Positions 1 through 49,978 of a stretch of 49,978 bases of DNA are shown one piece after another. Made by a program: the position numbers and the translations under genes. The stretch is from Clostridia bacterium. GTDB taxonomy: Bacteria > Bacillota > Peptococcia > DRI-13 > SM3-B62. The DNA is taken from contig JAHDQS010000008.1 of assembly GCA_018433675.1 (NCBI GenBank), forward strand, positions 1 to 49,978, given 5' to 3'. The first letter of the stretch is position 1; each line of letters begins with the position of its first letter. The notes below the pieces were generated by a model. It ran no database searches, was not told the DNA's origin, and was given only the letters and a program-made list of their open reading frames with translations.

Positions 1-168
1 AACATCGGTTTCAACTTTTGTGACACGTTCTTTTATCTCGGTCATATCTTGGCGCATACCCGTCATGTCTTGATTTATACCCGTTATCTCTTGGCGCATA
101 CCAGTCATGTCTTGAGTTAACCGGGCCAAATGCTCAAGAACTTTGCCTTGAAAATCATTATTTCCCAC
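1..168 (-). CDS. Partial coiled-coil protein, N-terminal 56 residues
   Basis: The gene begins with GTG at 168 and runs off the left edge, so only its N-terminus is visible. The peptide starts MGNNDFQGKVLEHLARL and continues as a polar helix built of near-repeats (QDMTGMRQ, QDMTEIKE), which looks like the start of a coiled coil. The start is set by an in-frame TAA just upstream and by a GAGGGA ribosome site that overlaps the glpX stop codon, with only 7 bases between the genes, so it is probably translated from the glpX transcript. The repeat at protein level comes from a 42-base tandem DNA repeat. No function can be assigned from this fragment. Confidence 0.6.
   Translation of the reverse strand, partial: MGNNDFQGKVLEHLARLTQDMTGMRQEITGINQDMTGMRQDMTEIKERVTKVETDV
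48..119. repeat. 42-bp tandem repeat inside the coiled-coil gene
   Basis: Bases 48-77 recur at 90-119 with three mismatches, a period of 42 bases or 14 residues. The period is a multiple of 3, so the frame is kept and the encoded helix gains or loses two heptads per unit. Only two copies are visible; more may lie beyond the left edge. Confidence 0.75.
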
Positions 169-175
169 TTATCCC

Positions 176-1168
176 TCACATCCTGACATACTTGGGTTTC
201 TTCTCAATATTGTGTTTAGCGTCAATAAAGCGCACTGTACCAGTGGCTCCGCGCATCACGACGGTATTGGTCGTAACGGTATCCCCGTAGTAGCGTACAC
301 CTTTTAAGAATTCTCCGTCGGTAATCCCCGTAGCCGCAAAAATGACGTCGTTGCCTTTAACGAGATCATCGATCGTTAAAACCTTTTTCAAATCCGCAAT
401 ACCCATTTCGTGTGCACGTTCCACTTCTTTTTCGTCTTCGGGCCACAGCCTGCCCTGGAACTCCCCGTCCAGACATCTTAAGGCCGCAGCCGCCAAAACC
501 CCTTCCGGCGCGCCACCAATCCCCATCACCATGTCTACCCCTGAACCGGGAATAGCCGTTGCCACCGCAGGCGAAACGTCCCCGTCGGTAATCAGCTTAA
601 TTCTGGCTCCGATCTCCCTTAATTCATCAATGATATGCTTGTGCCGAGGACGGTCGAGAACTACCACAGTGACATCGGAAATACCTTTGTTTAAACAGCT
701 CGCCACCGCTTTGACATTCTCGGTGACACTGGCATCTAACCGTAATCTCCCTTTTGTACCCCTTCCTGCGGCGATCTTCTCCATGTACATATCCGGGGCA
801 TGCAAAAGACAACCCTTTGGCGCAGCGGCCAGTACGGCTATAGCCCCGGTCAAGCCCTTGGCTATCAAATTGGTCCCTTCCAAGGGATCCACCGCAATAT
901 CGACCTGCACATACCCTCCGGCTCCGACCTTCTCACCGATATACAGCATCGGTGCCTCATCCATTTCACCTTCTCCGATAACTATCGTGCCGTCGATGTT
1001 AACAGTATCGAACATCGCCCGCATTGCTTGCACGGCGGCATCATCCGCGGCGTTCTTATCTCCTCGGCCCCACCAACGTGCCGATGCTAATGCGGCGGCT
1101 TCGGTCACTCGGACGAATTCCATTGCCAACTCCCGTTCCATAGTACATATTTTTCTCTCACTGCCCAC
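176..1168 (-). CDS. glpX: Fructose-1,6-bisphosphatase, class II (GlpX)
   Basis: Hydrolyses fructose 1,6-bisphosphate to fructose 6-phosphate in gluconeogenesis; cytoplasmic and metal-dependent in this family. The 330-residue protein matches GlpX along its length: GRGDKNAAD near residue 35, [15 protein letters not shown] around 65-79, the metal site DPLEGTN near 95, PDMYMEK, and GIGGAPEGV near 216. Homology to E. coli GlpX starts at Met10, but the only good ribosome site (AGGAGG at 1177-1182) lies 8 bases before the GTG at 1168, so GTG is chosen. It is last of the fba - tal - glpX set, with gaps of 22 and 49 bases, consistent with one sugar-phosphate operon. Confidence 0.93.
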
Positions 1169-1217
1169 TCGCTTCGCCTCCTGCAGCAGTTCTTTCTGCT
1201 TTTCTTAATCTTTATGC

Positions 1218-1877
1218 TTATGCTTTATGCCCTTTTACGGCTTTTTCCCAGTCTGCCAAAAAGCGTTCTATACCTATATCGGTTAAAGGATGCTTCATCA
1301 TTCCCGTTAAGACTTTGGTGGGAATAGTAGCGATATGGGCCTTGGCCTTGGCCGCCAAAACAACATGCAGCGGATGTCTGATGCTGGCTGCTATTACTTT
1401 GGTGGGATAATTGTAATTCGCAAATATTTCTACAATATCGCTTACCAGAACCATACCGTCATGCCCGTTATCGTCAAGCCGACCCACAAAGGGACTCACA
1501 TATGTTGCCCCCGCCAAAGAGGCTAAAAGTGCCTGGTTCGCCGAAAAGATGAGGGTCACATTGGTCTTGATACCCTGTTCACTGAGAACATGGACTGCTT
1601 TTAGGCCCTCCTTGGTCATTGGTATCTTGATTACCACGTTTTCCCTGATAGCGGCCAACTCCCGAGCCTCTGCAATCATTTCTCGGGCCTGGGTTCCGAT
1701 GACTTCCGCACTTACCGGTCCGGGTACGATTTCAGCAATCTCCCCCACCAATGTTTTAAAGTCCTTCCCCTCTTCCTTCGCCACCAGCGACGGATTAGTC
1801 GTGACTCCGCTGATAACGCCGAGCTCCACTCCTTCACGTATTTCCTCAAAATTAGCGGTATCCAAAAACAATTGCAT
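1218..1877 (-). CDS. tal: Transaldolase / fructose-6-phosphate aldolase family (TalC/FSA-like)
   Basis: Small single-domain transaldolase of 219 residues, a TIM barrel that forms a Schiff base on a lysine. The N-terminus [11 protein letters not shown], the TTNPSL motif near 26-31, the lysine in VVIKIPMT (Lys84, the expected Schiff-base residue) and TLIFSANQA are all present. By length it belongs to the TalC/FSA group rather than the 330-residue TalB type; whether it transfers dihydroxyacetone (transaldolase) or cleaves fructose 6-phosphate cannot be told by eye. The ATG at 1877 lies 7 bases after GGAGG; an in-frame TTG six bases earlier is too close to that site. It lies between fba and glpX, fitting a non-oxidative pentose phosphate and gluconeogenic role. 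Confidence 0.9.
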
Positions 1878-1899
1878 AAGCAAACCTCCCCCGTCTTTT

Positions 1900-2754
1900 C
1901 TAAGCCTTACCGCTGCTGCCGAAAAGACGTATTTTTTCTCTGATTATCTCCGCCATTTTCTCCTTGGCGGGACCCAGTATCTTCCGCGGATCTATTTCTT
2001 GCGGCTTATTACGAACAACCTCCTGTACTCCTTTGACAAAAGCCTCTCTGATATTCGTATCTATGTTAACCTTGCGTACACCCAAGGAAATAGCCTTCTT
2101 GATGTCTTGAGCCGGCACTCCCGAAGAGCCGTGCAAAACGATGGGAATATCAACCACTTCTTTGATTTTCGCCAGCCTGGCAAAATCCAGCTTCGGCTCA
2201 AACTTGTATTGTCCGTGAGCCGTTCCTATGGCTACCGCCAACGCATCTACCCCGGTGCTTTCGGCAAACTCTTTGGCCTCCTGGGGATCTGTCATCATCG
2301 CTTCTTTATCCGATACCGTCACATCATCCTCGGTACCCCCGATTTTGCCAAGCTCTGCTTCGGTGGAAACCCCAACCGCCTGTGCTATCTCAACAACCTT
2401 CTTTGTCACCATAATGTTTTCTTCCAATGGTAGTTTCGAACCGTCATACATGACTGATGTAAATCCACTCTTGATGCATCTGACGACCTGGACGAAATCC
2501 GTACCGTGATCCAAATGCAGGGCCACGGGAACAGTAGCTTTACCGGCGGCAATATTGACCAGACCAACGATAAAATCCAGCCCCGCGTACTTGATAGCCC
2601 CCTGACTAGCCTGAATAATGACCGGGGAATTCTCGGCCTCAGCCGCTTGGACGATAGCCTGTATTATCTCCATATTATTGCAGTTGAAGGCGCCTACCGC
2701 GTATCCGCCTTTTTCCGCTTTTTGCAACAGTTCCTTGACAGTTACCAGTGACAT
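1900..2754 (-). CDS. fba: Fructose-bisphosphate aldolase, class II (zinc-dependent)
   Basis: Reversible aldol cleavage of fructose 1,6-bisphosphate to dihydroxyacetone phosphate and glyceraldehyde 3-phosphate. The 284-residue length is typical of Bacillus/Clostridium FbaA. HLDHG at residues 80-84 gives the catalytic Asp82 and zinc ligand His83; further zinc histidines are in [10 protein letters not shown] (about 178) and IVLHGSSG (about 206); the phosphate-binding stretch [12 protein letters not shown] follows. The ATG is preceded by GAGGGGG at 8 bases. A hairpin with T-tail stops transcription from the gene upstream, so fba probably has its own promoter in the AT-rich bases 2760-2840 and heads the fba - tal - glpX operon. 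Confidence 0.95.
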
Positions 2755-2845
2755 GAATGTTACCCCCTCTTTCGTAGTTAAATTTAAAGTTTATATGATG
2801 TATATACAATAACACCGTTTAGATGAATCTATACGCCGGGACAAA

Positions 2846-2870
2846 GAAAAAAGGCTTTATCTCTGCCTTT
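2846..2870 (-). terminator. Intrinsic terminator after the zinc-ribbon gene
   Basis: Read on the minus strand: AAAGGC, a 9-base loop, GCCTTT and a T-run. The stem is short (6 bp) but well placed, 48 bases after the stop of the gene at 2919 and about 90 before fba. Confidence 0.6.
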
Positions 2871-2918
2871 AACATTGCTCCGACTATGCTGATTCGATTG
2901 TTATCGAATTATTGCCGC

Positions 2919-3581
2919 TTATTCTACAGGCCAATACTTGCGCAACTTGCTATCATCCAGATACTTATATGAACCGGCCTCCAAAAGGATATTTCCTAAA
3001 TTGCACACATGGTTTAAATCCCGGGGAGTTTCGGCAAACAAGATCCCCACAGCCTGACAGTGCGGACAGGTCAACTCTATCCTATCCGGAAATACCTCCA
3101 CCTCTAAACGGCTGCTGCCACAACTGCATGAAACAAGCCCTTGTCCGGTCAAATCATTCACATACTCCAAAACACGCCTCATAATCCCGGTGTTGGAAAA
3201 ATATCCATCATATTCGACTTCTTTAAGCATTTGCCGAACCGACTTATCAATGGCCTTGATGTTTTCTTTCACCAGCTCTCTTTGTCCAAACAAGCCGATC
3301 TCCATCCCTGTATTTTCACAGCTAATGGTTTTTACTTCATCACTCCACATGTTTATCGCCTTATATGTAAAAGTATGCTTTGCTTCGCACATTATACACT
3401 CAACTTGCAAGCAAAAATGTGTTTTCCCTTTTTTCGTTATTTCTAGAATAGCTTCCCCGCATTCGCAGGTCATACCAATGCTCTCTTTTCGACCAAAATC
3501 AAAGCGGGATACGGAAAGTAAAACTAATCTACCACAATTCGGGCAACGCAAAGCGATTGTCGTTCGGGCAGATATTAGCAT
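2919..3581 (-). CDS. Multi-zinc-ribbon protein of unknown function beside spo0F
   Basis: A 220-residue cytoplasmic protein with paired cysteines: CPNC at 13-16, CEC at 39-41, CIMC around 62-65, CSC near 152, and CPHC near 172. This looks like two or more zinc ribbons flanking a helical middle part. No signal peptide or membrane segment. I do not recognise a characterised homologue; from memory, similar proteins sit beside spo0F and fba in Peptococcaceae-type genomes. The ATG follows GGAGGA by 6 bases. A sigma-H-like promoter lies about 58 bases upstream, and a terminator follows, so it can be a single-gene unit switched on at entry to stationary phase. Function unknown. Confidence 0.75.
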   Translation of the reverse strand: MLISARTTIALRCPNCGRLVLLSVSRFDFGRKESIGMTCECGEAILEITKKGKTHFCLQVECIMCEAKHTFTYKAINMWSDEVKTISCENTGMEIGLFGQRELVKENIKAIDKSVRQMLKEVEYDGYFSNTGIMRRVLEYVNDLTGQGLVSCSCGSSRLEVEVFPDRIELTCPHCQAVGILFAETPRDLNHVCNLGNILLEAGSYKYLDDSKLRKYWPVE

Positions 3582-3638
3582 TACGTCTCCTCCTTTCCTC
3601 CCGCTTAATCATTGGGTATCTTAACTGTTTACAATCAT

Positions 3639-3667
3639 GTATTCTTCATCATCAGCTAAATTCCTTC
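3639..3667 (-). promoter_or_regulatory. Sigma-H-like promoter of the zinc-ribbon gene
   Basis: On the minus strand GAAGGAATT, 11 bases, then GAAGAATAC. This fits the sigma-H consensus RnAGGAwWW - N11-12 - RnnGAATww with one mismatch at the final position, and predicts a leader of about 50 bases before the ATG at 3581. It lies between spo0F and the zinc-ribbon gene, where sporulation control makes sense. Confidence 0.5.
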
Positions 3668-3705
3668 CACATAGCAAGAAAACTTACATTCCCTGTTTTA
3701 CCATA

Positions 3706-4074
3706 TTATGGCTGCAATATTCTTTCCAACAAGCTCTTAATCCCTTCAAGGTCAAAAGGCTTTTTAATCATTGCGCAAGCCCCGTGCTTGACAGCATCCT
3801 CTAAAAGCAAAGACCCTCCGTACCCTGTCATGACGACAGCCTTAATCTGCGGTACAATCCTGCACATCCTTTCTATGGTTTCCAAGCCGCTCAAGCCCGG
3901 CATTTCCATATCAACCAATGCTGCCCTGATGTTGTTGCTGCCGATTAGTTCTAAAGCCTCTCTGCCGTTTGCCGCCGTTAGCACTTCGTACCCTAACAAT
4001 AGGCAGGTTTCTTTCAATAACCCTCTGATACCTTCGTGGTCATCAACAATCATAAGCTTATCAGCAGTTTGCAT
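3706..4074 (-). CDS. spo0F: Stand-alone receiver, sporulation phosphorelay protein Spo0F-like
   Basis: A single 122-residue CheY-like receiver with no output domain, the architecture of Spo0F, which relays phosphate from sporulation kinases to Spo0B and so to Spo0A in Bacillus. Acidic pair Asp11-Asp12, phosphoacceptor Asp55 in ALVDMEMPG, Thr83 in VVMTGYG and Lys105 in IKKPFD are all in place, and the AANGREAL and KPFD stretches resemble B. subtilis Spo0F. Many Clostridia lack Spo0B and phosphorylate Spo0A directly, so the partner here is uncertain. It starts 24 bases after alr behind GGAGGA and may be cotranscribed with it. Confidence 0.82.
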   Translation of the reverse strand: MQTADKLMIVDDHEGIRGLLKETCLLLGYEVLTAANGREALELIGSNNIRAALVDMEMPGLSGLETIERMCRIVPQIKAVVMTGYGGSLLLEDAVKHGACAMIKKPFDLEGIKSLLERILQP

Positions 4075-4098
4075 TGGCAGCCCTCTCCTCCATTGAAG

Positions 4099-5304
4099 CT
4101 ATTTTGCGGCAAGTCCTTTTGCCTCGGTGGTTATTATCCTTCCTTCCCGGAAGGATTTGATCTCTCCGTTCTCAAAGTATACCCTGGGCGTGAGCGGACT
4201 TACAGCGGTCCTCCGAACAGGAACCGTAGCCCAGGAACCGATCTTTACTCCCGGCACATTGCTGACATCCACCATTGTCAGTTGCATCCCGGCCTTGCCA
4301 ATAACGCGGCCTTCGCCTTCTTCAAAAAAAACCGGCTGAGCGGCTCTTTTAATATCAAGGTATTGCAAAAGGGGTTTGAGCATTCTTTTGAGCAATTCCA
4401 TAAAACCGGACGGTTTGAGCATCGGCTCCACCTGCAACCCATCCGCAAAACCAAGAGATATAACGGCAACTCTGGTTTTGTGTTTTGTTTTAAAAGCCTT
4501 GCCATAACCAACATTATGACCCGGCGGCAATTCCCGCAAAGAAATAACCTTTGTCTTCAACGTCCAGGGATTCCGGAGGGAAAGGCTTTCCCGTAAGCGA
4601 GTATTCGGATACTGCCCAAAAAGCACAGTACCAACCCTGACCATATCCAGGTGCATCTTTGGAAGCTCAATCAGCGCCGCACTATTGCAAATGTGTCTGA
4701 TCAAATCCCGGAAACCGGCTGCCTCCAAAGCATCTAGGGCTTCTTTAAACAAGCGAAACTGGCTTTGTGCATATCCTTTTTCCCGCCACATGGCTGTGGC
4801 CAGATGAGAATATACCCCTTCCAGCTCTACCCCGGCCATGGATTTAAGCTCACAGGCTGCCTCAACAACCTCCCCCGGCCAAAACCCCGTTCTGCCGAAG
4901 CCGGTCTCCACCTTTAAATGAACCTTTATCCTTCGGTTCGCTTCTGCCGGCACTTGTCTTAAAAGGTCTAAGCCCTCTCTGGCTCCTACCGTGACCGTCA
5001 GGTTACCGTCAATGATGTCCCGCAGTTCCTCCTGTAAAAAAGGTCCAAAAACCAGAATAGGCACGGATATTCCCGCTTCTCTCAGCTCCTTGCCTTCCGC
5101 AACACTGGTTACACCCAGCATATCGATGCCTTCGTCTGCCAAAACCCGACCGGCTTCCACCGCTCCAAGACCATAAGCATCCGCCTTCACAACACCCAGT
5201 ATTTTTACTTCCGCTCCGACTTTCTTTTGTATTTCCCGGTAATTGTGTTTTACGGCATCCAGATCGATCTCGACCCGGCTTTTTGTTTTGGCCATAAGAC
5301 CCAT
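4099..5304 (-). CDS. alr: Alanine racemase family protein, divergent active site
   Basis: PLP enzyme of the alanine racemase fold (N-terminal TIM barrel, C-terminal beta domain), 401 residues; the family interconverts L- and D-alanine for peptidoglycan. The PLP lysine is Lys40 in VVKADAYG, and HICNSAAL and the VGYG tyrosine (equivalent to catalytic Tyr265 of the Geobacillus enzyme) are present. By eye several usual residues differ: the GYADG motif reads GFADG, the usual CMD triplet reads GMQ, and the SYRxPR tyrosine (Tyr354 equivalent) is replaced in SPLTPR. It may be a fully active variant or have another amino acid substrate. The ATG at 5304 follows GGAAGGG; the FemAB gene ends 3 bases upstream, so the two are cotranscribed. 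Confidence 0.85.
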   Translation of the reverse strand: MGLMAKTKSRVEIDLDAVKHNYREIQKKVGAEVKILGVVKADAYGLGAVEAGRVLADEGIDMLGVTSVAEGKELREAGISVPILVFGPFLQEELRDIIDGNLTVTVGAREGLDLLRQVPAEANRRIKVHLKVETGFGRTGFWPGEVVEAACELKSMAGVELEGVYSHLATAMWREKGYAQSQFRLFKEALDALEAAGFRDLIRHICNSAALIELPKMHLDMVRVGTVLFGQYPNTRLRESLSLRNPWTLKTKVISLRELPPGHNVGYGKAFKTKHKTRVAVISLGFADGLQVEPMLKPSGFMELLKRMLKPLLQYLDIKRAAQPVFFEEGEGRVIGKAGMQLTMVDVSNVPGVKIGSWATVPVRRTAVSPLTPRVYFENGEIKSFREGRIITTEAKGLAAK

Positions 5305-5307
5305 TTT

Positions 5308-6435
5308 CTACCCTTCCTTTTCTTCTGAATTCTCATTGTCTCGTCGGTTTCCTGCCGGTTTAATCCGATTTTTCAAATTGATGAGCCGGCGGATATTTTT
5401 CTGGTATATCGGCTCCAGGTTTGTCCACAGCTGATAGTAAAAGGGCGAAAAGACCAGATCATACTCACCCACAAACTCCGTATACTCCCCGTTAAAGCCC
5501 TTCTTAAAACGATAGAGTCCATAAAGCGGGTTGTCCTCGGAAAGATTGCCGGGAACACCCCGAAAATCATACATGACACAGTCATTATTCTTAGCCCATC
5601 TGATCATTTCCCATTGCAACAGGTAATTAGGCATTACATTACGATGTTCATTGGAAGAAGCCCCGTAAATGTACCAGGCCTTGTCGCCGAAAATAAAGGC
5701 CAGCGTGCCCGCTATGGCTTTTTGTTGATAATAGGCCATAAAAAGCTTCAAATAACCTGCCGGCATCAGATAATCCCAAAGATCCGAAAAGTAACCATAG
5801 GAACGGACTAAAAACTTATCTCGTTCTGTTGTTTCTTTTAGAATCCGATAAAATTCCGGCAACTCGTCCTTGCCGCAATCATTCCGGACTTCCACGCCCC
5901 TTTTCTGTGCCAACCTGATGTTGTAGCGGGTTTTGTGATGGAGATTGGCGAAAAGCGTTTCCTCCTCCGGGGTAATATCTAACCGAAATACATATTTCGG
6001 CTGCACTCCCGAAAAACCCTCCCCCTTCTCGGCCGAAAGGAATCCTCTTTTTTTGAGGTAATCCCGGAAAACCAGATCTGACGAAGGAATATCGGGATCT
6101 AGTTTTAAAAAAATCGCTTGGCGTTTTTGGGCCAACTTTTTTACTTCCGCAAACAGGTTGTCCATCAGCACCCCATCATGAACATCCCCTACCGGTCCTC
6201 GCGGGGCATAAAAAATATTTTTACCCAGCACAGGGATTTTCCTCTGCAAGATGCCGATAGCCGCCTGGGGATTTCCTGCAGAATCTTCAAGCAACAACCT
6301 TAGAGGCCGCCATTCGCCCTTGCCCTTAATTTCACCCCATTCGTACGACTGGAGAATATGTCCTTTGGCGGCGGCAGTGACAAAGTCGTTGTAATATTTT
6401 TTTTCCTCTTGTCCAATCAGCTTGGCGTGGTACAT
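5308..6435 (-). CDS. FemAB/MurM-type peptidoglycan aminoacyltransferase
   Basis: A 375-residue protein of the FemX/FemAB family, which transfers an amino acid from aminoacyl-tRNA to the stem peptide of lipid II. Features seen: SYEWGEIKG near the N-terminus, HHKTRYNIRLAQKRGVEV in the first GNAT half (about 165-183), and the second-half stretch YLLQWEMIRWAKNNDC followed by DFRGVPG. The C-terminus is basic and could lie against the membrane. Start ATG at 6435 follows GGAGG by 5 bases. The neighbour alr (gap 3 bases) suggests that the cross-bridge amino acid and its racemised form are made together. The amino acid cannot be deduced from sequence alone. Confidence 0.85.
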   Translation of the reverse strand: MYHAKLIGQEEKKYYNDFVTAAAKGHILQSYEWGEIKGKGEWRPLRLLLEDSAGNPQAAIGILQRKIPVLGKNIFYAPRGPVGDVHDGVLMDNLFAEVKKLAQKRQAIFLKLDPDIPSSDLVFRDYLKKRGFLSAEKGEGFSGVQPKYVFRLDITPEEETLFANLHHKTRYNIRLAQKRGVEVRNDCGKDELPEFYRILKETTERDKFLVRSYGYFSDLWDYLMPAGYLKLFMAYYQQKAIAGTLAFIFGDKAWYIYGASSNEHRNVMPNYLLQWEMIRWAKNNDCVMYDFRGVPGNLSEDNPLYGLYRFKKGFNGEYTEFVGEYDLVFSPFYYQLWTNLEPIYQKNIRRLINLKNRIKPAGNRRDNENSEEKEG

Positions 6436-6525
6436 AACGACCTCCCCTATTATCCTTTATTCTAACCATTGTATTTTCCGATCTATACAACTCCCCTAGC
6501 CTGTCTATTCAAGACGAACAACAAA

Positions 6526-6567
6526 AGGGCTGCCCCCGGCGAACATTCGTGTAGGAAACAGCCTTTC
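6526..6567 (-). terminator. Probable terminator after pyrG
   Basis: On the minus strand AAAGGCTG pairs with CAGCCCTTT (one bulged C) around an inner CGAA/TTCG hairpin, followed by TTTTGTTG. It lies 24 bases after the pyrG stop and separates pyrG from the FemAB gene. Confidence 0.5.
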
Positions 6568-6590
6568 TTCTTAAATGGAAGCTAATGTTG

Positions 6591-8228
<1,638 letters not shown>

Positions 8229-8248
8229 TTAATTTACATACCTTTTAA

Positions 8249-8277
8249 ATTCTATACTTCCCCTTCCCGACAGTCAA
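8249..8277 (-). promoter_or_regulatory. pyrG: Sigma-A promoter of pyrG
   Basis: Minus strand TTGACT (8272-8277), 17-base spacer, TAGAAT (8249-8254). Close to consensus, and leaves a leader of about 30 bases before the TTG start. Confidence 0.7.
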
Positions 8278-8317
8278 CATCATAAACACCATAAAGTTTA
8301 AAGTTCGCATTTTGTCG

Positions 8318-8710
8318 CTATTCTTCGACATCACTACGAGTTCCGTTTTGGGCCGTCATTTTTTTTGCCTTGAGCAGCGCTGCCTTTTTTATAATCAGGT
8401 TTTCTTGGGAACGGCGATAAAAAGGCGTTCCCTTGCTTGAAGCATGCGAAATATTACGCCTGATCACCTTTCCTTTCGCCCATTCTCTAAGACCCCAATT
8501 ACCCTGTCCTAAAGAAGCGAATCTGCTATCCAAGTTGATTTGAGTGTGAAACGCCGCCATTTGTTGGGGAGTGCCGTCCTTGATACCTTTGATCTCAAAG
8601 ACATCCCGAGCCAGCTCACGAAAATCCCGACCCTGTCCTCCCATTTTTAATACCTGATAGGCGATCTCTACCTCATCCAGCTTAGGATTAATACCCTTGT
8701 AATCATCCAT
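8318..8710 (-). CDS. rpoE: RNA polymerase delta subunit-like protein (HARE-HTH), basic tail
   Basis: 130 residues. The N-terminal 80 form a HARE-HTH domain: the stretch MAAFHTQINLDSRF followed by GNWGLREW lines up with RpoE of B. subtilis (FYTDLNIDGRF, TWGLRSW). Delta binds core RNA polymerase and promotes its recycling. Unlike classical delta, whose C-terminal half is an acidic disordered tail that mimics nucleic acid, this one has a markedly basic tail (VIRR, FYRR, IIKKAALLKAKK). It is therefore a domain homologue whose tail probably acts differently. It lies 7 bases after argS and before pyrG, the classical neighbourhood of rpoE. Confidence 0.8.
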   Translation of the reverse strand: MDDYKGINPKLDEVEIAYQVLKMGGQGRDFRELARDVFEIKGIKDGTPQQMAAFHTQINLDSRFASLGQGNWGLREWAKGKVIRRNISHASSKGTPFYRRSQENLIIKKAALLKAKKMTAQNGTRSDVEE

Positions 8711-8717
8711 TAGGCCT

Positions 8718-10391
8718 CTACATCCTTTCCGGCGCGGATACTCCTAATAAGCCCAAAACATTACGCAGGGTGATACGAACAGCATCAACCAATAATATTC
8801 TGGCCTTTTTCAGTTCATCATCGTCCGTCAATACCCGACAACTATTGTAGAAGCTATGGAACAAGGAGGCGAGTTCATGGGCATATCTGGTCATGCGGTG
8901 GGGTTCCATACTGACCGCAGCCCCGGTAATTTCCTCGGGCAGGGCTGCAATTTTTTTAATCAATTCAAGTTCAGCGTCCTCCTGTAGCAGACGGAAATCA
9001 ACCTCTTTTACAGCGGGCATATCATGGGAGAACGCCTTCAGTATACTGTTTATCCGAGCATGTGCATATTGCACATAATAAACGGGATTTTCTGATGATT
9101 CTTCTTTAGCGAGATCCAGGTCAAAATCCAAGTGGCTATCCGAACTGCGCATCACAAAAAAGTACCGGGCCGCGTCCTTGCCCACCTCATCTATCAATTC
9201 GGAAAGCGTGATATATTGTCCACTTCTTTTGGACATCCGAACGGCTTCGTCGCCACTGAACAAACGTACCAACTGCATCAGTATTACCTGCAGACGCTCC
9301 GGCTCATAGCCCAAAGCCCCCATAGCGCCCTTCATCCTTGCCACATGGCCGTGATGGTCGGCCCCCCAAATATTAATGACCTTCTGAAAGCCCCGTTCGA
9401 ATTTGTTCATATGATAAGCGATGTCTGCAGCAAAGTACGTCGGCAAACCGTTGGAACGAACAATAACTTCGTCCTTTTCTTCGCCGAAAAGAGTGGTTTT
9501 AAACCAAAGGGCACCCTCTTTTTCATAGATGTAGTCTCTTTCTTTGAGCTCCTGCAAGGTTTTATTGATAGCCCCACTGTCATGCAGGCTTTGTTCACTG
9601 AACCAGACGTCGTATTCCACACCAAAACGGGCCAAATCGCTTTTGATGGCATTTATTTTTTCGGTAAGAGCCTTCTGGATCAAGAACTCCCGGCGCAGCT
9701 TTTCATCCATGTTCAGATATTTGGCACCGACTTCGTCAATAATATTCTTCACGGTGATAATGATATCCTCCCCGTGGTAACCCTCTTCCGGGAAAGACAC
9801 CTCCTGCCCCAAAAGCTCCAAATACCTTGCTTCCAAAGATTTGCCAAAGTTTTCGATCTGATTTCCCGCATCATTTATGTAGAACTCACGGGTCACCTCA
9901 TAACCGGCGGCTGCCAGCAGATTGCTTAGGGTATCACCCAGGGCCGCACCTCTGGCATTGCCCATGTGTAAAAGACCTGTTGGATTAGCACTGACAAATT
10001 CTACTTGCACCTTTTCACCCTTGCCAAAGCTTGACCTGCCATAGTTCCCATCCTCTTTGATAACCACCGGCAGGGCTTCATACATCCGTTCATTATTCAG
10101 ATAAAAGTTGATAAAACCCGGCCCTGCAACATCAATCTTTTCAATCAATTTCCCGTTATTCTCATAATTCTCCGCAATTAGCTGGGCAATAGCCCGGGGG
10201 GGCATTTTAGCCTCTTTACTTAAAAGCAGTGCCACGTTTGTAGCAAAATCCCCGTGGGCTTTTTCCCGTGGCGTTTCTATAACATAGTCGGGCAGGTCGA
10301 CATATGATAATTTCCCTTCGTTCCTGGCCTTTTCCAGGGAATTCTTAATTTCCCGGCTGATCTGTTCTTTGACTGTTGTGATAACGCTCAT
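8718..10391 (-). CDS. argS: Arginyl-tRNA synthetase
   Basis: Class I aminoacyl-tRNA synthetase charging tRNA-Arg, 557 residues, the usual length. N-terminal Add-1 domain, then the HIGH-equivalent HMGN in NPTGLLHMGNARG (about 133-145), YINDAGNQIENFG, GADHHGHV, and RMSKRSGQYI near the KMSK position; the C-terminal DALR anticodon domain includes YVQYAHARI. The C-terminal end LGVSAPERM is typical of ArgS. ATG start. No T-box leader is visible in the 81 bases upstream. It is followed by rpoE with a 7-base gap. Confidence 0.97.
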   Translation of the reverse strand: MSVITTVKEQISREIKNSLEKARNEGKLSYVDLPDYVIETPREKAHGDFATNVALLLSKEAKMPPRAIAQLIAENYENNGKLIEKIDVAGPGFINFYLNNERMYEALPVVIKEDGNYGRSSFGKGEKVQVEFVSANPTGLLHMGNARGAALGDTLSNLLAAAGYEVTREFYINDAGNQIENFGKSLEARYLELLGQEVSFPEEGYHGEDIIITVKNIIDEVGAKYLNMDEKLRREFLIQKALTEKINAIKSDLARFGVEYDVWFSEQSLHDSGAINKTLQELKERDYIYEKEGALWFKTTLFGEEKDEVIVRSNGLPTYFAADIAYHMNKFERGFQKVINIWGADHHGHVARMKGAMGALGYEPERLQVILMQLVRLFSGDEAVRMSKRSGQYITLSELIDEVGKDAARYFFVMRSSDSHLDFDLDLAKEESSENPVYYVQYAHARINSILKAFSHDMPAVKEVDFRLLQEDAELELIKKIAALPEEITGAAVSMEPHRMTRYAHELASLFHSFYNSCRVLTDDDELKKARILLVDAVRITLRNVLGLLGVSAPERM

Positions 10392-10454
10392 GTAGTGTCC
10401 TCCCTATTTTTGCTGCCACCACAATTATATGTTGGAGCCTCATAAGCTGTCAAT

Positions 10455-10486
10455 CTTCAATCTGCCAGATCTTCAATCTGCTAAAT
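10455..10486. repeat. 16-bp tandem duplication at the ypeB stop codon
   Basis: Bases 10455-10470 and 10471-10486 are two copies of a 16-base unit with two mismatches. On the minus strand each copy carries GCAGATTGAAGAT; the ypeB stop TGA (10473-10475) falls in the first copy read, so the second copy is a downstream, out-of-frame duplicate. Confidence 0.7.
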
Positions 10487-11837
10487 CGAAGAGAAATTTT
10501 GGGGACGGGGTAAGCCGTGTCACCTCTTCTTCCCTTCCTGTATCGGCATTATAGAAAACGGCAAAACTCTCATCCTGATAAGAGCCTCTCACTTCCCAGG
10601 TCAAGACTTCTTTTCCCCAGTAATTCACGATCAAAGCGGGGCGAATAACCTCCACCTCGAGATGAGGGCTGACCATTGCCCTTACCTCTTCTTTGCTTAA
10701 CACCGGCTCAGGCAGGTCTCGCTCTTGATGATACATATAATAGAAGGAGCCTTCATAACCCATTATTTCCCCGTCGTCGAGGGCAAGCTCTATCTTAAGC
10801 TGCTCGGGATACAGCAAAACGTCTCCCTGGCGAGGAACAAAGGTATAAATAGCGCTTGAATCTTCCCGCTCTGTCTCAACTAGCACCGTACTTTGGAAAC
10901 CGCGTTTTTCTAAAAATTCCCGGCATTTTCCCTCTCCCTCCGCAAGATCGATTTTTGCTTCACCCGTGGACTTATCCCTCATGCACCAAACCACAGAACC
11001 GTCGAGTTTACTGACATCGATATAAATGGGGTTGGCTTGATTTGTTGAGGAAAGAAACTCTATTCCATATGTCGGTATATCTCCTGTTCCCTCATAAGTC
11101 AACTTGCCTCGCTGCTCCGTATCTTCCAAAAACCACCATTTGCGCGCTATTTCCTCCGCTTCTTGAAGATTGATCTCTTTTTCTCCCTCAACCTTTTTCT
11201 TGTCGGGTTTAGTTTTGGCAAAATCATCTCCCAAATTGATTTCCTGATACTCTTCCATTTTTTTCTCCATTAGCTGAAACCCGTTGATAATCGTGTTGTC
11301 CTCCAAATCCCTGTTGGCACGAAGAGCAACCACTTCGACCTCGGTCCAACTAAGCTTCTTGTTCAAAACAGCCGCCGCCAGCTCTGACAAATCCCCTTTT
11401 AAAACCAATGACCTTTGATACAATTGTTCAATGATTTCTTCATCAGCCTCCTCCAAGGCCACATCCCCCTGGGCTGTCTTATTCAAAAAAGCAAAAGAAA
11501 CCTCCCCCGTATCAGACAGAAATTTCTCCGTTTTGGATAAGGGCACAAGAGCAAGAGGCAACGCCCCCAGATTGGCTTGAGCCGCAAATACTTGCCTTGA
11601 TACCGTTGCCAGCCCCAAAACATCCTGTTCCCTGGCCCCACTGATAAGCAATTGAGCCAACTGCCCGGAAATCGTCTCAATGTGCCAGGAAAGTTCATGG
11701 AAAGCCCTTTGATACTGGCTTTCCGCCCTGTTCTGCAACCCTTGCTTGACCCGGTACTCACTATATCCCCAATATCCGGCAGCAACAACCGCCAAGACAA
11801 TCAATCCCGTCGTAATCCATGATCTCCACCTTTTCAT
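10473..11837 (-). CDS. ypeB: Spore germination protein YpeB
   Basis: In Bacillus YpeB is needed for the spore cortex-lytic enzyme SleB to be placed, stabilised and held in check. The 454-residue protein has one N-terminal membrane anchor (about 8-25), a helical region to about 200 (repeated hydrophobic and acidic helices, including SWHIETISGQLAQLL), then PepSY-like repeats in the C-terminal half (INLQEAEEIARKWW; VLSKEEVRAMVSPHL) with a final domain containing LTWEVRGSYQDESF. Start ATG with AGGAGG 8 bases upstream. It follows sleB by 23 bases, the conserved sleB - ypeB operon order. Confidence 0.9.
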   Translation of the reverse strand: MKRWRSWITTGLIVLAVVAAGYWGYSEYRVKQGLQNRAESQYQRAFHELSWHIETISGQLAQLLISGAREQDVLGLATVSRQVFAAQANLGALPLALVPLSKTEKFLSDTGEVSFAFLNKTAQGDVALEEADEEIIEQLYQRSLVLKGDLSELAAAVLNKKLSWTEVEVVALRANRDLEDNTIINGFQLMEKKMEEYQEINLGDDFAKTKPDKKKVEGEKEINLQEAEEIARKWWFLEDTEQRGKLTYEGTGDIPTYGIEFLSSTNQANPIYIDVSKLDGSVVWCMRDKSTGEAKIDLAEGEGKCREFLEKRGFQSTVLVETEREDSSAIYTFVPRQGDVLLYPEQLKIELALDDGEIMGYEGSFYYMYHQERDLPEPVLSKEEVRAMVSPHLEVEVIRPALIVNYWGKEVLTWEVRGSYQDESFAVFYNADTGREEEVTRLTPSPKFLFDLAD

Positions 11838-11860
11838 TCCTTCAGCCTCCTAGCTCAATT

Positions 11861-12340
11861 CTAAAGGGCAAAAACATGTCTGCCGATTTGTGTGACGATT
11901 TGCCGGCTCCAAATCCATCTGGACACCGGCTTGGCCGGATTCCAGTAGAAAAGAGCCCCTCCCGTCGGATCCCAGCCGTTGATAGCCGCCCTGGCTGCTT
12001 TCAACGAAGTCGAACTAGCATTGTTATAATACTGTCCGTCCGAAACCGCTTCGAAGGCCCCCGGTTCAAACACTACCCCATAAACGGTGTTAGGGAAATT
12101 CGCATTCTTGACTCTATTTACGACAACCGATCCGACCGCTACCTGCCCAAGGTAGGATTCTCCCCTGGCCTCTGCACTGATAATCTTGGCCAGGACGTAA
12201 ACATCATTACTTGACACCGTTCCGCCATTTTTGCCGTTTGCAACCGTTTCGTAAGGGTTAAGCACCTCCGCCAGAAAGGCTCCGGCCAGCACAAAGACAA
12301 CTACGGCCACAACAATCCCTGCAATGTGTTTCCTCTTCAT
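11861..12340 (-). CDS. sleB: Spore cortex-lytic enzyme, SleB/CwlJ catalytic domain
   Basis: 159 residues: signal/anchor helix at about 7-28, then the SleB-type hydrolase domain from residue 46 (VYVLAKIISAEARGES with the likely catalytic Glu, GQVAVGSVVVNR, FPNTVYGVVFEPGAF, FYWNPAK). This family cleaves cortex peptidoglycan between muramic-delta-lactam and N-acetylglucosamine during germination. The N-terminal peptidoglycan-binding domain of Bacillus SleB is absent, leaving a minimal catalytic protein, so attachment may depend on YpeB or the N-terminal helix. ATG start behind GGGGGA. First gene of the pair with ypeB; forespore-specific expression is expected from family knowledge, but I could not see a convincing sigma-G promoter. 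Confidence 0.9.
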   Translation of the reverse strand: MKRKHIAGIVVAVVVFVLAGAFLAEVLNPYETVANGKNGGTVSSNDVYVLAKIISAEARGESYLGQVAVGSVVVNRVKNANFPNTVYGVVFEPGAFEAVSDGQYYNNASSTSLKAARAAINGWDPTGGALFYWNPAKPVSRWIWSRQIVTQIGRHVFAL

Positions 12341-12423
12341 TTCCGCACTTCCCCCGCAGTATTTCTTAATAGGTGTCTTTAGTATTAACTTGCCATCTCA
12401 TTTTTATGTAAATGTTTAAGGCC

Positions 12424-12452
12424 TTGCGTATCGTACACCATTCTGCTATTAT
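12424..12452 (+). promoter_or_regulatory. Promoter of the orphan antitoxin
   Basis: TTGCGT (12424-12429), 17-base spacer, TATTAT (12447-12452), 24 bases before the ATG at 12477. Confidence 0.55.
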
Positions 12453-12476
12453 TATGCGCAAAAGGGGGTTGGAAAA

Positions 12477-12740
12477 ATGCCACAGATCAGACCTATTACA
12501 GATTTGCGAAATACCAATGAAATCTCTGAAGTTTGTCATGCAAAGCACGAACCTGTTTTTATTACCAAAAACGGTTATGGCCATTTGGTAGTTATGAGCA
12601 TTGAAACCTATGAGAAATTGCTTGAGACAGCAACGACAGATATGATTATTTGCGAGGCAGAAACCGAATATGCTGCAAGCGGTCAACTGCATGATGCAAA
12701 AAAGGCACTGGCCTCGCTGCGGAGGAAGCATTTTGGATAG
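12477..12740 (+). CDS. Phd/YefM-family antitoxin (orphan)
   Basis: 87 residues with the Phd/YefM fold pattern: IRPITDLRN, then HEPVFITKNGYGHLVVMSIETYEKL, the classic beta-hairpin and helix that bind DNA and dimerise, followed by a C-terminal toxin-binding tail. Such antitoxins repress their own operon and neutralise a RelE/ParE-type toxin. Start ATG with GGGGG about 8 bases upstream. The toxin gene that should overlap its stop codon is reduced to a short stub, so the antitoxin appears to be an orphan that could still protect against, or regulate, a related toxin elsewhere. Confidence 0.8.
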   Translation: MPQIRPITDLRNTNEISEVCHAKHEPVFITKNGYGHLVVMSIETYEKLLETATTDMIICEAETEYAASGQLHDAKKALASLRRKHFG

Positions 12741-12783
12741 ATACGACGTTAAAAAAGCTCACAAAAAAGGCTTTAATCCCTGA
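12733..12783 (+). pseudogene. Stub of a RelE/ParE-family toxin gene
   Basis: A TTG start overlapping the antitoxin stop opens a frame reading MDRYDVKKAHKKGFNP and then TGA. MDRYDVK is a common first strand of RelE/ParE toxins encoded after YefM antitoxins, and the overlap is the usual arrangement. The sequence then passes straight into the terminator hairpin of the neighbouring operon, so the rest of the toxin has been deleted. Confidence 0.5.
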
Positions 12784-12803
12784 TAATAAAGAGATTAAGG
12801 CCT
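12768..12803 (-). terminator. Terminator of the BKACE operon (bidirectional)
   Basis: An 11-bp stem (AGGCTTTAATC with GATTAAGGCCT, one G-U pair), 14-base loop, and a T-run on both strands (CCTTTTTTG on the minus strand, CTTTTG on the plus strand). It closes the minus-strand operon that ends at 12873 and also stops reading from the antitoxin. Confidence 0.8.
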
Positions 12804-12872
12804 CTTTTGTGAAGTTACAGTTAGTAAATAAAAGATGCGTTGAAACATTTTCGTGTTTTACCAGAAACTGCT

Positions 12873-14174
12873 CTACCATATTTCATATTTAAAAGCTGTT
12901 TCCCGTAATTCCTTACGAAAATCAGGGCTTGCTACTGCAATTAGGTTTTCTACTCTTTCCCTTATTGTTCTGGCTTTCATATAAGCAATGCCATATTCCG
13001 TTACAATAAAATCTACATTGTTTCTGTGCAGTGTAACGGCTGCCCCGGGAGTTAACCAAGGTTGAATACTAGAAATTGTGCCATCCCTTGCTGTAGAATT
13101 GAGGGCAATAATAGACCTTCCATTCTTGGCATGAATAGCCCCTATGGCTGTATCACTCTGCCCGCCTGTTCCACTATATTGTCTGGAGCCAATGGACTCA
13201 GAACATACCTGTCCGGTAAGATCGACCTGCAACGCAGTATTTATAGACACCATATTATCATTCTGGGCAACAACATAGGGATCATTAACATAGGGCCCGC
13301 GCAATAATTGCACCGCTGGGTTCTTATCCATGAAATCATAAAGTTCTTGCGAACCCAGGGCAAAGGTTGCCACTATTTTCCCTTTATGAAGATTTTTTCT
13401 CCTACCGGTAATAACCCCGGCTTCGGCCAAACTAGCCATGCTGCTGGTAATCATCTCCGTATGCACGCCTAAGTCCTTTTTACTTTGAAAAGCCAGCGCA
13501 GCAGCGTTGGGAATACCGCCAATTCCTAGTTGAATCGTATCTCCGTCCTCCACCAAACTGGCTACGTATTCACCTATAATTTGGTCCTTCTCGCTAATAG
13601 GAGCACTATGTAAAACAGGAATAGGACGATCCGCTTCTACTACATAATCTACTTCTTCTATGTGAACTTCGGTATCCCCTCCCACATCTGGCAGATTGGG
13701 ATTTATCTCCATAATAACCAAATCCGCCTTTTCGATAAACTCTTTTTCATATAGGACACTAAGCGTAGTTTTTACATAACCATGTTTATCCATTGGGGTT
13801 GCTGTGCAAATAAAAACGTTGGGAGAATTAACTTGCAGCTTGCGTATTATCCCATTATGCAGATGTACCGGCTGGTAGCTGACCAGTCCCAATTTATGTG
13901 CAGCCCTGGTACCGGGACTGAAAAACCAGGACTTTGTAGTAAAGTGGCCTTTCATTTCGGGTTTTGTAAAGAAATCGTATTTACTCATCCCAAGAGAATA
14001 CCACACTGTTACATCATTTACCCGCTCCTTGATGGTGTGGAGTTTACTTAGAATTGCCATCGGTTCGAGAGCACAAAAACCGGATACAATCTCATCACCG
14101 GATTTGATCATACTCAACGCTTCTTCAACGGTGATTTTTTTCGATTTATATAGTTCCTGGTATTTGTTTGTCAT
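12873..14174 (-). CDS. Acetyl-CoA hydrolase / family I CoA-transferase
   Basis: 433 residues, similar to 4-hydroxybutyrate CoA-transferase and Cat-type acetyl-CoA:carboxylate CoA-transferases. Features: N-terminal SKKITVEEALSMIKSGDEIVSG, GIGGIPNAAA (CoA-binding loop, about 215), SESIGSRQYSGTGGQ with the expected catalytic Glu, and the C-terminal VDFIVTEYGIAYMKARTIRERVENLI. Enzymes of this group move CoA between short acyl groups by way of a glutamyl-CoA ester. As last gene of the cluster it could activate the substrate acid, or recover CoA from the acyl-CoA made by the BKACE. ATG start with GGGAGG 7 bases upstream. Confidence 0.88.
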   Translation of the reverse strand: MTNKYQELYKSKKITVEEALSMIKSGDEIVSGFCALEPMAILSKLHTIKERVNDVTVWYSLGMSKYDFFTKPEMKGHFTTKSWFFSPGTRAAHKLGLVSYQPVHLHNGIIRKLQVNSPNVFICTATPMDKHGYVKTTLSVLYEKEFIEKADLVIMEINPNLPDVGGDTEVHIEEVDYVVEADRPIPVLHSAPISEKDQIIGEYVASLVEDGDTIQLGIGGIPNAAALAFQSKKDLGVHTEMITSSMASLAEAGVITGRRKNLHKGKIVATFALGSQELYDFMDKNPAVQLLRGPYVNDPYVVAQNDNMVSINTALQVDLTGQVCSESIGSRQYSGTGGQSDTAIGAIHAKNGRSIIALNSTARDGTISSIQPWLTPGAAVTLHRNNVDFIVTEYGIAYMKARTIRERVENLIAVASPDFRKELRETAFKYEIW

Positions 14175-14215
14175 ACAACTGCCTCCCTTAGCGTGTCGTA
14201 TTTTCTTGAAAATCT

Positions 14216-15136
14216 TTACCGTAAACCCAGCAACTCTCTTGCCTCATCCGAAGTAGCCGGTTCAAAGTCAAACATTTTCATGATATTGACCATTTTTTCA
14301 ACTAGTTCTCCATTGTTTTTCGCCAACACGCCTTTGTTTAAGTAAAGGTTATCCTCCATTCCCACTCGTACGTTACCACCTAAAAAGAGAGCCTGGGTAG
14401 CCACTGGGTACTCATTCCTTCCAGCACCGATAACAGACCACTGGTAATTACCCTTCCCAAACAACCTGTCAGCAGTAGTGTGCAAATTCATGATGTCATA
14501 TGGTGTTGAGTTGATACCACCCAGAATACCGGTTACAAACTGCAAGAAAATAGGCGGTTTAATTAACCCTGTCTGGAGCATGTAGGCAATGTTATATAAA
14601 TGTCCTGTGTCATATACTTCCAGCTCAGGTTTAGTCCCGTTTTCGTACATAGTCTTAACCATTTTCCCCATGGATTCAAAGGTATTATCAAATATATAAT
14701 TCTTCGTTAAACCAATCATTTGCGATTCCCACGGATGCTTAAACTCCTTGATTTTAGATGCCATAGCAAAGAGACCCCAGTTGATGGAACCAGAGTTCAT
14801 AGAAGCCAGTTCCGGCTTAAACTCCGGGACCACAGCTACACGTTGTTCAACGGTCATTCCTGCACCACCGCCGGTAGTGAGGCATATGATAACGTCTTTG
14901 TTTTTAGCTCTAATCTTTTCAATAATCTCTCCAAACAGGTTAAGGTCAGGTGAAGGCATTCCGTTCTCCGGATTACGCGCATGGATATGAACTGATGCAG
15001 CTCCTGCATTAGCAGCATCAATGGCATTTTGTGCGATTTCGTCTGGTGTTATCGGTAAATAAGGAGACATGGTAGGGGTATGAATAGACCCCGTTATTGC
15101 ACAGCTAATGATTCTTTTATTGGATGATATACCCAT
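14216..15136 (-). CDS. Beta-keto acid cleavage enzyme (BKACE, DUF849)
   Basis: 306 residues. The founding member Kce condenses a beta-keto acid with acetyl-CoA and splits it to acetoacetate and a shorter acyl-CoA. Here the zinc site HIHAR (about 46-50) and the later VGMEDNLYL (zinc Glu) are present, as are TTGGG and LQFVTGILGG. The N-terminus TGSIHTPTMSP lacks the Glu that contacts the substrate amino group in Kce (TGAE), so the natural substrate is probably not 3-keto-5-aminohexanoate. The ATG at 15136 lies 7 bases after AAAGGAGG; an ATG 24 bases upstream precedes that site and is rejected. It lies between a ketopantoate-reductase-like gene and a CoA-transferase. Confidence 0.9.
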   Translation of the reverse strand: MGISSNKRIISCAITGSIHTPTMSPYLPITPDEIAQNAIDAANAGAASVHIHARNPENGMPSPDLNLFGEIIEKIRAKNKDVIICLTTGGGAGMTVEQRVAVVPEFKPELASMNSGSINWGLFAMASKIKEFKHPWESQMIGLTKNYIFDNTFESMGKMVKTMYENGTKPELEVYDTGHLYNIAYMLQTGLIKPPIFLQFVTGILGGINSTPYDIMNLHTTADRLFGKGNYQWSVIGAGRNEYPVATQALFLGGNVRVGMEDNLYLNKGVLAKNNGELVEKMVNIMKMFDFEPATSDEARELLGLR

Positions 15137-15171
15137 CTTTTTTCCTCCTTTACAAAACATGTTTTTTAGTC

Positions 15172-16194
15172 TTATTCTTCGGGTACTTCCGGCAATTCGA
15201 ACATATCCAGATTGGAAAATCCCGGCTTATATTTTCCTTCTTCAATACCCTTAATGATTTCCACAACCATGGAATTAATGGGGGTTGGAATATATCTCTC
15301 TTTGCCCCATTTTGACACAACTCCATTAATCGCATCTATCTCACATCTTTGTCCTTTCTCCAAATCCTGCAGCATGCTGGCCTTAAGACGGCGATGCGGT
15401 CCCCATACCATTTTATAGATAGGGAATTTGCTTTCCATCTCCTTTTTATTCTTAAAGGCCAGTATTTGCAGATCGTGTCCCTGTATCGGCTCCATCTTGA
15501 TCCCCAGCTCATTTACCACAGCAATAGTTTCATTGGCAATATGTGCAACACAAGTTAACGACTTGAGATTATCCATTACGTCGCCAAAAGTACACCCTAA
15601 AACAGCCGACATCCCGCTAAAAGTAGCATTAACTAAGAGTTTCGTCCAACGGATGCCTGGCAAATTATCGACAATTTCTGTGGGACAAACCTTGTCTAAT
15701 ATTCCTTTAATCTGCTTAATCCGTGCTGTATTGCTGCCATCTAGCTCACCCAAATCAAAGGTCATCTTATCCACTTCCGAAGTAAGCGTAGAGACTCCCG
15801 GCTCCATCCAGGTAGCACCCCAACCGACAGTACCACCGATAGTCCTTTCTCTTCCTACTATTTCAGCTACAGCATCCTCAGGCACTCCATTCTGCAGCGT
15901 ACATACCACACTGTCCTTACCCAGATACGGTAATAGCTGTTTCAAGGCCACTTCATTATGTGTCTGTTTTACCAAGTAAAAAACAATGTCATAAATACCC
16001 GTCATCTCCTCAGGAATGATGGCACGCACCGGAATATTGAGCTCCATTGTTCCGACAACTGTTGCTCCTTTTTCATTCAGAGCTTTGACATGTTCTTTAT
16101 TGGCATCGATCAGCACCATATCGGTGCCGTTTTTAGCTGCTAAAGCGCCAATTATTGTTCCAAGCGAACCAACACCCATCAAAGCAACTCTCAT
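15172..16194 (-). CDS. Ketopantoate reductase family dehydrogenase (PanE/ApbA-like)
   Basis: 340 residues. N-terminal Rossmann fold MRVALMGVGSLGTIIGALAAKNG with the GxGxxG loop, VFYLVKQTHNE, LQNGVPEDAV, GGTVGWGATWMEPG, and the C-terminal helical domain with RWTKLLVNATFS and the E-x-D-like CEIDAINGVV motif typical of KPR proteins. Classical PanE reduces 2-dehydropantoate, but the genes around it concern beta-keto acid cleavage, so it probably oxidises or reduces a hydroxy/oxo acid of that pathway. The start at 16194 is fixed by GGAGG 9 bases upstream; the longer open frame to 16389 overlaps the permease and is not used. Confidence 0.82.
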   Translation of the reverse strand: MRVALMGVGSLGTIIGALAAKNGTDMVLIDANKEHVKALNEKGATVVGTMELNIPVRAIIPEEMTGIYDIVFYLVKQTHNEVALKQLLPYLGKDSVVCTLQNGVPEDAVAEIVGRERTIGGTVGWGATWMEPGVSTLTSEVDKMTFDLGELDGSNTARIKQIKGILDKVCPTEIVDNLPGIRWTKLLVNATFSGMSAVLGCTFGDVMDNLKSLTCVAHIANETIAVVNELGIKMEPIQGHDLQILAFKNKKEMESKFPIYKMVWGPHRRLKASMLQDLEKGQRCEIDAINGVVSKWGKERYIPTPINSMVVEIIKGIEEGKYKPGFSNLDMFELPEVPEE

Positions 16195-16219
16195 TGATAT
16201 ATACCTCCTAGTCTCTTTT

Positions 16220-17527
16220 TTAATACAAGGTAACCGCCATAATAATTGATACGATAGTGACAAGGATCGGGATAACCAGGGTAACCATGCCCAAATCTTT
16301 GTAACCCTCTTTGTGGGATACACCCATAACCGCAAAAAGTGTGATAACAGCACCGGAATGAGGCAAAGAGTCAAGCCCGCCCGAAGCAATCGAGCAGATC
16401 CGGTGTAATACTTCCGGATTAAGACCCATCTTCACATACTCAGGTCCTAATGTCTTCATAAAGATTGTTAATCCACCGCTGGCTGAGCCGGTAATTCCGG
16501 CAATAAGGTTAACCGAAACTGCCGCCGAAACCAAAGGATGGAACTGAAGTCCCAAAGCGAATTCCACAAAACTCTGAAAAGCGGGAACACTTTGTACAAC
16601 GAAACCAAAACCAACGATCGCCGCTGTATTGATTAACGCCATAATACTGTTAGTGGCCCCCTCGTTCAGTGATTTCAAAGGGTTGGCAAATCTTTTCCAG
16701 AAGAAGATATAAGTAAGGAGTATGCCTACCGTCAGCGCGATACTAACTGTAAAAATCGGATCGATCATATTCTTAAGCACGAAAATAATCACCAAGACTA
16801 CAATCAACGGTACAAAAGAAAGTTTCCAGTCAGGTAATTGTGATGTGTCAACCAAAACTAAATTTTCTATATTGTCCCGAGGTGCGGCAATAAATTTTTC
16901 TCCATTTTCCTGGGCTTTTTTGGTCTGACCGACGATGTACCAATAACCGATGGCAAGCATAAGGATCGAGGTAACAATACCGATTAAAGGTGCAGCCGTG
17001 GGCGTTGTTTGCAGCACTTGTGCGGGAATCAAATTTTGAATAGCAGGAGAACCGGGAAGTGCGGTCATGGTAAAAGTAGCCGCTCCCAAGCCAATACTGG
17101 CAACAATCAATCGTTTCGGTAGATCTGCAGCCTTAAACAAAATCAGTGCGATTGGGTAAACAGTAAACACAACAATGAAAAGGTTTACTCCTCCATAGGT
17201 AAGTACGGCTGTAGCCAACACAATGACTAATACGGCTTTAGAAGCCCCAATCAAATCAAGTAATTTGTAGGAAATAGCACTGGCGGCTCCACTATCTCCC
17301 ATGACTTTGCCGAAAAGAGCACCTAAGATAAAAATCATGAAATAAGCACTTATGAAATATTTCAGACCTTCAGCATAACTAACAGAAATAGAAGTCCAGA
17401 TGTCGCAACCGTTAGTAAGAATTACGATTAATGAGCACATTAATGAAGCTGGTATAATACCCCAACCTCTGTAGGCTAGAAAAATCACAAGAGCAATAGC
17501 AACCAGAACACCAATAACACCTAACAT
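16220..17527 (-). CDS. GntP-family permease (hydroxyacid/proton symporter)
   Basis: 435 residues and about 12 predicted membrane helices. It resembles GntP-family members annotated as D-beta-hydroxybutyrate or gluconate permeases: the N-terminus LGVIGVLVAIALVIFLAYRG, the TYGGVNLFIVVFTVYPIAL stretch, PGSPAIQNLIP, a central hydrophilic loop (about 210-235), GITGSASGGL and GGLDSLPHSGAV. The family takes up sugar acids or short hydroxy acids with protons. In this cluster it is the likely importer of the substrate, which argues for a small hydroxycarboxylate rather than a quaternary amine. The ATG at 17527 follows AGGAGGG by about 8 bases; a TTG one codon earlier is less likely. Confidence 0.88.
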   Translation of the reverse strand: MLGVIGVLVAIALVIFLAYRGWGIIPASLMCSLIVILTNGCDIWTSISVSYAEGLKYFISAYFMIFILGALFGKVMGDSGAASAISYKLLDLIGASKAVLVIVLATAVLTYGGVNLFIVVFTVYPIALILFKAADLPKRLIVASIGLGAATFTMTALPGSPAIQNLIPAQVLQTTPTAAPLIGIVTSILMLAIGYWYIVGQTKKAQENGEKFIAAPRDNIENLVLVDTSQLPDWKLSFVPLIVVLVIIFVLKNMIDPIFTVSIALTVGILLTYIFFWKRFANPLKSLNEGATNSIMALINTAAIVGFGFVVQSVPAFQSFVEFALGLQFHPLVSAAVSVNLIAGITGSASGGLTIFMKTLGPEYVKMGLNPEVLHRICSIASGGLDSLPHSGAVITLFAVMGVSHKEGYKDLGMVTLVIPILVTIVSIIMAVTLY

Positions 17528-17639
17528 CAAATTTCCCTCCTCTTTTTAATTCCAGTAAGAATTTTTTTGATTTAGTAAGAGTTTTGTAAGCGTTTTAATA
17601 AGCGTTTTGTTTTTGACTTTCACCTCCTCTTGGCCGAAC

Positions 17640-18605
17640 CTATAGCTTTTTATGCAATCTTAATAATTCAATCAGCATATCATCACGCCATTTGTTAATC
17701 TCCTCCTCAGTCCGGCCTGCCTCTTCTGGCCTGTTAAGCATAGCTTCCTTTACTCCCGACTGGGCTATATCATCCCAACCATCAGGCCATTTCTTCCAGT
17801 CGGCCATATCTTCCATCCACACCTCTGCTGCCCCACCGATATGCTGTAACAGCCCTTTGATTCCATAAGGGCCCCCTCCCAGGTGGAATATCATATTAGG
17901 ACCCATAATTCCGTACCTCAGACCAGGTCCAAAGAGAGCAGCTTTATCAACATCTTCTACTGTGCAGATACCATTAACAACCAGATCGACAGCTTCCCTA
18001 TACAGCGCAATTTGCAACCGGTTTGCTATAAAACCAGGTGCTTCCTTTTTTAAAACAATTGGTTCTTTACCTATCCCTTTATAAAAGTTGCAGGCAATCT
18101 CTATTGCTTCTTCACTCGTTTTCTCCCCTTTACTCAGCTCCACCAAGGGAATCAAGTGGGGTGGATTATAGGGGTGAGCACCTATGCAACGCTCAGGGTG
18201 CTTTGCCTTCCTAGTTATTTCCGAAATCAGAAGACCTGAGGTACTGCTGGAGAATATCGTTGAAGAAGGCGTATACTCTTCAATCCTTTCAAGAAGATCT
18301 TGCTTGATCTTATATTTTTCGGGACCCGATTCTTGGATAAACTGGACATCTTCTACCGCCGCTTTAATATCAGTGGTGTAAACAACCTTTCCCTTTGCAC
18401 TTCGAGATATTTCAGGAGATAGTACACCTTTGCCAACCAGAAACTGCAGATTTGCCTCAATCGTTTCTTTGGCTTTTGCCAAGGATTCATTTTTTATATC
18501 ATAAAGAACAACAGGATACCCCTTTAACAAAAAATTAGTAGCCCAACTTGAGCCAATCACTCCTGTACCTACACAGGAAACTTTTTTGATTTCCTTAGAT
18601 TTCAC
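17640..18605 (-). CDS. 3-hydroxyacyl-CoA dehydrogenase-fold hydroxyacid dehydrogenase (carnitine dehydrogenase-like)
   Basis: 321 residues, NAD-binding Rossmann domain first (VSCVGTGVIGSSWATNFL), then QESGPE, SSSTSGLLISEI, HPERCIGAHPYNPP, LVELSKGEKTSEEA and FIANRLQIALYREA, then FGPGLRYGIMGP. The whole pattern follows L-carnitine dehydrogenase and the lambda-crystallin/L-gulonate dehydrogenase group, which oxidise free 3-hydroxy acids, more closely than FadB-type enzymes acting on CoA esters. The GTG at 18605 lies 9 bases after AAGGAGG. It is the first structural gene behind the sigma-54 promoter. Likely role: oxidise a beta-hydroxy acid to the beta-keto acid that the BKACE cleaves. Confidence 0.85.
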   Translation of the reverse strand: MKSKEIKKVSCVGTGVIGSSWATNFLLKGYPVVLYDIKNESLAKAKETIEANLQFLVGKGVLSPEISRSAKGKVVYTTDIKAAVEDVQFIQESGPEKYKIKQDLLERIEEYTPSSTIFSSSTSGLLISEITRKAKHPERCIGAHPYNPPHLIPLVELSKGEKTSEEAIEIACNFYKGIGKEPIVLKKEAPGFIANRLQIALYREAVDLVVNGICTVEDVDKAALFGPGLRYGIMGPNMIFHLGGGPYGIKGLLQHIGGAAEVWMEDMADWKKWPDGWDDIAQSGVKEAMLNRPEEAGRTEEEINKWRDDMLIELLRLHKKL

Positions 18606-18656
18606 AAGTTGAAACCTCCTTGTGGAATTTCATTTCTGCCGGCACCTATAGACAAT

Positions 18657-18672
18657 AGCAAAAGATATGCCA
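18657..18672 (-). promoter_or_regulatory. Sigma-54 (-24/-12) promoter of the BKACE operon
   Basis: Minus strand TGGCATATCTTTTGCT. The invariant GG and GC are separated by exactly 10 bases, and TGGCA and TTGCT match the consensus. It lies 52 bases upstream of the dehydrogenase start, next to a gene for a sigma-54 activator, which makes a chance match unlikely. Confidence 0.85.
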
Positions 18673-18694
18673 ATCCATATTCCGCACTGTTGAC

Positions 18695-18738
18695 GCATTT
18701 TCTATTGTTGAAATGCTAAATTTATCAGTATTGATAAA
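18695..18738. promoter_or_regulatory. Candidate upstream activator sites (two inverted repeats)
   Basis: Two dyads lie upstream of the -24/-12 promoter: GCATTT-N10-AAATGC (18695-18716) and TTTATCA-GTAT-TGATAAA (18721-18738). The second is centred about 80 bases from the predicted transcription start, a usual distance for an enhancer-type site bound by the Fis-like domain of the activator encoded next door. They could also serve another regulator. Confidence 0.5.
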
Positions 18739-18781
18739 ATATAGGCTAAAACAAAGGTTTGCTTTATTACTTTTAAGAAAT

Positions 18782-18806
18782 AAAAAAGAACCCCTTACCG
18801 GGGTTC
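18782..18806 (-). terminator. Terminator of the sigma-54 activator gene
   Basis: Minus strand GAACCCC, 5-base loop, GGGGTTC, then TTTTTT: a 7-bp GC-rich stem 23 bases after the stop codon. It insulates the structural operon from the regulator. Confidence 0.85.
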
Positions 18807-18829
18807 AGCTGAGATTCTTTTTTGTCTAC

Positions 18830-20320
18830 CTATTCAATATGTTTTTTAATTTTACGGTAGAGGGAAGGTAGCGATGTACCTAATATTCGTGCTGTTTCTT
18901 CCACATTCCAATCGCAATCGTTCAAAGCAGCAATAATATAATTCTTTTCTTGTGAATCCAGATATTCCTTAAGACTTTCCCTCACTCCTGCCGCCTTCTT
19001 ATCAGTTGTCTTGTTTAATGGTCCGATATTATTAAGTATTTTAACGTTCTTATTTATCTTGTTCATAGCCGCTTCTATAACAGACTCTAGTTCTCGCACG
19101 TTTCCCGGCCAATGATATTTTATTAGGTTTTTCATTCCCTTGCTCGAGACTGTTTCAACTTTGAGGTCAAAGGCTTTATTGTATTTATCAATAAAATGAT
19201 TCACCAGCAGGTGGATATCGCTTATCCTTTTTCTTAATGGAGGTATGTCTATAGGCACAACATTTATACGATATAAGAGGTCTTTACGAAATCTGCCTTT
19301 TTCAGCAAGCTCCCAGAGATCCCCATGCGTGGCGGCAATAACTCTTACATCAAGAGGAATAGTTCCAATGCCCCCCACTCTTTCTATTTCTTTTTCCTGC
19401 AAGACCCGTAAAATCTTAGTCTGAGAATGCAGAGGAATCTCCGCAATCTCGTCCAGAAAGATAGTGCCTCCGTTAGCTAATTCAAATTTCCCTGGTTTTC
19501 CGCCTTTCTTTGCTCCCGTAAACGCACCCTCTTCATAACCGAACAATTCTGATTCAAATAGGTTTTCCGGAATCGCAGCACAATTCACTCTAACAAAAGA
19601 CTCATACGCCCGTTTACTCTCTTTATGAATTGCGTGTGCAAACAGTTCTTTTCCTACCCCCGTCTCTCCGTACAAAAGCACAGTAGAAGTTGTTAATGCT
19701 ACGGTTTTTATCAGTTTTTTGATTCCTAACATTTGGGGATCTTTGGTAATAATATCATTTAAACCGTACTTGGGTCTGTTCTTGAAATCGGCCTTGGTAA
19801 AAAACTCCTTAGAAACAAGATTACAGGAAATATATTTATGCACTTCTTCCACATTTTTGGCCATAATATAAAGATCATTCAGATTATCAAAAAGGTCTTT
19901 CCCCATCACGCCCAATACCTTTTCTTTGCCAACAAGAGGAAAGCGACGTGCTATAGCCGTTCTATTCGCTGTACGAAAAAGCCCATGTGGTTCAGCTTTT
20001 AAAGTTTTTCCTACAATATGCAAGCGTGTATCTTGGCCTAACAGATGAAGAACATGTTTACCGTAGGCTTCATTCCTATCAATTCCGACAAAACTACAAT
20101 AAGCATCATTTATAAATAGGACGGCTCCTGAAATATCAGTTATGATAATTTTTTCATAAGGAGTGTTCAATAATGAACTAATTATTTCCATTAAAGTTTT
20201 ATTAACCAGCTTATAATGTTCAATGTTCTTATACTGTTCCATATTAAGATCGGTGCCCAACATTCCCTTTAACAAGTTTCCCAGCATACTATATTGAGAA
20301 AAACGATTTGTAGACTTCAT
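18830..20320 (-). CDS. Sigma-54-dependent transcriptional activator (PAS, AAA+, Fis HTH)
   Basis: 496 residues. An N-terminal helical part is followed by a PAS domain (about 55-155, ITDISGAVLFINDAYCSFVG), the AAA+ domain with Walker A GETGVGKE, the sigma-54 contact loop GAFTGA, Walker B GGTIFLDEI and the arginine-finger region (about 195-425), and a C-terminal Fis-type helix-turn-helix (ARILGTSLPSLYRKIKK). Such proteins bind upstream sites and use ATP to open sigma-54 promoters; the PAS domain probably senses a ligand or redox state. Encoded directly upstream of the BKACE operon on the same strand, separated by a terminator and the -24/-12 promoter, so that operon is the obvious target. ATG start after GAGGTGG. 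Confidence 0.95.
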   Translation of the reverse strand: MKSTNRFSQYSMLGNLLKGMLGTDLNMEQYKNIEHYKLVNKTLMEIISSLLNTPYEKIIITDISGAVLFINDAYCSFVGIDRNEAYGKHVLHLLGQDTRLHIVGKTLKAEPHGLFRTANRTAIARRFPLVGKEKVLGVMGKDLFDNLNDLYIMAKNVEEVHKYISCNLVSKEFFTKADFKNRPKYGLNDIITKDPQMLGIKKLIKTVALTTSTVLLYGETGVGKELFAHAIHKESKRAYESFVRVNCAAIPENLFESELFGYEEGAFTGAKKGGKPGKFELANGGTIFLDEIAEIPLHSQTKILRVLQEKEIERVGGIGTIPLDVRVIAATHGDLWELAEKGRFRKDLLYRINVVPIDIPPLRKRISDIHLLVNHFIDKYNKAFDLKVETVSSKGMKNLIKYHWPGNVRELESVIEAAMNKINKNVKILNNIGPLNKTTDKKAAGVRESLKEYLDSQEKNYIIAALNDCDWNVEETARILGTSLPSLYRKIKKHIE

Positions 20321-20418
20321 GAAACCACCTCATTATTATTAGTTCAGGGGGACTTTTCATGATCTTGACTTCCGTTATCTCTATTGCATATTATATGCCA
20401 CTAGTGTCTTGTATATTT

Positions 20419-20433
20419 TTGCAATAATTGCAA
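20419..20433. promoter_or_regulatory. Perfect 15-bp palindrome upstream of the sigma-54 activator
   Basis: TTGCAATAATTGCAA, a perfect dyad around a central A, in the AT-rich stretch 20321-20660. It lies about 100 bases before the activator gene and could be an operator for it. The rest of that stretch shows only AT-rich sequence without a gene. Confidence 0.35.
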
Positions 20434-20663
20434 TTTTAATTCGGTTTTATTTTGTTTTTTTCCTTAAATAAAGATACAATTATGAAAATTTTTTTGCTTG
20501 CATAATTATAACTCTATCTTCTAATCCATTATTCCCTTGTTTTTTTCCGAAAGGTGGGATGGAACAACTTAACTGAACTCTATCATACACAATAATTTAT
20601 TACAAGTATATAGATTTTTCTGTTGTCGGGATTAATCTATTTTTAAAACTATTAACTTAATGA

Positions 20664-20948
20664 CAATATGGATATTATGGAAGAGTCTCCATTGACGAGT
20701 TGTTAATTCACGGAGACAGTCCTACTTTAAACGACGCACTAAGGGATCTTGCGGAAAACATTATTGATTATGCCCAGGATTATTTGGCGCGGATCGATTT
20801 TTTCAGACAAATTGAGAATCGGAAACATCATTACCCCTACCTCCGTCGAATTCCAAAATCAGCTGATGTAAATCAAGTCATGAAGGTAATTGCCGAATGC
20901 CATACCGTTTTACAACAGGCGATATCAAGTCGATCACCAAAAGACTAG
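20664..20948 (+). pseudogene. Gene remnant, possibly the C-terminus of a small antitoxin-like protein
   Basis: Open frame of 94 codons after an in-frame TGA at 20661. It has no ATG; TTG at 20700 is the only usable start codon and lacks a ribosome site. The peptide (DELLIHGDSPTLNDAL, then DYAQDYLARIDFF, RKHHYPYLRR, VIAECH) is helical, with a histidine/arginine patch. It reminds me faintly of the C-terminal half of some annotated Phd-like antitoxins, but I am not sure. More likely the tail of a truncated gene than a working gene. Confidence 0.35.
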
Positions 20949-20960
20949 GATTACAAAGAT

Positions 20961-20979
20961 AGCAGCCTTATCGGCTGCT
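20961..20979 (-). terminator. Hairpin at the end of the MATE gene
   Basis: AGCAGCC and GGCTGCT form a 7-bp stem with a 5-base loop immediately at the MATE stop codon on the minus strand. The T-run after it is weak (ATCTTTG), so termination may be partial. It also lies just after the remnant on the plus strand. Confidence 0.5.
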
Positions 20980-22319
20980 TATGCTTTTACCAGGTTCCGC
21001 ATTTCAGTGTACATAAAAGCTCCCGTCAACAATACCGCTAGAATATCGGAAACAGGGGTCGCCATAAACACCCCTTGCAAACCGTAAAACTTCGGCAATA
21101 TCAACAAGGCCGGGATCAATAGCACCACCTGTCGGGAAAGTCCCAAGAATAAGGCTTGCCTGGCTTTACCGACGGCTTGAAAATACCCCGAGCCGATAAC
21201 CTGTATCCCAATGGCCGGCGTAAATAACGAGGCAATGGAAAGGGCGTAGACTCCGAGAGAAAGAAGCTGCTCGTCGTCCTTGCTGAAAAGGCTTATTAAC
21301 TGCTCCGGGAAAACCCGCATGACGACGTAGCCAACGCAAACAACCGCCGTCGCAGCTATAATCCCCAGTTTTAATGCCTTTCTTACCCTCTTGTATTGTT
21401 GGGCTCCATAGTTATACCCAATAATAGGCTGGACACCCTGGTTGATGCCAAAGGTGGGCATCAAGAGGAAAGTCAGCAAGCTTTGTACTATTCCCATCGC
21501 CGAAACAGCAATATCTCCGCCATAGGTCACTAAGCTTTTGTTCAGAATAACATTCATCAAACTGGTGGCAACTTGCCTGGCAAAAGAAGCCGAGCCAATG
21601 GCAAGAATCCTTTTTACTATGGAAGCCTGCAACCCGAAGTTTTTTCTCCGAAACTTTAAAACACTCGGCCCTTTTAGATAATAGTGAAGGACATAAACGG
21701 AAGATATCCCCTGAGCAATTACCGTTGCCAGTGCCGCTCCTCCCACGCCCATATCGAAAATAAATATAAAGATGGGATCAAGAATAATATTTATTATCGC
21801 CGCTAACAACATTACTTTCATTGCTGTACGGGCATTTCCTTCAGCCCGGATGCAGTTGTTCATTCCGAAGCTAAGACCCTGAAACAAAGCCCCCCAGAGA
21901 ATAATCCCCGTATACGCTTTCGCATAGGGAAATATCTGCTCACTGGAGCCGAAAAGATATAAGAGGGGTTCAAGAAAAACAAGGCCGACGACCGTAATAA
22001 ACAATGACTCGGCAATAATCAGCACCGCACCGTTTGCCAGAACCAGTTCCGCCTTCTCCTGTTTCTGCTCACCCAAGGAGATGGATATAAGAGAGTTAGC
22101 GCCCAATCCTATCAACATTCCAAAGGCCATCATTAAGAGCATAAAAGGAAAGGCTATGGTAATACCGCCAATCCCCAGAAATCCCGCTGCCCTGCCGATA
22201 AAAATCCTGTCGATTACGTTATATGATGCACTAACCAACATCGCGATTACCGCGGGCACAGAAAGCTTAAATAATAGCTTTTCAACCTTCTCCACACCCA
22301 ACTGCTTAGAGTGATCCAT
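20979..22319 (-). CDS. MATE-family efflux transporter (MepA-like)
   Basis: 446 residues, about 12 membrane helices in two pseudo-symmetric halves. The N-terminus KLLFKLSVPAVIAMLVSASYNVIDRIFIG with a following GIGGITIAFPF, LGANSLISISLGE, NNCIRAEGNARTAM, and the second half (INQGVQPIIGYNYGA) match MepA/DinF-like MATE exporters, which expel cationic drugs using sodium or proton gradients. ATG at 22319. It follows a MarR-type regulator gene by 45 bases, so the pair resembles a drug-responsive mepR-mepA unit. Confidence 0.9.
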   Translation of the reverse strand: MDHSKQLGVEKVEKLLFKLSVPAVIAMLVSASYNVIDRIFIGRAAGFLGIGGITIAFPFMLLMMAFGMLIGLGANSLISISLGEQKQEKAELVLANGAVLIIAESLFITVVGLVFLEPLLYLFGSSEQIFPYAKAYTGIILWGALFQGLSFGMNNCIRAEGNARTAMKVMLLAAIINIILDPIFIFIFDMGVGGAALATVIAQGISSVYVLHYYLKGPSVLKFRRKNFGLQASIVKRILAIGSASFARQVATSLMNVILNKSLVTYGGDIAVSAMGIVQSLLTFLLMPTFGINQGVQPIIGYNYGAQQYKRVRKALKLGIIAATAVVCVGYVVMRVFPEQLISLFSKDDEQLLSLGVYALSIASLFTPAIGIQVIGSGYFQAVGKARQALFLGLSRQVVLLIPALLILPKFYGLQGVFMATPVSDILAVLLTGAFMYTEMRNLVKA

Positions 22320-22364
22320 ATATTGTCTCCACCAATCTGTAATTATTAATCTTGTTGCATTCTT

Positions 22365-22811
22365 TTATTTCATCTTTTCCATAATCCCGATCAGACTTTT
22401 GAGGCTTGTAACCGCTGTCCTTTTTTCATCTGGGGATAAGCTCGAAACTATTTCTGAAAAACTGTCCACATCCATCTTTTTTATCTTAGCTAGATATTCC
22501 TTACCCTGAGACGTTAACCGTAACCAAACTCTCCGGCGGTCTTTTTGGTCGTCTTGACGCGACACCAGGCTTAGTTTCTCCAAGGAATCAATCAAGGTCG
22601 TTAAACTCCCCTTCTTTAAACCCAACCTTCTCCCTAAATTGGAAAAAGTCGTTGTTTCCATTTTGTCTATAATAATCAATGCCCTGATCTGATTTTTATG
22701 GCAAGCCGGTTTTAGACCCTTATGTTCATAAATAACAGCCGCAACCTTTTCGTGATATATCCATAGAAAGTCATGGAGCAGGCTTAAGAATTCATGGGAT
22801 TCATTCGTCAC
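22365..22811 (-). CDS. MarR-family transcriptional regulator
   Basis: 148 residues from the chosen GTG at 22811. Winged helix-turn-helix with RALIIIDKMETTTFSNLGRRLGLKKGSLTTLIDSLE (recognition helix near residues 60-75) and the wing DQKDRRRVWLRLT, the MarR signature. It is the first gene of a two-gene unit with the MATE exporter and is the likely repressor of it, released by a drug or metabolite. A TTG at 22832 extends the frame by 7 codons but lacks a ribosome site, while AAGGGGA precedes the GTG. Paired 12-bp repeats upstream may be the operator. Confidence 0.88.
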   Translation of the reverse strand: MTNESHEFLSLLHDFLWIYHEKVAAVIYEHKGLKPACHKNQIRALIIIDKMETTTFSNLGRRLGLKKGSLTTLIDSLEKLSLVSRQDDQKDRRRVWLRLTSQGKEYLAKIKKMDVDSFSEIVSSLSPDEKRTAVTSLKSLIGIMEKMK

Positions 22812-22871
22812 CGCAAAATCTTCCCCTTTCAAACGAAAAAGAAACCCAACCGGATCGTCCTGATGGTTAGA

Positions 22872-22898
22872 TTTCTTACTTTAAGTTTTCTTACTTTA
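22872..22898. promoter_or_regulatory. Paired 12-bp direct repeats upstream of marR, candidate operator
   Basis: TTTCTTACTTTA occurs at 22872-22883 and again at 22887-22898, a 15-bp period. Between them they create the dyad TAAG-TTTT-CTTA (22882-22893). The location 61-87 bases before the MarR start fits an autoregulatory site. Confidence 0.5.
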
Positions 22899-22916
22899 TC
22901 CATCCTATCCATTTTG

Positions 22917-23759
22917 TTAGGCTTTGTCAAGCACTTTCTTGTATTCTTCATAACCCCGTCCGACATCCTCCACGGCATGAGAATCCGAGCCATAAACCAA
23001 CGGAATCCCTTTTACCTTAGCAAGCTCAATAATCCAGGGTGAAGGGTAGATCTCCCTGCAATATGATTTATACAGTCCGGCAGCGTTGACGTCAAGCTCG
23101 AAGCCCTCGCTGCGAATCCTTGCAAGGAGTTCCTTTACTTCGTTTTTTACCTTTTCCCCCACGATTCCGTCGGGATTGAAATGAATCTGAAATTTGTTGC
23201 ATAACGTCAAGTGTCCAATCCTTTTAGGCTTATATTTCCCCAAATCAGCTGTCAAAATCTCCCCTACAGTTCGAAAGTAGGCGAGTTGAAATTCCTCAAA
23301 GGAACCATACCTGCCGAGAACATTCTTATCGAAGTCCTCTATATAACGATCTACGGCGCACCAGCCACCGGTACCCGGCATAAAGTGCAGTGAAATCAAG
23401 CCGTCGTCCAGATACTCCCCATACTCACCCAGGTATTCCTTCGTATGAAAGGCATATTCTTCCGGAAGATAATCCACCTCAAAGCCCACCAAAAGCTGAA
23501 TTCTATCCTGATATTTCTTTTTTAAACGGTACATCTCCTTAATATATGCATCGGTATCATTATCCTTGATACGATATGAATCTTCTTCTTCGGTTGTGAA
23601 AGAGAGGGACTTGAGAAACCTTTCGGGCAACGGAAGGTGCTCGGTGAACGAATAGGTTTCGAACCCCAACTCAATGGCCCTGATGACAAATTCCTCTGTA
23701 TCTTCCCCGGAACCGTGCATACAAAAATGCGTATGTGTATGTCCGTCTCTCTTTTTCAT
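22917..23759 (-). CDS. hisK: PHP-family histidinol-phosphatase-like phosphoesterase
   Basis: 280 residues from ATG 23759, chosen because GGAGAG lies 7 bases upstream (an ATG nine codons earlier has no site). PHP metal-site motifs: DGHTHTHFCMHG at the N-terminus, SFTEHLPLP near 40, GFEVDYLPE near 93, ISLHFM, GHLTLCNKF, ELDVNAAGL and the C-terminal YGSDSHAVEDVG. The family of histidinol-phosphate phosphatases (HisK/HisJ) removes phosphate in histidine biosynthesis. No other his genes are here, so a different phosphomonoester is possible. The gap to the next gene upstream is 44 bases. Confidence 0.83.
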   Translation of the reverse strand: MKKRDGHTHTHFCMHGSGEDTEEFVIRAIELGFETYSFTEHLPLPERFLKSLSFTTEEEDSYRIKDNDTDAYIKEMYRLKKKYQDRIQLLVGFEVDYLPEEYAFHTKEYLGEYGEYLDDGLISLHFMPGTGGWCAVDRYIEDFDKNVLGRYGSFEEFQLAYFRTVGEILTADLGKYKPKRIGHLTLCNKFQIHFNPDGIVGEKVKNEVKELLARIRSEGFELDVNAAGLYKSYCREIYPSPWIIELAKVKGIPLVYGSDSHAVEDVGRGYEEYKKVLDKA

Positions 23760-23803
23760 TTTTCTTCTCTCCATCCTACACTCCATAGTCTTCCTATTCC
23801 TTC

Positions 23804-25165
23804 TCAGTTAACCACCCGGACATAGTCCGCACTTGCCCAGCCTACTTTCCCATCCGGTAGCATCACGTTATACCATCCCGGTTGACTGTTTAAAACAGTG
23901 ACCTGGGTGCCTCTGGCTACTTTCGTCACAACAGCATATTGCAATCCGCTCCCGCTTCTGATATTCAAAACACCAGCAGTAGTGTTTCCAATTTTAACAC
24001 TTGGCAGGGCTCTGCTTGTTGGTTCTATTGGGTTTGTCGTTTTTGTTGACAAGGCAATTTTATCTTTACAGCCTGCTTTGTTGTCCAAGAGATTCCCTAG
24101 CCCGTAATAAAAACTCCCTTGAACCTCTTGATACTTTTGATTTATTTTCAATTGCAAATCAATTTCATGGGCAACCGTTTCCTTATAAACGCCATGTCCT
24201 ATGTATAATACTACATCGGTTCCTTTTACTTGCTCCGCCCACCATTGCACCAAGGTTTCATAGTCGGCAGCTTTATGCCCTGTTTCCCAGTAAATCTGCG
24301 GGACAACGTAATCAATCCATTCGTTTTTGATCCAGGTTTTGGTGTCGGCACATACGGTGTAATAGGATTGGTTGCCTGAGGTAGCTGAACCTGCAGGGTC
24401 GGAGGTGTTATTTTTCCAGATCCCTGTCGGGCTTATGCCAAACAAGACCTCCTTCTCAAGGTTTTTGATAGCCTCGCTCACCTGCCGGAGCATTTCGTTA
24501 ATGTGTTGCCTTCTATTGTTGGCGATAACTCCGTCCTGCCCTTCGCCCAACGGCAATGGGTAATTTGCGGGATAAAAATAATCATCGAAGTGAATGGCAT
24601 CAACGTCATAACTATTTACGATTTCCTGTACGGTTTCGACGATATGCTTCTTGACCGCTTGCAGCGCCGGATTATAGTACAGAGCATTATTATAACTGAT
24701 AAGCCAATTAGGATGCAGCCTGGCCGGATGATTCTCACTTAGGGCATTCAAGTCTGTTCCCGAGGTGGTCACCCGGTATGGGTTTAACCAGGCGTGGAAA
24801 GACATCCCTCTTTTATGGGCTTCTTCAATCATAAAGGCCAGAGGATCGTATCCCGGGTCTTTTCCTTGCGTCCCTGTCAAAACGTCGGACCAAGGATTAA
24901 TATTTGACTTATACAAGGCATCCGCCTTGGGCCGTACCTGAACCACTACTGTATTGATGCCAGTTGCCTGCAATCCATCCAGTTTTTCTATGTACTCGTT
25001 TTTCTGTGCGGTCACATCATCCTTTGTGCTTGGAAAGTCCAGGCCAAAAACCGTTGCCATCCACGCCGCCTGCACAATGTCCACGGAAGAATTCGCCCAA
25101 ACATTCGTGCTAAAACAAAGGGTCGCAAAAATCATTATAAACATTATATACAGTATCTTTTTCAA
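23804..25165 (-). CDS. Secreted GHL10-type glycoside hydrolase-like protein with SH3b domain
   Basis: 453 residues. Signal peptide at about 1-24 ending near VWA. A TIM-barrel domain of the GHL10 (DUF187, YngK-like) family follows at about 30-370: GINTVVVQVRPKADALY, FHAWLNPYRV, VDAIHFDDYFYP with likely catalytic acids, FGISPTGIWKN, WIDYVVPQIYWE. A bacterial SH3 domain (about 385-450: VLNIRSGSG, GWYNVMLPDGKVGWASADYV) probably binds cell wall. Family members are thought to act on wall or exopolysaccharide; one characterised group cleaves glycosaminoglycan-like or peptidoglycan glycans, but the substrate here is unknown. ATG start. Divergent from the RlpA-like gene. Confidence 0.88.
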   Translation of the reverse strand: MKKILYIMFIMIFATLCFSTNVWANSSVDIVQAAWMATVFGLDFPSTKDDVTAQKNEYIEKLDGLQATGINTVVVQVRPKADALYKSNINPWSDVLTGTQGKDPGYDPLAFMIEEAHKRGMSFHAWLNPYRVTTSGTDLNALSENHPARLHPNWLISYNNALYYNPALQAVKKHIVETVQEIVNSYDVDAIHFDDYFYPANYPLPLGEGQDGVIANNRRQHINEMLRQVSEAIKNLEKEVLFGISPTGIWKNNTSDPAGSATSGNQSYYTVCADTKTWIKNEWIDYVVPQIYWETGHKAADYETLVQWWAEQVKGTDVVLYIGHGVYKETVAHEIDLQLKINQKYQEVQGSFYYGLGNLLDNKAGCKDKIALSTKTTNPIEPTSRALPSVKIGNTTAGVLNIRSGSGLQYAVVTKVARGTQVTVLNSQPGWYNVMLPDGKVGWASADYVRVVN

Positions 25166-25287
25166 TGGCTTCTCCCCCCAAAAAAGAGATTGTCGTATCC
25201 TGTCGAGTTCTGTTATATATTACCACAGTAGAGAACCCGTGGCAACGTGCATAGAAACGGTAAAATATGGTTTGTCCCCAAAATAAC

Positions 25288-25317
25288 TTTACAGATCATC
25301 GCTGAATAAAGTATTAT
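25288..25317 (+). promoter_or_regulatory. Promoter of the RlpA-like gene
   Basis: TTTACA (25288-25293), 18-base spacer, TATTAT (25312-25317), 9 bases before the AAAGGAGGG ribosome site, giving a very short leader. Confidence 0.55.
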
Positions 25318-25339
25318 AGACTCCGAAAGGAGGGATATT

Positions 25340-26167
25340 ATCAGACAGTTCAGATTGCATTTACTTATTTTGCTCTGCTTACTCTTTCTGATACCCCAAC
25401 TTGTTTTGGCTGATGATGCAAATCCCGGTAACGAAACTATAGAAGGTGGGCTAATCAATCAGTTCACCGTAACAATCAACGGCCAGGCTACTGTTTTCAC
25501 GCAACCTGCTCTCCAAGAAAATGAAGAGGTGTTTTTCCCTCTCCGTGCCTTCTTACGGGCGTTCGGCGCAGAAATCGAATGGAATCCACATGAAGGTGCA
25601 ACGAGAATTGCAGCAGATGAAAAGGAATACCTGCTGAAAATGGACCTTGCCAATCTGAAGGTAATTGTTGATGAAAACACGACTTTTGCTTTGAAAATGA
25701 TTAATTCTCACGCATATATGCCCTTGGGCCTCATCCAAAAAATCATGAATTATGACTTTTCTTGGGTTGAGGAAGCACAAACCCTCCGGGCTGAAAGAAC
25801 ACCTGCTTCTTTCACTGTTTTCAGGGATTTGCGGGAAGCCCCTTCATATCGGGTAGTTGAAACGTTTACCGGAACAGCTTCTTGGTATGGAGGAAAATTC
25901 CACGGAAGAGAAACAAACAACGGCGAAATTTTTGATGAAAACGGCTTTACTGCCGCCCATAGGACCTTACCCTTTAATACATATTTAAGGGTCACTTTTC
26001 TGGATAGCGATAAAAGCACCGTAGTCCGCATCAACGACCGGGGTCCCCATGTGTCCGGCAGGATACTTGATTTATCCCGGGGAGCAGCCGAAGAGATCGG
26101 CCTTAGGCCACACGGGTTGGGAGAGGTAAAGGTCGAGGTTTTATCCGGCTATCAGCCGGAGTCGTAA
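25340..26167 (+). CDS. Secreted RlpA-like double-psi beta-barrel protein with a copper-amine-oxidase-N-like domain
   Basis: About 275 residues. N-terminal signal peptide, a stalk-like copper amine oxidase N domain (about 35-130: FTVTINGQATVF, VFFPLRAFLRAFGAEIEWN), then an RlpA double-psi barrel (TASWYGGKFHGRETNNGE, TAAHRTLPFNTYLRV, RINDRGPHVSGRILDLS with the conserved Asp). RlpA proteins are septal lytic transglycosylases or wall-binding proteins; here it is exported to the Gram-positive wall. The start is odd: AAAGGAGGG at 25326-25334 is followed at 6 bases by ATC (25340), not ATG. TTG at 25355 is the first standard start but is 20 bases away and would remove the arginines of the signal peptide. 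Confidence 0.8.
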   Translation: MRQFRLHLLILLCLLFLIPQLVLADDANPGNETIEGGLINQFTVTINGQATVFTQPALQENEEVFFPLRAFLRAFGAEIEWNPHEGATRIAADEKEYLLKMDLANLKVIVDENTTFALKMINSHAYMPLGLIQKIMNYDFSWVEEAQTLRAERTPASFTVFRDLREAPSYRVVETFTGTASWYGGKFHGRETNNGEIFDENGFTAAHRTLPFNTYLRVTFLDSDKSTVVRINDRGPHVSGRILDLSRGAAEEIGLRPHGLGEVKVEVLSGYQPES

Positions 26168-26183
26168 TTATGTAACCACAATG

Positions 26184-26221
26184 AAAAAGCCGCCAGTCTG
26201 CAAACAGATTGGCGGCTTTTT
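26184..26221 (+). terminator. Strong terminator after the RlpA-like gene
   Basis: AAAAAGCCGCCAGTCTG, loop CAAA, CAGATTGGCGGCTTTTT: a stem of 17 pairs with one G-U and A/T flanks that make it work on both strands. Confidence 0.92.
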
Positions 26222-26267
26222 CATGTTTTCTTACATTATATTTAATGTATTATTATCAGTATTATTA

Positions 26268-26296
26268 TTGATATGTGCTTTCTTTTTGGTTATAAT
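26268..26296 (+). promoter_or_regulatory. Promoter of the toxin-antitoxin operon
   Basis: TTGATA (26268-26273), 17-base spacer, perfect TATAAT (26291-26296); 44 bases before the antitoxin ATG. Confidence 0.75.
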
Positions 26297-26340
26297 AGTG
26301 ATATGAGTTGCTCAAAGTTATTTCAGAAAGGAGAATGAAA

Positions 26341-26643
26341 ATGAATGCAAAATTTGACCTCCGTCAAATGGTCCCTATCTCCGAACTTCATAGAAAACTG
26401 GGTGAGATTAGTGAAAAAGTTACGAAACAAGATGTTTTAGTATTAAAAAATAACAAACCCGAATTTATAATAGTTGCCCCTGATAAATATGAGCAATTTA
26501 TTAATGCCCTTGATATGATTGAACAACTTGATATTTATGATACTGTTAAAAAGCGTCGTGAAAACCCTTCTTTAAATGGATCTCAAATGATTGAAAAACT
26601 AAGAGCTTATGAACATCGGCAGACAAACCATGATATTCCATAA
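26341..26643 (+). CDS. Phd/YefM-family antitoxin
   Basis: 100 residues from ATG 26341, which lies 7 bases after AAAGGAG; the ATG six bases earlier is too close to that site. Phd/YefM pattern: MVPISELHRKLGEI, then DVLVLKNNKPEFIIVAPDKYEQF, and a charged helical C-terminal tail expected to fold on the toxin. Such proteins repress their own promoter as a dimer. A RelE-type toxin gene follows after 46 bases with its own ribosome site, giving a complete pair. The pair is next to a decayed transposase, suggesting acquisition or local rearrangement. Confidence 0.82.
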   Translation: MNAKFDLRQMVPISELHRKLGEISEKVTKQDVLVLKNNKPEFIIVAPDKYEQFINALDMIEQLDIYDTVKKRRENPSLNGSQMIEKLRAYEHRQTNHDIP

Positions 26644-26689
26644 TTTTTTTGGGCTGGTTTTACCGGTTTTAAAGGAGGTATAGCTCTTA

Positions 26690-27037
26690 ATGATCCAAAA
26701 AATCGACTTGATAACTCAAACATTTGAGCAATGCACCAGAATTGAATATGCGGAAGATGTTCTTGATGATCTTATGAAACTTGATGGAAGTATACTTAAG
26801 GAAGCCTGTACTACATTGAAAAAGATAAACAAAAACCCTTTTTGCGGCGAAGAACTTCATAATAAGTATGGTCTGAACTTACTAGGTTGTCGCAAAGAAT
26901 ATTTTAACGGTACACGAATGCGTATTGTGTGGGAACCTTACTCAGAACCTAATGAAAGTGAATATGTAGCCATTATATGGTCAATTGGGCCAAGAAAAAG
27001 TGCAGATGTATATAAACGTGCTAACAAAAGACGTTAA
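26690..27037 (+). CDS. RelE/ParE-superfamily toxin
   Basis: 115 residues. The core fits the RelE/ParE fold: YAEDVLDDLMKLDG (helices), LNLLGCRKEYFNGTRMRIVWEPY (central strands with basic residues) and AIIWSIGPRKSADVYKRANKR (last strand and C-terminal helix). RelE-type members cut mRNA on the ribosome; ParE-type members block gyrase; this one is closer in pattern to RelE/YoeB-like proteins but the activity cannot be told by eye. The N-terminus is longer than usual (about 20 residues). ATG with AAAGGAGG 11 bases upstream. Its stop touches the IS1634-like remnant. Confidence 0.75.
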   Translation: MIQKIDLITQTFEQCTRIEYAEDVLDDLMKLDGSILKEACTTLKKINKNPFCGEELHNKYGLNLLGCRKEYFNGTRMRIVWEPYSEPNESEYVAIIWSIGPRKSADVYKRANKRR

Positions 27038-27607
27038 CAGCTGGGGCTTGTTAGTGCAGCAACTGTTTTTTGGAGACGCATCAAGGCTGCCAGTATATTA
27101 CCGAAAGTTGCCAGGCAATATCCCTGATGTCAAAACGGTGCAAGACATGCTCGCCGACATTGATTTCTTAGAACTCAATAAAGTCAAACTTGTCATGGGC
27201 CTTGTCTTTCACAGCGAAGCAAATATAAATGAACTTTACCAAAGACTCTATAAGTTCCTAATCGCAGCTAAAACATCATTGGAATTGGTGAAAAAGAAAC
27301 TGGATAAAGTTCGAACTACCATGGTTTCACGACCGCATTACAACTCCAAGCACGGTATTTATTATGATTCATTGACAAAAGAAGGATATATCTCCATCTC
27401 TATTACAATGCCCCAAAGGCAACGGATGATAAAATCGCGTTTAATAAGCTCTTGGACATTCTAGAAGAAGAACTGGTTTCCAAGAAAAGAAAACCGGAGC
27501 ATGAAAAGCCCTATGCTAAATACTACAAACTAAGCGAAACACCTGTAAGAAGGCGTCTCTCTTGCTCCAAAGCAAGATGCGATATTGGAAGCCGAGGAAA
27601 ATTATAA
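27038..27607 (+). pseudogene. Decayed IS1634-family transposase fragment
   Basis: Translated pieces in two frames match the C-terminal half of IS1634-type DDE transposases. The first runs from about 27050 to 27410 (FFGDASRLPVYYRKLPG, KTVQDMLADIDFLELNKVKL, HSEANINELYQRLYKFL, VSRPHYNSKHG). The second runs from about 27419 to the TAA at 27605-27607 (ATDDKIAFNKLLD, EEELVSKKRKPEHEK, KYYKLSETPV). A frameshift separates them, the usual catalytic DRGFYS reads GLVFHS, and the N-terminal half is gone. It is inactive. No terminal inverted repeats were recognised. Confidence 0.8.
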
Positions 27608-27770
27608 TTAATTATTTTGCGTTAATTTCCAGATGTCAAGTTATTTGTGTGTATTCTGTTCTGGCAGAGCCGCGATTCCTGTATAAAGCAAACTCCTTTT
27701 TCGTTTAATATATGCGAATTACTTAATATTGATATATAGTCAAAATTCTTTCTATAAATATTTTCATCCC

Positions 27771-27814
27771 TTCGACATGTTTCGACATGTTTTTATTACC
27801 ATTCTTGTTATAAT
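27771..27814 (+). promoter_or_regulatory. Tandem Spo0A boxes ahead of a TATAAT promoter
   Basis: TTCGACATGT is repeated head to tail at 27771-27780 and 27781-27790. TTCGACA is the reverse complement of the Spo0A box TGTCGAA, so there are two perfect boxes exactly 10 bp apart, one helical turn, as for a bound Spo0A dimer. A perfect TATAAT lies at 27809-27814 with no good -35, and the downstream box lies where the -35 would be: the layout of Spo0A-activated sigma-A promoters. Bases 27608-27770 hold nothing else recognisable. Presumed target: the exported protein gene at 28020. Confidence 0.7.
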
Positions 27815-27886
27815 ATAGTATATATAAGACAACTCAAAATCAATTTGACATCCTTACAAGTTGCCAATTGCTCAAGAGTTGTACTT

Positions 27887-27945
27887 CTTCACAAAGATGT
27901 GAGTAATTCAAATTTATTCACATCAATACTGGGGTATTTGTGAAG
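27887..27945 (+). ncRNA. Structured 5' leader hairpin
   Basis: The arm at 27887-27902 (CTTCACAAAGATGTGA, unbroken) pairs with TCACATC (27918-27924) and TTTGTGAAG (27937-27945), leaving a 12-base bulge on the 3' side and a 15-base loop: 16 base pairs in all. It lies in the predicted leader downstream of the Spo0A-box promoter and 75 bases before the ATG. It does not match a riboswitch class I know. Orphan AAGGAGG at 27960-27967 follows with no long frame behind it. Confidence 0.45.
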
Positions 27946-28019
27946 ACATAGTAACGAAGGAAGGAGGATAACGATACCACATATTAAACCCCCTTAAAAA
28001 AAGATACGAGGTGTTTACA

Positions 28020-28688
28020 ATGAGAAAGTCATCAATACTTTGGATTACATTATTGGTCATTTGTTCATTTTTTATGTTTTCACTGTCTATTTCCGCTAAT
28101 GATTTAACAGATGATGTTAAAAAAGAACAGCGTTTTAGTATGGTTGCCAATGAAGAACAGTTGAAAACTCTTAATAGTTTGTACGGAACGGATATATCAT
28201 ATGGCGAGTTAATTGAAAAGGTATATCCAGAAGCATTAAAAGATATTCCTGATGAAATTTTAGCAGATATGTATAAAACAAAACAGCAATGGCCTAGTGA
28301 AGATATTGCAAACAATGACCTTTCTAAAAGCATATCACCAAATAAGGAACAAAAACTATTTATATGTGTTACACATGATTCTGATATCGATGCCAATAGT
28401 GTACAAATTGACTATAGTTCTGAGAGCGAGGTTGCTTTACCCCTTGGAGGTTATGACCTCCCATACATGTCAGTATTAACCGGATTAGAACGCGAAGGTG
28501 ATGGGGTGCTACGTTCAAAGCTTGAATATGGTTATTGGGTGTCTGATATTAGTGCTTCAAATTCTTATTACATACCCTCTTCAGGTAATTATAGGACTTT
28601 TGGCACTCATACCGGTCAATTCCCAGCAGGCTATAACCCTTCGTTTTACACGTTTAACACCAATACTTCATGGGAAGAAATAGAATAA
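28020..28688 (+). CDS. Exported protein of unknown function
   Basis: 222 residues from ATG 28020, 6 bases after GAGGTG. A signal peptide (about 1-26: RKSS, then a hydrophobic run ending FSLSISA) leads to a mature acidic protein of mixed content. The first half is helical (DEEQLKTLNSLYG-like region, IEKVYPEAL, DEILADMY). The second half is rich in Ser, Tyr and Gly (LPLGGYDLPYM, SYYIPSSGNYRTFG, GYNPSFYTFNTNTSW) and looks like beta structure. No lipobox, anchor or family recognised. AT-rich compared with its neighbours, next to an IS remnant, and behind Spo0A boxes, so it may be an acquired gene under sporulation or stationary-phase control. Confidence 0.7.
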   Translation: MRKSSILWITLLVICSFFMFSLSISANDLTDDVKKEQRFSMVANEEQLKTLNSLYGTDISYGELIEKVYPEALKDIPDEILADMYKTKQQWPSEDIANNDLSKSISPNKEQKLFICVTHDSDIDANSVQIDYSSESEVALPLGGYDLPYMSVLTGLEREGDGVLRSKLEYGYWVSDISASNSYYIPSSGNYRTFGTHTGQFPAGYNPSFYTFNTNTSWEEIE

Positions 28689-28756
28689 ATTTACATGCAT
28701 TGTTGCGATTACACAAATACGCTTTAATGATGGATATTAGTGACAACAATTGCCTT

Positions 28757-28801
28757 CATATACACTATTACCGGACGTTTTTTCCGGTAATAGTGTATAT
28801 G
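28757..28801. terminator. 18-bp perfect inverted repeat between two exported-protein genes
   Basis: CATATACACTATTACCGG (28757-28774), loop ACGTTTTTT, then its exact complement (28784-28801). The stem is perfect over 18 bp. The T-run is in the loop rather than after the stem, so it is not a textbook terminator; it may still stop or slow transcription between the gene ending at 28688 and the one starting at 28852, or protect an mRNA end. Confidence 0.55.
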
Positions 28802-28851
28802 GTTTTAGATAAATGGTTTTTAATCCCAGAAGACATTGTGAGGAGGGCAAC

Positions 28852-29439
28852 ATGGTAAGCAAAAAAAGCAAAGGCAATTTGCGTTTGTTGGCAATATTTT
28901 TTTCTGTTTTTTGTATATTAATAATCTTAGCCATGGCGGCAGCCCAAGAAACCGAGTTACAGGAGGTAAGTATAAATATCGGCACATCCATAGTTGATAA
29001 TCAGGTGATAGTCAAAGGAGAAGCTCTGTTGCCGGATGAAACGGTTATCAGACTGATGGCAATCCGAGAAATCACTTTCGAAAGAAATATGCAAGATACT
29101 ACAACCGGAGATGTTTTTTTAGCATCTGCAGATACTGAGGTCAACGATGGCAAGTTTGAAGCAACCTTCTCCTTGGATGACCATCAATGGTATGACGAAT
29201 TACTTGAAAACCCGGAATGTGAGCTTGTAGCTGCGGCAGACTATGTAAAAGTCAAGGCGACTTACATCCCGGAAAAACCTAAGTCATTGTTCACTCGGCT
29301 CCCTATACCTGCAGGTTTCTCGCTTGCCGTCAAGCTGCCTTTTTCGATAAAATTGCCTTTCTTGACAAAAGCCAAAAAGGTTCAGTATCTTCCGGTCATA
29401 AGTGAAACATTGGTTGAATATCCTTTTAATAATATTTGA
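28852..29439 (+). CDS. Exported or membrane-anchored protein of unknown function
   Basis: 195 residues from ATG 28852 with GGAGG 5 bases upstream. N-terminal basic stretch (SKKSKGN) and a hydrophobic helix (about 10-30, ending AMAAAQE) act as a signal peptide or anchor. The rest is a predicted beta domain (VSINIGTSIVDNQVIVKGEALLPDE, TFSLDDHQWYDELL) and a basic, hydrophobic C-terminal region with a repeated pattern (SLAVKLPFSIKLPFLTKAKK). No family recognised. It lies downstream of the 28020 gene and may share its transcript if the hairpin between them is leaky; a strong palindromic terminator follows. Confidence 0.65.
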   Translation: MVSKKSKGNLRLLAIFFSVFCILIILAMAAAQETELQEVSINIGTSIVDNQVIVKGEALLPDETVIRLMAIREITFERNMQDTTTGDVFLASADTEVNDGKFEATFSLDDHQWYDELLENPECELVAAADYVKVKATYIPEKPKSLFTRLPIPAGFSLAVKLPFSIKLPFLTKAKKVQYLPVISETLVEYPFNNI

Positions 29440-29457
29440 ACACACGACAAAACGCTC

Positions 29458-29490
29458 ATAACTGAGCAGGGATAATCCCTGCTCAGTTAT
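29458..29490. terminator. Bidirectional terminator between convergent genes
   Basis: A near-perfect 33-bp palindrome: two 16-base arms (29458-29473 and 29475-29490) around one A. It lies 18 bases after the plus-strand stop at 29439 and 4 bases after the minus-strand stop at 29495, ideal for stopping both. Confidence 0.75.
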
Positions 29491-29494
29491 GTCT

Positions 29495-30439
29495 TTAAAT
29501 TTCATTAACTTCTACCTCACCATCGCATAAAACAGCCAGCTTATTTTCGGCGTCTGCGGCTGTGAGTCTTCCCGTCGTACTACCTGTTACGGCACGATTT
29601 GTATTATCGCCGATATTCTCCTCCGTTTCAGGGCTGTCGGTTATCTCCCATTCTGTATTGCCTTTGAGCCGATGGGGATCATCGACAATAGCGAGAATTT
29701 CCATGTTTTTATCGGCAGGAATCGTGATTGCAGCCCGTGAGCACTTCACCAACCAATCACGTTCGATACCTTCACCCTGAATTGTCACGTAACTTCCCCC
29801 GTCTATCTCAACCTCTCTGTCTTGGGGGATAAAAACGGTATACTCATTTACCATGGCATAATACTTCATATCCCCCGCCGACCTTGTTGTATCGAAAGCA
29901 ATGTATAGGACATCCCCTGTGACATGGGTAGCCACCGTCAGGTCATTCATCAACTCACGAGCGGTTTCCGAAGAATCGGCCCTGGCATAACAAGCACCTA
30001 AAAGGCTCACGGTTTTATCCGTACAAGTCCTGATATCCAAGCTGATTTGATGGTCGGCAGCTATCACTATCTTATCTATCGAATCTTCCAGAATGAATTC
30101 TCTTTCCGGCAACTGCAGATTATAGCTCTGTGCGTTCACCATATTGCTTAATCCTTCTGCAATCCCGGTCTGAGTCAAAGCAAACAGGCCCGCGCCGACA
30201 AAGATTATGACCATGACCATGAAGATGCTAAAAACATCGTATGATATTTTACTCTTCTCCTCCTTTTGGAGAAAAGCATATAGCAGCACCTCCGCACCCA
30301 GTAAGAAAAAGACCAGCGGCCAACATTTCACGAGGAGTTCAAAGGCTTCAACTTTCTTAAACTGAGCATACAAAAGCAGTATGCCGGAAGACGCCAATAA
30401 AAACCCCATTGATAAAGTCCCTACTCTGCGCTGTCGCAT
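29495..30439 (-). CDS. Membrane protein with LiaF/toast-rack-like extracellular domain
   Basis: 314 residues. Three hydrophobic helices at the N-terminus (about 10-27, 35-56, 68-93) followed by a large extracytoplasmic beta-rich domain (about 100-280; repeated short strands such as LYIAFDTTRS, YYAMVNEYTVFIP, VEIDGGSYVTIQGEG) resembling the adhesin-like toast-rack/LiaF-type domains found with stress-sensing sigma or two-component systems. The C-terminal tail is acidic and Thr/Ser-rich. It is last gene of the sigma/anti-sigma operon, overlapping the preceding gene by 19 bases, so it is probably an envelope-stress effector or sensor. ATG behind GAGGAGG. Confidence 0.7.
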   Translation of the reverse strand: MRQRRVGTLSMGFLLASSGILLLYAQFKKVEAFELLVKCWPLVFFLLGAEVLLYAFLQKEEKSKISYDVFSIFMVMVIIFVGAGLFALTQTGIAEGLSNMVNAQSYNLQLPEREFILEDSIDKIVIAADHQISLDIRTCTDKTVSLLGACYARADSSETARELMNDLTVATHVTGDVLYIAFDTTRSAGDMKYYAMVNEYTVFIPQDREVEIDGGSYVTIQGEGIERDWLVKCSRAAITIPADKNMEILAIVDDPHRLKGNTEWEITDSPETEENIGDNTNRAVTGSTTGRLTAADAENKLAVLCDGEVEVNEI

Positions 30440-31233
30440 TGTTCAGCCTCCTCTTTTTCTTCAACCGAATCTTTCCCCTCAAGCATTTTTTCTCCTCTTA
30501 GAAGTTTTATCCCAAAGAAAATCAGGACTGCGGCAACCAATCCGGTTTGGAAAATGTTCCGGAGTTGGTAACTGATAAACGGAGATACTATTCTTTCTAA
30601 TACAATCAAACATCCCAGGGCAATCAGACCCCAACCGACCCACTGGGGATGCGTCCTTAAAAATGCAAAGAGAGGAAGCCCCTCATCCCAATCCGTCTTT
30701 CTGTCCTCTTCAACCCGATGGTAAGCATCAAACAGACTGTAAAACCAGATCACCGGCAGGACAAATAAAAACAAGCTCATGTTCAACCAACCCATTAAAA
30801 AGGCGGTAAAAGCAAACAAACTCATAAACTGTAGCCCTTGCTGCTGCAAGCCGAGGTACATATGTCCCGCTCCCGGAATGAAGGAAAAAGCAATGGTCAG
30901 CAGCTTGCGGTTGTCGTTACTTTTTGCAATCGAGGAAAAGTCGTTCCCATTCTCTCTCTCCCCGTTCTGCCCGCTTTCTTCGCTACCTTGTCTTTTGTCG
31001 GTCAAAAACATGGCATCCAACATGGCGATAAACCAAATAAGCGGAAGCACAAACAAAAGTATTATAAAATATTGATCCGACCCCGCTAAAAAGCACAGCC
31101 CCGTTACCGCGCAAATAGTGCCCATAAAAAGGCTGAAGAATATCAAAGCCCTGTCCCTCACTCCCACATAGGCATGGCTCAAACCCGGTATGAAAGAAAG
31201 GATAAAGGTGATAAGCTTACTTTTCTTCTTCAT
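30421..31233 (-). CDS. Polytopic membrane protein with duplicated FIPG/GH motif
   Basis: 270 residues from ATG 31233, 7 bases after GGGAGG. Two copies of a unit: FILSFIPGLSHAYVG...LPLIWFIAMLDA (about 8-80) and IAFSFIPGAGHMYLGLQQ...LPVIWFYSLFDAYH (about 117-175), each with two membrane helices, followed by two further helices and a charged C-terminal tail rich in Glu. The FIPG(x)GHxYxG pattern is common in small TM2-like membrane proteins of Firmicutes. Overlaps the anti-sigma gene by 17 bases and the next gene by 19, so translation is coupled. Function unknown; context suggests envelope homeostasis. Confidence 0.72.
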   Translation of the reverse strand: MKKKSKLITFILSFIPGLSHAYVGVRDRALIFFSLFMGTICAVTGLCFLAGSDQYFIILLFVLPLIWFIAMLDAMFLTDKRQGSEESGQNGERENGNDFSSIAKSNDNRKLLTIAFSFIPGAGHMYLGLQQQGLQFMSLFAFTAFLMGWLNMSLFLFVLPVIWFYSLFDAYHRVEEDRKTDWDEGLPLFAFLRTHPQWVGWGLIALGCLIVLERIVSPFISYQLRNIFQTGLVAAVLIFFGIKLLRGEKMLEGKDSVEEKEEAEQCDSAE

Positions 31234-31708
31234 TTCCAAACCTCCCATATACTTCATAATTGTTAATCATCTTCGCGACCTTATCCACAATCCTTCCCGG
31301 CCATTTATAATCCGTTTGAGAACTTGTTATGGATAGTTGGCTGTTGAGGGAAGCCAAAACCTGGGGTCCGGTATAAACAAGGGATCGAAACAATCCTCCG
31401 GCTACAAAAACGATTGTGATGGATGCTGCCGCAACATAATAGATGATGAGATTCTTTTTCTTCTCACTCATCCTCTGCTTAGACCTGGCGGCACTTTTTT
31501 CTTCCGCAAGGTCATGCATCACCCGCCCGGTAAAATCCTCCGGCAGCATTTTTCCCGCAGCGGCGATTTGTGTTTCATCAATCAGGGATAAGAAGGCTTC
31601 CTGGCACTCTTCACATTCATACAGGTGTTGTTCCAGCTGTTCACTTTTTTCTTTTTTTATCGATCCCTGTTTGTAAAGGAGCCATGCGGACCTGTCAAAA
31701 TGCTTCAT
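31217..31708 (-). CDS. Zinc-finger anti-sigma factor (membrane)
   Basis: 163 residues from ATG 31708. The cytoplasmic N-terminus has the ZAS motif His28-x3-Cys32-x2-Cys35 (HLYECEECQEAF), one membrane helix at about 86-106 (LIIYYVAAASITIVFVAGG), and an external C-terminal part of about 55 residues. Such proteins hold an ECF sigma factor inactive until a signal releases it. Its ATG overlaps the sigma gene stop (ATGA), with GGGAGGGAG inside the sigma gene as ribosome site, which links the amounts of both proteins. Confidence 0.88.
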   Translation of the reverse strand: MKHFDRSAWLLYKQGSIKKEKSEQLEQHLYECEECQEAFLSLIDETQIAAAGKMLPEDFTGRVMHDLAEEKSAARSKQRMSEKKKNLIIYYVAAASITIVFVAGGLFRSLVYTGPQVLASLNSQLSITSSQTDYKWPGRIVDKVAKMINNYEVYGRFGNEEEK

Positions 31709-32280
31709 AAGTCTCCCTCCCTCCATTTTTCCCTGAACAAATACCGTGCCCGATAAAGCCTTGACTCCACGGTTTTAGGGGTAATCCCTTCCTCTGCCGC
31801 GATTTCCCGATAACTCTTACCTTCAAAGTAGTGTTTCTCCACAACCCTTCTGTATATCTTGGGAAGTCTCTGACAAATAGTCCTGATCCTTTGCCTTTGT
31901 TCTTTTTGTAAGACAACCTCCTCCGGATCAGCCCTTTCTTGGTCTGCGTTTTCATAAACCACCGACAATGTTAAAAAATCCGGATATGCCATAAAGTGTC
32001 CGTCACGGGAATATTTCAGGTTCTTTCTGTGATTGTCTACAGCCTTCCTCACCGTAATTTTACCGATCCAGGCTTTCAACTTCTGAGAACGGAACTGGTG
32101 AAGGGAACGGTAGACCTGTAAAAAAACCTCTTGAGCAATATTCTCCGCTTCGAATTTGTCTTGACAAATATTTAAAATGATAGCGAAAACATAAGCCTTA
32201 TAGCGCTCGACAATGCAGGCAAAAGCATTGTCATCCCCTGCTAAGACTTGCTTTACCAAACGTTCATCATCATAGGTCAT
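31705..32280 (-). CDS. ECF-family RNA polymerase sigma factor
   Basis: 191 residues with sigma region 2 (DNAFACIVERYKAYVFAIILNI, AENIAQEVFLQVYRSLHQFR, the -10 binding part ending LKAWIGKI) and region 4 (LPKIYRRVVEKHYFEGKSYREIAAEEGITPKTVESRLYRAR, the -35 recognition helix), typical ECF length. ATG with GGGGGGAGG upstream. First gene of a four-gene operon with anti-sigma and two membrane proteins, so the regulon probably concerns the envelope. An autoregulated ECF promoter (AAC-type -35) was not recognised in the 140 bases upstream. Confidence 0.92.
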   Translation of the reverse strand: MTYDDERLVKQVLAGDDNAFACIVERYKAYVFAIILNICQDKFEAENIAQEVFLQVYRSLHQFRSQKLKAWIGKITVRKAVDNHRKNLKYSRDGHFMAYPDFLTLSVVYENADQERADPEEVVLQKEQRQRIRTICQRLPKIYRRVVEKHYFEGKSYREIAAEEGITPKTVESRLYRARYLFREKWREGDL

Positions 32281-32332
32281 ACCTCCCCCCCTTTCCCCTT
32301 TATAAAGACGTAAGATGAGGCCTTATACCCTG

Positions 32333-32386
32333 CAAAAATATTATTTTTCTTTGGAATATGCTATACATCCGAGCTCAAAAATATTA
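32333..32386. repeat. Two 11-bp direct repeats between sigma and metF genes
   Basis: CAAAAATATTA occurs at 32333-32343 and 32376-32386, 43 bp apart (about four helical turns), in the intergenic stretch between the divergent sigma operon and metF. Could be a paired regulator site; AT-rich sequence makes chance possible. Confidence 0.3.
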
Positions 32387-32423
32387 AAATTGACTTAATT
32401 TAGATTTCCTATGGAGGTGTTGT

Positions 32424-33317
32424 TTGACAATGTATATTAAAGATATCTTCGCTCAGCGCAAGCCGGTAATATCTTTCGAAATATTTCCCCCGAAAAAAGA
32501 TGGTTCAATTGAAGCCATTTATTCCACCTTGGACGGGTTAAAGGATTTAAAGCCGGATTACATCAGCGTCACCTATGGTGCCGGAGGCAGCACCAAGGAT
32601 CGGACGCTGGAGATCGCTTCATTGATTAAGCACAAATACGGGGTTGAATCTTTAGCCCACTTGACTTGTATTACGTCTACCAAAGAGGAAATTGGCACGA
32701 TGCTTTCCCAATTGGCAAACAACAACATTCACAACGTTTTGACTCTGCGAGGAGACCTGCCTCAGGAGGCGGATTTTGAATTTCCCAATCCCCTCCATTA
32801 TAACTATGCCTGCGACCTTGTCAAAGAGGTCAAAAGCCGAGGCGGTTTCTCCATCGGTGCCGCTTGTTATCCCGAAGGCCATCCCGAATGCGGCGATATG
32901 CAGAAGGACTTAGACCACCTGAAGACTAAGGTCGAGGCGGGAGCAGACTTTCTGATCACACAGCTCTTCTTTGACAACGATCTTTTCTACGATTTTCTGG
33001 ACAAAATCACAGCTATGAATATCAAGCTACCGGTTACCGTCGGCGTGATGCCTGCCCTCAATAAAAATCAAATCCACCGGATGACCTCTTTAACAGGGGC
33101 ATCTGTTCCTCCTAAACTGGGAAGAATGATGGATAAATATGAACACAGTCCGGAAGCTTTAAAGGAGGCCGGTATCGCCTTTGCCACAGAACAAATAATC
33201 GATTTGTTGTCCTGGGGAGTCGACGGCATCCACCTTTACACTATGAACAGACCGGAGGTTACAAAGGAAATAACTATGAACATCTCCACTATCAGGGATT
33301 ACTTGACCAGAAACTAA
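32424..33317 (+). CDS. metF: 5,10-methylenetetrahydrofolate reductase
   Basis: 297 residues, FAD-dependent TIM barrel that reduces methylene-THF to methyl-THF for methionine synthesis or, in acetogens, the Wood-Ljungdahl pathway. Motifs: VISFEIFPPKKDGS, YISVTYGAGGST, HLTCITSTKEEI, VLTLRGDLP, FSIGAACYPEGHPE, DFLITQLFFDN and the C-terminal WGVDGIHLYTMNRPE. TTG at 32424 lies 6 bases after GGAGG; ATG two codons later (12 bases) is an alternative. A MetV-type partner gene is not adjacent, so a role in acetogenesis cannot be claimed. No SAM riboswitch is visible upstream. Confidence 0.95.
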   Translation: MTMYIKDIFAQRKPVISFEIFPPKKDGSIEAIYSTLDGLKDLKPDYISVTYGAGGSTKDRTLEIASLIKHKYGVESLAHLTCITSTKEEIGTMLSQLANNNIHNVLTLRGDLPQEADFEFPNPLHYNYACDLVKEVKSRGGFSIGAACYPEGHPECGDMQKDLDHLKTKVEAGADFLITQLFFDNDLFYDFLDKITAMNIKLPVTVGVMPALNKNQIHRMTSLTGASVPPKLGRMMDKYEHSPEALKEAGIAFATEQIIDLLSWGVDGIHLYTMNRPEVTKEITMNISTIRDYLTRN

Positions 33318-33337
33318 ACCATGAGGAATGAAGTACA

Positions 33338-35038
33338 TTGGAACGACTGAAAACTAATCTTTTACGCATCGACAGAAAGGGATATAAAGCATATAAGGAC
33401 ATTCAAGGAACATACGAAGGAAGCGGCTTTCGCCTGCATATCGATTATGTACAGGGCGATCCTTTTGCCGCTCCTTCCCGTTTAAGGCTAGAGTTTAAGA
33501 GAGAAACGATTAAGTATGATGAAAGCTGTTTTCAACCCGCTCACCGCCGCACGGCCTTTGAAGATTTTTTGGCCCGAGAAGCAGCCCGAAGGCTGGGTTC
33601 TTTTCGTAATGATATCAGGGGTACCGGAAAAAGTGGTTTAATCAATATCGATTCCCCGGGACAGGAAATATTACGGCGCACTGCTGTTTTGGTCACACCG
33701 CAAAAGGTAGAATTCCGCCTTTCCGTAGGGCTGCCGGCTGCAGGCAGGACCGTCTTGGGCAAAGAGGCGGAACGCCTTTTGTGTCAATACGTTCCTGAGC
33801 TTATCACAAAGGCCGCTCTGGAATTTGACCGCACCAAATTATCCGCACATCTCAGTTTGAGCGACCAACAGGAGTTTATTAGGATTTTTTTATCAGAACA
33901 TGGTTATGTTTGCTTCGTCGCCAACGGCTCCATCCTGCCGAGAGAAAGCGGCATCAGTAACCGCCCGCTGAGAAGGCAGCAGGTAGTACCCTTTTCGTCC
34001 CCTCCCTCACTGGAAATAGAGATACCCCTTCCTCAGAGCAAACCCCTAAAAGGGATGGCCCTCCCCCAGGGAGTCAGTCTCATAGTCGGCGGCGGCTACC
34101 ACGGCAAGAGCACCCTTCTCAAAGCCATTGAACGCGGCGTTTACAACCACATTGCCGGGGATGGCAGAGAATACGTTATCACCGACCGCACCGCCTATAA
34201 AATCAGGGCTGAAGACGGTCGCCGCATAGAGAAGGTAAACATTTCCCCCTTCATCAATAACCTGCCCTTCGGCAAGGATACCGAACGCTTCACCTCCGAC
34301 GATGCCAGCGGCAGCACTTCCCAAGCAGCAAACATCATCGAAGGCTTGGAAATAGGCAGTAAGCTTCTTTTGATCGACGAGGATACCAGCGCCACTAATT
34401 TCATGATCCGTGACGCCCGCATGCAGGAGCTGGTCAGCAAAAACAAAGAGCCTATCACGCCTTTTGTGGATAAGGCGAGACAGCTCTACACCGGCTACGG
34501 GGTTTCAACTATTATAGTGATGGGGGGTTCCGGTGACTATTTCGACGTTGCCGACCGCATTATTATGATGGATGAATACCGACCGCGGGAAGTAACAGAA
34601 AAGGCCAGAGAAATAAGCAAAAGTTTGGCCCACCTGCGGCAGCAGGAGGGCGGACACAGCTTCGGCTCAATTACGCCGAGAATCATCCGGCCCCAAAGCT
34701 TCAACGCCTTCCGGGGCAGAAAAGAAAAGGTCGACTGCAAGGGGTTGCACACCATAATTTACGGAGTCGATACAATCGATCTCTCTTCAGTGCAGCAGCT
34801 CGTCAATTCCAGCCAGACACGGGCCATCGCGGAAATGATCCATTATATCGCCAATAACCTGGCCGACGGTTCTACCGAACTATCGGCTATTGTTGAAAGG
34901 CTGTATAATGAAATCTCCCAACAAGGCCTGGATGTGATTTCCCCTTACTTCGGTAAACATCCCGGCGATTTGGCCTTGCCTCGTACTATTGAGTTAGCCG
35001 CAGCCCTTAACCGTCTGCGTACCTTACAGGTGAAATAA
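33338..35038 (+). CDS. ABC-class P-loop ATPase, COG3044 (MRB1590-like)
   Basis: 566 residues. An N-terminal domain of about 200 residues (GSGFRLHIDYVQGDPFAAPSR region, VLVTPQKVEFRLSVGLP) precedes a single ABC-type ATPase domain: Walker A GGGYHGKST near 250, the motif TSDDASGSTSQA in the position of an ABC signature, Walker B KLLLIDEDTSA near 345, and VMGGSGDYFDVADRIIMMD. There are no membrane helices, so it is not a transporter. The family includes trypanosome MRB1590, which binds RNA; bacterial function is unknown. Start TTG 33338 with GAGGA about 10 bases upstream, 20 bases after metF, and stop 7 bases from convergent topB. Confidence 0.85.
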   Translation: MERLKTNLLRIDRKGYKAYKDIQGTYEGSGFRLHIDYVQGDPFAAPSRLRLEFKRETIKYDESCFQPAHRRTAFEDFLAREAARRLGSFRNDIRGTGKSGLINIDSPGQEILRRTAVLVTPQKVEFRLSVGLPAAGRTVLGKEAERLLCQYVPELITKAALEFDRTKLSAHLSLSDQQEFIRIFLSEHGYVCFVANGSILPRESGISNRPLRRQQVVPFSSPPSLEIEIPLPQSKPLKGMALPQGVSLIVGGGYHGKSTLLKAIERGVYNHIAGDGREYVITDRTAYKIRAEDGRRIEKVNISPFINNLPFGKDTERFTSDDASGSTSQAANIIEGLEIGSKLLLIDEDTSATNFMIRDARMQELVSKNKEPITPFVDKARQLYTGYGVSTIIVMGGSGDYFDVADRIIMMDEYRPREVTEKAREISKSLAHLRQQEGGHSFGSITPRIIRPQSFNAFRGRKEKVDCKGLHTIIYGVDTIDLSSVQQLVNSSQTRAIAEMIHYIANNLADGSTELSAIVERLYNEISQQGLDVISPYFGKHPGDLALPRTIELAAALNRLRTLQVK

Positions 35039-35045
35039 CCAAAAT

Positions 35046-37253
35046 TCACTTGTTCTTCAGCTTAGCCAAGGCTTCCGCCAGGGCAGGGTTAGTAAACTCC
35101 TCTGTCCCTTTCTTTTGCTTCTGTAAGTATTTATCCACATCCCTTTTGGAAACACTGCTTTTTTCTTTGCTTACCCGCTCTTGAAAGGCCGAAAGCTTTT
35201 CCCGGTAACCGCATTTGCAAACAAATATCTGCCCGTCCCCTTCTCCTCTAAGCTCCAGCTTTTTGTGACAGTTGGGGCATTTGGCATTGGTGTTTTTGCT
35301 GATTCCTTTGCGGTAGCCGCAAGACCTGTCCTGGCAGACAAGCATTTTGCCCTTTTTCCCCTTGACCTCCAGTAGGTTCCGACCGCACTGGGGGCACTTG
35401 TTACCGGTGATATTGTCGTGCCTGAATTTTTTGTCCGTACTCTTGATCTCGCCGACAACCACCTTGGTATAGTCCTTTATTTCCCCCATGTACTCTTCCT
35501 TTTTGAGCAGGCCCCGGGAGATCGCCTCCAGCTTCTGTTCCCACTGTGCCGTTAAGGCCGGTGATTTCAGTTCTTCCGGGACAAGTTCCAAAAGTTGTTT
35601 TCCTTTCGACGTCAGCCGAATATGCTTGCCCTCTTTCTCCATCAGGAAGTTGTTAAACAGCTTTTCGATGATATCCGCCCTTGTGGCAACAGTACCCAAA
35701 CCACCGGTCTTACCGATTGTCTTAATCAAATCCCGGCTTTCATGAGCCATGTATTTAGCAGGGTTCTCCATGGCTGAAAGCAGGGTGCCTTCGTTGAACA
35801 ATTCCGGCGGCCTGGTTTTCCCCTCTGTCCGGGAAACCGTTGAAACTTTTAAAACTTCGCCTTTTTCAACCCGCGGAAGCACTTGCTCCGCAACGCCTTC
35901 CGTTTCGTCCGTATCCCCGTCCTCTTCTTCATAACTGTTGTCATATACTTCCTTCCAGCCCTGATCGATCACTGTTTTGCCCCGGGCGATGAAGTACTCT
36001 CCCCCTATCGCCGCCGTAACAATCACCTGTTCGTAGCTGAAGGGGGGATATAAAGCGGCCAGAAAACGCTTGACAATCAAATCGAAGATTTTTCGCTCCT
36101 GCTCATCCAACACACCTAAGGAGACCGGCTGCTCCGTCGGAATGATGGCATGGTGGTCCGAAACCTTACTATCGTCGACAAAGGTCTTTTTTTGATTAGT
36201 GTCAAGTCCCTGTAAGGCCTTTTTTGTCAGTCTTGTATAGGGATAAACACCGCACGCCTTGATCCTCTCTTTTAACGTATCCGTCATATCGGAAGTTAAA
36301 TACCTGGAATCCGTGCGGGGATAAGTCACAATCTTATGCCGTTCATAGAGACTTTGGATGATTTTCAGGGTTTCCTTAGCCGAATAGCCAAAACGGCTGT
36401 TGGCTTCCCTTTGCAACTCCGTCAAGTCATAGAGACGAGGGGGATTGCTTTTTTTCCGGCTTTTGTCTACCTTAAGGACTTCGGCCTTTTTCCCCTCAAG
36501 CCTGGCCAGGACCTTGTCGCATTCTTCCAGGTCGTAAATCCTCGTATCTTTGCTCTTTTCTTCCTGCCAAGTCAGCTTCAAACCTCCTGCTTCAGCAACG
36601 ATGCCGTAAAAGACCCGGGGGACAAAATTCCGTATTTCTTCTTCCCGAGCGGCAATTATCTGCAGTGTCGGCGTCTGTACTCTACCGCAGGAGAGCTGGG
36701 CATTATGCTTACAAGTCAAGGCACGAGTGGCATTGATGCCCACATACCAATCGGCTTCGGCCCGGGCTACGGCAGCGGCAAAGAGGTTTTCATACTCCTT
36801 GCCATCCTTTAAGCAGTCAAAACCATCCTTGATAGCCTTATCCGTCACAGAGGAAATCCAAAGCCGCTTCAAGGGCTTGTTTATTCTGCCCTTTTCAATG
36901 ATCCATCTGCCCACCAGTTCCCCTTCCCGGCCGGCATCGGTAGCCAGGACTATTTCGTTAACATCCTGTCGGTTCATCTGTGTTTTCACAGTATTAAACT
37001 GTTTACTGCTGGGCTTAATAACCATCAGCTTAGTAGTCGAGGGCATGATCGGTAAATCCTCGATACTCCAGCTTTTGTATCTTTTATCATAGGCATCGGG
37101 TTCGGCCAGTGTCACCAAATGCCCTAAGGCCCAGGTAACTATGTAACGGCTTCCCTCCAAATAGCCGTCCCCTTTAATCCTGCAATTCAGCACCCGAGCA
37201 ATATCTCTCGCCACAGAAGGTTTTTCCGCCAGTACCAGTGTTTTCATCGTCAT
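35046..37253 (-). CDS. topB: DNA topoisomerase III
   Basis: 735 residues, type IA topoisomerase that passes single strands to decatenate DNA. TOPRIM domain KTLVLAEKPSVARDIARVL, ALGHLVTLAEPD, ATDAGREGELVGRWI; active-site tyrosine in VTYPRTDSRYLT (about 335); the last 120 residues carry zinc ribbons (CPQCGRNLLEVKGKKGKM, CPNCHKKLELRGEGDG). A Lys-rich tail follows. This is the TopB type common in Firmicutes, sometimes tied to mobile elements, but here base use and neighbours look chromosomal. ATG at 37253 or at 37247; GGGG upstream fits the second better. Convergent with the COG3044 gene. Confidence 0.95.
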   Translation of the reverse strand: MTMKTLVLAEKPSVARDIARVLNCRIKGDGYLEGSRYIVTWALGHLVTLAEPDAYDKRYKSWSIEDLPIMPSTTKLMVIKPSSKQFNTVKTQMNRQDVNEIVLATDAGREGELVGRWIIEKGRINKPLKRLWISSVTDKAIKDGFDCLKDGKEYENLFAAAVARAEADWYVGINATRALTCKHNAQLSCGRVQTPTLQIIAAREEEIRNFVPRVFYGIVAEAGGLKLTWQEEKSKDTRIYDLEECDKVLARLEGKKAEVLKVDKSRKKSNPPRLYDLTELQREANSRFGYSAKETLKIIQSLYERHKIVTYPRTDSRYLTSDMTDTLKERIKACGVYPYTRLTKKALQGLDTNQKKTFVDDSKVSDHHAIIPTEQPVSLGVLDEQERKIFDLIVKRFLAALYPPFSYEQVIVTAAIGGEYFIARGKTVIDQGWKEVYDNSYEEEDGDTDETEGVAEQVLPRVEKGEVLKVSTVSRTEGKTRPPELFNEGTLLSAMENPAKYMAHESRDLIKTIGKTGGLGTVATRADIIEKLFNNFLMEKEGKHIRLTSKGKQLLELVPEELKSPALTAQWEQKLEAISRGLLKKEEYMGEIKDYTKVVVGEIKSTDKKFRHDNITGNKCPQCGRNLLEVKGKKGKMLVCQDRSCGYRKGISKNTNAKCPNCHKKLELRGEGDGQIFVCKCGYREKLSAFQERVSKEKSSVSKRDVDKYLQKQKKGTEEFTNPALAEALAKLKNK

Positions 37254-37343
37254 TTACCCCATTTTCGAATTATTTCCCTCTACTCTATCCTAGATTCACC
37301 TTAATCAGATGTCAATTAAGTACTGAATTTTTCTTGTGGTTTT

Positions 37344-37398
37344 TCTAATGTAATTCTAATTTTTCATTAATTTTCCTCTAAGCACTCTCCTTTATGAT
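37344..37398 (+). promoter_or_regulatory. Four 11-bp-phased repeats and -10 element ahead of the two-component operon
   Basis: TCTAAT (37344-37349), TCTAAT (37355-37360), ATTAAT (37366-37371) and TCTAAG (37377-37382) recur every 11 bases exactly, ending 11 bases before TATGAT (37393-37398). Direct repeats of this period covering the -35 zone are the usual binding sites for OmpR/PhoB-type response regulators, one of which is encoded in the operon, so autoactivation is likely. Confidence 0.65.
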
Positions 37399-37435
37399 TA
37401 AGACAAGACAAAAACCAAAAATGGAGGAATTAAAA

Positions 37436-37897
37436 ATGGGTATTACTTTGGAACAAATCGATCTTTTGAAAAAAAGAGCACGTGTCAGCTACAAGGAGGC
37501 CAAAGAAGTCTTGGAAAAATGTGACGGAGATATCGTAGAAGCCCTTGCTTATCTGGAGGAAAATAAAAAAATCAAGCCGGAAAAGGAAGCCGTTTGTGAA
37601 GGCTCTTTAGGGCAAAAGCTTAAAAGGATCGTCGCCAAGCTGAACAGGACTTCCCTTTTCATCACCAAGGATGAAACCATCATCCTCAATCTTCCGCTGG
37701 TACCAGCACTGATTCTGACCATTATCTCTCTCCCTCTTGTTGTCGTAGCTTTGATCTTGGCCCTTGTTACCGGTTGCCGCATCAGGATCAAGAGGAAAAA
37801 TGGAGAAGATTGCTATATCAATGAAAAGATCGACGCCGTAGCCGACAAACTCAATGCTTTGACGAGCAAGGTCGCCGAAGAAATCGAGAAGGCCTAA
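37436..37897 (+). CDS. DUF4342 protein with UBA-like N-terminus and membrane helix
   Basis: 153 residues from ATG 37436, 8 bases after GGAGG. Residues 1-42 (LEQIDLLKKRARVSYKEA, then VLEKCDGDIVEALAYLEE) resemble the UBA-like helical bundle of elongation factor Ts. Then a basic stretch (GQKLKRIVAKLNR), short strands (LFITKDETIILNLPL) and a hydrophobic segment of about 25 residues (VPALILTIISLPLVVVALILALV) and a C-terminal helix (IDAVADKLNALTSKVAEEIEK). This is the DUF4342 pattern; members often sit beside response-regulator/kinase pairs. Function unknown. It leads the operon whose repeats lie upstream. Confidence 0.8.
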   Translation: MGITLEQIDLLKKRARVSYKEAKEVLEKCDGDIVEALAYLEENKKIKPEKEAVCEGSLGQKLKRIVAKLNRTSLFITKDETIILNLPLVPALILTIISLPLVVVALILALVTGCRIRIKRKNGEDCYINEKIDAVADKLNALTSKVAEEIEKA

Positions 37898-37915
37898 TTT
37901 GTCTCTTGTATTTAT

Positions 37916-37970
37916 CCCCTGTTACATTACAATTAACTTAGAGCTTGGTTAATTGTGATGTCAGCAGGGG
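37916..37970 (+). promoter_or_regulatory. Intercistronic hairpin covering the response-regulator ribosome site
   Basis: CCCCTG (37916-37921) pairs with CAGGGG (37965-37970), and ACATtACAATTAAC pairs with GTTAATTGTgATGT, giving about 20 base pairs around the loop TTAGAGCTTG. The AGGGGG ribosome site (37966-37971) of the gene at 37980 is inside the 3' arm, so translation may be limited unless the hairpin is opened. It may also act as a processing site between the first and second genes. Confidence 0.55.
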
Positions 37971-37979
37971 GATTGCTTT

Positions 37980-38660
37980 ATGTTTCAAGGGAAAATTCTT
38001 CTTATTGAAGATGAAACGAAAATCCGGCGCTTTATTCAGTTGGAACTGGAACACGAAGGTTACACGGTAGAAGAAGAACAGGACGGTCGCGCAGGTCTCA
38101 ATAAAGCCCTGTCCAAAGACTTCGACTTGATTATCCTCGATGTGATGCTTCCCTCTCTTAACGGCATGGAGGTTTTAAGGAGGCTGAGACAAAGCTCGCA
38201 GACTCCTGTTATCATGCTGACGGCCCGAGATGAAATTACCGATAAGGTTATGGGTCTGGATATCGGTGCCGACGATTATATGACAAAGCCCTTTGCTATC
38301 GAAGAACTGCTGGCCCGTATCCGGACGACCTTAAAACACCGGAGGATCGATTCTCCTCCTTCCGCCGCTGTACAGATCGGCAACCTCAAACTGGACAAAA
38401 GCAGACACCAGGTGACCTATGACAATGAAGAGCTGGAACTGACAAAAAGGGAATTCGATCTGCTGGAGTATTTGATGCTTAATAAAAAAATTGTACTGAC
38501 AAGAGATGCTATTCTAAAAAAGGTTTGGGGCTATGATTTCGCAGGGGATACAAACATCGTAGATGTATATATCCGCTATCTGAGAGGTAAGATCGACGAC
38601 AAATACCGGGTGAAATTGATCCACACAGTCCGGGGAGTGGGGTATCAACTAAAATTATGA
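37980..38660 (+). CDS. OmpR/PhoB-family response regulator
   Basis: 226 residues. Receiver domain with acidic pocket Glu10-Asp11, phosphoacceptor Asp54 (LIILDVMLPS), Thr in MLTARDE and Lys in MTKPFAIEELLARI; then a winged-helix DNA-binding domain (about 128-224: LELTKREFDLLEYLMLN, VWGYDFAGDTNIVDVYIRYLR, RVKLIHTVRGVGYQL). Its stop overlaps the kinase start by 4 bases. The likely binding sites are the 11-bp repeats upstream of the operon. What it senses is not evident; the operon has no transporter or peptidase that would tell. Confidence 0.95.
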   Translation: MFQGKILLIEDETKIRRFIQLELEHEGYTVEEEQDGRAGLNKALSKDFDLIILDVMLPSLNGMEVLRRLRQSSQTPVIMLTARDEITDKVMGLDIGADDYMTKPFAIEELLARIRTTLKHRRIDSPPSAAVQIGNLKLDKSRHQVTYDNEELELTKREFDLLEYLMLNKKIVLTRDAILKKVWGYDFAGDTNIVDVYIRYLRGKIDDKYRVKLIHTVRGVGYQLKL

Positions 38661-39865
38661 TTAGGATGTTAAAGTTTTTATTCATCAGCCTTTTCAAGAT
38701 TATTAGGGTATCCTTTTGCGTCATTTTTTACGTCGTTAACTTGCTTTTCTCTCTTTGGGGACGACTCTTTGGAATAGTCCTAAACAAGCTGCGGTTTTCC
38801 ATAACCTTTAAAATCACAGCAACCTATGTCTTGCTCTTCCTTTTTTTATTCTCCCTGATAAGTATTGGTATTGTCATGAGCTTTAACTATCACCTGCAAA
38901 ACGGCTCTCCTCAGGATTATGTTGCCGTTCTGGAGAAAATCCTCGGTATTTTTACCTTCCTCGGCCTCATTGTTATTATCCTGTTGGGCTCCAAGGCCAG
39001 CAGAAAACACCTTTTACCGGTTAAGACCATGACCGGCACCCTGAAGGAAATCTCAATCCAAGAGCTCGACAAGAGGCTTGACGTAGGCGGCGCCAAGGAC
39101 GAACTGAAGGACCTGGCCCAAACGTGCAACGACATGCTGGAAAGAATTGAATTGTCCGTTGAGCAGCAAAACCGCTTTGTCTCCGATGCCTCCCACGAAT
39201 TGAGAACTCCCCTGGCAGTGATCCAGGGCTATGCCAACCTGCTCGACCGTTGGGGAAAGGATGATAAAATGGTCCTTGACGAGGCAGTGACAGCCATCAA
39301 GGGCGAAGCCGAAAACATGGGCGAACTCATAGAAAAGCTCTTGTTTTTAGCACGGGGAGACAGAAAGGTCCAAAGCATTGAGGCCCAGGATTTTTACCTA
39401 AACGAGTTAATTGAAGAAGTCTTAAAAGAAACTCGGCTGATTGATGAAAACCACTTCATCGAAAGTGAAAAAAACGAGGTGCTGCCGATAAATGCCGACA
39501 GAAAGCTCATTAAAGAAGCCCTCAGGGTTTTTATTGACAACAGCTTAAAGTATACTCCCTCAGGGGGCCATATCCGCATCAATTCCTACCAAAAAAAGGG
39601 CACGGCCGTCCTTAGTATTGAGGACAGCGGCATAGGTATTGCCGCAAAAGACCTGCCCCATATTTTCGACCGGTTTTACCGGGCGGACGAATCACGAACA
39701 AAAAAAAGCGGCGGCACCGGTTTGGGCTTAGCCATCGCCAAATGGATAATTGATAACCACCAGGGAAAGATCATGGTCTGGAGCGAGCCCCAGGAAGGAA
39801 CGATTATTAGGATCGAGCTTCCCCTGTCTCACCGGCCTTCAACCTCCCATATTCCTATTTCCTGA
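38657..39865 (+). CDS. Sensor histidine kinase (HAMP, HisKA, HATPase)
   Basis: 402 residues. A hydrophobic N-terminal segment (about 6-40), two membrane helices (about 52-76 and 92-112) with a very short external loop (about 15 residues), a HAMP linker, the H-box SDASHELRTPLAVIQGY with the phosphorylated His, N-box FIDNSLKYTPSGG, G1 box IEDSGIGI and G2 box GGTGLGLAI. The short external loop suggests it senses within the membrane or through a partner, perhaps the DUF4342 protein. The last 27 bases overlap, tail to tail, the 3' end of the DUF4129 gene on the other strand. Confidence 0.95.
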   Translation: MIRMLKFLFISLFKIIRVSFCVIFYVVNLLFSLWGRLFGIVLNKLRFSITFKITATYVLLFLFLFSLISIGIVMSFNYHLQNGSPQDYVAVLEKILGIFTFLGLIVIILLGSKASRKHLLPVKTMTGTLKEISIQELDKRLDVGGAKDELKDLAQTCNDMLERIELSVEQQNRFVSDASHELRTPLAVIQGYANLLDRWGKDDKMVLDEAVTAIKGEAENMGELIEKLLFLARGDRKVQSIEAQDFYLNELIEEVLKETRLIDENHFIESEKNEVLPINADRKLIKEALRVFIDNSLKYTPSGGHIRINSYQKKGTAVLSIEDSGIGIAAKDLPHIFDRFYRADESRTKKSGGTGLGLAIAKWIIDNHQGKIMVWSEPQEGTIIRIELPLSHRPSTSHIPIS

Positions 39866-41170
39866 AACGAAGCGGGGGAAATAGAGCTTGCGTATTAAAG
39901 CTTTCAGCTCTTTTTTGTCCCGGTTCTTTTTTTGACCGTATTTGTGTTCAACATAATATTTAGTCAGCCGCCTTAATTCCTCTCGATGCTTGGGGAAACG
40001 TTCCCTAAGCCGTCCATAATATTCGTACGGGGTCTCCTGCTCCCTCCGCGGGCAGTTGCGGTATGCTGCCCACCGTAAGAGGGCTTGATAAGCCAAAACC
40101 GCGCTCATTCCAGCCGGCAGCCAGGGCAAAAAGGTATAATACAGACCTGCCAGCAAACGCTGCCAAACCTCTTTGATGGTTTGTAGAAAAAAAAGCCTAC
40201 GTCCGCTTTTTTCGGCTCGCAAACCCGGCTCTTGTCTTTTTAGGAGCCAAAAATAAAACAAGCGGCACAAATAAATGATGATTGCTAAAAGAACGAGAAC
40301 CAGAATAACCGCAAATACCACAAAGATAATGGAAAGGAATAAGTCCAACAGGGTCGTATCCTTCTCGCTTCCACTCATTTCCCCACTCATCGCAGCTGCC
40401 CCGTTTGACTCCGAAGAAGCTTGGGGCGCCATATGGGCGGCCCTTAAAACTGCCACCAGAACAAATAAAAAAGCACGGGTAAAAAAGCTCACCACCGGCG
40501 TGGCAATATCGTACACTACCTGGGCCGGACCCTGTAAGACAGGAAGAAAAAACTGGGAAAGAACCGCTGCTGCAAAAAAGACTGCTGCCGGCCCTATTAC
40601 AACCCACTGCGGTATTTCCAAACTGCTGCCTTCCGCCGACTGCTTAACAGCTACGGCAGCAAGGTTTAGCAAAAAAGAAAATGACAACCAATATTTACTG
40701 CCAGGAATCTCCATCCCTGTCATACTGATCAAGAGGAACAGCAAAAACGTCAGAGCGATGTTTTTATCAAATTGCCCGAACACTTCAATATCCTCGCGGC
40801 GTGCCAGGCGAAGTCCTCTTAGCCAAATCAAGACAACGAGGATAATGCTGAAAAGATACCCGACCCAGGCAGCAAATTCACCCGCCGGTGGCGGCACAAA
40901 AACATTCCTCGCTCCCATGGCAATAAGCAATGAAAACAATAGCAACAAAAGGTTTGTACCAAAAATAGTGGCATTACGATAGCTACCCTTTTTGAGGACG
41001 AGGTTTACCAAGACCGACAAAGCAGCAAGGGCCAGAAACGTCAAGGGCTGTACGATTATCTCTGTCTCCACGCCCAGACAAATTATCTGGTACAGCGGAT
41101 AGAAATAACATGACTCCGCCAGCACCAAAGATGTTGCCATTGTTGTTTTACTTATTTCCAACGCCTTCAC
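39839..41170 (-). CDS. Membrane protein with C-terminal DUF4129
   Basis: 443 residues. About seven hydrophobic helices (two N-terminal pairs, then about 180-200, 215-240 and a strong one near 275-300), followed by a cytoplasmic DUF4129 domain (about 360-425: PRREQETPYEYYGRLRERFP, ELRRLTKYYVEHKYGQ). In many bacteria DUF4129 is fused to a transglutaminase in the same operon; here the transglutaminase core is missing and only the membrane part and the DUF4129 tail remain. ATG overlaps the DUF58 stop by 4 bases. Confidence 0.82.
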   Translation of the reverse strand: MKALEISKTTMATSLVLAESCYFYPLYQIICLGVETEIIVQPLTFLALAALSVLVNLVLKKGSYRNATIFGTNLLLLLFSLLIAMGARNVFVPPPAGEFAAWVGYLFSIILVVLIWLRGLRLARREDIEVFGQFDKNIALTFLLFLLISMTGMEIPGSKYWLSFSFLLNLAAVAVKQSAEGSSLEIPQWVVIGPAAVFFAAAVLSQFFLPVLQGPAQVVYDIATPVVSFFTRAFLFVLVAVLRAAHMAPQASSESNGAAAMSGEMSGSEKDTTLLDLFLSIIFVVFAVILVLVLLAIIIYLCRLFYFWLLKRQEPGLRAEKSGRRLFFLQTIKEVWQRLLAGLYYTFLPWLPAGMSAVLAYQALLRWAAYRNCPRREQETPYEYYGRLRERFPKHREELRRLTKYYVEHKYGQKKNRDKKELKALIRKLYFPRFVSGNRNMGG

Positions 41171-42324
41171 ACCTCCTCGCCGGGTTTGTTTTCGGCGGGC
41201 GTCGCCTTAGGAACGTCAAAACACACCCTGTGCCGAAAATAGGCGTATCCGGCAGGGGGTATTCTTTCTCCAACGACAACGAGAGTCGTCCCCCAGGGGA
41301 AACAAACAACTTCCTTGTTAAACAAGCTCTCCAGAGGCTGCTCAGCACATGGTTCCAAACGAGCCAATGCTTCTAACAACACGGCCGCATGATTATGATT
41401 TCTTGTTACGGGAATCGCTACAGGACTTTCCAGTTCCTTTTGCAGTCCGTTACAGACCATACCGCAAGGAATATTATGGGTGTCAGCCCAGCAGACTAAA
41501 GACGCGGCAACAGACAAAGCCGTCTCAAATCTCTCCAGATCGACAACCGGTAGCAGGTATTCGTCGACATCAATAGCCAGGCAAATTTGCAGATTAGCCG
41601 TAGGCTCTAAAATCTTAGCCAGCAGCACATTTTTGCTTGCGCTGGCTTTCCAGTTAATGAGCCTAGCCGGCATATCTGATGTGTATTCGCAAAGCCCCGC
41701 CACCCTTGTAGGGTCTGTCAATAAAGGACGGCTGACTCGCCGGTCGCCAATAATATCGTCGGGAGACAGCCCTATTTCCGGCAGGGGAATAAGTTGAGGG
41801 TAAATGATAACAGGGGTCTCTTCCTGGTGACTTTTTTCTTGATGAAACAAGCCCAGGCCGTCTTTGGCCGCCACCTGCAGGGAAGGAATCTTGTAAAAGC
41901 CCCGTTTTCGTGCAAGAAAAGACGCTTTAGTTTTAAACTCCAGGTGGCATTTGATAAACCTGCGACCGGAAAAGGAGAATCTTTCCTTTCCCTCCCCTTG
42001 CCCGCACCCTTCGGCCATTTCGGGAGGAAACAGCTGGTACCAATAGAGCAAAAAGGGCAGCCTCTTGCAATTGCGAATCTTAATCGCTATAGTCCCTTCG
42101 TCTCCCGGAAAAAGACATAAAGGTTCCACCATCCGCCTTATTTCCAAACGGCGCAAAGCGGCAAGACTCCACAGCCGTGCACCCTCTACGGTAAGTAGCA
42201 GAAAAAAAAGCAATATGGCCGGCAAGTAATACCCACCCGCAATTAGTAGGACGAGTCCAACAACAACAGCAAACCGCAATAATCCGCTTGTATAAATCGA
42301 GGTAAACCGCAGACCGGGAATCAT
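41167..42324 (-). CDS. DUF58 protein (vWA-like) of the MoxR operon
   Basis: 385 residues. Two N-terminal membrane helices (about 12-60), a beta-rich part (about 75-195), then the DUF58 signature (VAGLCEYTSDMPARLINWKASA, about 205-226) and a von Willebrand A-like fold beginning LQICLAIDVDEYL. The usual metal-site DxSxS reads DVDEY, so metal binding may be altered. DUF58 proteins are partners or clients of MoxR ATPases. It overlaps moxR by 4 bases upstream and the DUF4129 gene by 4 downstream, so it is tightly coupled to both. Confidence 0.88.
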   Translation of the reverse strand: MIPGLRFTSIYTSGLLRFAVVVGLVLLIAGGYYLPAILLFFLLLTVEGARLWSLAALRRLEIRRMVEPLCLFPGDEGTIAIKIRNCKRLPFLLYWYQLFPPEMAEGCGQGEGKERFSFSGRRFIKCHLEFKTKASFLARKRGFYKIPSLQVAAKDGLGLFHQEKSHQEETPVIIYPQLIPLPEIGLSPDDIIGDRRVSRPLLTDPTRVAGLCEYTSDMPARLINWKASASKNVLLAKILEPTANLQICLAIDVDEYLLPVVDLERFETALSVAASLVCWADTHNIPCGMVCNGLQKELESPVAIPVTRNHNHAAVLLEALARLEPCAEQPLESLFNKEVVCFPWGTTLVVVGERIPPAGYAYFRHRVCFDVPKATPAENKPGEEV

Positions 42325-43271
42325 GATGATTTCTGTGCCCCCTGTGCAAGTTCCAGGGGCAACTCCGCCAAGATATCTTCCAAGACCTTTTCGGCACGGA
42401 GCCCGCGCAAGCGATCCTCTCTCCGTAAAATCAGGCGATGGCCGAGAACAAAACCGGCCAGGTATTTGATATCGTCAGGGATAACGTAATCCCTGCCCTC
42501 GATCACCGCATAAGCCCGTGCGGCGCGGTAAACAGCCAAACAAGCCCTGGGACTCGCCCCCAAGGCCAAGGCTTGATGCTCGCGAGTGGCCCTGATTAGG
42601 GAAATGATATATTTAACCAGATCTTGTTCTACATGTACCCTTCGGCACTGTTCCTGCCAGGCCAAAACATCTTCCCCCTTGGCGACCGCTTGCAAACAGT
42701 CTAAGGCGCTTTGTTTCCCATGAGTGGCAATTATTCTTTCTTCATCCGCAGCCGTAGGGTAGCCCACTTTGATTTTCAGCAGGAAACGGTCGAGCTGTGC
42801 CTCCGGCAACGGGAAGGTCCCTTCCAGTTCGATGGGGTTTTGTGTGGCCAAAACCATGTAGGGACGCGGCAAACAAAAGGTGTGGTTATCGACGGTCACC
42901 TGTCTTTCTTCCATAACCTCCAACAGACTGGATTGGGTACGAGGTATGCCGCGGTTGATTTCGTCGGCCAAAAGGATATTTGTCATGACCGGACCGGAAC
43001 GAAAAGTGAATTCATTGGCTTTCCGGTCGAATACGAAAAACCCTGTAACATCGGTAGGAGTTAGATCCGGAGTAAACTGCAGTCTCCGAAACTTACAGTC
43101 GAGAGAAGCTGCCAGGGCTTTAGCCATCAACGTTTTGCCTACACCCGGCACGTCTTCGATCAAGATGTGACCCTCCGCCAAAAGCCCCACCAGCAAGAGA
43201 TCGGTCACCTCTTGTTTGCCGATCACCACCCGGGCTATATTTTCCCGCAATTTTCGCAAGGATTCAAACAT
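42321..43271 (-). CDS. MoxR-family AAA+ ATPase
   Basis: 316 residues, cytoplasmic AAA+ chaperone of the MoxR group (AAA_3 domain). Walker A GVGKTLMAK (about 44), sensor stretch LLADEINRGIPRTQSSLLEVMEERQVTVD including Walker B, LATQNPIELEGTFPLPEAQLDRFLL (sensor 1), and the C-terminal lid with SPRACLAVYRAARAYAVIEGRDYVIPDDI. MoxR proteins help assemble or activate vWA-domain proteins, here presumably the DUF58 neighbour. It lies 7 bases after the ABC-F gene, suggesting one transcript from 45180 down to 39839. ATG start. Confidence 0.94.
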   Translation of the reverse strand: MFESLRKLRENIARVVIGKQEVTDLLLVGLLAEGHILIEDVPGVGKTLMAKALAASLDCKFRRLQFTPDLTPTDVTGFFVFDRKANEFTFRSGPVMTNILLADEINRGIPRTQSSLLEVMEERQVTVDNHTFCLPRPYMVLATQNPIELEGTFPLPEAQLDRFLLKIKVGYPTAADEERIIATHGKQSALDCLQAVAKGEDVLAWQEQCRRVHVEQDLVKYIISLIRATREHQALALGASPRACLAVYRAARAYAVIEGRDYVIPDDIKYLAGFVLGHRLILRREDRLRGLRAEKVLEDILAELPLELAQGAQKSS

Positions 43272-43278
43272 TTTGTTT

Positions 43279-45180
43279 TTATCCCCTTTCCACTAATAGT
43301 TTCATTAGCTCTTCCCATTGTTGATAACCCCGAGAAATTTCTTCCTCCAGGCCCCTGTACTCCAGGGTATATTCCCTGGCAGTATCCTCATCGCGATAGG
43401 TTGAGGCGTCTGCCAACAGTAACGCCAATACTTGGAGCCGCTCCTCCAGTTGAGCTATTTTATCCTCCAGTTTCTCAAGTTTCTCCCGAGTCTGGGCCTT
43501 ATTTATTACAGACCTGTTTTTTCCTTCTGCTTTCCTTTGCTTATCGTTTTTTTGAGTCTTTTCCTCTTTTTCCTGTTCGCGCCGGATTTCTGCCTTTTTT
43601 GTCTTGTAAGAGGTGTAATTGCCGGGATAATCCTCCAGCCCCTTTTCACTTAGTTCCAGCGTTCTGGTAGTTATTCTATCCAAGAAATAACGATCGTGTG
43701 ATATGACAAGTATAGTGCCTTCATATTTGCTCAGGTAGTCCTCGATAACCGCTCTGGAGGCAATATCCAGGTGATTGGTCGGTTCGTCAAGAAGCAGAAA
43801 ATTTGCGCCTCCTAAGATGTTTTTCAAAAAGGAAAGCCGTTTTTTCTCGCCTCCACTTAGGTCTTTAACCTGTTTAAACACCTCTTCTCCCCGAAACAGG
43901 AAATCACCCAACACATCTCTTGCTTCGCCCACCGTAAGCTCTACGGCCCCCAATATCTCGTCAATAATCCTGTTCTGCTCCGTCAGGTCTTGACACTCCT
44001 GAGCAAAATACCCCGGTTTCACCCTAGCCCCCACTATAACTTCTCCGCAATCCGGCTTGATTTCCCCGGTAATAGCCTTAAAAAGGGAGCTTTTTCCCGT
44101 ACCGTTGCGCCCGATTAGCCCTATTCTTTCTTTCTTGGTGATTCTGAAGCTTACTTTTTCCCATAGTTTTTTCTCTCCAAAAGAAAGAGCCAGTTCTCGC
44201 GCATCCAGAACTATGTTGCCACTGTCCTTGACTCTCCGGACCTCTATTCTGATGTTCCTTGCGCTCTTTGGGCTGCTCAACCGCTCCAATCTTGCCAGTT
44301 GGGACTGTCTGCCCCTGGCTTGTTTTGCCTTTATGCCGGCTCGGTATCTATTAATATATTCTTCGGTTTCCTTGATGTATTTTTCCTGTTTTGCGTAAGC
44401 TTTTAACTGAGCTGCCGTTTTTTCCTCTTTCAACTGCACATAACGACTGAAATTGCCGGGATAGCTTTCCAGCTTGCCTGACTCCAGTTCCAATGTCCTG
44501 TCCGCCACCTGATCCAAAAAGTAACGGTCGTGGGAAACAACGAGCAGAGCACCGGTATAGCTTTTCAAAAAGCTCTCTAACCACTCGACAGCAGGTAAGT
44601 CCAGGTGATTCGTCGGCTCATCCAAAAGCAGCAGGTCAGGCTTTCTCACTAAAATTTTTGCCAAGCCCACTTTAGTCTTTTCTCCGCCACTGAAGGTTTG
44701 GATTTCCCTGGACTGGTCTTCTTCATTAAAACCCAAGCCCGCAATAACTCTTCTGGCCATAGCCTCACAACTGAAACCGCCTGATCGTTCATAATCTTCT
44801 GTGATTCTTGCATAATGAGCTAAGGTTTGCTCTAACCGCTTCCCGTTTTTATCACTCATCTGTGCCTCAAGCTGTCGTAGCTTTTTCCTGAGGGCCAAAA
44901 GGTCGGCGAATTCCTCCATCACAGTTTCAAAGAGCGTCATTTTTGCAGGGTAGGCCTGTATCTGTTCCATATATCCCCAAGTAGCCGCCTCCGGCTTAAC
45001 GACCTGCCCCTCATCTACCGATTCCTCTCCCGTCAGACAGCGCAGCAGGGTGGTTTTACCGGCACCATTGGGTCCGACCAGACCTACCTTTTCTTTTTCT
45101 TGTATTACCATCTCTATGTTTTGAAAAATGTTTTGCACACCAAAGGATTTTTTCAACCCCTTTATTTGTAGAACTATCAC
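43279..45180 (-). CDS. ABC-F family ATPase (YdiF/Uup-like)
   Basis: 633 residues with two ABC domains and no membrane helices. First domain: Walker A GPNGAGKTT (about 36), signature FSGGEKTKVGLA, Walker B LLLLDEPTNHL; second: GRNGTGKSS, LSGGEKKRLSFL, LLLDEPTNHLDI. Between them is the charged P-site tRNA-interaction motif region (about 235-310: KAYAKQEKYIKETEEYINRYRAGIK-like, split), and the C-terminal end is a coiled coil (QTREKLEKLEDKIAQLEERL). ABC-F proteins act on the ribosome in translation or antibiotic protection; a housekeeping YdiF-type role is more likely than resistance. ATG or near-start at 45180; first gene of the MoxR operon. Confidence 0.92.
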   Translation of the reverse strand: MIVLQIKGLKKSFGVQNIFQNIEMVIQEKEKVGLVGPNGAGKTTLLRCLTGEESVDEGQVVKPEAATWGYMEQIQAYPAKMTLFETVMEEFADLLALRKKLRQLEAQMSDKNGKRLEQTLAHYARITEDYERSGGFSCEAMARRVIAGLGFNEEDQSREIQTFSGGEKTKVGLAKILVRKPDLLLLDEPTNHLDLPAVEWLESFLKSYTGALLVVSHDRYFLDQVADRTLELESGKLESYPGNFSRYVQLKEEKTAAQLKAYAKQEKYIKETEEYINRYRAGIKAKQARGRQSQLARLERLSSPKSARNIRIEVRRVKDSGNIVLDARELALSFGEKKLWEKVSFRITKKERIGLIGRNGTGKSSLFKAITGEIKPDCGEVIVGARVKPGYFAQECQDLTEQNRIIDEILGAVELTVGEARDVLGDFLFRGEEVFKQVKDLSGGEKKRLSFLKNILGGANFLLLDEPTNHLDIASRAVIEDYLSKYEGTILVISHDRYFLDRITTRTLELSEKGLEDYPGNYTSYKTKKAEIRREQEKEEKTQKNDKQRKAEGKNRSVINKAQTREKLEKLEDKIAQLEERLQVLALLLADASTYRDEDTAREYTLEYRGLEEEISRGYQQWEELMKLLVERG

Positions 45181-45219
45181 TGCTCTGCCCCTTGTTATGA
45201 ATAGTTTTTATATTTGCGA

Positions 45220-45254
45220 ATTGTAATTGACTACAATCTATATTAACATAGTAT
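45220..45254 (+). promoter_or_regulatory. Promoter and overlapping dyad of the hydroxyacid dehydrogenase operon
   Basis: TTGACT (45227-45232), 16-base spacer, TAGTAT (45249-45254). The inverted repeat ATTGTA-N6-TACAAT (45220-45225, 45232-45237) overlaps the -35 element, as a repressor site would. Confidence 0.5.
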
Positions 45255-45292
45255 CATGGAATTAAATAGTATTTTGTAAAGGATGATGCAGG

Positions 45293-46297
45293 ATGAATAC
45301 CGATCAGGCTAAAAGCTTGATGGAGGGCTTTTGCAAGGTTTGCCCCGTCTGTAACGGCAAGGCTTGTGCCGGGGAAGTTCCGGGTATGGGCGGCACCGGC
45401 AGCGGGTCCTCCTTCGTCGCTAATATTGAAGCATTATCCGCAGTAAAACTAAAAATGCGGGTATTACACTGTACAAGCTTACCAAAAACGGCTACGGAAT
45501 TACTGGGTATGAAGCTTAGTATGCCGGTAATGGCGGCTCCTATCGGCGGCGTTTCATTTAACATGAGCAAAAAAATTTCTGAGGAAGATTACGTCGAGGC
45601 CATTATCAACGGCTGCTGTGCCGAAGGCACCGTTGGGTGTACCGGCGACGGTGTCCCTTCCTACATCCACCAAACCGCCTTTGAGGCCATTAAAAAAGCT
45701 AACGGCCGGGGCATTCCCTTCATTAAACCGTGGGACGATCAGATGTTCTTCGACAAAATAGACGCGGCCCAAAAGACCGGGACAGAAATAGTCGGTATTG
45801 ACATAGACGCCATCGGCTTAGGAACAGTTAACCTCATGGGGGCTTCCATTCCTCTCAGAGGACCGGCGGAAATGAAAAAACTGCTGTCCAAGATACCCTT
45901 AAAGGTGATACTCAAAGGCATTATGGACGCCGAAGAAGCTGAAACCGCAGTTGCCATCGGTGCCGATGCCATTGTTGTTTCCAACCACGGTGGCAGGGTT
46001 TTGGACGGTACCAAGGGAACTGCCGAGGTACTGCCGGACATAGCCACGAGAATAAACGGTCGTGTGCCTGTCCTAGTCGACGGCGGGATCCGTTCCGGTA
46101 CCGATGTTTTAAAGATGCTGGCTTTAGGTGCCGACGCGGTATTGATCGGCAGACCTCTAGGTATTTCCGTATTCTGTGATCAGGAAAACGGGGTCCGCGA
46201 ATACCTGCAGAGTATTCATAAACAATTAGTACAGTCTATGCTATTGACCGGATGCAGGGATATCGCGAGTATTAACGGCTCAGTTATCGATAATTGA
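45293..46297 (+). CDS. FMN-dependent alpha-hydroxy-acid dehydrogenase/oxidase family protein
   Basis: 334 residues, TIM barrel of the lactate/glycolate oxidase family, which oxidises 2-hydroxy acids using FMN. Motifs: PVMAAPIGG (FMN-binding), DIDAIGLG, LKVILKGIMDAEEA (Lys on FMN), VSNHGGRVLDG (catalytic His and Arg) and LVDGGIRSGTDVLK. The N-terminus (CKVCPVCNGKACAGEVPGMGG) carries four cysteines and replaces the usual lactate oxidase N-terminal region, a form seen in strict anaerobes where the electron acceptor is unlikely to be oxygen. ATG start. It is followed after 40 bases by an AspT/YidE-like transporter, probably its partner. Confidence 0.9.
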   Translation: MNTDQAKSLMEGFCKVCPVCNGKACAGEVPGMGGTGSGSSFVANIEALSAVKLKMRVLHCTSLPKTATELLGMKLSMPVMAAPIGGVSFNMSKKISEEDYVEAIINGCCAEGTVGCTGDGVPSYIHQTAFEAIKKANGRGIPFIKPWDDQMFFDKIDAAQKTGTEIVGIDIDAIGLGTVNLMGASIPLRGPAEMKKLLSKIPLKVILKGIMDAEEAETAVAIGADAIVVSNHGGRVLDGTKGTAEVLPDIATRINGRVPVLVDGGIRSGTDVLKMLALGADAVLIGRPLGISVFCDQENGVREYLQSIHKQLVQSMLLTGCRDIASINGSVIDN

Positions 46298-46337
46298 TAT
46301 TGTTTCCGGTATCGCTGCTTAACAGGAGGATTTCTAA

Positions 46338-47582
46338 ATGAACTTCAACTATTTGTCGTTTTGCTTAAACCCCTTCTTTTTGATTTTCACCGCCGCTATT
46401 TCAGGACTCTTCCTGGGAGAGATAAAGCTTGGACGATACAAACTTGCCACCTCCGGCTGTCTTTTCACCGGCCTCTTGCTAGGCTGGTATGTATACAAAA
46501 AGTGCGTCTTGCCCTTTATTGGTCTCGATAATATCCCGGGTAAAGTGGATACAATCATCAATAACGGCTTGATCCCCGAAGCCTTATTTTCTTTTTCTTT
46601 GCTTCTTTTTATCGCCTCTGTCGGTCTGGTTGCCGCCAAGGACATCGGCAGGATTTATGCAAGATACGGCATTAAGCTAATCATCCTAGGTTTTCTTATT
46701 CCCCTCTCCGGGGCGCTGGTGATCGGTATCGCAGCTTTTTTATGGGGCGATCAAACCCCCTTTGAACTTTTAGGCGTATACGTCGGTGCCTTGACAAGCT
46801 CCCCCGGTTTGGCTGCAGCCCTAGAAAGCACTACCTTTTACGGAACTGCCGCCGGCAGCCGGGTTGGCTTCGGCTATGCCATAGGCTATATCCCAGGGGT
46901 TATCGTTGTTATTCTTTCTATGCAGTTGATCCCTGCGCTGTTTCGCCTTGATCTTGAAAGGGAGACCAAGGAGTTTGCCTGTGAGTTGCAGCAAAAGCTT
47001 CAGGAAAGAGAAAGTTCCCCTGCCGCTGCAAACAAAAATCAGGTCTTTTTTGATTTAGTCGGTTTCTTTTCCGTCGGTCTTCTCGGCTTGTGCCTTGGCG
47101 AAGTCTCCTGCGGCAACTTCCGTTTAGGTACAACCGGCGGTGTCCTCATTTCTTCCCTTGTCCTCGGTCATCTCGGAAGGATCGGCCCCGTAAGCTTCCG
47201 GATGGATCCGCGGATTCTTGGTGTTATTAAGGAAATCTCCCTAGCAATGTTTTTGACCATCGTCGGTTTGAGATACGGTTACACCACCATAGATTCCAGC
47301 ATAGGACACAACGCCGGAGCATTACTGTTGGTAGCCGCGGCAAGCGCAATTTTTGCGATTCTTATCGGCTTTGTTGTCGGGAGATATGTTTTCAAGCTCA
47401 ATTGGATCCTGCTTTCCGGTGGGATATGCGGAGGAATGACCAGCACTCCGGGACTGGGAGCGGCAATTGACGCAACCTGTACCAACGATGTGGCTGCGGG
47501 TTATGGTGCGACCTATCCTTTTGCCTTGACAGGAATGATTCTCTTTACCTACCTCCTCTGTGCACTCATAGGCAGCAGTTGA
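46338..47582 (+). CDS. AspT/YidE/YbjL-family membrane transporter
   Basis: 414 residues with about 10-12 membrane helices in two repeats, each carrying the family mark: GALTSSPGLAAALE (about 155) and GGMTSTPGLGAAID (about 373). The parts LATSGCLFTGLLLG and LGTTGGVLISSLVLG are the two halves of the same repeat. Family members such as AspT exchange aspartate for alanine. The central TrkA-C domains of YidE/AspT are missing; only a charged loop (about 205-235) joins the repeats. It may move the hydroxy acid or its oxo product for the dehydrogenase upstream. ATG with AGGAGG upstream. Confidence 0.85.
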   Translation: MNFNYLSFCLNPFFLIFTAAISGLFLGEIKLGRYKLATSGCLFTGLLLGWYVYKKCVLPFIGLDNIPGKVDTIINNGLIPEALFSFSLLLFIASVGLVAAKDIGRIYARYGIKLIILGFLIPLSGALVIGIAAFLWGDQTPFELLGVYVGALTSSPGLAAALESTTFYGTAAGSRVGFGYAIGYIPGVIVVILSMQLIPALFRLDLERETKEFACELQQKLQERESSPAAANKNQVFFDLVGFFSVGLLGLCLGEVSCGNFRLGTTGGVLISSLVLGHLGRIGPVSFRMDPRILGVIKEISLAMFLTIVGLRYGYTTIDSSIGHNAGALLLVAAASAIFAILIGFVVGRYVFKLNWILLSGGICGGMTSTPGLGAAIDATCTNDVAAGYGATYPFALTGMILFTYLLCALIGSS

Positions 47583-47609
47583 TAAACAAACTGCCATATT
47601 TTCCCTCTG

Positions 47610-47637
47610 TTGACTTCTACCACTGTGCATATATAAT
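47610..47637 (+). promoter_or_regulatory. Sigma-A promoter of the lipoprotein gene
   Basis: TTGACT (47610-47615), 16-base spacer, perfect TATAAT (47632-47637); 35 bases before the ATG. Confidence 0.75.
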
Positions 47638-47671
47638 GGATGGAGGATACTTAAAGAGGAGTTGAATTGTT

Positions 47672-48559
47672 ATGCGAAGAGTTTTTTACGTCCTGATTGT
47701 ACTGCTGGCTGTCACTTGCTTGCTCTTTTCAGGATGCAACAAGAATGATTTAACAAAGGGAATGTCGGCTAAAGAAATCATCCTGGCATCAAATGAAGCA
47801 ATGCAAGATGTAAAAACATATGAAATTGGCATGGAAATGAATATGAAAATGCCTATCACAGAGGATATTCCCACCGGCACCATAGAGATGAAGGGTTCTG
47901 GTCTTATCAGCGTCGATCCGATACTCGCTTCTTTCGACTACGACATGCAGATGGGCGACACAACAATGCCCATGAAAATGTACCTCACGGTGGAAGGGGA
48001 TTCGCTGACCGAATACATCAGTACGCCCGAGGCTGAAGGCCAGTGGATGAAAATAACTGTACCTTTCAACGAAGAAATGAAAAAAATGATGGACCCTAAA
48101 GCCAGTCTGGACATTTCTGAAAAGTTCATCAAGGAAGCAAACATAGTTGGCAATGAGACAATCGACGAGGCAGATAATGTCATTATCGAAGTAACCGCAG
48201 ACGGGGAAGCACTGAAAGACATCATGGGGGCCTATTCCTTAGACCAGGCCTCAGGCGATATGTTTTACCAGATGTTTGCGACTATGGACGGTATATCTTA
48301 CAAGGCCTGGGTGAACAAAGAAACCCTCCATATGACAAAATTCGAAATGGATCTAGGCGCTATGCTCAAGGGCTTTGTCGCCAGTCTGCCCCCGGAAGAG
48401 CAAGCTGAACTTGAAGGTCTTGAAGCCTTTATGACGATGCACTATTCGAGTATGAATGATGATTTTGAAATCGTCATCCCCGAAGATGTTATCAACAATG
48501 CTATGGATTTGAGCGACATGTTGTCCTCTCAATTCCCGACGGAATTACCGGAGGGCTAA
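47672..48559 (+). CDS. Lipoprotein, DUF6612/LolA-like
   Basis: 295 residues. Lipoprotein signal: MRR, hydrophobic run, lipobox LFSGC with the lipidated Cys22. The mature part resembles LolA-like beta-half-barrel lipoproteins of Firmicutes (DUF6612): SAKEIILASNEAMQDVKTYEIGMEMNMKM, SFDYDMQMGDTTMPMKMYL, YLTVEGDSLTEYIS, MTKFEMDLGAML. Methionine content is high (about 30 residues, many in the strands), which is notable. Probable role: binding a hydrophobic ligand at the outer face of the membrane. Monocistronic, with its own promoter and a terminator 63 bases after the stop. Confidence 0.82.
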   Translation: MRRVFYVLIVLLAVTCLLFSGCNKNDLTKGMSAKEIILASNEAMQDVKTYEIGMEMNMKMPITEDIPTGTIEMKGSGLISVDPILASFDYDMQMGDTTMPMKMYLTVEGDSLTEYISTPEAEGQWMKITVPFNEEMKKMMDPKASLDISEKFIKEANIVGNETIDEADNVIIEVTADGEALKDIMGAYSLDQASGDMFYQMFATMDGISYKAWVNKETLHMTKFEMDLGAMLKGFVASLPPEEQAELEGLEAFMTMHYSSMNDDFEIVIPEDVINNAMDLSDMLSSQFPTELPEG

Positions 48560-48621
48560 AGCAGCAAAGCTTTTTACAGACACAAATAAGGTCCCTCCCG
48601 GCGACCTATTGAATCCACAAT

Positions 48622-48666
48622 AAAACGCTGAGAATGACGGTTTAAGGTCATTTTCAGCGTTTTTTT
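48622..48666. terminator. Bidirectional terminator between the lipoprotein and buk genes
   Basis: AAAACGCTGAGAATGAC and GTCATTTTCAGCGTTTT pair with one G-U around an 8-base loop, with T-runs on both sides. It serves the plus-strand lipoprotein gene and the minus-strand buk gene. Confidence 0.9.
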
Positions 48667-48680
48667 CTTTTTGGCTATCT

Positions 48681-49754
48681 CTATACATATTCCTGCGGCT
48701 GCTCTTCTCCCCTCAGCACGCGCAATACCCCGCCCGCCAGGGCCTCCATTTCATCTTCACCAGGAAAAACAAAAACCTGAGCCATAAATTCGACCCTTTC
48801 TTTAATCCAATTAACCATTTTGGTTGAATTGGCAATACCTCCTGTCACAACAATCGCATCAACCTTACCTTTTAAAACGGCACCACAGGCACAAATCTCT
48901 TTTGCCACCTGGTAAGCCATGGCTTCATAGGCTAACAAAGCATCTTCCCGCCCCGAATCAATTAGCTTTTCAACTTGCCTCGCATCATTTGTGCCTAATA
49001 AACTTACCAACCCGCCGTTACCGACAAACCCCTTATACACTTCTTTTTCACTCAAACCGCTATGAAAGCATCTTTCGATTACTGCGGATACAGGCAGACC
49101 CCCTGCCCTTTCGGGGGAGAAAGGACCGTCTCCGTCCAGGCAGTTATTAACATCAATAATCCTACCTCCCTGATGGGCAGCAACAGAAATACCTCCACCC
49201 AGATGTGCGACGATCAGATTGCATTCACTGTATTCCTTATTAAGCCGCATCGCTGCTCTGCGAGCCGATGCCTTTTGATTCAAGGCATGAAAAATACTTA
49301 TTCTTTCAATCCCTTTGAATCCGCAAACTTTTGCCACAGGAAGCATTTCATCGACAACAACGGGATCGACGATATAACATTCTAACCCGGTATTACCTGC
49401 TATTTCCCAGGCTATCAGAGCCCCCAAATTAGAAGCATGTTCTCTTGTGGTGTTTTTTAATTCGGAATACATCGCTTCGTTTACCGGATAGGTTCCTCCC
49501 GGGACAGGTTTCAACAATCCCCCTCTGGCAACAATACAGCCAAGTTTTCCCAGATCAATATTTCCCTCGTCTAAGAATTTTAATACTCTGTTTTTTCTGA
49601 ATCCCAATTGGTCCTTTACTGACTTATATTCTCCCAGTTCTTCTGCAGAATGAGCTATTGTTTTTTCTACAAGACATTTTTCTTCTTCATAAATAGCCAG
49701 CTTCGTTGATGTCGAACCGGGATTAATAACCAGTATCAAATGCTTTTTGCTCAT
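48681..49754 (-). CDS. buk: Butyrate kinase (ASKHA family)
   Basis: 357 residues from ATG 49754, 6 bases after GAGG; the ATG four codons earlier has no ribosome site. Acetokinase/butyrate kinase fold: LVINPGSTSTKLAIYEEEK at the N-terminus (phosphate-binding), IVARGGLLKPVPGGTY, CYIVDPVVVDEM, SIFHALNQKASARR, LIVAHLGGGISVAAHQGG and AIVVTGGIANS. It interconverts butyryl phosphate and ADP with butyrate and ATP (some members prefer isobutyrate or propionate). The partner phosphotransbutyrylase (ptb) is not in the window. Upstream of buk on the minus strand there is only 224 bases to the edge. Confidence 0.93.
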   Translation of the reverse strand: MSKKHLILVINPGSTSTKLAIYEEEKCLVEKTIAHSAEELGEYKSVKDQLGFRKNRVLKFLDEGNIDLGKLGCIVARGGLLKPVPGGTYPVNEAMYSELKNTTREHASNLGALIAWEIAGNTGLECYIVDPVVVDEMLPVAKVCGFKGIERISIFHALNQKASARRAAMRLNKEYSECNLIVAHLGGGISVAAHQGGRIIDVNNCLDGDGPFSPERAGGLPVSAVIERCFHSGLSEKEVYKGFVGNGGLVSLLGTNDARQVEKLIDSGREDALLAYEAMAYQVAKEICACGAVLKGKVDAIVVTGGIANSTKMVNWIKERVEFMAQVFVFPGEDEMEALAGGVLRVLRGEEQPQEYV

Positions 49755-49864
49755 TTCCCACCTCATATGACTATTTTTTAATAAATGTATATATTATATT
49801 ACCAGCATCTAACTCCAATAGCAATCTTCTTCGCACCCCTTAGAGTAAAATTATAGTAGGCAAA

Positions 49865-49906
49865 ACCAAAAAAATATGGGAAGAATCGAAAAAGACCCTT
49901 CCCATA
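49865..49906 (-). terminator. Minus-strand terminator near the right edge
   Basis: Minus strand TATGGGAAG, 14-base loop, CTTCCCATA, then TTTTTTTGGT: 9-bp stem with a good T-run. No minus-strand gene is visible before it within the window, so it may be guarding against antisense reading or be part of the left end of a mobile element. Confidence 0.6.
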
Positions 49907-49963
49907 ATCACGTCTTTCCTGTAGTTTGTAAGTTGAACAGACCAACAAACGAGGTGACGTGAT
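49907..49963 (+). promoter_or_regulatory. Nested leader hairpin ahead of the right-edge gene
   Basis: ATCACGTC (49907-49914) pairs with GACGTGAT (49956-49963), and GTTTGT (49924-49929) pairs with ACAAAC (49945-49950). GAGGTG, the ribosome site, lies between the two stems, and the outer stem ends right at the ATG (49964), so translation could be restricted by folding. Confidence 0.45.
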
Positions 49964-49978
49964 ATGAAAAGTGTAACT
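49964..49978 (+). CDS. First five codons of a gene cut by the right edge
   Basis: ATG at 49964 reads M-K-S-V-T and then leaves the window. GAGGTG 7 bases upstream and the divergence from buk support a real start. The leader structure and the minus-strand terminator would fit a transposase gene at the end of an insertion sequence, but five codons cannot prove it. Confidence 0.4.

What the first reader, a model, noticed from the sequence alone, without database searches (positions are those of the whole stretch)
27771..27814. Two perfect Spo0A boxes 10 bp apart driving unknown exported proteins
Tandem TTCGACATGT with box over the -35 region and TATAAT downstream is a textbook Spo0A-activated layout, yet the gene it controls is an exported protein without known family. 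A direct Spo0A target of unknown function is uncommon.
Basis: partly seen in the sequence, partly recalled or inferred. Interest (0 to 1): 0.65.

Follow-up and report, generated by a model that had tools for sequence, protein, structure and literature searches.

The report
Sporulation-switch promoter on acquired secreted-protein gene
A small gene island, absent from the nearest relative, carries a promoter built like those switched on by the sporulation regulator Spo0A, in front of an exported protein of unknown role that also has relatives in methane-cycling archaea.

Summary
TTCGACA lies at 27771-27777 and 27781-27787, followed by TGTTATAAT (-10 at 27809-27814, 21 bp after box 2). This is the only exact tandem in the 3.0-Mb genome, and 0 of 20,000 shuffles of the intergenic region gave one. 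The Spo0A reading is well supported by sequence. The genome encodes Spo0A with a Bacillus-like DNA-binding domain, and its own spoIIGA promoter is TGCGACA-N21-TATAAT. Across 60 related genomes, TTCGACA-Nx-TATAAT peaks sharply at x=21 (24 hits against 5.5 per other spacing). Those 24 include two spoIIGA genes and one spoIIE. I read it as a spoIIG-type promoter, activated by Spo0A~P with sigma-A polymerase. The gene (28020-28688) encodes an exported protein with a helical N-domain and an Ig-like beta-sandwich, in no Pfam or NCBIfam family. Relatives are rare (7 of 398 phylum genomes, query included) but occur in Methanophagales and other archaea, beside agr-like operons, and fused to a BlaR1-type sensor. 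The gene lies in a 3.3-kb AT-rich island (26222-29494) missing from the same-genus genome. Control of the second gene is not shown. Spo0A binding and protein function are untested. This is a new member of a known promoter kind.

The parts
27771..27777 (+). 0A box 1 (TTCGACA), centre about -47 from the inferred start
   Evidence: exact match; only tandem of its kind in the genome
27781..27787 (+). 0A box 2 (TTCGACA), in the place of the -35 element
   Evidence: exact match, 21 bp from -10; same geometry as own spoIIGA
27806..27814 (+). extended -10, TGTTATAAT
   Evidence: spacing peak at 21 bp over 60 genomes
27821..28019 (+). inferred 5' leader of about 200 nt with two hairpins
   Evidence: fold z-score -1.86, not strong; no Rfam family at gathering score
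28020..28688 (+). gene 1: exported 222-aa protein, helical N-domain plus beta-sandwich
   Evidence: homologues; AlphaFold model pLDDT 77
28756..28802 (+). 19-bp perfect hairpin with short T-rich tail, possible terminator after gene 1
28852..29439 (+). gene 2: second exported or anchored protein, 195 aa; control by the 0A boxes not shown
26222..29494 (.). island absent from the same-genus genome G001 (GC 36% against 43-47% in the flanks), holding the promoter and both genes
   Evidence: blastn: window 23796-26221 and 29495-35034 are joined with 8 bp between in G001; GC
26308..27037 (+). Phd/YefM-type antitoxin and a small partner gene (RelE-like by position, no Pfam hit) inside the island
   Evidence: PF02604 6e-08 for the antitoxin
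26985..27600 (+). transposase remnant (DDE) upstream of the promoter
   Evidence: PF01609 0.0025, below cut-off

Best explanation
The site is a spoIIG-type promoter: sigma-A RNA polymerase holds the extended -10, and phosphorylated Spo0A, bound as a tandem dimer to the two 0A boxes (centres about -47 and -37), replaces the missing -35 contact and switches transcription on. Because both boxes are perfect, it should respond at lower Spo0A~P than spoIIGA, i.e. early in the transition to stationary phase (inference). It drives gene 1, an exported protein with a helical domain and an Ig-like beta-sandwich that probably acts at or outside the cell surface. The promoter and gene arrived together, or were assembled, on a 3.3-kb AT-rich island. 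Shown: the sequence features, the geometry shared with spoIIGA/spoIIE, the spacing peak, presence of Spo0A, and the island's absence from the same-genus genome. Inferred: binding, activation, threshold, direction of the gain, and the extracellular role.
For: Exact tandem, unique in the genome; 0 of 20,000 shuffles. Own spoIIGA: TGCGACA-N21-TATAAT. TTCGACA-N13..29-TATAAT over 60 genomes: 24 of 112 hits at N21, other spacings mean 5.5, Poisson 5e-9 by hits, 3e-4 if each genome counts once. N21 sites precede SpoIIGA in G039 and G044 (PF03419, 8e-70 and 2e-67) and SpoIIE in G056 (1.9e-104). In Spo0A-encoding genomes N21 has 22 hits against 4.5 expected; in 13 Spo0A-less genomes 2 against 1.0. Own Spo0A matches 1FC3 and 1LQ1 (6e-49, 7e-47), including the SRVERAIRHAIE helix. 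C. difficile Spo0A also recognises TGTCGAA, and a consensus box predicts binding (PMC3485338). G187: TTCGACA-N21-TATAAT precedes the agr-like operon next to which the homologue lies. Island.
Against: No binding or transcription data. The contrast between Spo0A-bearing and Spo0A-less genomes is not significant (Fisher P 0.20). Tandem boxes are not enriched in the own genome when 2 mismatches are allowed (24 against 38 in the control). Boxes are not kept at the loci of G248, G363 or G006, so Spo0A control is not a property of the protein family. The extended -10 could give some Spo0A-independent transcription.
Confidence: 0.76

Rival explanations
1. The boxes bind Spo0A but repress: the promoter is active in growth through its extended -10 and is shut off at sporulation onset, as at abrB.
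For: Tandem 0A boxes 10 bp apart are the abrB arrangement (own knowledge, structure 1LQ1). TGTTATAAT can support some activator-free transcription (sequence).
Against: Box 2 sits exactly where spoIIGA promoters have it, at 21 bp, in the same orientation. No -35 at normal spacing. No box downstream of the -10, where repressor sites usually lie.
Confidence: 0.1
2. The direct repeat is the site of another regulator (a response regulator that also binds tandem repeats), and Spo0A is not involved.
For: Tandem or triple TTCGACA occurs before unrelated genes such as a response-regulator gene in G350. The Spo0A-presence contrast is not significant. Several N21 sites precede genes with no known sporulation link.
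Against: spoIIGA and spoIIE, established Spo0A targets, are behind sites of the same class. The core is the exact 0A box.
Confidence: 0.1
3. Chance: a 10-bp duplication happened to create the tandem next to an ordinary -10 in AT-rich island DNA.
For: The repeat is exact over 10 bp, as a recent local duplication would be; the island is 36% GC.
Against: A duplication explains two boxes from one, but not the 21-bp placement before an extended consensus -10 (0 of 20,000 shuffles).
Confidence: 0.04

Closest known systems
spoIIG-type Spo0A-activated sigma-A promoter (spoIIGA, spoIIE of Bacillus and Clostridia)
   Same: 0A box in the -35 place, over-long spacer to TATAAT (21 bp here and in own spoIIGA; about 22 bp in B. 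subtilis spoIIG by own knowledge), same orientation, tandem 10-bp register.
   Different: Both boxes are perfect, whereas own spoIIGA has one 6-of-7 box and a poor upstream one; the controlled gene is not a sporulation gene but an exported protein on an island.
abrB operator of B. subtilis (tandem 0A boxes, structure 1LQ1)
   Same: Two 0A boxes as 10-bp direct repeat (own knowledge).
   Different: Opposite role expected from the placement relative to the -10.
Secreted RCC1-repeat proteins of the same genome and of G006 with the same promoter class (L030, L103)
   Same: Own copy: TTCGACA GGT TATGACA-N21-TATACT. G006 copy: TTCGACA-N21-TATAAT. Exported products.
   Different: Unrelated protein; found in two families of the order, so a more conserved target.
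agr-like operon of the Clostridiales bacterium DTU086 (G187, LFTO01000071)
   Same: A homologue of gene 1 lies just downstream; the operon promoter is TTCGACA-N21-TATAAT.
   Different: Single box; quorum-sensing genes lie between promoter and homologue.

Membership tests
spoIIG-type Spo0A-activated promoter | Match to the 0A box TGTCGAA / TTCGACA | tested here: met
   two perfect copies
spoIIG-type Spo0A-activated promoter | Box in the -35 place with over-long spacer to a sigma-A -10 | tested here: met
   21 bp to TATAAT, no normal -35; peak at 21 bp in relatives
spoIIG-type Spo0A-activated promoter | Same geometry at spoIIGA or spoIIE of the same lineage | tested here: met
   own spoIIGA; G039, G044 spoIIGA and G056 spoIIE. 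Own spoIIE does not show it
spoIIG-type Spo0A-activated promoter | Organism has Spo0A with conserved DNA-binding domain | tested here: met
spoIIG-type Spo0A-activated promoter | Promoter class absent or at chance where Spo0A is absent | tested here: inconclusive
   2 against 1.0 expected in 13 Spo0A-less genomes; Fisher P 0.20
spoIIG-type Spo0A-activated promoter | Binding by Spo0A~P and Spo0A-dependent transcription | not testable with these tools
   needs EMSA, footprint, reporter
Pfam / NCBIfam families for gene 1 product | Score above a curated cut-off | tested here: not met
   best Pfam 17.2 bits against 27; best NCBIfam 13.6 against 343
Ig-like beta-sandwich proteins of known function | Clear structural match standing above background | tested here: inconclusive
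   Foldseek best E 1.3e-3; VIA-align best Z 7.4, no Z of 8 or more

The most novel reading that the evidence does not exclude
A mobile island brought its own high-affinity Spo0A switch, so that an acquired surface or secreted effector of a bacteria-archaea protein family fires at the sporulation decision, for example to act on neighbouring cells or methane-cycling partners. In other lineages the same protein family is wired to quorum sensing or BlaR1-type sensors instead.
Probability: 0.2. Interest if true: 0.62.

Novelty: new member of a known kind. Interest (0 to 1): 0.42.

Why it matters
It gives a predicted direct Spo0A target outside the core sporulation genes in a little-studied lineage. 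It also gives a simple sequence signature (TTCGACA-N21-TATAAT) by which such targets can be listed in genomes that cannot be grown or engineered. If the exported protein acts between cells, the case would show how acquired genes get wired into the sporulation decision. Its family is shared with anaerobic methane-cycling archaea and is attached to several different sensing systems, which makes it a candidate extracellular signalling or surface module.

Tried and rejected
1. Close relatives of gene 1 in genome contigs with the single protein: none; the alignment found nine loci. Plasmids and phages: none. 2. Rfam for the leader: only sub-threshold chance hits; fold only mildly more stable than shuffles; dropped as a riboswitch claim. 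3. Near-matches (up to 2 mismatches) of the tandem in the own genome: no excess over control, so degenerate tandems are uninformative there. 4. Own spoIIE promoter: only reverse-oriented near boxes, not the N21 type. 5. Fold comparison: common beta-sandwich, no function; the N-terminal helical part was hardly tested. 7. Older spoIIG papers are not held, so the 22-bp B. subtilis spacing is cited from own knowledge only.

Full report
Observation. The two boxes, their 10-bp register and the downstream -10 are as stated. One TTCGACA is expected about five times per window, so the boxes matter only as a pair in a promoter context. The pair is the only exact one in the 3.0-Mb genome. Dinucleotide shuffles of the 555-bp intergenic region gave no tandem and no box-N20-22-TATAAT in 20,000 trials. 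The hexamer at a normal 17-bp spacing is CATGTT, so the promoter lacks a usual -35.

Is it Spo0A? The genome encodes one Spo0A. Its C-terminal domain matches the solved Bacillus-type domains (1FC3 6e-49, 1LQ1 7e-47) with the helix SRVERAIRHAIE unchanged. TGTCGAA boxes also lie in the spo0A upstream region. The own spoIIGA gene has TGCGACA-N21-TATAAT just upstream, the same geometry as box 2 here. To test whether 21 bp is a real class, TTCGACA-N13..29-TATAAT was searched in 60 related genomes. Of 112 hits, 24 have N21, against a mean of 5.5 for each other spacing: Poisson 5e-9 by hits, and 3e-4 counting each genome once (four further copies of one repeated G040 site at N20 were counted once). 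The N21 sites precede SpoIIGA in two genomes and SpoIIE in a third, which are established Spo0A targets. In genomes with Spo0A the N21 class has 22 hits against 4.5 expected; in 13 genomes without it, 2 against 1.0. The contrast is in the right direction but not significant (Fisher P 0.20). A tandem pattern (TTCGACANNNTTNGACA, N20-22, TANNNT) gave 25 matches in 398 phylum genomes against 6 for the control pattern.

A class of exported targets. The own genome has a second gene with the layout TTCGACA GGT TATGACA-N21-TATACT, before a secreted RCC1-repeat protein. In G006, of another family of the order, a secreted RCC1-repeat gene has TTCGACA-N21-TATAAT. Other N21 sites precede SLH, cytochrome and other exported products. 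So exported proteins behind this promoter class are not a peculiarity of this window.

The protein. Gene 1 (28020-28688) has an N-terminal hydrophobic stretch ending in SISA-ND, read by eye as a signal peptide, and no family match. Relatives are rare: 7 of 398 phylum genomes, the query included. A profile scan also found it in archaeal MAGs: Methanophagales, Methanosarcinales, Methanomicrobiales, 34-39% identity, over most of the protein in three of the four. The Methanophagales (L126) and Methanosarcinales (L123) contigs carry archaeal-type housekeeping genes by eye, so they are not obviously misbinned. The contexts differ. It lies after an agr-like operon in G187, whose operon promoter is itself TTCGACA-N21-TATAAT. 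It lies near an agr-like cluster, with an SLH domain, in G363, and near an ECF sigma gene in G248. It lies after a BlaI/BlaR1-type pair in G006 and is fused to a BlaR1-type M56 protein in G254. The conserved part is a helical domain (LYGTxIxxGELxxKVxPEAL) followed in most members by a beta-sandwich. Structure comparison shows only a common Ig-like arrangement.

An island. In G001, of the same genus, window 23796-26221 and 29495-35034 are about 90-93% identical and lie 8 bp apart. The 3.27 kb between them (a Phd/YefM antitoxin gene with partner, a transposase remnant, the promoter, gene 1 and gene 2) is absent there, and its GC is 36% against 43-47% in the flanks. With two genomes the direction is not proved; low GC, the transposase remnant and rarity favour gain. 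The promoter therefore lies inside the island with its gene.

Mechanism. Sigma-A polymerase on the extended -10, with Spo0A~P on the tandem boxes acting in the -35 place, is the best-supported reading (about 0.76). Two perfect boxes, against the imperfect ones at spoIIGA, suggest response at lower Spo0A~P (inference from the known high- and low-threshold Spo0A genes of B. subtilis, own knowledge). Gene 2 is separated by a 19-bp perfect hairpin with a short T-rich tail, so its control is open. What the protein does outside the cell is not known; a surface or intercellular role is a guess from export, the beta-sandwich and the linkage to sensing systems.

Verdict. The promoter is a new member of a known kind. 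The added value is the 21-bp signature, the island, and the cross-domain exported family.

Noticed in passing
G000:C23:6708 (L030:1501-1600; L120:6719-8983): Second predicted Spo0A-type promoter in the own genome, TTCGACA GGT TATGACA-N21-TATACT, before a secreted RCC1-repeat protein; G006 (L103) has the same kind of gene behind TTCGACA-N21-TATAAT.
   Followed up: yes
L012:5558-5591: An agr-like quorum-sensing operon in G187 begins with TTCGACA-N21-TATAAT, which would put agr under Spo0A; a homologue of gene 1 follows the operon.
   Followed up: partly
L122, L123, L124, L126: Homologues of gene 1 in Methanophagales and other archaeal MAGs; in L122 and L123 beside a DUF6345-type protein, and in L123 and L126 downstream of an ArsR-like regulator.
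   Followed up: partly
L016:8373-9605: The N-domain of the family is fused to the C-terminus of a BlaR1-type M56 membrane protease in G254, and the gene follows such a protease in G006.
   Followed up: partly
window 26222-29494: 3.3-kb AT-rich island with Phd/YefM antitoxin gene and transposase remnant; G001 has the empty site with 8 bp between the flanks.
   Followed up: yes
G055, six N21 sites (L113-L118): One genome holds six TTCGACA-N21-TATAAT sites, before sigma-54-type regulators, CpaE-like genes and an exported protein: a possible large Spo0A regulon.
   Followed up: no
L054-L056, L058: In genus g154 a triple TTCGACA at 10-bp steps (one copy imperfect in L055) precedes a secreted coiled-coil protein.
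   Followed up: no
G000:C22:31713-31746 (L102): Another own-genome TTCGACA-N21-TATAAT with no long ORF within 450 bp downstream; possibly a small RNA or short gene.
   Followed up: no
window 27821-28019: About 200-nt leader with a long imperfect hairpin (CUUCUUCACAAA...UUUGUGAAG); no Rfam family.
   Followed up: partly
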